A stretch of 47,960 nucleotides of DNA from Bacteroidota bacterium. GTDB taxonomy: Bacteria; Bacteroidota; Ignavibacteria; SZUA-365. The translations under genes and the position numbers were made by a program. Numbering within the stretch: the first letter of the stretch is position 1; each line of letters begins with the position of its first letter. Positions 1-47,960 of the stretch are shown one piece after another. The stretch lies in assembly GCA_003246455.1 (NCBI GenBank), contig QKAF01000153.1:1-47960 (forward strand), written 5' to 3'. The notes beneath the pieces were generated by a model. It searched no databases, was not told the DNA's origin, and saw only the letters and a program-made list of their open reading frames with translations.

Positions 1-1
1 C

Positions 2-79
2 CGTCTGCACCGCGGCCGTATTGAACTGCGGCGGATACTGCGGCGAGAGAATATTCATTCTTCCCTACTGCATACCTGA
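2..79 (+). CDS. ECF RNA polymerase sigma factor, C-terminal fragment
   Basis: The window opens inside a gene. The frame beginning at base 2 reads RLHRGRIELRRILRR and stops at 77-79. A Ser/Arg-Leu-His-Arg-Gly-Arg tail followed by basic and leucine residues is the usual end of the region 4 helix-turn-helix of extracytoplasmic-function sigma factors. The next gene, nine bases downstream, is a zinc-binding anti-sigma-like protein, which is the normal partner and supports the call. Only about 25 residues are visible, so the subgroup cannot be named. Confidence 0.7.
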   Translation, partial: RLHRGRIELRRILRRENIHSSLLHT

Positions 80-87
80 GACAGAAC

Positions 88-633
88 ATGATACATCCAG
101 ATCGTGACATCCTGATACTCTATGTGGATCGTGTGCTCCCCGAATCGGAGATGACTTCCATCCGTGCGCATGCTGAGGAGTGCCTGCAGTGCAGTGACGC
201 ACTCGCCCGTGAGCGGCAATTCAGTGAAGCCCTCCGCGCTCAGCCGATGACAGAGCCTTCATCCGGTTTCGATCGGATCGTTCTCGATGCCGTCATCCCT
301 GCCGCGACACGTGAACGCCGGGGGGAAGCGACCGTGCGCAGGTACGCCGGCCTAATCACGCTTTGCGTCGTGACCCTCGTTGTCATCCTCATCGCTCTGG
401 GACAGGGCGGAGAAAGTTCCGATTGGATGCAGCCGGTTTCGGAAACCATAAACACCGCCACCAGATCTCTGACGAACGGATTTGTTGATGGCCTCAATCG
501 GCTTCTCTCCCCTTTGAAGGTGATTCAGGTCAGCAATGGCGTATTGGATATTTTCGCGTTGGCCGTGCTCGCTCTGCTCGTGCTCGGCGGGCTTGACCGC
601 ATCCTCTCCCCCCTCGTCAAAAAAGGGCGCTGA
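88..633 (+). CDS. Zinc-finger anti-sigma factor-like membrane protein
   Basis: A 181-residue protein with an N-terminal zinc-binding anti-sigma motif, His28-x3-Cys32-x2-Cys35, as in the ZAS/RsiW-like domain that clamps an ECF sigma factor. Two hydrophobic segments follow, at about residues 86-106 and 153-172, so the protein is membrane-bound with the sigma-binding domain in the cytoplasm and a loop of about 45 residues between the helices. It starts nine bases after the ECF sigma stop codon and is most likely co-transcribed with it. Two membrane helices are more than the single one usual for this family; the second lies at the very C-terminus. The signal sensed is not evident. The gene converges on pbpC, with only six bases between the stops. 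Confidence 0.8.
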   Translation: MIHPDRDILILYVDRVLPESEMTSIRAHAEECLQCSDALARERQFSEALRAQPMTEPSSGFDRIVLDAVIPAATRERRGEATVRRYAGLITLCVVTLVVILIALGQGGESSDWMQPVSETINTATRSLTNGFVDGLNRLLSPLKVIQVSNGVLDIFALAVLALLVLGGLDRILSPLVKKGR

Positions 634-639
634 GGAGAA

Positions 640-2925
640 TCAGTAGTAGACAATCCGTATCCGCAGCCGGCTTTTCCGCCCGGCATCATCCATGCATGTG
701 ATCCGATGCTCTTTCGCCGTCGGGGAGAAAAAGGACTTCTCCCCGTTGCGGACTGTCGCAATCATTTTGCCATCCACGTACCAGTACTGCGTTTCCACTC
801 CCGCCGATGACGCTGCCTGAAGCATGATCTGCTGCGCGGCACCGCGTTCAAGGTAGTACGTGTAGTCCGGTGAAGGAGAAAGGATCCGCGGACCGTCGCC
901 GCTCATGCGCATCGTACAGGCGGGATTATGCGGCGGCGGGTGCGGGACGGATACACGATTCTCATCGAACCATACGGCCAGTTCCGGGTCGTACACCGGG
1001 TACCACTCCTCTGCTGCTCCTGAATCCGGGAGACAATCCATGCAATAATGAACACTGCGATCCGCGCTGACCGCAAACGGCCTGAACAGATCGCAGCGAC
1101 GATTCGGAGAGCAGCGATCGATGTACCAGTCCTCGACCACCGCTTCGCAGCGCTCGGAAGGCAGCAGGCCCGTCGCTGCGCATACCTCGCGCCGACGGAC
1201 CTCCTTCGGCCGCTTCACGACATGATGCTCGCTGTCTTCGTCTATGGCATCGAAGATATCGACCAGCAGGGGAACCGCCATTTCGGCACCGGAGAGATGC
1301 GGGGCCCCTTCCCCGCTGAAATTCCCCATCCAGACTCCGACGGTGAAACGCGCGTTCCATCCGATTGCCCAGGCATCGCGCTTGCCGTAGGATGTGCCCG
1401 TCTTCCATGAGAAGCGCGGCAGACGGGACTGCGCCCGGAGCTCAGCAGGAAGATCCGGACGCGCGTGCTTCGAGAGTATATCGGTCACAAGAAAGGCGGC
1501 CGCAGGCGAGATCAGCCGGTGCCCTTTCCCCGCTTCGGCGGTCCTGGCAGTAAATCGCAGCGACTGAATCACCCCATGACGGGCAAACATGCTCGTCGCT
1601 TTTGTCAGCTGCTCGAGCGTGACCCCGCAGCCGCCGAGAATCAGAGAGAGTCCCAGCCGATCGCGCGTGGAGGCGATTTCCTGAAAACCCGCCGCCCCGA
1701 GCCAGGTCACGAACGGCCCGACGCCCTGTCTCGCCAGTTCGCGCACCGCCGGCACGTTCAGCGACTGCAGCAGCGCATCCTGGACCGTGACATCGCCCGC
1801 ATATCCCGCGTCGTAGTTTTCCGGCGTATAGCCGTGAAAATCGCTTGGGATATCGAGCAGACGCATCCTCGGGGTCAGCGCTCCCTCATCGAAAGCGCGG
1901 GCATAGAGGAACGGTTTGAGTGTCGATCCCGGAGAACGAATCGCGCGTACACCGTTCACCTGTCCCTGGTTGAATGTGTCGGCAAAATCCGCCGAACCGC
2001 ACCACGCAGCCACCGTCATGCTGTCGTTGTCGATGACCAGCACGGCACCATTGTGCACGCCGTCGGTGAGGACACGCTGCACATGATTCCACAGCAGGCG
2101 CTCGGAGGCATCCTGCACCGATGGATCCAGCGTCGTATGCACGAGGTCGCCTGCCGCGCGCTCACGCACCGTCAGCGAAAAATGCGGTGCGCGCTGGGGC
2201 AGCGCCGATCGTGCCACGGTGAATTCCTCCTCCATGGCCGTTCGCACGGTACGCACATCAAAGATATCGTCTGCAAGGAAGCGGCGGAGCCAGCGCTGCA
2301 CGTCCTTCCTCACACCCGCGGTGCTGCGGTCGAGCCGCAGGCGGTTCGGATTGTTCGGAATGATCGCAAGGGCCGTGCTCTGTGCAAGCGAGAGTTTGTC
2401 CGGCGGTCGGTTGAAATAGATCCATGAGGCCGAGGCGACACCTTCGATGTTTCCGCCCATCGGCAGAAGACTGATATACCGTTCGAGGATTTCACGCTTC
2501 GAATACCGGATTTCAAGCTGCAGGGCGCGAACCATTTCCCTCAGTTTCACGAAGTAGCTGCGCTCGTCCGGTTCGAGCATGCGGGCAAGCTGCATCGTGA
2601 TCGTCGACGCACCGGACACGCGCCGTCCGCTTCGAATATTGCTCCACAGGGCGCGGAACACCGCGTACGGATTGACCCCGTGATGGGTAAAGAACCATCG
2701 GTCTTCTTTGTACACGATTGCGCGCAGAAGATCCGGATTTACATGATCGAGACGCGTGCGCAGCCGCCATTTATCGTCGGGCGTCAGCGATGCGCCGAGC
2801 AGTTCCCCCCTGTTGTCGAACACCTGTACCGAGTACTCCGGCAGTGCGGGCGGGGGGAAAAGCCGGTCTCCGATCACCACCGCTCCGGCGATGGCGATCG
2901 CGACCCACATGACCCGTTTGCGCAT
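640..2925 (-). CDS. pbpC: Penicillin-binding protein 1C (bifunctional glycosyltransferase/transpeptidase)
   Basis: A 761-residue class A penicillin-binding protein. After an N-terminal signal anchor (residues 4-22) comes a GT51 transglycosylase domain with the catalytic motif EDRWFFTHHG (Glu74) and the GASTITMQLAR motif near residue 105. The transpeptidase domain has SxxK at Ser334-Lys337 (SPGSTLKPF), SxN at 388-390 and KTG at 508-510, so both active sites look intact. The C-terminal part (about 580-761) matches the PbpC-specific C-terminal domain. It acts in the periplasm on peptidoglycan. Its ATG overlaps the stop of the alpha-2-macroglobulin gene by one base (TGATG), giving translational coupling. 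This is the known pairing in which A2M traps attacking proteases and PbpC is thought to repair the wall. Confidence 0.95.
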   Translation of the reverse strand: MRKRVMWVAIAIAGAVVIGDRLFPPPALPEYSVQVFDNRGELLGASLTPDDKWRLRTRLDHVNPDLLRAIVYKEDRWFFTHHGVNPYAVFRALWSNIRSGRRVSGASTITMQLARMLEPDERSYFVKLREMVRALQLEIRYSKREILERYISLLPMGGNIEGVASASWIYFNRPPDKLSLAQSTALAIIPNNPNRLRLDRSTAGVRKDVQRWLRRFLADDIFDVRTVRTAMEEEFTVARSALPQRAPHFSLTVRERAAGDLVHTTLDPSVQDASERLLWNHVQRVLTDGVHNGAVLVIDNDSMTVAAWCGSADFADTFNQGQVNGVRAIRSPGSTLKPFLYARAFDEGALTPRMRLLDIPSDFHGYTPENYDAGYAGDVTVQDALLQSLNVPAVRELARQGVGPFVTWLGAAGFQEIASTRDRLGLSLILGGCGVTLEQLTKATSMFARHGVIQSLRFTARTAEAGKGHRLISPAAAFLVTDILSKHARPDLPAELRAQSRLPRFSWKTGTSYGKRDAWAIGWNARFTVGVWMGNFSGEGAPHLSGAEMAVPLLVDIFDAIDEDSEHHVVKRPKEVRRREVCAATGLLPSERCEAVVEDWYIDRCSPNRRCDLFRPFAVSADRSVHYCMDCLPDSGAAEEWYPVYDPELAVWFDENRVSVPHPPPHNPACTMRMSGDGPRILSPSPDYTYYLERGAAQQIMLQAASSAGVETQYWYVDGKMIATVRNGEKSFFSPTAKEHRITCMDDAGRKSRLRIRIVYY

Positions 2926-5900
2926 CAGCGCGCCTGCAGGGGTGCGACGGTTACCCTTGCGGCTCCATGGTAGGAATGGAACCCGGGATCGTACATCGCC
3001 TCCGCGGCCAGCGGCGGCAGAAGGAACGCACCCTGGTTCACGACACGCATGAGGTAGAGAAACTCCCGCGTGCCGCTTCCCTCTAGAGAAGTGAAGAGTA
3101 TCAGTCGATCGTCGCGCACATCCATGTACTCCACGGGGAGGGGATTGTTCACCGTCCAGTTGAGTTCGGTGGAAGCACGCAGCCTTGCGTTTTCGATCTC
3201 ACATCCCGCGGGGATGATATCCGTGACCACGACATTGTCCACGGACCGTCCTTCGCCGCTGACGGAAATCTTGCAGACGACGAGCTGGCCCTGCCGCAGT
3301 TCCGTCGGGGAGATCTGCTTCCGCGTCCGGTAGTCGTACCAGCTGCGCCGGACGCTCATACCTGCGTCGTTTTCCTCGATGCCGCCCTGCATGCGGATGC
3401 CCTCGGCGCTCCAGAAATAGTACACCTCCCCTTTCCCGCTGGCCTTGAGCGACACTGTGCCGCTGCCAAGTTCCTTCTCCGACACAGTGACCGATTTACC
3501 GTCATAGGAGGATCGTTTTTTCCCGTCGACCATCACGGCGACGGCCATGTCGGAGGACGCGGACCGGCGCGCTGCTTTACCGAGGGCAAGCATCACGAAG
3601 GCCGTTTCCTGTGTCGAATACATGTTCTCCGCGCGTGAGGCTATCCACCGCAGAATGTCCGGAATCTGTTTGCTCGACGGATCCACTTCGAGCAGCACGT
3701 TGAGCATGATCGCGTTGGCGCGCAATTCGGAATCGAAGCTTCCGCCGGTCTGCCTTGCGGGGAGTTCCGCACGGAACATCCCGGGAATGGTCTGGTGGTA
3801 GGAACTCCATTTCCCGGACAACGCGTACGCTCCCGCGAGCAGGTACTGGGTATCGCGCGTCAGCAGGTGCGGCCGGCCTTTGTAATAGTTCATCGTGGAC
3901 ACGTCGGGTTTCCCGGCGAGCGCGAGAACGTAAAGCGAGTAGATGATCTCCTTCCGGGCTTTCAGCTCCGTGGTCCGACCGGTCCCCTGGGAATGTACGT
4001 ACCCATAGGTTTCACGTTTTTTCGCCTCCTTGCCCAGGTAGCGCAGCAGCTGCGATACCGTTCGGTCGGTGACGCGATACCGCGCTTTTCTCGCTTCAAT
4101 CAGGAAATGTGCCGCGTAGGCGCTTCCCCACCAGCTCGTCTGGCTTCCCCCCGGCCAGTATGCCATGCTGCCGTCGTACAGCTGCATGGATTCGACCTTG
4201 CGAATCGCCTCGTTGACGAAATAGGTCGGGTTGTGCATGCGATACTGTTCCGGCGCGGCAAGCTTGAGCACTTCATCGAGGTACAGCTGCGGAAACGCCT
4301 TCGACACCGTCTGTTCGATACAGCCATGCGGATAGCCCACGAGCTGCCTGAGCTGTTTCGCGAAACGGATCGCGGGGAACGGGCTGATCGTCAGTGTCAC
4401 GCTCCGCGTACCGGCGAGATAACTGGCGGCTTTCGGCAGCGTAACAGCAGAACCGTTCTTGAGGACGCCGGATCGCGATTCCACGCTGAAGGGGGCGCGC
4501 GGACGCACCGCGATCGTGTATTTCTCCCTGACCGTCGCGACTCCCGAGGTCGAAAGGGAAAGCTCTGCAATGCCCGGCGTCTGGGCCGCTAGTATGCGGA
4601 ACTGCACCTGCGCCGTACCGTTCGCCGGGACCTGCACCGCTGCCGACGTGCCTCCCTGGACGCGCAGCCCGCCGTCGGCCTTTAACGCCACGTTCACCTT
4701 CCCTGGCTTTGCGGTCGTGTTGATGACCGTGACGGGCATCACCAGCGAATCCCCCGCTGTCAGCAGCCGCGGCAGCTGCGGCTCGAGGATGAGGTCGTCA
4801 CTGACTTTCATGCGCTTCTCTGTTCCTGCGAAGCGGTCCGCTGTATACGCCACAGCCATGAGGCGGGCTTCCCCATTGAACTGCGGAAGTTTGATGGAGA
4901 CGCGCACCTTGCCGCTGCCATCGCTGCGCTTTATCCCGCTCCAGAAGGAAAACAGTGTAAATCGGTTCGCTGCGATGGGATTCGTCCTCCTCCGTGCAGC
5001 TTCTTCGTCATAGCCGTCGCCTCCTGTGGATGAAGACATGCGGACGATTTCCGGCAGCAGGAACTTGTACAGGTCGTGACTGCTCACATGCAGCGCACGC
5101 TTTGCGTACATCGTTTTGTACGGGTCCGGCGTTGCGAAATCGGTGATCTGGAGAATGCCTTCGTCGACCGCGGCGAGCGTGACGTAGACATCTCTCTCCG
5201 CGGCAGTCTGTATGGTGACAGTCTGTGTACTGCCCGGCTTCACGCGATCCGGTGCGCTGATCACCAGCGGCAGGCGGTTTTCCTTTCTTTCGACGGTCAT
5301 GGATGCGAAGCCGTGACCGACGAGAAACGGCGTTTCGTTCTCGTCGCGATGCGCGCGAAAGAGGGTTGCCGTGACGTACGCATTCGGCAGGTACTCGTTC
5401 TTGACAGGAATAGTCACTTCGACAGAGCGTTTTTCCACGTCGACGTACTGGTGATGATACACGCCGTTCCGTTCGACGGTGATCAGCAGCCGGCCGCCAA
5501 AGGGACACATGAACAGGACCTTCGCATTGTCCCCGGGACGGTATGCGGCCTTGTCGAATACGATATCGACACGTCCTTCCTTGTCCACCTCAAACGAGGA
5601 GGCCGTATTCGACGCCCATCCATAGGCATAGAATTCGGTTTTCTGATAGGTCGACGATCCCGCCTTCGCTACGCGCAGTTCGTATTTTCCTGAGCGCCTG
5701 ACCGCGAAATTGTATTTCGTCGGACCGTTCAGCGTGACGCGCTTCTCCCACTCGAGCACTTCCTTCTGCTCCGACGCGTAATAATACCTGTCCGCATAGT
5801 CCTTTTTCAGCACGGTCTGCCATTCCAGACGCACGAGGCGGACATCTGCCTGGAAATTCTTCAGTGCGCGATCCTTCCGATCCACGGCGATGAAAGAGAA

Positions 5901-8321
5901 GTCCAGGTTTTTATTCACGCCGAAGTATGTGCCGGCGGATTTGATTCCGATGTTCTGCGCATTCGGCTGCACGGTGAAGGACTGCACACGGTTGACCGTG
6001 CGACCGGTGACATCGAAAACGCTGACATACATCGCACCTTCGATGATCCCGCTCGAACGGAGATCCGCGGGAATCGTGTATTCGATGCGCGTGCGTCCCT
6101 CCGCATCGAGCACGCCTTCAAGCGGGACATTCTCTATGCGGCTGTCCTGCAGCGATGAATTGGAGAATACATATCCGTCGTACTGTTTGCTCTTGAACGG
6201 ACGATGCCGCAGCTGTACGTCGGCCTCGTAGCGGAGATTGGAGGCGCGGGCCCCGAACAGATATTCCGCGTCCACCTCCACGTCGAGGCGGTCGCCGGGG
6301 AGCAGCAGCGTTTTCTCCGCGTCGAGCTGCACGCGAATTTTGTCCGGAACGAATTCCTCGATGTTGATCGCGGAGGTGCCTATCAGTTTGTCGCCGCCGG
6401 TGTAGAGCTCGATCTTGTACGGCCCGGTGAGCGCGTAGGCCGGAATGGGGACGCTCTGCTCGAACGATCCCTCGCTGTTGAGGACCAGCTTGAACTCGCG
6501 GAATGTCCGGCCGCGCGGGGATATGATTTTCATCAGCACCGGGACATCGGAAATGGTGCGAAGATCTTCGGTGCGGACGATTCCCGTGATATCGGCGGTC
6601 TCGCCCGGCCGGTAGAGATCGCGTGCACCGTACATGAAGGTGACGTATTCCCGCGACGCCTGGACGAGTCCCCCCACGTCGTAGCGCGACGTTTCCACCC
6701 GCGCGTCATCGAGATCGAGGAAGTTGAAATCCTCCGCGGTCACGGCTGTCACGAGCCGGGGTGTGAATCCCTCGGTGTGCACACTGACATCGTCGAAGAC
6801 CACAACGCCCGCGGCATCGGTCTTCCCGGACAGCAGTGTCTGGTTGTTGCTTGAAATGACCGTGATTTCCACGCCTTCAACGGGACGCGCAGTCGCGATC
6901 GAATTGACGAATACAGTGATCTGCTCATCCGCGACGCGTGCGATGAGGGCAAGATCACTGAGCGCGACGATCTTGGAATCCTGGATCCACCGGTCCTCGC
7001 TCGATCGGACCTGGATGACATAAATGCCCCGGTGTTTCGATTCCAGGACGCGATCGATATTCACCACATGCCTGCCGAGCCAGTTGCGCCCGGTCTGCAC
7101 GTCGACGGTTTCCTGGTACAGTTCCCGACCGAAGTCACCGACGTAATAGCTGGGATTGTAGTCGTAATCCTCGTCATACCAGCGATGCTGATTGAGGAAA
7201 TGGAGCACGTTGTTCGCGAACACTTCGTAGGCGCTGATGTCGAGCGCCTCGACGTTCACGGCGTTAACCTCGAGGTTTTTCTCGCCGCCTCGCATCAGGT
7301 AGCGGCCGCGCCTGTCCGCGAAATTCACCGCAGGCTCGATGTCGACGAAGGAGACCATCTGACGGTACTCTTCACGTAGTTCTCCTCCGAACAGTCCCAC
7401 AAGACCCTTTTCGATGATCAGTTCGACGGTCTGTTCGTTCGCGAAATCCCCTTCGATGCGAAGAATGTTGTCGCTCACGGAAAACTGCAGCGACCGTTTC
7501 GGCTCGATGCGAACGAAGTCGGCGACACGCTCTTCATCCACCATCTGGGTTGTGGCGACCTCGACCCACCCAGTGCTGCCGTCGTATCCCGCGGCGACGC
7601 CGGTGATCGCCAGTTCGGTGATCGGCGGCAGAGTACTCTTGAATTCACGCGTATCCGCCAGAGCCTTTTTCCCCATGATCGACATGAGGCCGTCGCGGAC
7701 CCTGATCGTAACATCCTGCGCCCGGTCCTTCTGCTTGATCTCTCCAAAAGAAAGCGCGATGGTCTCGGAAGGCTGGTCGGAGACGATCTGCACGTTTTCC
7801 ACCCGCTCCCCATCGCGAGTCACTTCAAGAAATTCCCGCAGCTTCGCGGGCTGAACCGGGTAATTGAAATGGATGTTCGCCTGTACCGTCACGGTGTAAT
7901 ACTGGTGCGGAACGAAATTCCAGAATACATCCGTGCTGACGACGTCGAAATCCGGAGTATGAAAACTGATCGTCTCGAAATCCGTGTCGAGTTTCTGTCC
8001 GAAGAGCACCTTCTCCGTAACGTCCGCTTCGTATGACTGTATCGGCTCGAGCGGATAGTCCGGCGAAAAAAGCAGACGGCGCGAGGATACCCATTTGAAC
8101 TTGCCCTGGATTGCGGGCGTGAACTCGACGAAGGCGTCCGCCAGCCAGATATTCTGCTTCTCCGGAGGGGCGAGATCTTTCGAGAACTCGATCTCCAGCG
8201 TCGCCAGCAGCGGGATCTCTCCCTCGGGAGAAACCGAAACGATTTCAACCGTATTCGAAGAGCTGCAGGCCAGGAGTGTCATGGTGAGAAGCGCAAGAAA
8301 ACGGCTGCGTACGGACGACAT
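2925..8321 (-). CDS. Bacterial alpha-2-macroglobulin lipoprotein (YfhM-type, thioester-containing)
   Basis: A 1798-residue protein with a lipoprotein signal peptide ending in LLAC (Cys19), so it is lipid-anchored and exposed to the periplasm. The repeated beta-rich MG-type domains, a bait-like central stretch and the segment GYPHGCIEQ (Cys1334-Ile-Glu-Gln) identify the alpha-2-macroglobulin family. CxEQ is the internal thioester that covalently captures proteases, and it is intact here; some bacterial homologues lack it. The C-terminal alpha-helical thioester domain follows (tryptophan- and tyrosine-rich helices at about 1360-1560). The start has a good SD sequence (GAGGA, about five bases upstream). 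It is coupled to pbpC downstream. Length is in the range of the long bacterial A2Ms (about 1600-2000 residues). Confidence 0.95.
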   Translation of the reverse strand: MSSVRSRFLALLTMTLLACSSSNTVEIVSVSPEGEIPLLATLEIEFSKDLAPPEKQNIWLADAFVEFTPAIQGKFKWVSSRRLLFSPDYPLEPIQSYEADVTEKVLFGQKLDTDFETISFHTPDFDVVSTDVFWNFVPHQYYTVTVQANIHFNYPVQPAKLREFLEVTRDGERVENVQIVSDQPSETIALSFGEIKQKDRAQDVTIRVRDGLMSIMGKKALADTREFKSTLPPITELAITGVAAGYDGSTGWVEVATTQMVDEERVADFVRIEPKRSLQFSVSDNILRIEGDFANEQTVELIIEKGLVGLFGGELREEYRQMVSFVDIEPAVNFADRRGRYLMRGGEKNLEVNAVNVEALDISAYEVFANNVLHFLNQHRWYDEDYDYNPSYYVGDFGRELYQETVDVQTGRNWLGRHVVNIDRVLESKHRGIYVIQVRSSEDRWIQDSKIVALSDLALIARVADEQITVFVNSIATARPVEGVEITVISSNNQTLLSGKTDAAGVVVFDDVSVHTEGFTPRLVTAVTAEDFNFLDLDDARVETSRYDVGGLVQASREYVTFMYGARDLYRPGETADITGIVRTEDLRTISDVPVLMKIISPRGRTFREFKLVLNSEGSFEQSVPIPAYALTGPYKIELYTGGDKLIGTSAINIEEFVPDKIRVQLDAEKTLLLPGDRLDVEVDAEYLFGARASNLRYEADVQLRHRPFKSKQYDGYVFSNSSLQDSRIENVPLEGVLDAEGRTRIEYTIPADLRSSGIIEGAMYVSVFDVTGRTVNRVQSFTVQPNAQNIGIKSAGTYFGVNKNLDFSFIAVDRKDRALKNFQADVRLVRLEWQTVLKKDYADRYYYASEQKEVLEWEKRVTLNGPTKYNFAVRRSGKYELRVAKAGSSTYQKTEFYAYGWASNTASSFEVDKEGRVDIVFDKAAYRPGDNAKVLFMCPFGGRLLITVERNGVYHHQYVDVEKRSVEVTIPVKNEYLPNAYVTATLFRAHRDENETPFLVGHGFASMTVERKENRLPLVISAPDRVKPGSTQTVTIQTAAERDVYVTLAAVDEGILQITDFATPDPYKTMYAKRALHVSSHDLYKFLLPEIVRMSSSTGGDGYDEEAARRRTNPIAANRFTLFSFWSGIKRSDGSGKVRVSIKLPQFNGEARLMAVAYTADRFAGTEKRMKVSDDLILEPQLPRLLTAGDSLVMPVTVINTTAKPGKVNVALKADGGLRVQGGTSAAVQVPANGTAQVQFRILAAQTPGIAELSLSTSGVATVREKYTIAVRPRAPFSVESRSGVLKNGSAVTLPKAASYLAGTRSVTLTISPFPAIRFAKQLRQLVGYPHGCIEQTVSKAFPQLYLDEVLKLAAPEQYRMHNPTYFVNEAIRKVESMQLYDGSMAYWPGGSQTSWWGSAYAAHFLIEARKARYRVTDRTVSQLLRYLGKEAKKRETYGYVHSQGTGRTTELKARKEIIYSLYVLALAGKPDVSTMNYYKGRPHLLTRDTQYLLAGAYALSGKWSSYHQTIPGMFRAELPARQTGGSFDSELRANAIMLNVLLEVDPSSKQIPDILRWIASRAENMYSTQETAFVMLALGKAARRSASSDMAVAVMVDGKKRSSYDGKSVTVSEKELGSGTVSLKASGKGEVYYFWSAEGIRMQGGIEENDAGMSVRRSWYDYRTRKQISPTELRQGQLVVCKISVSGEGRSVDNVVVTDIIPAGCEIENARLRASTELNWTVNNPLPVEYMDVRDDRLILFTSLEGSGTREFLYLMRVVNQGAFLLPPLAAEAMYDPGFHSYHGAARVTVAPLQAR

Positions 8322-8455
8322 GGGATTCCTCGATACACTGTTCGGGTGAAGGAAAGAAACTAGGAAAAACCGCAGCTTCGATCAAGAAAGCGCGGGACTC
8401 TCCTTCGGGCGGGAATGCGGCGAGGTAACGAGGTGTCGTGAAGGGGATGTGCGGA

Positions 8456-10330
8456 TCAGTTCTCGTAAAGAGTCACGTTCTGCAGTATGTTCTGGAGTAC
8501 TCCCTCGTACTCATGGAAACGATCCGACGGCGCGGTAAAACGGAGCAGATAGCCGCGATCAGCAATGGTGAACATGCAGTCCGCGGTGGTGATTCGCCTG
8601 TTTTCCGAACCCGCGCGGGAGTCCCGGTAACTGTACAGGATGGTGGGTGCCTTGCGCTCGCCGATGCGTATCTCCCCCTTGTCCAGAATCTCGACATCCC
8701 TGAGCACGATGCCGAGGGCCCTGACCTTCGCATCGTATACTTCGCTTGTCGCGAGGGGATACGGATTTCGTGTCAGCTGCATTTCGAAACGAACGTCCGC
8801 TCCGGCCTCGGGGGCCATGATGACCTCGGTATCCGTCGAGAGTTCCCGTCGTTCGATGCTCCAGCCCGGCGGGGCGCTCACCGTGCACTTGTATATACGG
8901 TCGGAATATGCGCCGTTGAAAATCCCTGTGCGCAGATCGCCCGCGGACGAGGCATCGAATGCATCAACAGACAGAATATCCACCCGAACAGCGCCCTGCA
9001 GTCGCTGGGCCTGCTCGCGAAGCTGCGCGACATCCAGCGCATGCAGCAGTTTCACGTGCACCGCATCGTCGAGAAACTCCCCCGTGACAGGGTCGATACT
9101 GAGCCAGCTCCCGGTCCACAGCTCCACCCAGACCGTACTCCGCCAGCGTTCCTGATCGGGGTGCATGCCGAGGACGAAGCGCGCGGGGATACCCGCCGCG
9201 CGGGCGAGCGTCACCATGAGCATCGCGGCATGGAGCGCGGTGCCGCGCGGGGTGCGCATCAGCCGGTCCGCGGCCACCACGGGAACGAAGTCATCGATGA
9301 CGAAATGCGTCTTCATCCAATGCTGAATTTCCGCCGCGACGATCCCCGCGTTCCTGTCTGTCAGCCGCAGCATCGTCACACGATCGCGCACCTCCTCGGA
9401 TGTCACCGGCAGCAGCGGGCTTTCCTTTTCGTATGCGATCATGTCCTCGTCGAGAACCGGCAGCGAAACGTCGCCGTGTTTCTGCCGGACCCGGGTGATG
9501 TGGAGATTGACCGACGCCGCGCTCCCCGTCGGATCGTCCATGATCGACTGCCGCTGATCCTCGGGCACGAGCCGGGCGCCGACATCGCGCGTGAGCGTCA
9601 GGCGGACGTTCATCGAACGGATATTGTCCTGCTCCGTCGGAAGAATCACCTGCGCCCCGCCCCAGAAAACGCCACAGTCCATGTCGCAGGGTTCGATGCC
9701 CGACACCGGTGCGTCGACCGGTTCCCACGCAAGACCGACTTCCTGCATTCGCCAGGCAAGTATTTCGGCTTTCGGAGAAACGACGAATTCGCTCTCCGTT
9801 CCGCAGAAGACATGCACCGTCCCGTCCGAGTCGTCCTGGCTGCGCACCGTCGTGTTGCGTGACAGAAGGTCCCGGACAAACAGCAGCTTCCGCGGTGTGG
9901 GAATATCGGCGCGGATGACGAGTTCAGGGAGAAAGACGTCCGGCACTGCGGAACAGTCTTCCCTCCAGCTGACGACATGCCCGTCGCTTTCCTCCCGCGA
10001 CAGATACAGCACTCCGTCGACACAGCTTCCCTTGATGATGCGGGATTTATCTCCCTCGTATTCCCTTCCATTCACCGACAGAACGCGAAGCGCGCTGTCC
10101 ACCAGCAGAGTCAGGTTCCGCTTCCAGGTGGTCGATCTGTCCTCGATGTTCGTGAAACGCCGTTCCTCGCGCAGCTCGCATTCCATGTAGCCGTTGGCCA
10201 GGCGATCGTATTTCAGCGTCAGCCTGCCGCAGTCGCTCCCGGCACGCAGCTCGCGAAATTGCTGCGCGTTGAGAAATGTTCCGGCAGACAGGGTAAGCGA
10301 GAAGAGAAAGAGAAATGGTGTCCAGCGCAT
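8456..10330 (-). CDS. Exported transglutaminase-fold protein with degenerate catalytic triad
   Basis: A 624-residue protein with a Sec signal peptide (residues 1-22, cut near LNA-QQ). The N-terminal half resembles DUF3857-type beta domains; a transglutaminase-like core lies at about 340-420. Alignment to the family pattern GxCxxxA...RAxGIPAR...HxWVE...DP shows GTALHAA, ARAAGIPAR, TVWVEL and SIDP. The cysteine position is therefore Ala365 and the histidine position Thr399, while Asp413 is kept. The fold should be present but the cysteine-protease/transglutaminase chemistry should not. The gene lies 134 bases upstream of the A2M gene on the same strand and probably belongs to the same envelope locus. 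Whether it binds peptides or A2M-trapped substrates is unknown. Confidence 0.75.
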   Translation of the reverse strand: MRWTPFLFLFSLTLSAGTFLNAQQFRELRAGSDCGRLTLKYDRLANGYMECELREERRFTNIEDRSTTWKRNLTLLVDSALRVLSVNGREYEGDKSRIIKGSCVDGVLYLSREESDGHVVSWREDCSAVPDVFLPELVIRADIPTPRKLLFVRDLLSRNTTVRSQDDSDGTVHVFCGTESEFVVSPKAEILAWRMQEVGLAWEPVDAPVSGIEPCDMDCGVFWGGAQVILPTEQDNIRSMNVRLTLTRDVGARLVPEDQRQSIMDDPTGSAASVNLHITRVRQKHGDVSLPVLDEDMIAYEKESPLLPVTSEEVRDRVTMLRLTDRNAGIVAAEIQHWMKTHFVIDDFVPVVAADRLMRTPRGTALHAAMLMVTLARAAGIPARFVLGMHPDQERWRSTVWVELWTGSWLSIDPVTGEFLDDAVHVKLLHALDVAQLREQAQRLQGAVRVDILSVDAFDASSAGDLRTGIFNGAYSDRIYKCTVSAPPGWSIERRELSTDTEVIMAPEAGADVRFEMQLTRNPYPLATSEVYDAKVRALGIVLRDVEILDKGEIRIGERKAPTILYSYRDSRAGSENRRITTADCMFTIADRGYLLRFTAPSDRFHEYEGVLQNILQNVTLYEN

Positions 10331-10381
10331 CGTTCCGTACGGGATGAGATGAATACAGACCTAAAATGTACGGAATTACGA

Positions 10382-10401
10382 GCATTTCTGGTAGGAAATG
10401 C
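10382..10401. repeat. Short inverted repeat GCATTTC-N6-GAAATGC
   Basis: A perfect seven-base inverted repeat with a six-base spacer, in the 114-base gap between the small membrane protein gene and the transglutaminase-fold gene. It could be an operator or a weak hairpin ahead of the downstream genes. There is no adjacent T-tract, so a terminator is unlikely. Confidence 0.4.
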
Positions 10402-10444
10402 GGATTCCCCGCCGAATGCCGGGAGCGCCTCTCCGTGCGATGTA

Positions 10445-10750
10445 TCAGGGAGTGTCGATCTCGAAGTCTTTCGACGCGTACTGTTCCGACGCATGGATAT
10501 CCGGGCTTTCCGCGTCAGCGGCGCCGGAATCTTCATTTGCGGAATCCTCTGCGGACGCGAGGGCATTTCCGCTCCCATATGCCTCTTCGTACGTCGCCAT
10601 GTATTCCGCCTCGCGCTGCTCGACAACGCGTCTCCGCCGCCAGGCCGGAAACCACAGCAGGAAGAACAGAACTCCGAACAGCAGTGCCGCGCCGAAGATG
10701 ATGAGCGTAAGATCCCCTGCCTCTCCGGTTCCTGCCAGTGTGACATCCAT
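10445..10750 (-). CDS. Small single-pass membrane protein with acidic tail, function unknown
   Basis: A protein of about 101 residues, starting at the ATG at 10748-10750, which has a strong SD (GGAGG, about five bases upstream). Longer in-frame starts (10783, 10843) run into the promoter and the terminator hairpin and are rejected. It has a short N-terminus, one hydrophobic helix (about residues 14-34), a basic stop-transfer stretch RRRR, and then an acidic Ala/Glu/Ser/Asp-rich tail in the cytoplasm. I do not recognise a family. It is the first gene of the minus-strand series leading to the transglutaminase-fold protein, A2M and PbpC, so a role in the envelope is possible but inferred only from position. 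Confidence 0.65.
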   Translation of the reverse strand: MDVTLAGTGEAGDLTLIIFGAALLFGVLFFLLWFPAWRRRRVVEQREAEYMATYEEAYGSGNALASAEDSANEDSGAADAESPDIHASEQYASKDFEIDTP

Positions 10751-10781
10751 TGCCGCCTCCGCTTGCTGTAATTGTTGCGGC

Positions 10782-10810
10782 ATACTATCGAATTCGGATA
10801 GAATAGTCAA
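10782..10810 (-). promoter_or_regulatory. Promoter of the small membrane protein / envelope gene series
   Basis: On the minus strand TTGACT (10810-10805) and TAGTAT (10787-10782) are separated by exactly 17 bases, a close match to a housekeeping promoter. Transcription would begin about 25 bases before the chosen ATG at 10750. It sits directly after the terminator of the preceding minus-strand gene, so it marks the start of a new transcription unit. Confidence 0.6.
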
Positions 10811-10812
10811 TA

Positions 10813-10839
10813 AAAAAGGAGGCGCGCGGCCTCCTTTTT
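10813..10839. terminator. Bidirectional rho-independent terminator
   Basis: AAAAAGGAGGC, loop GCGCG, GCCTCCTTTTT: a perfect 11-base-pair stem with A/T tracts on both sides. It follows the stop of the BNR-repeat gene (10892) on the minus strand and insulates it from the next promoter. Confidence 0.85.
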
Positions 10840-10891
10840 CCATCAGGGCACTGTGCGATCCGCACCGGGAGCGATGCGGCCGCCGTTTCGT

Positions 10892-13800
10892 CTACCGGAG
10901 CTCGGGAAGCCGGCCCGGCGTCCACGGCGCGTTGAACTGCTCGAGCGTGTTCTGCAGCATCGGAATGTCCGCTTCGCCGAGGGTGCGAAGCGAATCGAGA
11001 ATCGGACGCAGAAGGGTCACGACATGCTCGATTTCCTGGAGGTGCTGCGGTGTGGGGCCCGAGGTGGAGTTCCACATTCCGTAGGCGACTTCCTGCATGC
11101 GCTCAAGCACGGAGGGCGGCTGCACCCCGTTGCGGCTGCTGATCGACTTGTCGCCGTTCAGCGTGCGATCGATCGAACGCAGCCGTTCGCGCAGCGCATT
11201 GAGCTGCGTCCGCAGCGCAGGATCCAGATTCGGGGTGACGAGCATGGTTTTCTCCAGCACCTGCAGGCGCTCGTCCATCTCTGCCGCATATTTCTGCGCG
11301 CCGATCCCGACGCGCTGGACTTCCATGACCCGCCGGTGGAAAGCTGCAAGCGCCTTCCGATCCGTCGCGGGCAGCGTCGCATTGCCAAGCACGCTCGCGC
11401 TGAAGGGAACGGGACCGGCGAGCGGAGATTCCACGCCGTTTTCAACGATCGAGAGCTCCACGGTGTACGTGCCCGGCATCGCGAACATGCCGCGATGACC
11501 GTTGGTCTTGCTGTCCTTTCCCACGGGGCTGGGGCTGCTGTAGCGCAGATCCCAGGTGATGCGCTGCACTCCGGACTTCACCGCCGAGGTCAGCTGCCGG
11601 GCGACAGTCCCTTCTGCGTCGCGAATGGTGAAAAGCAGATACGGCGCCTGCTGCTCGTCTTCCGCACGCAGGTCATCCCATCCGGGGTACGGCGGCGTCT
11701 TCTTCTCCTTGCGCAGCTTCTTTTCCGCTTCCTGCCGCAGGTTTTTCCGGGACTTGTAGGCATCCCTCACGAAGTACGTGAACGTCGCTCCGAATGCAGG
11801 ATTTTCGGATGTGAAAAACGTTTCTCCCTGGTAGCCGATGGCACGCTGCCTCGCCTCGACGAACATGAGGGCGTCCCGCACCGGAAAGACCGCGGCCGCG
11901 GAATTGAAGAGCGATTCGTCGATCGCGCGCAGCGGGGAGTAATCGTCGAGCACGTAGAATCCGCGTCCGAAGGTGGCGAGGACGAGATCGTTTTCGCGCT
12001 TCTGAATCGCCAGGTCCTTCACCGCGATGGTCGGAAGACCGGATTTGAGCTGAATCCACTTTCTGCCGCCGTCCAGGCTCGTCTGCACTCCGAATTCCGT
12101 CCCGAGGAAAAGGAGTGACGGTTTGGCGTAGTCCTCGGCGAGCGAGTACACGGGAGCGTTGTCCTGCAGATTCGCGGAGATGGACGTCCAGCTTCGGCCC
12201 CGGTCGGTGCTCTTCATGACGTACGGTTTGAAGTCCGCCATCTTGTGGTTGTCGAATGTCGCGTACACGGTATTGGCGTCGTGCTGCGAGGCACGCAGAC
12301 AGCTCACATAGGTCATCTCCGGCACACCCGCGATGCGGTCGATTTTCCGCCAGTTCTTCCCGGCGTCCTCGCTGACCTGGATCAGTCCGTCGTCCGTGCC
12401 GACGTACAGCAGGCCTTCAACAACCGGCGATTCATCAAGCGAGACGATGTTCCCGTACAGGGAGGTGCTGGCATTTTTCGCGACCGCTTCCGGTCCCCAG
12501 ACCTTCCCCATCACGGGAAGAGTATTGCGATCGATCTGTCGCGTGAGATCGCCGGAGACCGCGGTCCAGCTTTCGCCGCGATCATCGCTGCGGAACAGCA
12601 TGTTCGCCGCGAAATACAGACGCGTCGCCTTGTGCGGACTTATCAGCAGCGGAGCATCCCAGTTCCACCGATATCCGTTCTCCCCCGGCGCAGGCTGCGG
12701 CTGGATACTGAGGCGTTCACCGCTCGCCTTGTCAAAACGGACAAGTCCGCCGTACTGAGACTGTGCGTAGACGATATTGGGATTATCGGGATCGATCTGC
12801 GATTCGAATCCGTCCCCGCCGTTGGTATAAAACCAGTCCTCGCTGAAAATTCCGTCGGCCTTGTTCGTGCGGGAGGGACCGCCGAGACTGTTGTTGTCCT
12901 GTGTCCCGCCGTAGACGAAGTAAAACGGTGTCGCGTTATCCACCGCCACGCGATAGAACTGCGTGACCGGCAGATTCCCGAAGAACTGCCATTTCTCACC
13001 GCCGTCATACGATTCATACACGCCGCCGTCGCCGCCGATACGCAGGTGGCTTGTGTTGGAAGGATCGATCCACAGCGCGTGATCGTCGACATGGCGTCGG
13101 CGATTGCCGAGGTGGCGATATGTTTTGAAACCGTCGGTCGAAACGCGGGTGTACGTGTCGAGCGAGTAGACTTTTTCCGGATCCAGCGGATCGCAGATGA
13201 GTTCGTTGTAGTACTGCGCGCTGACGGTCGAATACTCACTGCGGCGTTCCCAGCTCGCGCCGCGGTCGGTGGACCTGAAGGCGCCTCCCTTGTCTTCCGA
13301 CGCCTCGATAATCGCGTAGATGTAATCGGGATTCGCCGGGGAGATTGCAAGGCCGATGCGTCCGACATCGCCGGCGGGGAGTCCGCCCGAGAGTGTATCC
13401 CAGCTCGCTCCCCCGTTGGTGGTCTTGAAAATCCGGCTTTCCGGACCGCCGTTGATGAGCGTCCACACGTGCCTGCGCCGCTGATACGATGCGGCATAAA
13501 GCACCTTCGGATCCCGCGGATCCATGACCACGTCGGTCACACCGGTATTTTCGCTGATCGAAAGCACCGGGGTCCAGGAATTTCCGGCGTCCGTCGTTTT
13601 ATAAAGACCGCGATCTCCGCCGGGTCCCCAGAGCGGCCCCTGCGCTGCGACGTAGACGATGCGTGTATCCGACGGATCCACGACGATCTTCCCGATGTGC
13701 TCGGATTTCTTCAGTCCCATGTTCTTCCAGCTTTTCCCGCCGTCCGCACTGCGATACACACCGTCGCCCCATGATACGGAGCGCTGCGAATTGTTTTCGC

Positions 13801-14167
13801 CGCTGCCCACCCACACGATATGCGGGTTGCCCGGATCGAGCGTCACACAGCCGATGGAGTAAGAAGCCTCCTTCTCGAACACGGGAGAAAAACTGATGCC
13901 GTTGTTCGAGGTCTTCCACACGCCGCCCGAGGCGACGGCGACGTAGAACTCCGCGGTGTTCCGCGGATTTACGGCGAAGTCGATGATACGGCCCGAAGGC
14001 AGCGCAGGTCCGATGCTGCGGAATTTCAATCCCGAAAGCATCGTGGAGTTGAGTTCCTTTTTCTTTCCTCCTTCCGCCGCGGCATCGTCATCGTCCTGCG
14101 CCCGCAGAGGGAGCACGATCAGGCAGAGAAGGAGAAGAGCGGTGGTTAATCGAAGCAATTGTGTCAT
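10892..14167 (-). CDS. Secreted BNR/Asp-box (sortilin/VPS10-like) repeat protein
   Basis: A 1091-residue protein with a Sec signal peptide (residues 1-23, LPLRA-Q). The first ~700 residues carry repeated Asp-box-like motifs of the type GVYRSADGGKSW, GLYKTTDAGNSW and FRSTDRGASW, which build one or two beta-propellers of the BNR/sortilin-like class. The C-terminal ~250 residues (after about 830) contain a beta-domain (PGTYTVELSI) and helical stretches. Close relatives are common in Bacteroidota and Acidobacteriota as glycosyl-hydrolase-like or WD40/YVTN/BNR repeat proteins, but no catalytic residues can be assigned and enzymatic activity is not shown. There is no T9SS-type C-terminal domain, so a periplasmic location is most likely. 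It is monocistronic, with its own terminator. Confidence 0.85.
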   Translation of the reverse strand: MTQLLRLTTALLLLCLIVLPLRAQDDDDAAAEGGKKKELNSTMLSGLKFRSIGPALPSGRIIDFAVNPRNTAEFYVAVASGGVWKTSNNGISFSPVFEKEASYSIGCVTLDPGNPHIVWVGSGENNSQRSVSWGDGVYRSADGGKSWKNMGLKKSEHIGKIVVDPSDTRIVYVAAQGPLWGPGGDRGLYKTTDAGNSWTPVLSISENTGVTDVVMDPRDPKVLYAASYQRRRHVWTLINGGPESRIFKTTNGGASWDTLSGGLPAGDVGRIGLAISPANPDYIYAIIEASEDKGGAFRSTDRGASWERRSEYSTVSAQYYNELICDPLDPEKVYSLDTYTRVSTDGFKTYRHLGNRRRHVDDHALWIDPSNTSHLRIGGDGGVYESYDGGEKWQFFGNLPVTQFYRVAVDNATPFYFVYGGTQDNNSLGGPSRTNKADGIFSEDWFYTNGGDGFESQIDPDNPNIVYAQSQYGGLVRFDKASGERLSIQPQPAPGENGYRWNWDAPLLISPHKATRLYFAANMLFRSDDRGESWTAVSGDLTRQIDRNTLPVMGKVWGPEAVAKNASTSLYGNIVSLDESPVVEGLLYVGTDDGLIQVSEDAGKNWRKIDRIAGVPEMTYVSCLRASQHDANTVYATFDNHKMADFKPYVMKSTDRGRSWTSISANLQDNAPVYSLAEDYAKPSLLFLGTEFGVQTSLDGGRKWIQLKSGLPTIAVKDLAIQKRENDLVLATFGRGFYVLDDYSPLRAIDESLFNSAAAVFPVRDALMFVEARQRAIGYQGETFFTSENPAFGATFTYFVRDAYKSRKNLRQEAEKKLRKEKKTPPYPGWDDLRAEDEQQAPYLLFTIRDAEGTVARQLTSAVKSGVQRITWDLRYSSPSPVGKDSKTNGHRGMFAMPGTYTVELSIVENGVESPLAGPVPFSASVLGNATLPATDRKALAAFHRRVMEVQRVGIGAQKYAAEMDERLQVLEKTMLVTPNLDPALRTQLNALRERLRSIDRTLNGDKSISSRNGVQPPSVLERMQEVAYGMWNSTSGPTPQHLQEIEHVVTLLRPILDSLRTLGEADIPMLQNTLEQFNAPWTPGRLPELR

Positions 14168-14328
14168 GGGTATCCCCGAGATGTGAGCGGTTGAACGGTG
14201 CGCGGACGTGACTCACCCGAGGATCACGCGGTCCGGGGACAGCGCATCCCGGTGCCAGTCACTGCCTGTCAGCGGTTCCCGGAAGATACAATATTCGGAT
14301 AATATTCCCTGAGAAGGACGGGCGCGGA

Positions 14329-15927
14329 TCAGAACGTCAGCGGGATAAGCATGCTCAGGCCGAGCCCGCCGTACGCCGACGGACCTCTCGAGGAGCGATC
14401 CGGATTTTCATACTCCGTGTACCACCAGTCCTCCCGCTCGACCATCAACCCGGGCTTCATCTCCATGCGGAGCTCACAGGAAACATCGCATCCCGCAAGC
14501 CGGAATCCGCAGCCGATCCGGAAAAAGGCGGACTGCAGCAGGTTGTCCTTGAGCAGCCGTGTCCTCTCGCGGCTTCCCCACCCCATGCCGGATTCGGAGT
14601 ACTTTCCCATGTCATCCCAGTTCGCCACCCAGTCGACACCGGCATACAGCCTGCTGAAGCGCCCCGTGTGCAGCTGAAGACGAAGCCCCGCAGCGCCGTG
14701 GAGCGGACCGAGACTCAGGTGGGGAAACAGGGAGAGCAGCGGCTGTGCGTTTTGTTTCCGCACGAGCGGAAATTCCCTGCCTGCAACGATCGCGGGCAGA
14801 CCCGCGAAGGGACGTGAATCGACCCGGTACCAGTTGAAGAGGAATTCCAGTCCCAGCGCGATATCCGGCACATCCCACTGACCCCCGTCCGCGGAGACGA
14901 GATGCGTGTCGCCCTGCGCCGAATCATCCGTGAGCTCAGTATCCCGCGGTATTTCCGGTCTCGGAGTTCTCCCGAGCCGATCGAGAACCTCAGGCGGTGG
15001 ATAGTCCGTCATGATTTTTTCGCGAACTTCGGAGAGTACCTCCTCGCGATTGGAATTCGTCACGCTGTTGGAGGCACGCTCCTCACCCAGGACCGACGCC
15101 GTGATCAAGCCGGGAATGATGCTCAGAATGCCCGAGGTCACGAGCGCCGTCGGCAGGATAAAGGTCAGGGACCCGCTGCCCCCGCGTCCTGACCACGGAT
15201 CCCGCTGAAGCATGCTGATGCCGCTCGTCAGCGCAGCGGTCGTCACCAGCCACCCCAGCCAGCCGTGTTCCGCGGAACTAGAGAAATACGTTCCCCGGAT
15301 GGAGTCGATCTCGCTGAGTGACAGGATCGTCAGAGAGGAATCGATCCTGCGGTGGTCATACCGGCCGTCCCCGGTCCACAGGGCGATCCGCCGGTCCGTC
15401 AGCGCGAGAGGTATGCCGCGCACTGTGGATCCGTCTCGAAGCACGAATCCCTGCTGCTCCCCTTTGTTCTCCGTGCGCACGGGAAATCGGAGCACATGCT
15501 TCTGCATGAGTGATGCGAAACAGCGCTGCAGGGAGGGATCCTGCAGTTCGTTCCCGAGCACCTTCATCGATTGACCGCCCTCCCCCATGCGCTCGTATGC
15601 ATCGAGAAAAATGGCGAGCACCGCGGCCTCGCAGGCCGTGAGAGAAATCCGTTTCACACCGTCATGGGTCCCGACGCTGAACGTCATGACCGTATCGTTC
15701 CGTGACACGGTGGCGCCCGACGGCTCGCTGATCTCCGGAAACAGACCGAAATACCCGATTGCCGCGACATCGATATCGTCACCGATGCGCGGGAGCGGTG
15801 CGACGGGTACCTGCGCATACAGGGGCGAAACGAGAAGGAACGCCGCGAGGGCGAGGGGAAAACTTCCCGAGAAGATACGCCTCGGCATCGAGCGTTGAAT
15901 TTTTCGGCCAGGATGCGGGATGGACAT
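14329..15927 (-). CDS. Exported protein of unknown function
   Basis: A 532-residue protein with a signal peptide that follows an unusually long basic N-terminus (cut near LYA-Q, residue 39). The upstream start at 15927 has an SD-like AGAGGG; the ATG at 15888 would give a more usual signal length but has no SD. A hydrophobic pair of segments lies at about 225-285, and the C-terminal ~180 residues alternate like outer-membrane beta strands and end in an aromatic residue (LIPLTF). I recognise no named family. A membrane-associated or barrel-like envelope protein is the best guess. It is transcribed divergently from the methyltransferase gene with overlapping upstream regions. Confidence 0.6.
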   Translation of the reverse strand: MSIPHPGRKIQRSMPRRIFSGSFPLALAAFLLVSPLYAQVPVAPLPRIGDDIDVAAIGYFGLFPEISEPSGATVSRNDTVMTFSVGTHDGVKRISLTACEAAVLAIFLDAYERMGEGGQSMKVLGNELQDPSLQRCFASLMQKHVLRFPVRTENKGEQQGFVLRDGSTVRGIPLALTDRRIALWTGDGRYDHRRIDSSLTILSLSEIDSIRGTYFSSSAEHGWLGWLVTTAALTSGISMLQRDPWSGRGGSGSLTFILPTALVTSGILSIIPGLITASVLGEERASNSVTNSNREEVLSEVREKIMTDYPPPEVLDRLGRTPRPEIPRDTELTDDSAQGDTHLVSADGGQWDVPDIALGLEFLFNWYRVDSRPFAGLPAIVAGREFPLVRKQNAQPLLSLFPHLSLGPLHGAAGLRLQLHTGRFSRLYAGVDWVANWDDMGKYSESGMGWGSRERTRLLKDNLLQSAFFRIGCGFRLAGCDVSCELRMEMKPGLMVEREDWWYTEYENPDRSSRGPSAYGGLGLSMLIPLTF

Positions 15928-15980
15928 GATCCCTCTGCGGATGTAACGGCAGGTTGCAGGAATTTCCGTATTTTCAATGC

Positions 15981-16661
15981 ATGGAGCAAACGCAGCAGCA
16001 GATCATCGACTACTACAACGAATTCTATTCCACCGAGGGATTCCGGTATTACGCCCCTGAGTTCACGACGGCGGTGCTGAAATCCCTCTGTGTAAAAGCC
16101 GGGATACAACCCGGAGCCCGGGTGCTGGACGTCGGATGCGCCACGGGATACTACAGCGCGATCCTGGCATCGCTCGGCTATGATGTCACCGGCATCGACA
16201 TCAGCGCGACCGGCATCGAGAAAGCCAGGGCATTGTATCCGCATATTCGCTTCGAAGTGCAGGACGCAACCGCGCTTCCCTACGAGAAGGGATCATTTGA
16301 CTTTGTCTTCGCCCTCGGCGTGAGCGTCGCAAACACGCAGGACCTGGGAGAACTCCATACCTGGCTGAAGCACCTGACGGGCGTGCTGACACCCGGCGGC
16401 ACTCTGGCCCTGCTCGGAGGAAGCCGGCTCACCGGCGCGGTCACGGAGTCGTCGGACTGGTTCAATCACACGTGGAAAGACATTCGCGGGTTCGTTCCCC
16501 CGTGGGCGGCACAGGTACGCGGTCCATGGCTGACGCATTTCCGCCTGATGCGCGCGCTTCCGCCGGCGCTCTCGATGAACGCGCTGACGACGCTGCTGAT
16601 GCGCTGGATCCCTATGGGCTTCCAGCGCAGGGTCGTTCTGCTCATTAAAAATGATTCGTGA
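15981..16661 (+). CDS. SAM-dependent class I methyltransferase
   Basis: A protein of about 226 residues with the Rossmann-fold methyltransferase motif I VLDVGCATGYYSAIL, an acidic residue ending strand 2 (VTGIDIS) and the motif with DATALPYEKGSFDFVFALG typical of the Methyltransf_11/25 class (UbiE-like small-molecule methyltransferases). The substrate cannot be inferred. A TTG start at 15954 is possible, but the ATG at 15981 is chosen because it leaves a normal N-terminus; no clear SD is present. The C-terminal part (PALSMNALTTLLMRW) is hydrophobic, as in methyltransferases acting on lipidic substrates. No neighbouring gene points to a pathway. Confidence 0.85.
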   Translation: MEQTQQQIIDYYNEFYSTEGFRYYAPEFTTAVLKSLCVKAGIQPGARVLDVGCATGYYSAILASLGYDVTGIDISATGIEKARALYPHIRFEVQDATALPYEKGSFDFVFALGVSVANTQDLGELHTWLKHLTGVLTPGGTLALLGGSRLTGAVTESSDWFNHTWKDIRGFVPPWAAQVRGPWLTHFRLMRALPPALSMNALTTLLMRWIPMGFQRRVVLLIKNDS

Positions 16662-16686
16662 CCGGGGATCCCGCCCCTTCCGCTCC

Positions 16687-18072
16687 TCACTGCCAGTGCG
16701 TGAGCACGGGCCAGATCAGCAGCAGCAATGAAAGGATGAAGAAAAACACCTGCATGGGGAGATGCCATCTGAACCAGCGTTCGAACGGAATTTTCGCCAT
16801 GGCGAGCGTGCCGATGGTGACTCCGGACGTCGGGATGATCATGTTCGTGAAACCGTCACCCAGCTGGTAGGCGAGCACGGCCGTCTGACGCGTGATACCC
16901 GAGAGGTCGGCCAGAGGCCCCATCAGCGGCATGGTCAGCGCGGCCTTGGTGGAGCCCGAGGGGATAAAGAAATTCAGCGCCATCTGCATGACGTACATGG
17001 CATCCGCCGAGAGGATTCGCGGGAGATTCGACGTCATGGTCGCGAGCCCGTGAAGAATCGTGTCCATGATATGGCCGTTCTCCAGCACGATCAGGATTCC
17101 GCCGGCGAAGGCGACCACCAGCGCGGCGGAGGCCATGTCCTTCACCCCGAGGATGAAATTCTTCGCCAGCGTGTTCGGGCTCTGTCCCGCGACGATCCCC
17201 GAGAGGATGCCCATCGCGAGAAACAGCGCCGAGAGCTCGCTGATGTACCACCCGAACAGCGACACGCCGAGAATCATCCCGATCACGCCGGCGAGCAGCA
17301 CAATCAGGCTCAGCATGTGCCGAACCGTGAAAGTTCCGAGTTCGCTCTGCTGCCGCAGAATTTCCTCGCGCCGCTTGCGGTCGAATTCGTACATGGGACT
17401 GCGGGTCGGCTCCTTCCGGATACGCGCGGCATAGATCATGATCCAGGCCGTGGTGCTCGCGGTAACGATGACCCACACCACGATGCGGTATTCCCAACCC
17501 GAGACCAGCGGAACGCCCGCGAGTCCCTGGGCGATCTGCAAGGTGAACGGATTGAGGAAGGCGCCGGCGAAACCGACACCTGCCGCGAGAAAACTGAGGG
17601 AGATTCCCACGAGACTGTCGTACCCGAGCGAGAGGGCGAGCGGAACGAAGATCAGGACGAAGGGCATCGCCTCCTCGCACATGCCGAAGACGGCGCCGAA
17701 CAGAGAGAAGAAGGTCATCACGATGGGGATGATCAGGATTTCCCTGCCCTTCAGCTTTCGGACCAGCTGGTTTGTCCCCGCGGCAATGGCGCCGGTTTCG
17801 TTGAGTATATAGAAAGCGCCGCCGACGAGGAATATGAACGCGACGATTTCCGCGAGGCGCAGAAACCCGTGCATCGGCGCGGTGAAGACCTCGAGGAGCT
17901 GGGGATTCGATGCTTCGTAACGGAATGAGCCGACGACCGGGACTTCCCGCGTCACGCCCCCCACCTGTTCGCTGACCCGTTCGTACGCACCACCGGGCAC
18001 GATCCATGTCGCCGCCGCGGCGAGGATGATCAGCGTGAAGACGATAACAAATACATCAGGGATTTTTTTCAC
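16687..18072 (-). CDS. YfcC family permease (C4-dicarboxylate carrier-like)
   Basis: A 461-residue membrane protein with about 11-12 hydrophobic helices and the family features WIVPGGAYER near residue 30, the segment EEAMPFVLIFVPLALSLGYD, and NPFTLQIAQ. This is the YfcC/DcuC-like group of putative dicarboxylate or amino-acid carriers; the true substrate is not determinable from sequence. The start is GTG at 18070-18072 and overlaps the stop of the upstream response regulator by four bases (GTGA), so synthesis is translationally coupled. The coupling suggests that the regulator controls uptake or export of its own signal-related compound. Confidence 0.85.
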   Translation of the reverse strand: MKKIPDVFVIVFTLIILAAAATWIVPGGAYERVSEQVGGVTREVPVVGSFRYEASNPQLLEVFTAPMHGFLRLAEIVAFIFLVGGAFYILNETGAIAAGTNQLVRKLKGREILIIPIVMTFFSLFGAVFGMCEEAMPFVLIFVPLALSLGYDSLVGISLSFLAAGVGFAGAFLNPFTLQIAQGLAGVPLVSGWEYRIVVWVIVTASTTAWIMIYAARIRKEPTRSPMYEFDRKRREEILRQQSELGTFTVRHMLSLIVLLAGVIGMILGVSLFGWYISELSALFLAMGILSGIVAGQSPNTLAKNFILGVKDMASAALVVAFAGGILIVLENGHIMDTILHGLATMTSNLPRILSADAMYVMQMALNFFIPSGSTKAALTMPLMGPLADLSGITRQTAVLAYQLGDGFTNMIIPTSGVTIGTLAMAKIPFERWFRWHLPMQVFFFILSLLLLIWPVLTHWQ

Positions 18073-19499
18073 ATCTGCGGATCCATCAGCCGGTATTCCT
18101 TGACCTTCGTCTGCATGGTCTTGTAGTCGATCTGCAGAATGCGGGCGGCCTTGGCTTTGTTCCAGCCGGTCCGCTTCAGGGTCTCGAGCAGAATCTGCCG
18201 TTCGATCTGCGCGGTATGCTTGCGCACATGATCCTTGAGCGGCACGCCCTGGTCGATATCGGCTTCGTCGATTTCCGCGATGGCGATCGATGCGCGGGCC
18301 CGGCGTTCGGCGTCGAGCTCGAGATCGAGGTGGTCGGTCGTGATGAACTCGTCGGCGAAAAGCACTGCACGGCGCACGACCGCGCGGAGCTGGGCCACGT
18401 TCCCCGGCCAGTTATAGGCCAGCATCTTGTCGAGCGCCTTGGGCGTGAAGCCGTTTATCGACTTGTTGAGCTCCTTGTTGCTCTCCTGGATGAACCGTGT
18501 GGCCAGATAGGGAATGTCGGTCTTCCTCTCGCGGAGGGACGGGACATGGAAGCTGTATTCATTCAGACGGTAGAAGAGATCGGGGCGGAATTCCTTGGTG
18601 TGGATCAGGTCGTGCAGGTCCTTGCTCGTCGACACGATCAGGCGGGCATCCACCGGAATCGGCGTTTCGCTGCCGAGGCGGGTCAGGGTGCGGGTCTGCA
18701 GACTGCGCAGCAGTTTCGACTGAAGCCGCTGGGGAAACGCCGAGATTTCATCGAGGAAGAGCGTGCCGCCATGCGCCTGTTCCCATTTGCCCTGCTGGGC
18801 GTTGGCCGCGCCGCTGAAGGCACCGCGCTCGAATCCGAAGAGCTCGCGCTCCATCATCGTTTCCGACAGGGCATCGCACGCGATGGTGACGAAAGGTTTC
18901 GAGGCACGGGGACTCGCCTCATGCAGCGCTTTCGCTACCAGCGCCTTCCCTGTTCCCGCCTCGCCGGTGACGAGGATATCGAACTTCGTGCCCGCGATGC
19001 GTTTGATGGTGGTGACGAGTTCCATTATGACGTCGCTCATGCCCATCCGCTGCAGCAGTTCGTCCTGCTGCACCACGTGCTCGACTTTGGGTTCCTGGTA
19101 TTTGCGCCGCATCAGGCGCTCGTCGAGAGCCCTGCTGAGGAACTGGATGATCTCCGCGGTTTCGAAGGGCTTGGCAATATAATCGAAGGCCCCCGCCTTC
19201 ATCGCCTCAACGGCGCCGGGCACACCCGCGAGCGCCGTCATGAACATGACCGGGATTTCGGGATTGATGCGCCGCATCCGGAGCATCACTTCCCTGCCGT
19301 CCATCCCCGGCATCAGCACGTCGAGCACGACGGCATCCGGCGTATCGCGCCGAAAAAGCTCGAGCGCGGTGTCACCGTCCATGGCCATCATTGCCGTGAG
19401 TCCCTGCCGCTCAAACAATCGCTTGAGGAGGATGCACATATCCTCTTCATCATCGACGATGAGGATTTTCATTCCGCGGTATTTTTCCAACCCGTCCAT
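18069..19499 (-). CDS. Sigma-54-dependent response regulator (NtrC family), GAFSGA variant
   Basis: A 476-residue activator: receiver domain (residues 10-125, phospho-acceptor Asp60 in VVLDVLMPGMDG), AAA+ domain with Walker A GEAGTGKA (179-186) and Walker B GTLFLDEI, and a Fis-type helix-turn-helix at the C-terminus. The sigma-54 contact loop reads GAFSGA (226-231) rather than GAFTGA; serine is a conservative, tolerated change. The ATG at 19499 has SD AGGAG seven bases upstream. No histidine kinase gene is adjacent, so it is an orphan here. It is the first gene of a two-gene unit with the YfcC permease and diverges from the redox operon that begins at 20038. Confidence 0.93.
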   Translation of the reverse strand: MDGLEKYRGMKILIVDDEEDMCILLKRLFERQGLTAMMAMDGDTALELFRRDTPDAVVLDVLMPGMDGREVMLRMRRINPEIPVMFMTALAGVPGAVEAMKAGAFDYIAKPFETAEIIQFLSRALDERLMRRKYQEPKVEHVVQQDELLQRMGMSDVIMELVTTIKRIAGTKFDILVTGEAGTGKALVAKALHEASPRASKPFVTIACDALSETMMERELFGFERGAFSGAANAQQGKWEQAHGGTLFLDEISAFPQRLQSKLLRSLQTRTLTRLGSETPIPVDARLIVSTSKDLHDLIHTKEFRPDLFYRLNEYSFHVPSLRERKTDIPYLATRFIQESNKELNKSINGFTPKALDKMLAYNWPGNVAQLRAVVRRAVLFADEFITTDHLDLELDAERRARASIAIAEIDEADIDQGVPLKDHVRKHTAQIERQILLETLKRTGWNKAKAARILQIDYKTMQTKVKEYRLMDPQM

Positions 19500-19528
19500 A
19501 CGGGGTCTCCTACTGTAGCAAGTGCCGT

Positions 19529-19557
19529 AAAATACGGGAGCGCAGTATCTTTTTCAA
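19529..19557 (-). promoter_or_regulatory. Promoter of the response regulator/permease unit
   Basis: On the minus strand TTGAAA (19557-19552) and TATTTT (19534-19529) are 17 bases apart, a good housekeeping-type promoter about 30 bases before the ATG at 19499. Confidence 0.5.
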
Positions 19558-19753
19558 TATCTACAGGGATATAATTCCCTTATTTTTTTGTAAGGGTGAT
19601 CACGACCGCGCCTCTGTTCCATAGAATGCGCTTCCCTTCCCTACTCACGACCACTCTCGTCCCGGAAGCTCCGCCCGGAAAAAAACGTTTTTCCACGCCG
19701 GCAGGAATATCCCGGTAGACCCGCCCAAAGCGATGAAATTCACAACAATGCGC

Positions 19754-19768
19754 GTTGAATAATTCAAC
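19754..19768. promoter_or_regulatory. Perfect 15-base palindrome GTTGAATAATTCAAC
   Basis: A perfect dyad around the central A at 19761. Related sites are GTTGATTTATTCAAC (19834-19848) and the weaker GTTGAATCACGCAAC (19994-20008). It lies roughly 220 bases upstream of the expected start from the sigma-54-type promoter, a plausible enhancer distance. Candidate binding site for a sigma-54 activator such as the one encoded at 25491-26849 or at 18069-19499. Confidence 0.6.
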
Positions 19769-19833
19769 AGATTATTACTTCAATGAATTCAATACTTTAG
19801 CGCATAAAAGCCCTGTCGACCGCAAAATGCGGC

Positions 19834-19848
19834 GTTGATTTATTCAAC
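19834..19848. promoter_or_regulatory. Second palindrome GTTGATTTATTCAAC
   Basis: It differs from the perfect site at 19754-19768 at one arm position and at the central base. Its centre is 80 bases from the first. It lies about 140 bases upstream of the expected start of the redox operon. Confidence 0.55.
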
Positions 19849-19957
19849 ACTGGACGATTTCCGCTACCCGTGACGCCACTTCGCCCGATTCCCCTATCTT
19901 ATTGCCGATTAACGTGTTAGGACAGTATTGGCCGACTCGTGAATCGCAGACAATATC

Positions 19958-19973
19958 TGGCAGGATAGTTGTA
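19958..19973 (+). promoter_or_regulatory. Candidate sigma-54 promoter of the redox operon
   Basis: TGGCAGGATAGTTGTA matches the -24/-12 pattern TGGCACG-N4-TTGCA with the required ten bases between GG (19959-19960) and the -12 G (19971); the -12 C is T. Transcription would start near 19984, about 54 bases before the first gene at 20038. Two sigma-54 activators are encoded in the window, which makes the assignment more likely. Sequence match only. Confidence 0.55.
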
Positions 19974-19979
19974 GTGTAT

Positions 19980-19999
19980 TTCAACAGTTGATTGTTGAA
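19980..19999. promoter_or_regulatory. Inverted repeat TTCAACA-N6-TGTTGAA at the expected transcription start
   Basis: Seven-base arms separated by six bases, overlapping the predicted start site. The half-sites share TTGAA/TTCAA with the upstream palindromes but are arranged tail to tail with wider spacing. It could be a repressor site or an autoregulatory site of the same protein. Confidence 0.45.
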
Positions 20000-20037
20000 T
20001 CACGCAACAACACACCACCAGAAACCAGGAGTCTGTC

Positions 20038-20712
20038 ATGGTTGCCCTATTTGTCATTCTGTTCGTCGTGACGCTGCTCGGCGTCGATCTGCTGATACAG
20101 GCGCGCAGTAAGCAGTATCCCATCATGGCGGCGGCTCCCGCGGGCAAGGCGCTTGCGCCTGAGCGGGAAACGCTGCGCATTCCGAAAAGCGTCTTTTTCC
20201 ATCCCGGTCACACCTGGGCGCGTCTGCAGGACGGTGATTCTCTCGAAGTCGGTATCGATGACTTCGTGCAGAAGGCGCTCGGCGGCATCGACCGGGTGCT
20301 GCTGCCGAACGTCGGAGATTTCGTGCGCCAGGGTGACGCGGTCATCACTGTCGGCCACGCAGGCAAGCAGCTTTCGCTCGTGGCGCCCGCCAGCGGGTAT
20401 GTCCGCGCGGTCAATCGCGACGCGGTCGAAAATCCCGGCATGGTCAGCGAAAATCCCTACCGCGACGGCTGGCTGATGATGATCGAGCCGGCGGAACTCG
20501 CGCGCAATCTCAGCATGCTGCATGTCGCCGAGAATGCCGTGACCTGGATCAAGGATGAAGTGAAGCGTTTCCGTGAGTTTCTCAGCGCAAGTGCCGCCGA
20601 GCCGGCGCTGGTCGGCGAAGCGATGTTCGACGGCGGTGCACCGATGGCCGGCGTGCTCGAACAGCTCGACGATCAGCACGTGCACGATTTCGAGCAGCAG
20701 TTCCTGCGGTAA
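20038..20712 (+). CDS. Membrane-anchored GcvH-fold protein lacking the lipoyl lysine
   Basis: A 224-residue protein. Residues 2-22 form one membrane helix followed by RSK, which by the positive-inside rule puts the rest in the cytoplasm. Residues about 45-155 are clearly related to the glycine cleavage H protein (HPGHTWARL, GIDDFVQKALGGIDRVLLP, VAPASGYVRAVN, NPYRDGW). An ungapped comparison from GDA (residue 99) to APASG with E. coli GcvH places the lipoylated lysine at Gly109; a lysine sits one residue later (Lys110). Normal lipoylation is therefore doubtful. A helical C-terminal extension (155-224) is extra to GcvH. SD AGGAG lies six bases upstream of the ATG. No gcvT or gcvP is nearby; the neighbours are iron-sulfur and quinone-binding subunits, so a structural or electron-transfer role is more likely than glycine cleavage. 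Confidence 0.85.
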   Translation: MVALFVILFVVTLLGVDLLIQARSKQYPIMAAAPAGKALAPERETLRIPKSVFFHPGHTWARLQDGDSLEVGIDDFVQKALGGIDRVLLPNVGDFVRQGDAVITVGHAGKQLSLVAPASGYVRAVNRDAVENPGMVSENPYRDGWLMMIEPAELARNLSMLHVAENAVTWIKDEVKRFREFLSASAAEPALVGEAMFDGGAPMAGVLEQLDDQHVHDFEQQFLR

Positions 20713-20769
20713 GCCGCGGACCCATCGCGTTTACACATTCATTCATCACGGAAATCAGGAGACTGACTC

Positions 20770-21675
20770 ATGCCACACGCCATTCTTGTAGACCTGACCG
20801 AATGCGTGGGATGCGGCGCCTGCAGAGACGCCTGCCAGCAGGTACATCACTTCCCCCAGGAGGAGTGCACACAGCTCGACGCCCACAACTTCACAACCCT
20901 GCGGCAGATTGAAACCGCGGAGGGCGAGGAGGTTTTCGCACGCCAGATGTGCCAGCACTGCCAGGATCCCGCCTGCGCATCCGCCTGCCTGGTCGGCGCG
21001 CTGGAAAAAACCCGCGACGGCGCGGTTACATGGGACACCGACAAATGCATCGGCTGCCGGTACTGCATGGTCGCATGCCCGTTCGATATCCCCAAGTACG
21101 AGTGGAACAGCAACAATCCGAAAGTGCGCAAATGCACGATGTGCTACCAGGAGCGCCATCTCCGCGCCGATGCCACGACCGACAGCGAGGGGTATGTCCT
21201 CGATCGCAGCGGCAAGCGCGTGAGCATCGATGGACGCCTCGTGACCGGCGAAGATCGCGACATGATCGTCGAAATGACGACCAACAGCGAAAGCAAGCGC
21301 GCGACGGCCTGCAGCGTTGCGTGTCCGATGGGAGCGACGGTCTTCGGCGAACGTTCCGCCCTGCTGGCTGAAGCACATCGCCGCCTCCGCGCCAATCCGG
21401 ACACCTACGTGCAGAAAGTCTACGGGCAGAAGGAAGTCGGCGGAACGTCGGTATTCTATCTCTCGAGCATGCCGTTCGAGAAACTCGGGTTCTCGACGAA
21501 GGTCGGCACGGAAGGGCTCCCGGATCGCACCTGGCGCGTCCTCGAAAAACTCCCGGATGTCGTCCTCACGGCCGGCGTCGCGCTCAGCGCCGTGTACTGG
21601 ATCACCAACCGGCGGGAGGACGTACGGAAGTACGAAGAGGAACTGAAGAAACAACGCTCACAACAGAAATCCTGA
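20770..21675 (+). CDS. HybA-like four-cluster [4Fe-4S] protein with C-terminal membrane anchor
   Basis: A 301-residue ferredoxin-type subunit with sixteen cluster cysteines: 12/15/18/22, 61/64/69/73, 93/96/99/103, and 122/125 with 181/185. This is the arrangement of HybA, DmsB and PsrB electron-transfer subunits. A hydrophobic segment at about 262-282 (VVLTAGVALSAVYWI) anchors the C-terminus, as in HybA. Unlike HybA there is no Tat or Sec signal at the N-terminus (the protein starts MPHAILVDLTECVGC) and no upstream in-frame extension, so the clusters should face the cytoplasm. A long insert of about 50 residues separates Cys125 from Cys181. SD AGGAG precedes the ATG. It should pass electrons to or from the NrfD-like subunit encoded ten bases downstream. 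Confidence 0.9.
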   Translation: MPHAILVDLTECVGCGACRDACQQVHHFPQEECTQLDAHNFTTLRQIETAEGEEVFARQMCQHCQDPACASACLVGALEKTRDGAVTWDTDKCIGCRYCMVACPFDIPKYEWNSNNPKVRKCTMCYQERHLRADATTDSEGYVLDRSGKRVSIDGRLVTGEDRDMIVEMTTNSESKRATACSVACPMGATVFGERSALLAEAHRRLRANPDTYVQKVYGQKEVGGTSVFYLSSMPFEKLGFSTKVGTEGLPDRTWRVLEKLPDVVLTAGVALSAVYWITNRREDVRKYEEELKKQRSQQKS

Positions 21676-21685
21676 GGAGGACGCA

Positions 21686-22903
21686 ATGAAACTCTCACTG
21701 TCACGCATCACATTCTGGAAGGCGACAGCGGCGGTGTTCCTCCTCGGCGGACTGGTCACGACGATCATCCGATTCGGCTGGGGACTCGGTGCATCGACCA
21801 ATCTGAGCGACATGACCCCGTGGGGACTGTGGATCGGATTCGACGTGGTCACCGGTGTCGGACTCGCCGCAGGCGGCTTCACGCTGGCCGGCATCGTCCA
21901 TATTTTCCACATCAAGCGCTTTCATCCCATCGTGCGGCCGGCCATCCTGACCGCCTTTCTCGGCTACTGCCTCGTCATCGTCGGACTGCTGTTCGACCTC
22001 GGCCGTCCCTGGGCGATCTGGCATGCGCTGATCTATCAGAATCCGCATTCCGTTCTGTTCGAAGTCGCGATGTGCGTCATGACCTACACCGCCGTACTGG
22101 CCCTGGAGTTTTCTCCGGTCGTCCTCGAGCGGTTCCGTCTGCAGAAGATCCTCAAGGTCGTGAAGGCGATCACCGTCCCCCTCATCATCCTTGGTATTCT
22201 GCTTTCCATGCTGCATCAGTCGTCTCTCGGATCGCTGTACCTGATCGTGCCGCAGAAAATGCATCCGTACTGGTATTCCCCGATGCTCCCCGTCCTGTTT
22301 TTCGTCAGTGCGATTTCGGTGGGACTCGGCATGACGATCGTCGAATCCTATCTGAGCGCCCGCGCATTTCAGAAGACGCTGGAAACACCCCTGCTGCGCG
22401 ATCTCGCGCGCATCATGATCGGCGTCCTGCTGGTCTATTTCATGATGCGCGGCATCGATCTCTTCCGCCGCGATGCACTGGGATACCTTCTCGACGGCAG
22501 TTTCGAAACCTTCATGCTCTACCTGGAGGTCGCCTTCATGCTGGTCATCCCGCTCCTGCTGTTCAACATCCGCGACTGGGGCCGCTCGCGTCAGGGGCTG
22601 TTCTTCACCGCATTTTCCGTGGTGCTCGGCTTCATAACCAACCGTCTCAACGTCACCATGACGTCGCTGGAAGGATATTACCGCGATAATTTCGGGGTCT
22701 CCTACTTCCCGGGAATCGGTGAACTGGCAATCACGATTTCCATCGTCACCGTCGGGTTCGTGATATTCGCGCTCGCCGTGAAGTATCTCCCGATATTCCC
22801 GCATCATGAAGAGGAAACCGTGCTTCGGCTCGACAGCGCTCCCGCGCGCGCGACGTCCGCCTCGATGCACCCGAGCCCGGCATCCGAACTGCGGCGCCAC
22901 TGA
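21686..22903 (+). CDS. HybB/NrfD/PsrC-like quinone-interacting membrane subunit
   Basis: A 405-residue polytopic protein with about nine or ten hydrophobic helices and family features such as MTPWGLWIGFDVVTGVGLAAGG near residue 40, LFDLGRPWAIWHALIYQNPHS near 110 and LHQSSLGSLYLI near 180. NrfD-type proteins exchange electrons between an iron-sulfur subunit and the menaquinone pool. It begins ten bases after the HybA-like gene with SD GAGGAGG, so the two are co-translated partners. No molybdopterin enzyme, hydrogenase large subunit or multihaem cytochrome gene lies in the window, so the catalytic partner is elsewhere or is a protein not recognised as such. Confidence 0.93.
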   Translation: MKLSLSRITFWKATAAVFLLGGLVTTIIRFGWGLGASTNLSDMTPWGLWIGFDVVTGVGLAAGGFTLAGIVHIFHIKRFHPIVRPAILTAFLGYCLVIVGLLFDLGRPWAIWHALIYQNPHSVLFEVAMCVMTYTAVLALEFSPVVLERFRLQKILKVVKAITVPLIILGILLSMLHQSSLGSLYLIVPQKMHPYWYSPMLPVLFFVSAISVGLGMTIVESYLSARAFQKTLETPLLRDLARIMIGVLLVYFMMRGIDLFRRDALGYLLDGSFETFMLYLEVAFMLVIPLLLFNIRDWGRSRQGLFFTAFSVVLGFITNRLNVTMTSLEGYYRDNFGVSYFPGIGELAITISIVTVGFVIFALAVKYLPIFPHHEEETVLRLDSAPARATSASMHPSPASELRRH

Positions 22904-22912
22904 TATACCGGA

Positions 22913-22975
22913 GCCGGCCGCGCGACGCTGTTTTCGCTGCATGCGCACCCCGCAGCAGCCTGCGTCGCGGCCGGC
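22913..22975. repeat. Long GC-rich inverted repeat between hybB-like and second GcvH-like genes
   Basis: The left arm 22913-22928 pairs with the right arm 22962-22975 over 14 base pairs, with two extra bases bulged in the left arm and a loop of about 33 bases. No clear T-run follows at once. It could be a partial terminator or an mRNA-stability hairpin that lowers expression of the downstream gene relative to the membrane subunits. Confidence 0.5.
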
Positions 22976-23035
22976 ACCATTGATGAAACCCGTTTTCCTG
23001 TTTTTCAAATCCGGATGAATGCAAGGCGGTCGGCA

Positions 23036-23818
23036 ATGAGCGTCATAATCGATACATCGTGCGATAACTGCGTCTGGGTGACCGCGGGTGTCCTCAACTA
23101 CAAGTTGTGCGACAGGGATTTCGACTGCGAACACTGTCCCCTCGACGCAGCACTACGCGATCGCGCGAGCAGTTGTATGGATGATGAAACGGCACTATCA
23201 CTGAAGAGACTGGATTTTCCCGACTGGGAAAATCTGCCGGTTGAAGTCCAGCCGCTGCTGGAACCTCTGCATTCGATGCAGATCTGCCAGAGTGCCCGGT
23301 ACTCTGCGCGTCATGTCTGGGTGCGCCTCCTCGCCTCAGGCATGGTCCGTATGGGCCTTGATGGTTTTGCCGCCGCCTTGCTTCCGGATGATGCACAGCT
23401 GGTAACGGTCGCACACAACACTACGGTGCGGGAAGGGGATGCATTTGGATGGGTCTACGCGTGGAATCAGACGCTTCCTCTTCCTGCCCCGATATCCGGT
23501 GTCGTGCTCTGCCGTGACGGCGGTCATCTTGATTCGATCGACGCGCTGCGAAAAAACCCGTATCGAAACGGCTGCCTGCTGACGCTGTCGCCGTCGGTCG
23601 GCACGCTCGCGACCGCGCGGGTCTACTCCCCCGCGGTCCATCAGCGACGGATCCAGCGGCACTGCCGCGCCATCGTCTCTCGCATTTCGCGGGTGATGTC
23701 CCATCCCGAACTCGGCCTCTGCCTCAATGACGGCGGGGAACCCGTGGCCTCTCTTTCCCAGATGCTGGGCCAGGACCGCTACTGGAAAATGATCCGGCAT
23801 TTCATTGCAGGAGATTAA
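23036..23818 (+). CDS. Cysteine-rich GcvH-fold protein lacking the lipoyl lysine
   Basis: A protein of about 260 residues. The ATG at 23036 is preferred (GGCGG about six bases upstream); 23015 is an alternative adding seven residues. The N-terminal region has a cysteine cluster C9-x2-C12-x12-C25-x5-C31-x2-C34 (YKLCDRDFDCEHCPLDAAL), which may bind a metal or an iron-sulfur cluster. Residues about 78-185 match the H-protein fold (ARHVWVRLLASGMVRMGLDGF, LPAPISGVVLC, NPYRNGCLL). An ungapped comparison with GcvH places the lipoyl lysine at Asn144, so lipoylation is excluded at that site. It is soluble, with no signal or helix anchor. It lies between the HybAB-like pair and the haem-containing sensor kinase, which suggests a link between the redox module and its regulation, or a role as an accessory subunit. 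Confidence 0.8.
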   Translation: MSVIIDTSCDNCVWVTAGVLNYKLCDRDFDCEHCPLDAALRDRASSCMDDETALSLKRLDFPDWENLPVEVQPLLEPLHSMQICQSARYSARHVWVRLLASGMVRMGLDGFAAALLPDDAQLVTVAHNTTVREGDAFGWVYAWNQTLPLPAPISGVVLCRDGGHLDSIDALRKNPYRNGCLLTLSPSVGTLATARVYSPAVHQRRIQRHCRAIVSRISRVMSHPELGLCLNDGGEPVASLSQMLGQDRYWKMIRHFIAGD

Positions 23819-23829
23819 GGTCCTGAACC

Positions 23830-23858
23830 TTGATAGGCACCGCCGGGTTCGCTAGATT
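23830..23858 (+). promoter_or_regulatory. Promoter of the sensor kinase/regulator pair
   Basis: TTGATA (23830-23835) and TAGATT (23853-23858) are 17 bases apart, about 28 bases before the kinase ATG. This would allow the two-component genes to be expressed independently of the sigma-54-type promoter upstream of the operon. Confidence 0.5.
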
Positions 23859-23886
23859 GTGATCAGCACCAATCGAGGAGTGCCGG

Positions 23887-25494
23887 ATGCGTCTCTATCA
23901 CACGCTCAGCTTCAAGCTCATCGCCCTGATTTTCTTCGCCCTTTTCGTGGTGACGCTCGGCGTGAGCTATGTTCATGTCGAAGCGCAGAGTTCCTTTCTC
24001 GAGCGGACGGTCCATCTCTGTGCCGAACGCGCCAGCGCCTTCGCCAAGGCGGCCCTCCTCCAGGGGATGCAGGAAAACCACCCCGACGTCATTCGCCAGA
24101 CCATCTCCGATATCGGCGTCGCCCGTGGCATCGAACGCGTCAGCATCTATGACAAGAACGGCCGCATCGCCTACTCCTCCGTCGAATCGCAGGTCAACCG
24201 CGTCGTGGACACCAGGGATCTTGCATGCGCACCGTGTCACGGCGAAAGCAGCAATTTCACACAGACCAGCAGTCAGGAATTCATGCGCATCTACGATTCC
24301 GACGCCGGTCACCGCGTGCTGGGACTGATCACCCCGATCAACAACATGCAGTCCTGTTCCGACGCCTCCTGTCACGTGCACCCCGCGGAACAGACGGTGC
24401 TCGGCGTTCTCGACGTGCAGATGTCGCTCGAGAGCATCGACGCGCAGGCGAAAAACGTCCGTGTGGTCGTGATCATTTCCTCGCTCCTGACCTTTATCGT
24501 CCTTGCCGGTGCGACGGCGGTATTCGTTTTCTTCTTCGTGCACAAACCGGTGAAATCGGTGATCGAGGGAACGCACAAGCTCGCCACCGGCGATCTGGGG
24601 CATACGATTCCTCTGCGCAGAAAGGACGAACTCGGACAGCTCGTGAAATCGTTCAACAGAATGGCGCATGAGCTCGAACGAACCAAGGGCCAGCTGGTCG
24701 AATGGTCGAATACGCTTGAGGACAAGGTCGCCTCGAAGACCGAGGAACTCAACAAGGTGCAGGTGCAGATCCTGCACATGGAGAAAATGGCGTCTCTCGG
24801 CAAACTCAGCTCCGTGATCGCGCACGAGCTCAACAATCCCCTCGCGGGCATTCTCACGTACGCGCGGCTGATAGAAAAGCGGCTCGGTGCGGAACATGTC
24901 GATGAAAAGAAATACGCCGCGATGCAGAAAGACATTGTGCTCATCGCGGATGAGGCGCGGCGCTGCGGCGATATCGTAAAGAACCTGCTCTTCTTCGCGC
25001 GGGGTCGCGAGGGAGAGTACCGCCAGGCCGACCTCAACGAGGTCATCGAGAAAACCATCAAACTCGTCCACCACAAAATCGACCTGTACGAAATCCGTCT
25101 CGATGTGCATGTGCCGGTGGAACCCCTGCTCGCGACCTGCGATCAGAATTTGATTCAGCAGACCGTGCTTGCGATCATCATGAACGCCATCGAAGCCATG
25201 CCCGAGGGCGGGCGGCTTTCCGTCTTCCTGTCCTCCGACAATGGCGGCGCGACGATCCGCATCACCGATACCGGCATCGGCATTTCCGAATCCGACCAGC
25301 GGATGATTTTCGAACCGTTTTTCACCACGAAGGAAGAAGGCCACGGCACGGGACTGGGACTTTCTGTCGCCTACGGCATCATCCAGAGTCACGACGGACG
25401 CATCACGGTGGAAAGCGCTCCGGGCAAGGGCGCGACGTTCACCATTTCCATCCCCATTTTCGGTCCCGCATCATATCGGCAGGAGCACGCATGA
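23887..25494 (+). CDS. Sensor histidine kinase with periplasmic haem c motifs
   Basis: A 535-residue inner-membrane kinase. Helix 1 (about 8-28) and helix 2 (about 194-218) enclose a periplasmic domain with CAPCH (114-118), a canonical CxxCH haem-attachment site, and CSDASCH (157-163), a CX4CH variant. A HAMP domain (about 219-272), a coiled stretch, HisKA with His313 (IAHELNNP) and an HATPase domain with GTGLGLSVAYGI follow. The sensor half should therefore bind one or two c-type haems and report redox state or a small gaseous or anionic ligand. SD GAGGAG precedes the ATG. The stop overlaps the ATG of the response regulator (ATGA). It lies directly downstream of the redox genes and probably controls them through that regulator. 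Confidence 0.93.
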   Translation: MRLYHTLSFKLIALIFFALFVVTLGVSYVHVEAQSSFLERTVHLCAERASAFAKAALLQGMQENHPDVIRQTISDIGVARGIERVSIYDKNGRIAYSSVESQVNRVVDTRDLACAPCHGESSNFTQTSSQEFMRIYDSDAGHRVLGLITPINNMQSCSDASCHVHPAEQTVLGVLDVQMSLESIDAQAKNVRVVVIISSLLTFIVLAGATAVFVFFFVHKPVKSVIEGTHKLATGDLGHTIPLRRKDELGQLVKSFNRMAHELERTKGQLVEWSNTLEDKVASKTEELNKVQVQILHMEKMASLGKLSSVIAHELNNPLAGILTYARLIEKRLGAEHVDEKKYAAMQKDIVLIADEARRCGDIVKNLLFFARGREGEYRQADLNEVIEKTIKLVHHKIDLYEIRLDVHVPVEPLLATCDQNLIQQTVLAIIMNAIEAMPEGGRLSVFLSSDNGGATIRITDTGIGISESDQRMIFEPFFTTKEEGHGTGLGLSVAYGIIQSHDGRITVESAPGKGATFTISIPIFGPASYRQEHA

Positions 25495-26849
25495 CCGCCT
25501 TCGACCCCTCGGATATCACCATCATGATCGTCGACGACGAGCCCAGCGTACGCCAGTCCCTGGCGGCCTGGTTCGAAGACGACGGCTACGGCATCGTCAC
25601 GGCACAGAACGCCGCCGAAGCGCTGCAGTGCATGCAGGATCACACTGTGGATATCATTCTCCTCGACATCAAGATGCCGGGAATGGACGGGCTTGCGCTG
25701 CAGGATCGCATCCGTGAATTCAACAAGGAAGTCATCATCATCATCATCACGGCGTTCGCGACGGTCGACACCGCGGTCCGCGCGCTCAAGGCGGGAGCGT
25801 TCGATTACACCACAAAACCCGTGGACCCTGACGAACTGTCGCATCTCGTGCACAACGCCGTCGAAAAAATCCGGCTCCAGCGGGAGAATCTCGCCCTGCG
25901 CGAAAGCATCGACCACCTTCAGTTCGTCGACGACATCATCGGGGAAAGCGCGCCCATGCAGCAGGTGCTCGAACTGGTGAAAACCGTCGCGCCGACCGAC
26001 TCGACCGTGCTCATCCTCGGTGAGAGCGGCACCGGAAAGGAGCTGATCGCCCGCGCGATTCACATGAACAGCCGCCGACGATACTTCCCCATCATTCCGG
26101 TCAACTGCGGCGCGCTGCCCGAAACGCTGCTGGAAAGCGAGCTTTTCGGTCACGAAAAAGGGGCATTCACCGGCGCGCAGTATCGCCGCAAGGGGAAATT
26201 CGAGATGGCGCAGGGCGGCTCGCTTTTCCTCGACGAGATCGGGACGCTGAGTCTGAAATCCCAGATCGATCTGCTGCGCGTCCTCGAAGACCGTGAATTT
26301 CACCGTCTCGGCGGCGAGCGGAGTGTGAAGGCCGATTTCCGGCTGATCTGCGCGACAAACGTCGATCTGGAACGCGAGGTGAAAACCGCGATTTTCCGTG
26401 AGGATCTGTACTACCGCATCAACGTCTTCACGATTCACCTGCCGGCGCTCCGGGAGCGTCGCGCCGACATTCCCCTGCTCGCCACGCATTTCGTCCAGCG
26501 GCACGCCCGGTCGATGAACCGCGCAACACCTGAGCTCAGCACCGAAGCCATGGACGTCCTGCTGACACACGACTGGCCGGGGAATGTGCGGGAGCTGGAG
26601 AACGCCATTGAACGCGCAGTCGTCATCAACAAGTCGGGCGTCATCACGCCCGCGGATCTGCCCCTGCAGATCGGTCGAAACAGCGCTCCCCCGCGAGGCA
26701 CCTCTCTTTCCGAGATGGAGAAGGAACACATCCAGCACATGCTGGACGAGAACGCCTGGAACATCTCCCGCACCGCGGAAAAGCTCGGGATCGACAGGGT
26801 CACCCTGTACAACAAACTCGAGAAGTACGGTCTGAAACGGCCCGAGTAA
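25491..26849 (+). CDS. Sigma-54-dependent response regulator (NtrC family) of the redox locus
   Basis: A 452-residue activator with a receiver domain (Asp59 in IILLDIKMPGMDG), an AAA+ domain with Walker A GESGTGKE (177-184), the sigma-54 contact loop GAFTGA (224-229) and Walker B GGSLFLDEIG, and a C-terminal Fis-type helix-turn-helix (NISRTAEKLGIDRVTLYNKLEKYG). All motifs are intact. It overlaps the upstream kinase gene by four bases, so the two form a cognate pair. The candidate sigma-54 promoter and palindromes upstream of 20038 are its most obvious target. Confidence 0.95.
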   Translation: MTAFDPSDITIMIVDDEPSVRQSLAAWFEDDGYGIVTAQNAAEALQCMQDHTVDIILLDIKMPGMDGLALQDRIREFNKEVIIIIITAFATVDTAVRALKAGAFDYTTKPVDPDELSHLVHNAVEKIRLQRENLALRESIDHLQFVDDIIGESAPMQQVLELVKTVAPTDSTVLILGESGTGKELIARAIHMNSRRRYFPIIPVNCGALPETLLESELFGHEKGAFTGAQYRRKGKFEMAQGGSLFLDEIGTLSLKSQIDLLRVLEDREFHRLGGERSVKADFRLICATNVDLEREVKTAIFREDLYYRINVFTIHLPALRERRADIPLLATHFVQRHARSMNRATPELSTEAMDVLLTHDWPGNVRELENAIERAVVINKSGVITPADLPLQIGRNSAPPRGTSLSEMEKEHIQHMLDENAWNISRTAEKLGIDRVTLYNKLEKYGLKRPE

Positions 26850-26857
26850 TACCCGGT

Positions 26858-27391
26858 ATGAGGGAAGTGACCGTCATACCCCTGGGATCGCACCCCCGCG
26901 ACGTCGAGCTCGAGCAGCTGAAAACGGGCATCGAGCGGGTCATTTCCGTGGAAATCACCATCGCCCCGCGTCCTCTGGATATCGACGGCGCACTCGACGT
27001 GTCCCGAAAACAGTACCATTCCACCTCCATACTGGCGACGCTGCTGCAGCAGTCCGACGTGCAGACCGAGCGGGTGCTCGGCATCACGCCGTTCGATCTT
27101 TTTGTCCCTGTTCTCACCTTCGTATTCGGGCAGGCCCAGCTCAATGACCGCGCCGCGGTCTTCTCCACCTTCCGTCTTCATAACGAGTTCTACGGTCTTC
27201 CCCGGTCAGGAGAACTCCTCATGGGCCGCTGCATCAAGGAAGCGCTGCACGAGCTGGGGCACACGTTCGGACTGCGGCACTGTATCACGCAGCCCTGCGT
27301 GATGAACTCTTCCACCTACGTCGAAGACATCGACCTGAAACCGGCGGATTTCTGTTTGCCTTGCCGAGAGCACCTGGGAGTCGTACTATAG
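26858..27391 (+). CDS. amzA: Archaemetzincin-type zinc metalloprotease
   Basis: A 177-residue protein with the archaemetzincin signature: HELGHTFGLRH (His131, Glu132, His135, His141), the adjacent Cys142, Cys147, and Cys166-x2-Cys169 that bind a second structural zinc. The length is typical of AmzA. There is no signal peptide, so it is cytoplasmic. Family members are zinc-dependent aminopeptidase-like enzymes of uncertain natural substrate. It begins eight bases after the response regulator gene on the same strand, so it is likely to be co-transcribed with it, although a functional link to redox control is not obvious. All zinc ligands and the catalytic glutamate are present. Confidence 0.92.
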   Translation: MREVTVIPLGSHPRDVELEQLKTGIERVISVEITIAPRPLDIDGALDVSRKQYHSTSILATLLQQSDVQTERVLGITPFDLFVPVLTFVFGQAQLNDRAAVFSTFRLHNEFYGLPRSGELLMGRCIKEALHELGHTFGLRHCITQPCVMNSSTYVEDIDLKPADFCLPCREHLGVVL

Positions 27392-27443
27392 CAGAAGTTC
27401 AGGGAGAACCACTGCCTTATTCGACATATCCAGGGAGACCCGC

Positions 27444-28802
27444 ATGAAGCATTCATGTCTTTCACGCATGTACGCGTGGAGCACTCTGCTCCTCATTTCC
27501 GTCACACCATCCGCCGCGCAGCCGTGGTCCTACGATTTCGGCAGCGGAAACGCGCTGCACACCACCGGTATCAGCACGTCCTTCCTGCCCCCGCCGCCAT
27601 CGGGCAACACCCGCGTACGCATCGGCACGCAGGGCGGATCGGCGCGTCTCGCCGACCCGGGAAGCCCTCTGCTGGGGAGCGGATCCGAGGCCGTGCTCAC
27701 CGCACCGACGGGGTCCTCGCTCAATAAAATGCAATGGTACGATTTCAACGGCACGCGGCTGTTCACCCTGCAGGCACGCATCATTATCGGCGGCGGTCCC
27801 GGGGACACCTATTTTTTCTGCGGCAACGGCAGCTGTTTCAGTGACAACGTCGGATTCTCTTCCAGTCAGATCTTCACCGGTCTGCGGTGGAGACGCGACA
27901 GCAGCGGCCTGCAGCTGGCAATCCGCGACGGGAGCGGATGGACTGCCGCGACGCCTTCTTCCTTCCCGGCAGATTCCATGCATCTGCTTGAGATCTATGC
28001 CAATAACTCGAGTAACAGCAACACCTACGTCCACGGCAGCTCACAGACTCTCCCGCCCTTTTCCTGCGATGTGTGGGTCGACGACAGCCTGTTGTTCGAT
28101 AATCTTCCGGGGGCGGGACTCGCTGACAGTCTCGATATCGACTCCTTCATGTTCTACATGTCGGCAAGCCCGGCGAACGACACCCAGCTCCTCCTCGATG
28201 ATATCACGTACACCAGCAGCATCGCGGGACAGCCACTGCCGGTTGAACTGACGGCGTTCGAAGCCCGGCTGCATGAACACGGTATCCGGCTTCGCTGGCG
28301 GACGGAAACGGAAATTCAGAATTTCGGTTTCGAAATTCAGCGATATTCCGGGAGCGGCGAATGGCAGGCAATCGGCTTCGTTGCGGGAGACGGCGACCGG
28401 TACTCGCCGCGATGGTACGACTGGATCGACACGCTGAGAGGCACAACGGGACGATGCAGCTACCGCCTCCGTCAGATCGACCGCGACGGCGGCAGCACCC
28501 TTTCGCCGGAATGCCGCGTCGAGGAAGAATCGGCTCGCAAAGGTCTCCGGCTCGGTATCCCGTGGCCGAACCCCGCGCGCGAGTACGTGACGATTCCGCT
28601 TCACGCCGAAATCGGCTGCAGCATTCAGATAGAAATCATATCGCTCGCAGGAAGGCAGGCGGAGATCCTTTCCCCCGTGCGTTTCCTCCCAGCCGGTGCA
28701 GAGGAACTGCGCCTGCCCTGCGGGCATCTTCCCCGTGGTCTGCATCTCGTCGCGGTACACAGCGGCGGAGGAATGCAGTCCCGTCTCGTCCTGCTGCACT
28801 GA
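27444..28802 (+). CDS. Secreted protein with T9SS-type C-terminal sorting domain
   Basis: A 452-residue protein with a Sec signal peptide (residues 1-26, PSAAQ). Residues about 27-260 look like a beta-sandwich (repeated SG, GNGSC and DDSLLFDNL stretches), resembling a carbohydrate-binding or concanavalin-like domain, but I do not recognise a precise family. A module LPVELTAFEARLHEHGIRLRW...FEIQRY, common in surface proteins of Bacteroidota and relatives, follows at about 265-360. The end WPNPAREYVTIPLHAE...EIISLAGRQAEIL matches the type A sorting domain recognised by the type IX system. It is probably exported to the cell surface. The function is unknown. Confidence 0.8.
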   Translation: MKHSCLSRMYAWSTLLLISVTPSAAQPWSYDFGSGNALHTTGISTSFLPPPPSGNTRVRIGTQGGSARLADPGSPLLGSGSEAVLTAPTGSSLNKMQWYDFNGTRLFTLQARIIIGGGPGDTYFFCGNGSCFSDNVGFSSSQIFTGLRWRRDSSGLQLAIRDGSGWTAATPSSFPADSMHLLEIYANNSSNSNTYVHGSSQTLPPFSCDVWVDDSLLFDNLPGAGLADSLDIDSFMFYMSASPANDTQLLLDDITYTSSIAGQPLPVELTAFEARLHEHGIRLRWRTETEIQNFGFEIQRYSGSGEWQAIGFVAGDGDRYSPRWYDWIDTLRGTTGRCSYRLRQIDRDGGSTLSPECRVEEESARKGLRLGIPWPNPAREYVTIPLHAEIGCSIQIEIISLAGRQAEILSPVRFLPAGAEELRLPCGHLPRGLHLVAVHSGGGMQSRLVLLH

Positions 28803-28988
28803 CCAGCGGTCGTGGCATCAGCATACAACGCTTCCCGCGACAACTCGCTTTCCGCGGTATTTGCGCCGCCTGCAGAAATTTTCCGGCGTGAACCGGCGTC
28901 CCGGAAAAATCACGCGATAAGAATGGCCGATTTGAGCCCGTTTTCACTGTTTATATCGTCCAGGTTCCCAGGCATTGCTTTTTTTTCT

Positions 28989-29018
28989 TGACAACGTGCA
29001 GCGGAGTGCCTATGTTTG
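28989..29018 (+). promoter_or_regulatory. Promoter of the TetR-regulated export operon
   Basis: TTGACA, 17 bases, TATGTT, followed by TG: this fits a housekeeping promoter and also the Bacteroidota-type TTG/TAnnTTTG pattern. The operator palindrome at 29029-29044 starts about 11 bases downstream of it. Confidence 0.65.
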
Positions 29019-29028
29019 TCCATACGGT

Positions 29029-29044
29029 TTAACCATATGGTTAA
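29029..29044. promoter_or_regulatory. Operator palindrome TTAACCATATGGTTAA
   Basis: A perfect 16-base dyad directly after the promoter and before the chosen tetR start codon at 29061. The position and symmetry are those of a TetR-family autorepressor site. A repressor bound here would block the entire tetR-efflux operon. Confidence 0.7.
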
Positions 29045-29060
29045 TCTATTTGGTAAAAAC

Positions 29061-29693
29061 ATGAGCACAAACACCTTTTCCGACACGGAACATCAGATAC
29101 TCGAAGCAGCACTGCTCGAATTCAGCACGCACGGACGGCAGGGAGCCCGCATGCAGTGCATCGCCGACCGCGCGGGACTGAACAAGGCCCTGATACACTA
29201 CTATTTTCGAAACAAGGAGCGCCTGTACGAGGAAGTGTTCCGCTACGTGTTTCAGCGCTACTTTCGCCGCCTGGGCGAAACGCTGCGGCGCGACGGTGAT
29301 TTTCCGACGGTACTTCGTGCGTTCATCAACCGGTATCTCGATCTGCTGAACGAGAATCCCGCGCTCCCCATGTTCCTCCTGCGTGAAGTCTCCGAGGGTG
29401 CCCCGGTGTTCAGTCGCCGTATCTCCGAGATCGTGGAGATCAGTCCTGACGGGATGCCCTACCTCCTGCTTCAGCTGTTCGCAAAAGCGAGCAGCAGCGG
29501 AGAAATCCGTCATACTGATCCCTTCCAGGCTCTGATATCCATCATGGGCACATGCATCTATTTTTTTGCGGGATTCCCCATCTTCGCCGCGCTCATGCCG
29601 GAGCTGCAGGATCGCCGGGAAGAACTGGTCGAACAGCGGAAAGAACACATTTTCGAACTCGTCTATTACGGACTCAAACCCCGAACGGAGTAA
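29061..29693 (+). CDS. TetR family transcriptional repressor
   Basis: About 210 residues. The ATG at 29061 is chosen; earlier in-frame starts (TTG 29016, ATG 29037) overlap the promoter and operator. The N-terminal helix-turn-helix is typical: FSDTEHQILEAALLEFSTHGRQGARMQCIADRAG...LIHYYFRNKERLY. The C-terminal ligand domain is all-helical with hydrophobic stretches that would form an effector pocket. It heads an operon of TolC, HlyD, two ABC ATPases and two permeases. In gene content this parallels CecR with YbhGFSR in E. coli. It probably represses its own operon through the palindrome at 29029-29044. The ligand is not predictable. Confidence 0.92.
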   Translation: MSTNTFSDTEHQILEAALLEFSTHGRQGARMQCIADRAGLNKALIHYYFRNKERLYEEVFRYVFQRYFRRLGETLRRDGDFPTVLRAFINRYLDLLNENPALPMFLLREVSEGAPVFSRRISEIVEISPDGMPYLLLQLFAKASSSGEIRHTDPFQALISIMGTCIYFFAGFPIFAALMPELQDRREELVEQRKEHIFELVYYGLKPRTE

Positions 29694-29697
29694 ATTC

Positions 29698-31014
29698 ATG
29701 CCACGATACGTTCTTCTCATCGGGCTGCTCATCATTTCCTGTTCCGCTTTCGCACCGCCGCTCTCCGCACAGCGCGTGCGCACGCTCGAGGAGGTGCAGC
29801 AGTACGCACGCGAGCATGCCGAGGAACCGGCGATTGCGCGCCTCGAGCTTGAGCATGCCGAGCGCGGCGTCGACGCCGTCCGCTCGCAGCGTCTGCCGCG
29901 CGTCGATCTCTCCGCATCGTATACCCACGTCAGTGAAACCGGGGGTATCGATCTTGCCATCCCGGGACTCATTTCGCGCAGCATCCGTTTCGGCGACGGG
30001 AATCTCTATGAAACCGCGGTCACGGCCAGCGTCCCGCTCTTCACCGGGTTCCGGCTGCAGTCTGCGCAGCGCATGCAGGAAACACAGGCGGCCATTGCCG
30101 GTGCCCAGCTGCAGGGAACGGTGACGTCGCTGCATAACCGCATCGCGGCGGCATACCGCCAGGCTCAGCTCTCGCTGCGCACTCGCGCGATCTATGAACA
30201 GCAGCTGCAGTATCTCGATACGCAGCTGGCGACATTGAAAAAACTCCTGGCGCAGGGACAGGTACTCCCATACGACACGCTGCTGCTCTCCACACGCATG
30301 AGCGCACTGCGCGTCGAGCAGGCGTCCGCCGATGCTGCGTACCGCAACGCGAAAATCACCGTCGCGGATCTTGCGAACCTCGAGCCCGATTTTGACGTCA
30401 CGGCCGAAATCGCGGATCAGTCCCCCCTTTCGGTTGAAGATGAAAACGTGCTGATAGAGCAAGCGCTCACCAATCGCAGCGATCTCGCGGTACTCCGGGA
30501 GCTGGGTACGATCGGCGACGAACGCATCCGTTCGGAAAAGGCGTCGTACCTCCCGTCCCTCTCGGCGTTCGCATCGTACCGATACGGAAAGCCCGGTGTG
30601 GACCAGGTTTCCAATGAGTGGATGAATTATTACACCGCAGGCGTCGCGCTGCAGTGGAACCTCTGGTCATGGGGCGGCGATCGCAGCCGCGTCGATCAGC
30701 AGGAAATCCAGCGGCGGGAGACCGACCTGCGGACGATCCGGCTCGAGCGTCAGCTGCGCGCAGCGGTGCACGGGCTGCGGAACGATCTGGCAGTGCTGGT
30801 GGAAACCCGCTCCATGCTCGATGACCAGGTGCGACAGGAGCGCGCGAAACGCGCGCTGCTCCAGGCACGCGCGGACCAGGGCCTTGCCACCGCCACGGAG
30901 CTGGTCGACGCGGAAACGGCGCTGACGACAGCCCTCCTCCGCCGCGAGCAGGTGGATATTCAGTACCTGCTCAAACTCACGGAACTCGCGAATACAATCG
31001 GTAAAGAAATATAG
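29698..31014 (+). CDS. TolC family outer-membrane efflux protein
   Basis: About 438 residues, starting at the ATG at 29698 (GGAG eight bases upstream), five bases after the tetR stop. A signal peptide (residues 1-24, LSA-Q) precedes long amphipathic helices arranged in the two-fold repeat typical of TolC/OEP channels, with the usual patterns LEEVQQYAREH near the start and GLATATELVDAETAL near the end. It forms the outer-membrane duct of the export system encoded by the following five genes. Length is normal for the family. Confidence 0.92.
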   Translation: MPRYVLLIGLLIISCSAFAPPLSAQRVRTLEEVQQYAREHAEEPAIARLELEHAERGVDAVRSQRLPRVDLSASYTHVSETGGIDLAIPGLISRSIRFGDGNLYETAVTASVPLFTGFRLQSAQRMQETQAAIAGAQLQGTVTSLHNRIAAAYRQAQLSLRTRAIYEQQLQYLDTQLATLKKLLAQGQVLPYDTLLLSTRMSALRVEQASADAAYRNAKITVADLANLEPDFDVTAEIADQSPLSVEDENVLIEQALTNRSDLAVLRELGTIGDERIRSEKASYLPSLSAFASYRYGKPGVDQVSNEWMNYYTAGVALQWNLWSWGGDRSRVDQQEIQRRETDLRTIRLERQLRAAVHGLRNDLAVLVETRSMLDDQVRQERAKRALLQARADQGLATATELVDAETALTTALLRREQVDIQYLLKLTELANTIGKEI

Positions 31015-31025
31015 GAGACGAATTC

Positions 31026-31916
31026 ATGAACCTGCGCATTCTTTCCGCGCTGTCCGTCCTGCTGCTGGCTACCGCATGCTCGAAGGGCGACGAAAAGGAC
31101 ATTGTCTTCACGGGCATCATGGATGCCAACACGGTGCGCGTGAGCGCGGAGACACCCGGACGCGTCCTCGCACTCTACGCCGATGAGGGTGAAGCTGTCG
31201 TCAGGGACAGTACGATCGCGGTCATCGAAACCGAACGGCTCGGGTATCAGCTCGATCAGACCGACGCGATGCTCAGCGAACTGCAGCATCAGACCGCGGC
31301 CTCGCAATCCCGTCTGCAGGCCGCCCGCGTGCAGCGGGAGAATCTTGCACGGAAATACCAGCGTTTCAAGACGCTGCTCGAACAGAACGCGGCGACGCAG
31401 CAGATGGTCGACGACCTGAAGACGCAGCTCGACGCGAGTGACGATGAATTGTCCGCCGCGGAAGCGGCCCTCGCCGCCCTGCGGAGCAAACGCGCACAGA
31501 TCGCCTCCGGCGGCGACATTGTCCGCAAGCAGCAGCGGGACGCCCGGATCACCGCTCCCCTCGACGGTCGCGTACTGGTGCGCTATACCGAAGTCGGAGA
31601 ATTTCTCGGTATCGGTGCTCCCCTGTTCGAAGTCGCGGATCTTCGTGAAATGTGGACGCGCATCTACGTTTCGGAAACGCAGCTCCCCGACGTGCATCTC
31701 GGACAGCAGGTGCGCGTGGAGATCGACGGCTCCTCGTCGGATTTTACCGGCCGCATCAGCTGGATTTCCGACAAGGCGGAATTCACTCCGAAAACCATTC
31801 TCACAGAGGAGACGCGCACGGCCCTGGTGTACCCGGTCAAGGTGACGATCGCGAACAGCGGGAACATGCTCAAAATCGGCATGCCGGTGACGGTGCACGT
31901 GGAAAAGGGCTCCTGA
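31026..31916 (+). CDS. HlyD-family periplasmic adaptor lipoprotein
   Basis: A 296-residue membrane-fusion protein with a lipoprotein signal ending LATAC (Cys18). It has a split lipoyl/barrel-sandwich domain (GRVLALYADEGEAVV and ARITAPLDGRVLVRY) around a helical hairpin rich in Gln and Ala (about 75-165), followed by a beta-barrel domain. It bridges the ABC-2 permeases and TolC. It is of the YbhG type in length and context. The stop overlaps the next ATG by one base (TGATG). Confidence 0.92.
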   Translation: MNLRILSALSVLLLATACSKGDEKDIVFTGIMDANTVRVSAETPGRVLALYADEGEAVVRDSTIAVIETERLGYQLDQTDAMLSELQHQTAASQSRLQAARVQRENLARKYQRFKTLLEQNAATQQMVDDLKTQLDASDDELSAAEAALAALRSKRAQIASGGDIVRKQQRDARITAPLDGRVLVRYTEVGEFLGIGAPLFEVADLREMWTRIYVSETQLPDVHLGQQVRVEIDGSSSDFTGRISWISDKAEFTPKTILTEETRTALVYPVKVTIANSGNMLKIGMPVTVHVEKGS

Positions 31917-32848
31917 TGGAAACACTGGTCTCCGTAGACGGATTCTCCAAGTCGTACGGCAAACAGCAGGCGGTGGCGGATCTCGGATTCGAGATCCGGG
32001 CGGGCGAACTGTTCGGTTTGATCGGACCCGACGGTGCCGGGAAAACCACCACGATGCGCACCCTGGTCACACTGCTGCGCCCCGATACCGGCACGCTGCA
32101 TGTGCATGGATTCGATGTGGTCAGGGATGTCCGGCAGGTGCGCGCGATCACCGGGTACATGCCGCAGCGATTCTCGCTCTACCCCGACCTTTCCGTCGAC
32201 CAGAACCTGCGGTTCTTCGCAGACCTCTTCGCCGTTCCGAAAAAGGAGCTTCCCGCGCGTCTCGAGCGGCTGTATCGATTCAGCCGGCTTCAGCCCTTTG
32301 CCGACCGGCTCGCGGGACGGCTTTCCGGGGGCATGAAGCAGAAGCTCGCGCTGTCCTGCACCCTCATCCACAACCCGGTTCTGCTGGTCCTCGACGAACC
32401 CACCACGGGCGTGGATCCGGTTTCGCGCAATGAGTTCTGGGCCATTCTGCGGGAGCTCCGGGAACAGGGCGTCACGATCATCGTATCGACGCCGTATATG
32501 GATGAAGCCCTGTTCTGCGACCGTATCGTCATCATGCACGAGGGCCATGCTCTCGCGCAGGGCACGCCGGAAGAACTCACGAAAATGATGAAGCTGCCGA
32601 TGTACGCCCTGCGTGATGCCGAAGTCGTGATGCGATTTGCCGCCATCGAGCGGGTTCCCGGCGTGGTATCCGTCCAGACCTTCGGCGATACGCTGCATAT
32701 CACCGCTGCCGAAAATTCTGACCGGTCTACGCTCGCCGAGGGCATCGGAAGCGCTCTCGGACGCCGGGTCGAACTCGATCCGATCGATCCGTCGCTCGAA
32801 GACGTGTTCATATCCCTCGTGGAAAAGGAGGCCCGGCATGCAGCCTGA
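31916..32848 (+). CDS. ABC transporter ATPase, first of a split YbhF-like pair
   Basis: A 310-residue nucleotide-binding subunit with Walker A GPDGAGKTTTMR, signature LSGGMKQKLALS, Walker B VLLVLDEPTTGVDP and a C-terminal extension of about 80 residues as in drug-export ATPases. It resembles the first half of YbhF. Its start overlaps the stop of the HlyD gene. It energises the ABC-2 permeases downstream. The earlier in-frame start is rejected because it would overlap the HlyD gene over most of its domain. Confidence 0.93.
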   Translation: METLVSVDGFSKSYGKQQAVADLGFEIRAGELFGLIGPDGAGKTTTMRTLVTLLRPDTGTLHVHGFDVVRDVRQVRAITGYMPQRFSLYPDLSVDQNLRFFADLFAVPKKELPARLERLYRFSRLQPFADRLAGRLSGGMKQKLALSCTLIHNPVLLVLDEPTTGVDPVSRNEFWAILRELREQGVTIIVSTPYMDEALFCDRIVIMHEGHALAQGTPEELTKMMKLPMYALRDAEVVMRFAAIERVPGVVSVQTFGDTLHITAAENSDRSTLAEGIGSALGRRVELDPIDPSLEDVFISLVEKEARHAA

Positions 32849-33596
32849 ACCCGTCGTCTATGCGGAAAACCTCAGCAAACGATTCGGGAGTTTCACCGCC
32901 GTTGACGGCATTTCCGTCTCCGTGCAGCCGGGGGAAATCTTCGGATTCCTCGGGGCCAATGGCGCCGGGAAAACCACCGCCATCCGGATGTTCTGCGGCC
33001 TGCTCCCCCCGAGCAGCGGCATCGCCCGCGTCGCCGGTTTCGACGTCCGCACCGAAGCACGCAAGATCAAGCAGACCATCGGATACATGAGTCAGAAATT
33101 CTCCCTGTACGAAGACCTCACCGTGGCGCAGAATATCGAGTTCTACGGCGGGATCTACGGGCTCTCGCGCGCGGAAATCACGTCCAAGACCGATCACATG
33201 CTCGAGGAGCTGTCACTCACGGACCGGCGGGACGCGCTGACCCGCTCCCTGCCGCTGGGCTGGAAACAGCGTCTCGCGCTGAGCGTGGCCATGCTGCACG
33301 ATCCGTCCATCGTGTTTCTCGATGAACCGACGGGCGGTGTCGACCCGATATCGCGCCGGAACTTCTGGCGCATCATCTATGACATCGCCGCAAGCGGGAA
33401 AACCGTGTTTGTGACGACGCACTACATGGACGAGGCGGAGTACTGCGGGCGCCTTTCCATCATGTACCAGGGCCGCATTATCGAGCTCGGCAAACCGGGC
33501 GAACTGAAGGAGAAATACGGATTGAAAAGCATGCAGGAAATTTTCGTCCATCTCGTCGGCGATCCGGAAAAATCCTCACCGAAAGGCAACGGATAG
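32838..33596 (+). CDS. ABC transporter ATPase, second of a split YbhF-like pair
   Basis: A 252-residue nucleotide-binding subunit, starting at the ATG at 32838 (SD AGGAGG) inside the end of the first ATPase gene (11-base overlap). Walker A GANGAGKTTAIR and Walker B IVFLDEPTGGVDP are intact, but the signature is LPLGWKQR instead of LSGGQ. The second half of YbhF-type ATPases has the same kind of variant, so this is the second subunit of a heterodimer with one degenerate signature. In E. coli the two are fused in one chain. Confidence 0.92.
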   Translation: MQPEPVVYAENLSKRFGSFTAVDGISVSVQPGEIFGFLGANGAGKTTAIRMFCGLLPPSSGIARVAGFDVRTEARKIKQTIGYMSQKFSLYEDLTVAQNIEFYGGIYGLSRAEITSKTDHMLEELSLTDRRDALTRSLPLGWKQRLALSVAMLHDPSIVFLDEPTGGVDPISRRNFWRIIYDIAASGKTVFVTTHYMDEAEYCGRLSIMYQGRIIELGKPGELKEKYGLKSMQEIFVHLVGDPEKSSPKGNG

Positions 33597-33600
33597 CACC

Positions 33601-34704
33601 ATGCGTCGCAGACTACTGGCCATCGTCCGCAAGGAATTCACGCACATCTTCCGAGACTGGCGCACGCTGCTGATCATCATTCTCATGCCCATCATGATGA
33701 TCATCCTCTACGGCTACGCAATCACGCTTGACATGCGGAACATCACTTTCGGCGTGATCGATGACGCCCGCACTCCCGAAAGCCGGGCGCTCATCGAAGG
33801 ATTCACGGAAAACGGTTTCTTCATACCTCTCGGGCGCGATGTGCGCCGGGACGAAATCGAACAGCTTTTCATGCGTCGCGATGCGCTGCTCGTGATCGTC
33901 ATCCCCGAGGACTTCAGCCGCGACCTGCTGCCGGGGAACCGACCGTCGGTCCAGCTCATCATCGATGCCAGCGACAGCAACGTCGGGACCTTCGTCAGCA
34001 ATTACGCGGAACAGGTGCTGCAGCTGTACAATCGGCGCATGAACGGCGCCCTCCCGATCCTCTACGAAATCGCGCCGCGGATTTTTTACAATCCGGATAT
34101 GAACAGCACCAACTTCTTCGTTCCCGGACTGGTTGCGCTCATCCTGATGCTCATTTCCGCCCTGCTCACTTCGATCGCGATCACGCGCGAGAAGGAGACC
34201 GGAACGCTCGAGCAGATCCTCGTCTCGCCGGTCCGCAGCCGCGAAATCATCCTCGGGAAGGTTCTGCCCTACATTCTGCTCGGTCTGCTGAACGCCAGCG
34301 TCATTCTCATCAGCGCGCGGATTCTGTTCGACGTTCCGCTCCGCGGCAGCCTGCCGCTGCTCGGTCTGATGTCGCTCGTCTATGTGTTTGTCGCACTGAG
34401 CTTCGGACTGATGATCTCCACCGTGGCACGCACACAGCTCGTCGCGATGTTCATGACGCTGATGGCGACGATTCTTCCGACGATCATGCTCAGCGGTTTC
34501 ATATTCCCGATCACGAGCATGCCGAAACCCCTGGAATACCTCGCACACATCCTGCCGGCGACGTATTTCCTGATCATCATTCGCGGCATCATGCTCAAAG
34601 GTGTGGGGCTGGCGGAACTCTGGCCGGAAACGCTCATCCTCACCGGACTCGGCATCTTCCTTGTGGCAAATGCCATCCGCCGCTTCCGCATGCGGCTCGA
34701 ATGA
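33601..34704 (+). CDS. ABC-2 type permease (YbhS/YbhR-like)
   Basis: A 367-residue membrane protein: one N-terminal helix (FRDWRTLLIIILMPIMMIILYGYAI), a large extracytoplasmic domain (about 45-175) and five C-terminal helices, with the ABC-2 motif REKETGTLEQILVSPVRSREIILGKVLPY. It pairs with the next gene as a permease heterodimer driven by the two upstream ATPases. It starts five bases after the ATPase stop. Confidence 0.93.
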   Translation: MRRRLLAIVRKEFTHIFRDWRTLLIIILMPIMMIILYGYAITLDMRNITFGVIDDARTPESRALIEGFTENGFFIPLGRDVRRDEIEQLFMRRDALLVIVIPEDFSRDLLPGNRPSVQLIIDASDSNVGTFVSNYAEQVLQLYNRRMNGALPILYEIAPRIFYNPDMNSTNFFVPGLVALILMLISALLTSIAITREKETGTLEQILVSPVRSREIILGKVLPYILLGLLNASVILISARILFDVPLRGSLPLLGLMSLVYVFVALSFGLMISTVARTQLVAMFMTLMATILPTIMLSGFIFPITSMPKPLEYLAHILPATYFLIIIRGIMLKGVGLAELWPETLILTGLGIFLVANAIRRFRMRLE

Positions 34705-34730
34705 CGACAACGTAAGTGAACGGATATTCC

Positions 34731-35855
34731 ATGCATCGCATATTCTACATCATCCAAAAAGAGTTCAGGCAGATCGTTCGCGATCCTGCCATGATCGGCG
34801 TGCTGTTTGTGGTCCCCTTCATCCAGATCGTCCTGCTCGGCAACGCGATCACAACGGACGTGAAAAACGTGAGCGTCGTATTCTCCGATATGGACCGGAC
34901 ACCGATGAGCCGGGACTTTCTCCAGCGTTTCACGCATAACCCGTACTTCATTCCCGTGGGCGTCGAGGACGATTACAGGGCGCTCCCGGAATGGCTGGAT
35001 TACGGGCGTGCGCGCATCGCGATCGTCGTCCCGCAGCATTTTCAGCGGGACATCATTCGCGGGGAAAAGCCCGCCATCCAGCTCCTCGTCGACGGAATCG
35101 ACGGCAACAGCGCGGGCGTCGCGCTCAGCTACCTCTCGCGCATCGCTCAGGAGCACCAGGCGCAGGCGATCGCTCTCGAGCCCTCGCTGGGCAGATCCTT
35201 CCGCAGTGTGCGCCTCGTCACGACCGAAACCCGATTCTGGTTCAATCCGGAAATGGAAAGCAAGGTGTATATCGTACCGGGAATCGTCGCCCTCATCCTG
35301 CTGATCATCACGGTGTTTCTTACGAGCATGGGCATCGTGCGGGAGAAGGAAATCGGCACGCTCGAGCAGCTGCTGGTCACTCCGATCCGCGCATCGCAGC
35401 TCATCCTGGGGAAGGTGCTTCCGTTCAGTATTCTCGGATTCCTCGAGATCACGATCGCGATGGGTTTCGTGTACCTGATATTCGGGATCGGCGTGCAGGG
35501 CAGCATCCTCCTGCTTTTTTTCGAATCCGCGATATTCGTTCTGACGACACTCGGCGTGGGCATTTTCATCTCGACGATATCGGAAACCCAGCAGCAGGCC
35601 CTTTTCGTCGGATGGTTCTTCATGATCTTCGCAATCCTGCTCTCCGGCTTCTTCATCCCTATCGCGAACATGCCGGATGCGATCCAGTACCTGACCTACC
35701 TTAATCCCCTGCGCTACTTCCTGGTGGTGCTGCGGGAAATCTACCTGAAGGGAACGCCGCTCCATCTCCTCATCCCCGAGACGCTCGCGATGATCGCCTT
35801 CGGTGTAAGCGTTTTCGGGATGGCAGTGCTGCGCTACAGACGCATTCTGAAATAA
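34731..35855 (+). CDS. ABC-2 type permease, second subunit (YbhR/YbhS-like)
   Basis: About 374 residues with the same architecture as the preceding permease (N-terminal helix, extracytoplasmic domain, five C-terminal helices; REKEIGTLEQLLVTPIRASQLILGKVLPF). A GTG start at 34716 is possible, but the ATG at 34731 gives the normal N-terminus MHRIFYIIQKEFRQ. It is the last gene of the operon. The sequence identity between the two permeases is clear, as expected for a duplicated pair. Confidence 0.93.
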   Translation: MHRIFYIIQKEFRQIVRDPAMIGVLFVVPFIQIVLLGNAITTDVKNVSVVFSDMDRTPMSRDFLQRFTHNPYFIPVGVEDDYRALPEWLDYGRARIAIVVPQHFQRDIIRGEKPAIQLLVDGIDGNSAGVALSYLSRIAQEHQAQAIALEPSLGRSFRSVRLVTTETRFWFNPEMESKVYIVPGIVALILLIITVFLTSMGIVREKEIGTLEQLLVTPIRASQLILGKVLPFSILGFLEITIAMGFVYLIFGIGVQGSILLLFFESAIFVLTTLGVGIFISTISETQQQALFVGWFFMIFAILLSGFFIPIANMPDAIQYLTYLNPLRYFLVVLREIYLKGTPLHLLIPETLAMIAFGVSVFGMAVLRYRRILK

Positions 35856-35862
35856 AATAGAT

Positions 35863-35900
35863 CAGCCCTCTGCGGGGTGGAAGGAAACCGAAAAGGGCTG
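35863..35900 (+). repeat. Stem-forming leader-like element CAGCCCT ... AGGGCTG
   Basis: A seven-base perfect stem encloses 24 purine-rich bases and ends directly before a textbook SD (AAGGAGG, 35901-35907) and the ATG at 35913. This looks like a 5' leader structure, but what follows is a doubtful reading frame. It may equally be part of the end of the permease transcript. Confidence 0.4.
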
Positions 35901-35931
35901 AAGGAGGATATTATGCGTGTTGTGTTACGGA

Positions 35932-35977
35932 ATGCCCTGAACAATGTTGCATCGGGACAGAACATTGTTCAGGGCAT
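35932..35977. terminator. Perfect 17-base inverted repeat between convergent operons
   Basis: Arms 35932-35948 and 35961-35977 (ATGCCCTGAACAATGTT and its complement) with a 12-base loop. It lies between the end of the export operon (35855) and the end of the M16 peptidase gene (35999). A T-tract is lacking, so it is not a canonical intrinsic terminator. It could still stop or protect both transcripts, or be a short repetitive palindromic element. Confidence 0.55.
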
Positions 35978-35998
35978 ATTCACGGTACCATGCCGGGG

Positions 35999-38731
35999 CT
36001 ATTTTTCGTTGCCCTCTTCGTCCACCACCTTGACCGTCCCCAAGTTCAGAGAACGGATTGCAGGTTCGATTTCCGAGAGATCGCCGACGACGACGATCAC
36101 GGCATCATCGAAGCGGAAGTACTTCTTCGCGACGGCGGTGATGCCCGCTGCGGACTGCGCTTCGATCTTGGGGATGAAGTCTGACAGCGTCGAAAGCGGA
36201 AGTCCGTCGGAAAGCAGCGGAGCGATCTGGCCGGCGACCATGTCGTTGCTTTCAAAGTTCTGGACGTAGCCGCGGGTCAGGTTCTTCTGCATGTTCTCGA
36301 GCTCATCGGTGCGCACGGGAATTCCGCCGCCGATACCTTCGATCTCCTTTTTGAATTCAACCATCGACTCCTTCGTGTACTTGGTCTGCACGCCGGCGCT
36401 GGCCATCCAGTAACCGTACTGCCGTTCGCTCGAGAGGCCGGAGAACGCGCCGTACGTGTAGCCCTTGTCTTCGCGCAGGTTCAGGTTGAGTCGCGAGGAG
36501 AACGCGCCCCCGAGAAGAACGTTGGTCATGAGCAGCGTGTAGTAATCCGGATCCATCCGGTCGGGAGCGAGGCTGCCGATGCGGATTTCCGACTGCGGCG
36601 CACCCTGGCGGTCGACGAGATAGACCACCTTCCCCTTCGGCGCCGACCACTTCGGAAGCTTCGTCGAGGGAATGGTGGCCCGCTTCCATTCACCGAGGTA
36701 CTTCTCCGCCAGCGCGACCGCATCGTCAATGGAAATGTCGCCGACGAACAGCAGAGAGGCATTGTTCGGACGCCAGAAGGTCGACCACGTTTCCCGCAGA
36801 TCCGCCGTTGACAGGGCCTCCAGCGATGCATCGGTTCCTTCCGAGCTGCGGCCGAGGGGGTGGTCGGTGCCGAACAGTTCCTTCATGAAAATCTTGTTGG
36901 CGACACGACCGGGATTGCTGTTGCTGCGTTTCAAGCCGTCGAGTGCCTGCTTCCGCTGACGCTCGAATTCTTCGTCGTTGAACGACGGATGCAGAATCAC
37001 GTCGGAGAAGATCTCGAACGACTTGTCGAGGTATTTCTGCATGGCGCCCAGGGTCACCGTCGCGCGCTGCTTGCTTCCGCTGACGCCGAGTGACGAGCCA
37101 TAGCGGTCGAGATCCTGCTGAATCTGGAGGGCGGTCCGCGTGTGCGTTCCTTCGTCGAGCATCGTCGCGGTCATTGAACTCCGGCCGGCTTTCTCCTCCG
37201 ATTCAAGGAGGTCCTGCGTCTTGATCACGAGACGTGCCGACACGAGCGGCAGCGCGGGACGGCGGCTGACCACCACTTCCAGCCCGTTGTCGAGCGTGCG
37301 CGATTCCGTCGTGGGTGCGTTGAAGGTAATGGATCCTTCGGTGGAAGGAACAACGGTGCGGTCAAATTCTTCCGCGTCGGGACGGCCGCTGGTTTCCGGC
37401 GTTATCACGATCTCGAGCCGGTGCGCATCCGCAACCCATTTGCGGAAGCTGTTCGTGACTTCCTCCGGTGTCACGCGCTGATACCGGTCATAATCCTGCT
37501 CGAAGAAATCCGGCGTGCCCATGAAGGTATTGTATCCGCCCAGTTTGTCGGCGATACCGCCGAATCCGCCGATGCGCTCGAGACTGCTGAGGAAGTTGCT
37601 TTCGGTTTCCGCCTTGATGCGCTGCATCTCGTCCGCGCTCGGTCCGGCGGCGAGGAACGCCGCGATTTCCTCATCCACGACGGTACGAATGCGGTCGACA
37701 TCCGCGCCGGGACGGGCAGTCACAATGATGGTGAATTCACCCGAAATCTCGCGGGCGGCATTGTACACAACGACGCTGCTCGCAAGCTGCAGTTCGTGCA
37801 CCAGCTTTTTGTAGAGATACGAGGTTTTCCCCTGCCCGAGAATGCTGGCGGCAAAGTCGAGATGCGCTTCCTCCGCGGAATACTGCGGCGGAACGGGGTA
37901 GATGAACTGAAGCCGCGCCTGCGGCACGCGGTCGGTCGCCGTCACGTATTTGTTGCGCGGCAGGTACGGGATGTTCACTCCCGGACGCGCCTGCGGCTTG
38001 CCGGGAGCGAAGGGACCGAAGTACTTTTCGATGAGCGTTTTCGCCTCGGACGGGTCGAAATCTCCGACGAGTGTCAGCGTGCAGTTGTTCGGCACGTACC
38101 AGGTTTCGAAGAAATCCTTGACGTCATCGAGCGTGGCATTGGTCAGATCTTCGATCGATCCGATGACGGTGTGCGCATACGGATGTCCGGCGGGGTACAG
38201 ATTCTCCGCCACCATGTACTGCACGGCGGCGTACGGGGCATTGTCGCCCTGACGCTTCTCGTTCTTCACGACATCCTGCTGGTTCGTGAACTTCTCCATC
38301 GTCAGGGCATCGCCGAGGAAGCCCATGCGATCGGATTCCAGCCAGAGCGCATACTCGAGGGATGTCGTCGGAACCGTTTCGAAATAGTTGGTCCGATCGC
38401 TGCTTGTCGTCCCGTTGACGCCGCCGGTGCGAAGGTTCGCTCCCGCCTGCTCCACCAGAGAGAGATACTCCCCGATGACATGCTTCGACCCCTGGAACAT
38501 CATGTGCTCGAAGAGATGCGCGAAACCGGTCTTGCCCGGCGCTTCGTTCTTCGATCCGACATGGTACCAGAGATTCACGTTCACCGCCGGAATGCTCTTG
38601 TTCACGCTCAGAATGACATCGAGGCCATTGGCCAGCGTGTATTTCTCAAACGCGATCCGGGGGAGCTGCTGTGCCGATATCCCCGTTCCCGCGAGCAGGA
38701 GAAGGATACCGAGAAGAAATCCGTGTCTCAT
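35999..38731 (-). CDS. M16 family zinc metallopeptidase (pitrilysin/processing peptidase-like), exported
   Basis: A protein of about 910 residues. The ATG at 38731 is chosen because it gives a clean Sec signal peptide (residues 1-20, GISA-QQ) and has GGAG eight bases upstream; an earlier start would add 35 unrelated residues. The N-terminal M16 unit has the inverted zinc motif HLFEH (His72, Glu75, His76) and the downstream family segment TNYFETVP. The second M16 unit (from about residue 480) lacks the motif, as is normal for these tandem proteins. It is predicted to be a periplasmic peptidase. It is not obviously linked to its neighbours. Confidence 0.95.
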   Translation of the reverse strand: MRHGFLLGILLLLAGTGISAQQLPRIAFEKYTLANGLDVILSVNKSIPAVNVNLWYHVGSKNEAPGKTGFAHLFEHMMFQGSKHVIGEYLSLVEQAGANLRTGGVNGTTSSDRTNYFETVPTTSLEYALWLESDRMGFLGDALTMEKFTNQQDVVKNEKRQGDNAPYAAVQYMVAENLYPAGHPYAHTVIGSIEDLTNATLDDVKDFFETWYVPNNCTLTLVGDFDPSEAKTLIEKYFGPFAPGKPQARPGVNIPYLPRNKYVTATDRVPQARLQFIYPVPPQYSAEEAHLDFAASILGQGKTSYLYKKLVHELQLASSVVVYNAAREISGEFTIIVTARPGADVDRIRTVVDEEIAAFLAAGPSADEMQRIKAETESNFLSSLERIGGFGGIADKLGGYNTFMGTPDFFEQDYDRYQRVTPEEVTNSFRKWVADAHRLEIVITPETSGRPDAEEFDRTVVPSTEGSITFNAPTTESRTLDNGLEVVVSRRPALPLVSARLVIKTQDLLESEEKAGRSSMTATMLDEGTHTRTALQIQQDLDRYGSSLGVSGSKQRATVTLGAMQKYLDKSFEIFSDVILHPSFNDEEFERQRKQALDGLKRSNSNPGRVANKIFMKELFGTDHPLGRSSEGTDASLEALSTADLRETWSTFWRPNNASLLFVGDISIDDAVALAEKYLGEWKRATIPSTKLPKWSAPKGKVVYLVDRQGAPQSEIRIGSLAPDRMDPDYYTLLMTNVLLGGAFSSRLNLNLREDKGYTYGAFSGLSSERQYGYWMASAGVQTKYTKESMVEFKKEIEGIGGGIPVRTDELENMQKNLTRGYVQNFESNDMVAGQIAPLLSDGLPLSTLSDFIPKIEAQSAAGITAVAKKYFRFDDAVIVVVGDLSEIEPAIRSLNLGTVKVVDEEGNEK

Positions 38732-38769
38732 GTATTGGACTCCGCAAATTGTAGAAATTGACATAATCT

Positions 38770-38789
38770 CGTAATTACGAAAATTTTCG
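38770..38789. promoter_or_regulatory. Two adjoining palindromes upstream of the M16 peptidase gene
   Basis: CGTAATTACG (38770-38779) and CGAAAATTTTCG (38778-38789) are perfect palindromes sharing CG, about 40-60 bases upstream of the peptidase start. They lie in an AT-rich pocket of GC-rich DNA. Possible operator; otherwise unassigned. Confidence 0.4.
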
Positions 38790-38924
38790 GGAAATGTTGT
38801 CATCTGACGATAATTTCCCCTGTCGTACCTCCCCAATATCCGCGACAGCCGGTGCGCAGAGAACGCTGTCCTCAGGATTACCGGTATCGGACGCCCTTGC
38901 CCACCGACATTTCGCGTGACCAGT

Positions 38925-39626
38925 TCACAGCTCGGTCTGAGGCGAATCGTGCTGTTCGCCGAATAATTCGAAGTGGATCGTGTCCCCGATTTTCTCTATC
39001 ACCCCGGAATCCGCGATGGTCTGCTGGTAGGTTTCGTAGCAGCGAAGACATGCGACCATCATGTCTCGATCGTCCTGATCGAGTCGTATGACGCAGTTGA
39101 TCTCCGCGGGGGTCGATGTCTTCAGCCGGATAAGCGCCCCGTTGAAAACCGGTTCGCCGCTGTCGGGAATGGTCAGCAGCGCGAGCCGTCTCAGATACGA
39201 ATGTCCGCCGTCCCGCATCTCGAGATACTGCCGTTTCACCACGGCGTGGGTCACGAGATGATCGTGAAATCCGCTTATTCCGTGTACGGCGTAGGAGACG
39301 AGGACGTCCGGACGAAGGGCCGTGATATGCTCCCCGATCGTGCGTTCGAGCACCCGCGGATCCATGTTTTTCAGGCCGCTGTCGGGGTAGTCCCACACGG
39401 TCATGCCCGAAAGGCCGATCGTCCGTTCCACCGCCTGCATTTCCTTCAGGCGAACCGCGCCCATTTCCTCGACACTGAGACCGAGTACGTGCCGCTGTTT
39501 CGTCGCGCCGCCCCGGGTCAGAGTCAGCAGGTGGACCTCGTGTCCCGCTTTCAGCTGCTGATGCATCACCGCGACGGGGCCGAAAGATTCATCGTCGGGA
39601 TGCGGAAAAATGTAGAGAAATCTCAT
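38925..39626 (-). CDS. PIG-L/LmbE family deacetylase
   Basis: A 233-residue zinc-dependent deacetylase with the family motif FPHPDDESFG (residues 7-16, containing the His and Asp zinc ligands) and the downstream histidine region HGISGFHDHLVTH. The family removes acetyl groups from N-acetylglucosamine-type substrates, such as bacillithiol or mycothiol precursors and glycolipids; the substrate here is unknown. No thiol-cofactor synthesis gene is nearby. It is cytoplasmic, and diverges from the aspartase fusion gene. Confidence 0.92.
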   Translation of the reverse strand: MRFLYIFPHPDDESFGPVAVMHQQLKAGHEVHLLTLTRGGATKQRHVLGLSVEEMGAVRLKEMQAVERTIGLSGMTVWDYPDSGLKNMDPRVLERTIGEHITALRPDVLVSYAVHGISGFHDHLVTHAVVKRQYLEMRDGGHSYLRRLALLTIPDSGEPVFNGALIRLKTSTPAEINCVIRLDQDDRDMMVACLRCYETYQQTIADSGVIEKIGDTIHFELFGEQHDSPQTEL

Positions 39627-39823
39627 TCAGGATATCCATGATTGATACTGTTGGCTGCACCGGGTCTAAAGTACGCACAAATCCTCTTTCGGCGGCACTC
39701 CAGATTTCGTGATTTTTTTCACTTTTCTTCTGTTGGGCACTCATTTTCTCGATGATTTCGCGTAGATTTGTAGATGGAAATCGATCTACCGGTTTCCAGA
39801 ACAAGTTGAAAGGAACAACCGCC

Positions 39824-41689
39824 ATGCACACCCAACCGGAACCCAGCGTCAAACACGATTTCATCGCGGAAATCGAACTGTTCCAGGATCTCACGCCGGA
39901 ACAGAAGGATATTCTCATCGGGAACTTTGAAACCCGCCTCATACCCAAGGGAGAACTGCTTTTCTCGGAAAATACGGAACGAAAGAATCTCTACATCATC
40001 TATGAAGGGGAAATCGAGCTGTTCAAGCGCAGCCCCTTCGGTGAGGAAAAACGCATCTCCATTTTCTCCCGCCTCGATTTCCTCGGAGAGGGCGTGCTGA
40101 TGGACGATTCCCCCCATGCGACCTCCGCGCGCGCGGTACTCGACTGCACCGTGTTCACCATCAGCCGGACGCGGCTGCACGAGCTGTTTGACGAGCACGG
40201 CAGCATCGGTGTGAAGGTCATTTCTCGCGTCGCGCGTGTGATTTCGCGGCGCATGCGCCAGATCACGACCCATGTCGTCAACGTCGCGACACAGTACGAC
40301 AGCGGACGGACCCGCAGCGAACACGACCTTCTCGGTGACCGGGAAGTGCCCGCAGAGCGCTTCTACGGCATACAGACCCTCCGGGCGACCGAGAATTTCA
40401 ATATCAGCGGCGTCCCCCTCAGTTTCTATCCCACGCTTCTCGAGGGACTGGCCATGGTGAAGATGGGAGCGGCACGCGCGAATTTCGATCTCGGACTGCT
40501 GTCGAAGCCCGTGGCCGACGCCATCGTCCAGGCGTGCACGGATATCATCAACGGCCGTCTTCACACGCATTTCGTCGTGGACATGGTGCAGGGCGGCGCG
40601 GGAACCTCGACGAACATGAACGCGAACGAGGTCATTGCGAACCGCGCACTGGAAATTCTCGGCTATGAGAAGGGAAGCTACCGCGTCGTGCATCCCAACA
40701 ACCACGTCAACCTCTCGCAGTCCACCAACGACGCCTACCCCACTGCCGTCAAGTTTGCGCTGCTGCGCAGCAACGTGGTATTCATCGAAGTGCTGCAGCG
40801 CCTGATCGCGGCGTTCCGCGACAAAGCGGAGGAGTTTGCGGGTGTGATCAAAATGGGCCGCACGCAGCTGCAAGATGCCGTGCCGATGACGCTGGGGCAG
40901 ACGTTCGAGGCGTGGGCGGTAACGCTGGAGGAAGAAGTGGAGCGGCTCAGCGAGAACGTGCGCCTCTTCCTGGAGATCAACATGGGGGCGACCGCGATCG
41001 GTACCGGCCTCAATGCCCCGAAGGGTTACGCTGAAAAGGTGGTGGAACATCTCCGCACGATCAGCGGATTCGAAGTCCGGACGGCGCGCAACCTCGTCGA
41101 GGCGACGCAGGACACCGGCGCCTTCATCATGTACTCCTCCGCGATCAAGCGCCTCGCGGTGAAGCTGTCGAAAATCTGCAACGATCTGCGCCTGCTTTCC
41201 TCGGGACCCCGCGCAGGCATCAACGAAATAAACCTTCCCCCGATGCAGCCGGGATCATCGATCATGCCTGGCAAGGTCAATCCCGTCATCCCGGAAGTCG
41301 TCAACCAGATCGCATTCAAGGTCATCGGCAACGATCTGACAGTGACCATGGCTGTCGAAGCCGGTCAGCTGGAACTCAACGTGTTCGAACCGATCATCGT
41401 GCAGAGTCTCTTCGAAAGCATGGAAATGCTGAAGAACGGTATGGAGACGCTCAATCATCGCTGCATCCAGGGAATCACGGCGAATATCCGGCATTCACGG
41501 GAAATGGTGGAACGCAGCATCGGTCTCGTGACAGCGCTGAATCCCGTCCTGGGGTATGAAACCTGTACGGCGCTGGCAAAGGAAGCGCTGGAGACCGAAC
41601 GCGGCGTCTATGAGCTGGTCCTCGAAAAGAAACTCCTCTCGAGGGAAGAACTCGACCGGCTGCTCGCGCCGGAGAACATGGTGGGATAA
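39824..41689 (+). CDS. aspA: Aspartate ammonia-lyase with N-terminal cyclic-nucleotide-binding-fold domain
   Basis: About 621 residues, starting at the ATG at 39824 (AAAGGA upstream; 39752 is an alternative). Residues about 12-150 form a cNMP-binding-type beta roll (LFQDLTPEQ...LLFSENTERKNLYIIYEGEIELF...FLGEGVLMDDSPHAT) without a DNA-binding helix-turn-helix. The usual phosphate-binding Arg is His98, so cAMP binding is doubtful. From residue 166 the chain is a full aspartase (SEHDLLGDREVPAERFYGI, TSTNMNANEV, and the catalytic loop GSSIMPGKVNPVIPEVVNQ with GSS at 477-479). PVIPEVVNQ favours aspartase over fumarase. It converts aspartate reversibly to fumarate and ammonia in the cytoplasm; the fused domain suggests ligand control of this step. 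Confidence 0.93.
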   Translation: MHTQPEPSVKHDFIAEIELFQDLTPEQKDILIGNFETRLIPKGELLFSENTERKNLYIIYEGEIELFKRSPFGEEKRISIFSRLDFLGEGVLMDDSPHATSARAVLDCTVFTISRTRLHELFDEHGSIGVKVISRVARVISRRMRQITTHVVNVATQYDSGRTRSEHDLLGDREVPAERFYGIQTLRATENFNISGVPLSFYPTLLEGLAMVKMGAARANFDLGLLSKPVADAIVQACTDIINGRLHTHFVVDMVQGGAGTSTNMNANEVIANRALEILGYEKGSYRVVHPNNHVNLSQSTNDAYPTAVKFALLRSNVVFIEVLQRLIAAFRDKAEEFAGVIKMGRTQLQDAVPMTLGQTFEAWAVTLEEEVERLSENVRLFLEINMGATAIGTGLNAPKGYAEKVVEHLRTISGFEVRTARNLVEATQDTGAFIMYSSAIKRLAVKLSKICNDLRLLSSGPRAGINEINLPPMQPGSSIMPGKVNPVIPEVVNQIAFKVIGNDLTVTMAVEAGQLELNVFEPIIVQSLFESMEMLKNGMETLNHRCIQGITANIRHSREMVERSIGLVTALNPVLGYETCTALAKEALETERGVYELVLEKKLLSREELDRLLAPENMVG

Positions 41690-41812
41690 TCTTCCGCCAC
41701 GGTCTGCATCGCGGTCAACGGAATCCACATCGAAACGTAATCGACGACGAATACACGGGACCTACATTGTGTGCGCAGAGTCTGTCTCCCACACGATGAG
41801 GTCCCGTTTCAC

Positions 41813-43621
41813 ATGATCACGTTTCGCCAGAAAGACAATCGCTTCCACCTCGAAATGCAGCATCCCAATCAGCTGGTCCACGCGCTGCTCAGGATGGTGC
41901 AGCCCGGGCTCGAGCGCATGCTCGCCTTCGACCGGCTCAACGAAATCGCCGCCGATGCCGGCCGGATAGCCGGCGACGACAGTGCCGTGGATTCCATCCT
42001 TCGTGCGCTGGATGCGCAGTGTCTCGTCGAAGAGGAGCAGTTCGCCCGCATCCCGGAAACCGGGCCGCTGATCGTCGTCGCAAACCATCCCTTCGGAGGT
42101 GTGGAGGGGCTGCTCCTGGCCTCACTGCTGATGCGGCGCCGCCCCGACGTGCTGATCATGGCGAATTCCCTGCTTGGAACGATCTCGCAGCTGCGCGACC
42201 TGTTTATTCTCGTGAACCCTTTCGGCGGGCCGGCATCCATACCGACGAACCGCAGCGGCATGAAGGAATCGCTCGCGTGGCTTCACGCCGGCGGCGTCCT
42301 CGGTATATTCCCTGCCGGGGAGGTTGCGCATTATGATCCCGAACGCGGCATGGTCACCGATCCCCCGTGGCAGAAATCGATCGGGCGGCTTGCCCAGCGA
42401 TCAGGCGCATCTGTTCTCCCCGTCTGTTTTGAAGGAAGCAACGGCGCATGGTTCCACGTACTCGGGATGCTCCATCCGCAGCTGCGGACGCTCCGCCTCC
42501 CGCATGAGTTCGTGAACAAACGGGGACTGCGGACGCGTGCGCATGTCGGCAGCGTCATCCCGCCCGAACGCATCTCCCGGTTCAAAACGGCACAGGACGT
42601 CACCGCATACCTCCGGATACGGACCTACCTGCAGCATGACCGCGCCGCGGAGATTCCGGAGATCACTCCCGCGCCCGTCCCCTCTGCTCCACAGCCGATG
42701 CAGCCCGTCGTCGAGCCGCTGGATGCGGTGCAGCTGCGTGCGGAAATTCAACGGCTGCCGCAGGATGCGCTGCTGCTCTCGCATGAAGAGTACCGGGTCT
42801 GTATCGCACGTGCACAGGATATTCCTTCCGTACTCTACGAGATCGGCCGACTCCGCGAGCTGACGTTCCGCCTCAATCACGAGGGAACGGGGAAGGAAAT
42901 GGACCTCGACAGCTTCGATCAGGACTATCTGCATCTTTTTCTCTGGAATGACCGAACCGGCGAGATCGTCGCGGGGTACCGGCTCGGACAGACCGACGTC
43001 GTGCTGCCGCTTCGCGGCAAACGCGGGCTGTATACCACGACGCTTTTCAACATCCGCAAGCGTCTGCTGTCGCAGATATCACCGGCACTGGAAATGGGAC
43101 GGAGTTTCGTGCGGCCGGAGTATCAGCGGCAGTTCCTTCCCCTCCTCCTCCTCTGGCGCGGGATCGGCACCTACGTGGTGCGCAATCCGCGATATCGGAA
43201 CCTCTTCGGCCCCGTCAGCATCAACAGCGCGTACAGCCGGATCAGCCAGGATGTCCTGGTCGACTATCTCCGCATTCACAACATGGACCCGCGCGCGCAC
43301 CTCGTCCGGGCGAAAACGCCCCCTGCTTCCGATCGCACGCCCGGGTTCGATCCGAAACTGATGTCCACGGTCATACGAGATATTCAGGATCTTTCAAGTT
43401 TGATCGCGGAGATCGAGGAAGACCGCAGGGAAATCCCCATCCTGCTCAGGCAGTATCTGAAGCTCGGCGGGGTCCTGCTGGGGTTCAACATCGATCCGGA
43501 TTTCAGCAATGTGCTCGACGGCCTCATCCTTGTCGATCTGAGCAAAACCGATCCCCGCATTCTTGAGCGCTACATGGGGAAGGATGGCGCCGCGGCCTTC
43601 CTTTCCAGCTGGGCGGACTGA
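41813..43621 (+). CDS. Two-domain acyltransferase: PlsC-like plus GNAT/OlsB-like (ornithine-lipid type)
   Basis: About 602 residues. The N-terminal domain (about 60-270) is a lysophospholipid-acyltransferase-like fold with NHPFGG (91-96) and FPAGEVAHY. A proline-rich linker (PAPVPSAPQPMQP) leads to a C-terminal domain (about 305-520) of the hemolysin/OlsB N-acyltransferase type (FRLNHEGTGKEMDLDSFDQDYLHLFLW and MGRSFVRPEYQ). Together they would make an acyloxyacyl aminolipid such as ornithine lipid, the N-acyl and the O-acyl step in one chain. In the known fusion OlsF the order of the domains is the reverse. The start at 41813 is preferred to the GTG at 41771. The gene follows the aspartase fusion by about 120 bases. 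Confidence 0.85.
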   Translation: MITFRQKDNRFHLEMQHPNQLVHALLRMVQPGLERMLAFDRLNEIAADAGRIAGDDSAVDSILRALDAQCLVEEEQFARIPETGPLIVVANHPFGGVEGLLLASLLMRRRPDVLIMANSLLGTISQLRDLFILVNPFGGPASIPTNRSGMKESLAWLHAGGVLGIFPAGEVAHYDPERGMVTDPPWQKSIGRLAQRSGASVLPVCFEGSNGAWFHVLGMLHPQLRTLRLPHEFVNKRGLRTRAHVGSVIPPERISRFKTAQDVTAYLRIRTYLQHDRAAEIPEITPAPVPSAPQPMQPVVEPLDAVQLRAEIQRLPQDALLLSHEEYRVCIARAQDIPSVLYEIGRLRELTFRLNHEGTGKEMDLDSFDQDYLHLFLWNDRTGEIVAGYRLGQTDVVLPLRGKRGLYTTTLFNIRKRLLSQISPALEMGRSFVRPEYQRQFLPLLLLWRGIGTYVVRNPRYRNLFGPVSINSAYSRISQDVLVDYLRIHNMDPRAHLVRAKTPPASDRTPGFDPKLMSTVIRDIQDLSSLIAEIEEDRREIPILLRQYLKLGGVLLGFNIDPDFSNVLDGLILVDLSKTDPRILERYMGKDGAAAFLSSWAD

Positions 43622-43713
43622 TTCCCTGACCTGGGACGCGGGCGGTTTCCCCCTTTCTCTCCAAGGGCGGATGCGCTATATTATTTGGAACCCCCTCATT
43701 CCAAAGGTGCTCC

Positions 43714-46704
43714 ATGCGCGTTCTGCTCACGCTATTCGTCTTTCTCGCTTTATCGATCGCACTGACTGCGCAGGACAGTGTGGATGTCACGTTCCGGTAC
43801 TTTCCGGCCGGCAGTCCTGGCCTGGTGCATCTGCCGGGGGAATTCAACAACTGGGCGAACAACACGAACGGGTTGATCAACCCCGGTTCCCGATGGACCA
43901 TGGATAAACTGCCCGACGGATCCTGGCAGAAAACGATCCGACTGAAGATCGGAGGCGGCAGCGGCCCCGCGGGAAGCTACCAGTACAAATTCAACGAAGG
44001 CGGAACCAGCGACGGTTGGCTGTCCGATCCGCTCAATCCCCTCACGTACGGGTCTTACTCCAACAGCATCATCCATGTCACGCGACCGACGGTTTTCCAT
44101 CTGCAGCCGCGCGGCGGAAGCGTCGTGGCGACGGATACGCCCGAACTCCTCGCCGATATCTTCCCGGTGCTGACGCAGAGTATCGATACCGGGAGCTCTC
44201 AGGTGCTTGTCGACGGACTCGCGGTTTCATCGTTCGGAAGCGCCTACGATCCTCTCACAGGCAAGCTCCGCATGACACTGCCCCTGCTCGGAGACGGGGA
44301 TCATACCGTCACCGTGGTCGCCGCGGAAGCGCGGGACTATGAAAGCCGCGATTCAACCCGCTTCACGGTGCGTGCGGCGCCTCTCCAATGGCTTACACGC
44401 GACAACCCCCTGCTCCGTCGCGATAACGCGCAGCTGGACGTGTTCGCCTCCGATCCCGGAGTAACGGATGTGATCATCATCCGCAACGGAACCGATACCC
44501 TGACGACATCGGGCACCGGCAGTGTCTTCTCCGCATCGACAGCACTGGAGGAGGGAGATAATCGCTTTATCGCTTTCGGAATGAAAGACGCGGCGCAGGT
44601 TCAGACAACCGAACTCATTCTGCACCGCACGGTCCCGCATGCGCCTGTCGCCGTCATGCAGCTCGGCGTCAGCTCCGGAAATCTGAATCTCAACGCGTTC
44701 GCGAGCACGGATCCCGATGGCGATCAGATGGAGTTCCACTGGATGTCGGAGGATGAGCGAAACCCCGAGGCGCTGATGGTCGATCAGAGCGGCGCGCTGA
44801 TCAGCGTCCCCGTCCCTTCAACACCGGGTGAGTACTATTTCACCCTCGAAGCGAAGGATCCCGATGACAACATCGGACGGGTGCGGAATTACATCCGCAT
44901 CAGTCAGACCGGCGACGAACCCGCGCTGGGACGCATCAACGAAAATCCCGCCTGGGTCAGGGACGCCATCGTGTACGAGGTATTCGTTCCGGCATTCTCC
45001 ACCCGCGGAGACCTGCAGGGGGTGATCGACGGTATTCCCGCGATGCGGAGCCTTGGAGTGAATACCCTGTGGCTGATGCCCATCATGGACAATGCCGGAT
45101 CGATCAACTCCTTCAATGGCGGGTACAGCATCATCGATTTCTATAACGTCGATGAATCGATCGGCACTGTCGCGGATTTCGATCGCCTGATCGATTCCTG
45201 CCACGCGAACGGCATCAGGGTGATTCTCGATATCACTCCGAATCACGTGGCAGGGCTGCATCCCTGGGTCAACGACCTGCGCGCCTGGAAAGACTATTCG
45301 ATCTACCGCTCTTTCATCGAAAAGCGCGTTCTCGGAGGGGATCGCGGTCTCGGCCAGTCGCTCAGAGTGGAAGACGGGTATCCGCTGTATGCCCGGTATT
45401 CGAACTGGGAACTCGCGAATCTGAATCTCTCGACACCGGAAGTCCGCGCCGCGATGTTCGACGTGTATCGCTACTGGCTGGTTGATCGGCGTGCCGACGG
45501 TTTCCGGCTCGACGTGTACTGGGGACCGCAGGAACGGTACGGCGCCGCGGTGTGGTGGCGGCCGTTCCGCGAAGATATCAAACGATACAAGCCCGACGCG
45601 TTCATCCTCGGAGAGACCGACGGAACAGGACCGGGAAGCGAGCTGAACTACGCGGACGGCGGCGGCGCGATGGACGCGGGCTACGACTGGAGCTGGTACG
45701 GACAGATCAAGAGCACGCTCACCAGCGGAGACATTGCCGCGCTGAACAGCCGGACCACCAATTACTCGCCGGACGAGTACTACAATTACCATACGGGGAG
45801 CAACGCCCACTATTTCCGCTTCATGGAAAACCACGACGAAGACCGGATCGCGCAGATATTCCAGAGCAACATCGACAGAACGAAAGCCGGAGCGGCGGTC
45901 ATGCTTTCCACACCCGGAATCCCTATGATCTATGCCGGACAGGAGATCGGATGGCGGGGCAAACGCGACCGCATCGCGTTCTCGAATCCCCCGGCGCCCG
46001 CACTCCTCCCCTTCTACCGGAAACTCATCCGCCTGAGGGATACCTACCCGTCGCTTCGGTCTTCCCGCATTTCACAGCTTCTCCACGGGACGCCGGGGAC
46101 ATATGCCTACCTCCGGCCGGGTCCAGACCAGAACATTATCGCAGCCGCCAACTTCCGCGATATTCCGGTTACGGTCACGCTGTCCATCCCCGCGGATAAG
46201 CTGGAAACGGCGAAGGAACTGCAGCCAGGCACCGCGTACTTTCTGAACGACCTGATGGCGGACAGCACCTTCTCGATCACGACGGAAGGACTTGCCGCCT
46301 TCACCTTCGACCTTGCGCCGTTCCAGTCGCGCCTGCTGCTGTTCTCGGATTCGGCCATGTTCGCCCTGGTTACCGGACTCTCTGGCGACACCCCTGACGC
46401 GGACCGTTCGTTCTCGCTCGGCCCCAATTATCCGAATCCCGTCACCGCGGGGATGTCGACCACGGTACAGTATTCCCTCGGGGGCTCCCCCGGGAGTTCG
46501 CATGACGTCCGCTTCGCCGTGTACGATATGCTTGGCCGTGTGGTGTTCACGACACCGCCGTTGGAGCGCATCACCGGCACGCATATGCAGCCGCTCGATC
46601 TCGGCGCGCTGCCCGCCGGACAGTACCTGCTGCGCATCTCCGCAACCGGCACGAACGGCGGCGCAGTGTGGTCGCGATCACGCGGCCTGACCATTCTGAA
46701 CTGA
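43714..46704 (+). CDS. Secreted alpha-amylase family (GH13) protein with T9SS-type sorting domain
   Basis: A 996-residue protein. A Sec signal (1-20, TAQ) is followed by a CBM48/E-set-like domain (about 25-125, VTFRYFPAGSPGLVHLPGEFNNWA), beta-rich Ig-like modules (about 130-400) and a GH13 catalytic barrel (about 405-780). The conserved regions are DITPNHV, GFRLDVYW (nucleophile Asp600), LGETDG (acid/base Glu634) and MENHDEDR (Asp708); all three catalytic acids are present. A C-terminal amylase-type beta domain follows, and the end has NYPNPV, VYDMLGRVV and LPAGQYLLRI, the type A T9SS sorting domain. It should degrade alpha-glucans at the cell surface. It is monocistronic and closes with a strong terminator. 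Confidence 0.94.
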   Translation: MRVLLTLFVFLALSIALTAQDSVDVTFRYFPAGSPGLVHLPGEFNNWANNTNGLINPGSRWTMDKLPDGSWQKTIRLKIGGGSGPAGSYQYKFNEGGTSDGWLSDPLNPLTYGSYSNSIIHVTRPTVFHLQPRGGSVVATDTPELLADIFPVLTQSIDTGSSQVLVDGLAVSSFGSAYDPLTGKLRMTLPLLGDGDHTVTVVAAEARDYESRDSTRFTVRAAPLQWLTRDNPLLRRDNAQLDVFASDPGVTDVIIIRNGTDTLTTSGTGSVFSASTALEEGDNRFIAFGMKDAAQVQTTELILHRTVPHAPVAVMQLGVSSGNLNLNAFASTDPDGDQMEFHWMSEDERNPEALMVDQSGALISVPVPSTPGEYYFTLEAKDPDDNIGRVRNYIRISQTGDEPALGRINENPAWVRDAIVYEVFVPAFSTRGDLQGVIDGIPAMRSLGVNTLWLMPIMDNAGSINSFNGGYSIIDFYNVDESIGTVADFDRLIDSCHANGIRVILDITPNHVAGLHPWVNDLRAWKDYSIYRSFIEKRVLGGDRGLGQSLRVEDGYPLYARYSNWELANLNLSTPEVRAAMFDVYRYWLVDRRADGFRLDVYWGPQERYGAAVWWRPFREDIKRYKPDAFILGETDGTGPGSELNYADGGGAMDAGYDWSWYGQIKSTLTSGDIAALNSRTTNYSPDEYYNYHTGSNAHYFRFMENHDEDRIAQIFQSNIDRTKAGAAVMLSTPGIPMIYAGQEIGWRGKRDRIAFSNPPAPALLPFYRKLIRLRDTYPSLRSSRISQLLHGTPGTYAYLRPGPDQNIIAAANFRDIPVTVTLSIPADKLETAKELQPGTAYFLNDLMADSTFSITTEGLAAFTFDLAPFQSRLLLFSDSAMFALVTGLSGDTPDADRSFSLGPNYPNPVTAGMSTTVQYSLGGSPGSSHDVRFAVYDMLGRVVFTTPPLERITGTHMQPLDLGALPAGQYLLRISATGTNGGAVWSRSRGLTILN

Positions 46705-46706
46705 AA

Positions 46707-46738
46707 CAGAAAAGTCCGCCCCGAGGCGGACTTTTCTG
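46707..46738. terminator. Bidirectional rho-independent terminator
   Basis: A perfect 14-base-pair stem (CAGAAAAGTCCGCC and its complement) with loop CCGA, and A/T-rich on both outer flanks. It lies between the convergent amylase and DUF3078 genes and serves both. Confidence 0.9.
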
Positions 46739-46754
46739 CATTGGCGGGAAGGGG

Positions 46755-47627
46755 TCAAAGCAGCGAATACTGCAGTCCCAGCGCAAGTGCCTGCTTGATC
46801 TGCGTGCGGCGCGTCTGCGTGATGTCGTGCACCATGAGCACGTTGAGCGAGACGTTGACATACGAATTGACTTTTGCGGTCAGCGTATTGTCCCAGCGCA
46901 CATCCCATATGTCGAGCTGGTCGAAGGCGGAAAACAGGTTGAGCTGCGAAGTGAAAAGCACGTTCTCCATGACGTTCAGCTTCAGACCCGTCGCGGATTC
47001 GATACCTGTCTGGAAGCGGAAGGTTTCCACTTCTGTTTCCGTGTCCTTGTCGTCCGCGTAGCCGTATTCCGACGAGAAGGTTTCCTTGAACGCGACACCG
47101 AGACGCGTGAAGAATACATCGCCCTCGGCGTAGGTGAAACCGGCGGACTGAATGAGATATCCCGGATCCCACAACCCCGACGTCTGTACTTTCTCCTCGA
47201 CTCCGGTCTGTTCGTTCAAGATCATCTTGTACCCGGGAGCCATCTGTGTGCGGAGCTGGTTGGCGACGTACGGATCGATTTTCCAGCCGATATTCCGGGC
47301 ATAGAGACTTTCCCAGAAAAGCTCATCCTCCGATTTTTCAAAATCCGCATCGCCGAGTTTCGTCTGGCCGTAGGCGATCTTCAGTGTATTTTTCCAGATC
47401 CAGTCCGGCTGCTTGTATGCGAAAAGTCCGTTCGTGAGGAAGGTCCACGCGAGTGTATTCTCGCCGCCCTGTGTCCAGTCGCGGAGCGATACCTGCGTGA
47501 GATTGAAGCCTGCGACGAGGGTATTGTTCCAGCCTTCGGCGAACTCCCCTTTCCCTTCGTCCTGCGCGAATGCACTGCCGATCGTCAGCAGTACGCCCAG
47601 GAACACCACGGTGAAACGCTGTTTCAT
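46755..47627 (-). CDS. DUF3078 family outer-membrane-like protein
   Basis: A 290-residue protein with a Sec signal peptide (residues 1-21, SAFAQ). The mature chain carries the DUF3078 pattern (GWNNTLVAGFNLTQVSLRDWTQGGENTLAW, WKNTLKIAYGQTKLG, and LQYSLL at the end), with alternating hydrophobic strands as in a beta-barrel. It ends in a hydrophobic residue rather than aromatic. The family is widespread in Bacteroidota and its function is unknown. It ends at the shared terminator with the amylase gene. Confidence 0.9.
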   Translation of the reverse strand: MKQRFTVVFLGVLLTIGSAFAQDEGKGEFAEGWNNTLVAGFNLTQVSLRDWTQGGENTLAWTFLTNGLFAYKQPDWIWKNTLKIAYGQTKLGDADFEKSEDELFWESLYARNIGWKIDPYVANQLRTQMAPGYKMILNEQTGVEEKVQTSGLWDPGYLIQSAGFTYAEGDVFFTRLGVAFKETFSSEYGYADDKDTETEVETFRFQTGIESATGLKLNVMENVLFTSQLNLFSAFDQLDIWDVRWDNTLTAKVNSYVNVSLNVLMVHDITQTRRTQIKQALALGLQYSLL

Positions 47628-47780
47628 AAAAACTCCTCTCGTGTTGTAATGCGAATATCATTCAGACCTTCCCGGGACGGCAGCGACGCATCGGCACCGA
47701 TATCGATTTTTCGGCTGAACAACGGCGCTGCAATGGGGAAAGACTTGAGGGAAGATAAGAAATGAGGCGGAAAAGCGGAA

Positions 47781-47960
47781 TCAATGATCGAACTGAAAAA
47801 GGCGGGCTTTGCGGCGGACGCGCTCCGCGGCAAGTTTCTCGAACAGAAGGGTCATGACTGCGAGAATGACGAGTGTCGCCCCCGTCGCGATGTCGGAAAC
47901 ATAGATCAGGCGCACGAGAATGTTGATGATGATGGACATGCCGATGGCGGAAACGATGAT
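47781..47960 (-). CDS. Probable metal ABC-transporter permease (ABC-3 family), C-terminal fragment
   Basis: The minus-strand frame is open from the window edge to the stop at 47781-47783, giving 59 residues. It contains two hydrophobic stretches (IIVSAIGMSIIINILVRLIYVS and TGATLVILAVMTLLF) separated by a short loop with SDIATGATLVIL, followed by a basic tail. This resembles the last helices of ZnuB/TroC-type permeases, in which a Gly-Ala-Thr motif starts the final helix. The fragment is too short to be sure; another polytopic transporter is possible. Confidence 0.5.
   Translation of the reverse strand: MIVSAIGMSIIINILVRLIYVSDIATGATLVILAVMTLLFEKLAAERVRRKARLFQFDH

Follow-up and report, generated by a model that had tools for sequence, protein, structure and literature searches.

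Two proteins with the H-protein fold but without the lipoyl-accepting lysine, here referred to as GcvH1 and GcvH2, are encoded in a conserved seven-gene cluster of a Bacteroidota bacterium of the class Ignavibacteria (contig QKAF01000153.1; the window analysed is the whole stretch of 47,960 nucleotides). The genes are arranged in the order GcvH1, HmcB-like Fe-S protein, HmcC-like NrfD-type membrane subunit, GcvH2, diheme-motif kinase, NtrC-type regulator, and archaemetzincin. With moderate confidence, we propose that these lipoate-free H-proteins have a docking role in a redox module that is controlled by sigma-54 and sensed through haem.

Absence of the lipoyl lysine from GcvH1 and GcvH2

GcvH1 (positions 20038–20712, forward strand; 224 amino acids) comprises an N-terminal membrane helix, a lysine-free GCV_H domain, and a C-terminal tail with a DGG sequence at residues 198–200. 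GcvH2 (23015–23818, forward strand; 267 amino acids) carries an N-terminal four-cysteine motif (C19, C32, C38, and C41), a lysine-free GCV_H domain, and DGG at residues 239–241; gene starts are the output of a simple ORF caller, and translation of GcvH2 may begin at Met8. Both proteins matched GCV_H (PF01597) above the Pfam cut-off of 22.2 bits (69.5 bits for GcvH1 and 29.6 bits for GcvH2), and no other family scored above its cut-off in the Pfam profile search. The AlphaFold models have a mean pLDDT of 84 each, with low confidence in the N-terminal cysteine region of GcvH2, and their best PDB matches are H-protein entries, with target-normalised TM-scores of up to 0.94 (GcvH1) and 0.87 (GcvH2). 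As modelled, both proteins adopt the H-protein fold.

The original prediction held that neither protein has the lipoyl-accepting lysine, and this was borne out by gapless alignments and by the absence of the lysine across the family. In a joint alignment with canonical GcvH sequences, the lipoyl-lysine column is occupied by Gly109 in GcvH1, as had been proposed, and by Asn151 in GcvH2; the Asn144 named earlier is the same residue counted from Met8. Both proteins aligned gap-free across the lipoyl site with solved H-proteins in phmmer searches, and a one-residue gap that would restore the lysine was found neither there nor in the joint alignment nor across the family, and is ruled out. Lysine occupies this column in all 14 canonical sequences (12 chosen, the genome's own GcvH, and one more from among the hits), compared with 9 of 128 GcvH1-type and other relatives and 0 of 44 GcvH2-type sequences (Fisher's p ∼1e-13, a guide only, since the rows are related and some are near-duplicates, e.g. 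L070/L106 and L071/L123, so that the p-value overstates independence). In the 128 relatives, Gly, Asn, Asp, and Ser predominate, which fits a tight hairpin turn, and in the GcvH1 model the site forms the turn joining strands 101–107 and 110–115. No relative combines this lysine with the Glu that is conserved at position −3 in canonical GcvH, which is missing from all nine lysine-bearing relatives.

It is very improbable that GcvH1 and GcvH2 continue to receive lipoate, whether on Lys110 or on a different lysine, and act like LbpA of the Hdr-like sulfur-oxidation system. Lys110 of GcvH1 adjoins the canonical site, and the genome contains lipA and several genes of the BPL/LplA/LipB family. However, position 110 is Arg in three members of the same cluster type with 72–84% identity to GcvH1 (L090, L091, and L093), Arg is commoner than Lys at this position across the 128 rows (54 versus 33), the Glu at −3 is absent, and GcvH2 has Asn-Gln at the site. 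Judged from these substitutions, Lys110 is not a conserved acceptor, and a role as a shifted acceptor is rejected. LbpA likewise functions outside glycine cleavage, and some relatives of GcvH1 and GcvH2 also adjoin or are fused to Hdr subunits; the lipoyl lysine is, however, strictly conserved in LbpA (PMC6067878), and its absence here rules out LbpA membership. No Hdr-like genes were found within the seven-gene cluster.

The 4.1-Mb genome (98% complete) contains only three GCV_H matches, namely GcvH1, GcvH2, and a protein encoded on contig 16 in which the lipoyl lysine is present. A search for glycine cleavage and lipoate genes located four BPL/LplA/LipB-family matches as well as gcvP, gcvT, and lipA, the latter three away from the cluster, indicating, together with the lysine-bearing protein, that GcvH1 and GcvH2 are not the glycine-cleavage carrier of this genome. 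Thus, GcvH1 and GcvH2 share with canonical GcvH a common fold and a gapless alignment, but they lack the lipoyl lysine and the flanking Glu, carry an extra membrane helix or cysteine motif as well as the DGG tail, are not located near gcvP or gcvT, and score below the TIGR00527 equivalog cut-off (68.7 and 26.7 bits against 115.85).

It had also been argued that the missing lysines reflect a function residing in the fold and not chance decay. This part of the argument is supported: several phyla retain the lysine-free state, gene order is conserved, and W60, G72, G99, P117, and DGG are near-invariant. Although a catalytic residue has been lost, the reading frames are intact, and the possibility that these are functionless, decaying GcvH copies is negligible given this conservation, by which pseudogene decay is ruled out. 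The accompanying claim of two independent losses is not supported. A DGG tail that canonical GcvH lacks is present in each paralogue, and a tree of 126 columns (no outgroup; bootstrap not fully settled) has a 100/100 branch that separates canonical GcvH from GcvH1, GcvH2, and the other lysine-free forms. The common tail favours a single loss before duplication, and one old loss followed by duplication appears simpler than two losses; two losses would fit a root placed between GcvH2 and the remaining sequences.

Gene content and distribution of the cluster

The HmcB/HybA-like ferredoxin-type subunit (20770–21675, forward strand) and the HmcC/HybB-type NrfD-like membrane subunit (21686–22903, forward strand) were identified by profile matches, including PF13247 (54 bits) for the former and PF03916 (94 bits) for the latter. 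The pairing of an Fe-S subunit with an NrfD-like membrane subunit is shared with the HmcB/HmcC and HybA/HybB modules of the NrfD-like family (PMC8076601), but all equivalog cut-offs were missed (HmcB, 224.6 of 420; HmcC, 336.3 of 550; HybA, 184.7 of 263; and HybB, 301 of 450), and no hydrogenase or cytochrome subunit was seen in the present cluster. In addition, the Fe-S protein lacks the Tat signal that is present in HmcB-like relatives of sister clusters, and it is predicted to reside on the cytoplasmic face. By analogy with the family (PMC8076601), the NrfD-like subunit probably exchanges electrons with quinone.

The same gene order was found in a further eight genomes from this class (G004, G097, G078, G039, G120, G132, G062, and G093), and a partial cluster is present in two more (G055 and G156). 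A scan of species genomes, which was biased towards GcvH1-like members by its query of five close GcvH1 sequences, yielded 161 relatives of GcvH1. The 80 loci retained span Ignavibacteria, Kryptonia, Calditrichota, Acidobacteria, Poribacteria, Krumholzibacteria, and Deltaproteobacteria, and many of the non-delta loci keep the full gene set. One GcvH1-type gene (L069, 4947–5564) lies in an IMG/VR contig listed as viral, which possibly represents bacterial DNA in that collection. In the window, a second NtrC-type response regulator gene (18069–19499, reverse strand) is divergent from GcvH1 and has no kinase gene beside it; it adjoins the cluster in close relatives only (L088–L093). Searches of open-licence papers found nothing on this cluster, on an archaemetzincin with two-component genes, or on GcvH in Desulfovibrio sigma-54 regulons, and the conserved gene set around lipoate-free H-proteins is apparently undescribed.

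The GCV_H domain also occurs in other settings. In sister clusters of the class (L081–L083, L085, and L184–L186), it follows a receiver domain within a single fused protein, and L085 (1365–5265) encodes two neighbouring fusions (Response_reg, 107 and 89 bits; GCV_H, 72 and 57 bits). The receiver–GCV_H fusions of L076 (13165–17048), L085, and L184–L186, in which the GCV_H domain is lysine-free, are accompanied by a diheme-motif kinase and HmcB/HmcC relatives, without an archaemetzincin. Two deltaproteobacterial loci (L140, 7890–8987; L160, 7860–8951) encode a fusion of GCV_H with an HdrC-like part, with HdrA- and HdrB-like genes adjoining; archaemetzincin, regulator, and kinase genes are divergent to these fusions. 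In the Desulfobacterales form, a GcvH whose N-terminus is rich in cysteine is encoded together with the kinase, regulator, and archaemetzincin. This form has no HmcB/HmcC, and its kinases lack the haem motifs, indicating that neither is obligatory.

These settings bear on the main alternative, that the GcvH-like proteins are signalling adaptors rather than electron-transfer parts, binding the kinase or regulator and informing the two-component system about a metabolite or about the state of the NrfD/Fe-S module. The presence of receiver fusions in two sister-cluster proteins would suit such a role, as would the retention of kinase, regulator, archaemetzincin, and GcvH together in Desulfobacterales without HmcB/HmcC. 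On the other hand, the HdrC fusions beside HdrA and HdrB in other Deltaproteobacteria represent an electron-transfer setting, most other loci have HmcB/HmcC alongside GcvH, and the sigma-54-like sites described below make the GcvH genes look like the output of the system. We regard signalling adaptors as a rather unlikely candidate, and retain docking parts of a redox module as the preferred reading.

Haem-motif kinase, NtrC-type regulator, and promoter-like sites

The membrane histidine kinase gene (23887–25494, forward strand) encodes CAPCH and CSDASCH sequences, corresponding to CxxCH and CxxxxCH, in the predicted periplasmic part. The CxxCH in the predicted sensor part is the hallmark of a c-type haem sensor kinase. 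Exactly one motif of each type was found in the N-terminal part of 56 of 67 kinases, the remaining 11 being of the Desulfobacterales type, and both motifs also occur in 11 further kinases of the class. Sensor domains with haem c have been described in Geobacter and make up the sCache_heme family (PMC12889525). A periplasmic c-type CxxCH in a sensory kinase is common to the present proteins and the sCache_heme (DUF3365/Tll0287) domains, including GSU0582 and GSU0935 (PMC12889525), but a second site, CxxxxCH, is additionally conserved in the cluster kinases, and the Pfam profile search reported no match of the cluster kinase to the sCache_heme family. On the strength of these motifs, the kinase is a putative haem-binding protein.

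The adjoining NtrC-type sigma-54-dependent response regulator gene (25491–26849, forward strand) was assigned from profile matches and gene neighbourhood. A sigma-54 (−24/−12) promoter-like site, TGGCAGGATAGTTGTA (19958–19973, forward strand), is located 64 bp before the start codon of GcvH1. It has two mismatches to the consensus and is not significant alone over the whole window, so the argument for sigma-54 control rests on the relatives. When the 330 bases around each start were scored against the −24/−12 consensus with a threshold of 21 or more of 23.5, 42 of 90 first GcvH genes had a strong site, compared with 8 of 618 control ORFs (1.3%; p = 2e-34); in roughly half of the loci, none was present. 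Most of the strong sites are 52 to 122 bases upstream, matching the position of the site in the window, and the same scoring detected none at the HmcB, HmcC, regulator, or archaemetzincin genes. The NtrC-type regulator may act on the promoter of the first GcvH gene.

The DGG tail, the archaemetzincin, and a proposed mechanism

The last gene of the cluster (26858–27391, forward strand) encodes an archaemetzincin (peptidase M54), in which the defining motif of these enzymes, HExxHxxGxxHCx4CxM...CxxC, is present; very little is known about their biological importance (PMC3427221). The motif is present in 67 of the 68 M54 proteins of the set, with 14–19 residues allowed before the last CxxC. The active-site and cysteine motif is common to known archaemetzincins (PMC3427221), whereas the gene here accompanies those for a two-component system and GcvH-like proteins, a link not found in the open-licence papers searched.

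DGG follows the domain in 157 of 172 sequences (114 of 128 GcvH1-type and other relatives and 43 of 44 GcvH2-type) compared with 0 of 14 canonical sequences, and it ranks among the most conserved positions in both paralogues. Of the 15 sequences without DGG, the majority either are receiver fusions or have SGG, TGG, or EGG instead. Residues 191–200 around the DGG of GcvH1 are modelled with low confidence (mean pLDDT of 50). Among the genomes searched, an archaemetzincin was found in all 12 with a DGG-tailed GcvH versus none of 14 with only DGG-less receiver fusions (p = 1e-7). Within the class, it is present in 11 of 11 genomes with the cluster and 2 of 38 without (p = 3e-9); one of these two exceptions (G014) has a DGG-tailed GcvH, and the other (G184) contains the kinase, regulator, and archaemetzincin, with no lysine-free GcvH found. 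Each archaemetzincin locus read in the class adjoins this type of kinase and regulator, and two distant archaemetzincins outside the class (L182 and L183) do not adjoin a kinase and regulator of this type. A third arrangement (L178, 9919–15999; L176, L177, and L181) comprises a kinase, archaemetzincin, and regulator facing DGG-tailed GcvH-like genes, with distant HmcB/HmcC relatives and one GcvH match below the Pfam cut-off.

In the proposed mechanism, the kinase would sense a redox state or a small ligand via two periplasmic c-type haems and phosphorylate the NtrC-type regulator, which would switch on the operon. GcvH1, HmcB, HmcC, and GcvH2 would then assemble as a membrane module; within it, electrons would pass between quinone and the NrfD-like subunit by way of the cytoplasmic Fe-S protein. 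With no lipoyl arm to swing, the H-protein folds may have a docking role, in which GcvH1 is held by its membrane helix and the cysteine motif of GcvH2 possibly carries a metal site. The archaemetzincin might mature or remove the DGG-tailed H-proteins, which is the least certain step; our confidence declines from haem binding by the kinase, through action of the regulator on the promoter and docking of GcvH1 and GcvH2 to HmcB and HmcC, to action of the archaemetzincin on the tail. The full version, in which a diheme sensor kinase drives lipoate-free H-proteins as its sigma-54 output and the partner archaemetzincin cuts the DGG tail, thereby maturing or switching off the NrfD-type module, as a widespread and undescribed system, is speculative and rather doubtful.

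From the PF01597 domain, GcvH1 and GcvH2 would be placed in one-carbon metabolism and counted as lipoate users. The evidence presented here instead assigns them, in several phyla, to redox signalling and to electron transfer at the membrane, and it makes testable the idea that an H-protein fold can be used in the absence of its cofactor. The DGG tail is also a concrete substrate candidate for archaemetzincins and, if it is indeed cut, would represent a defined substrate for the bacterial enzymes.
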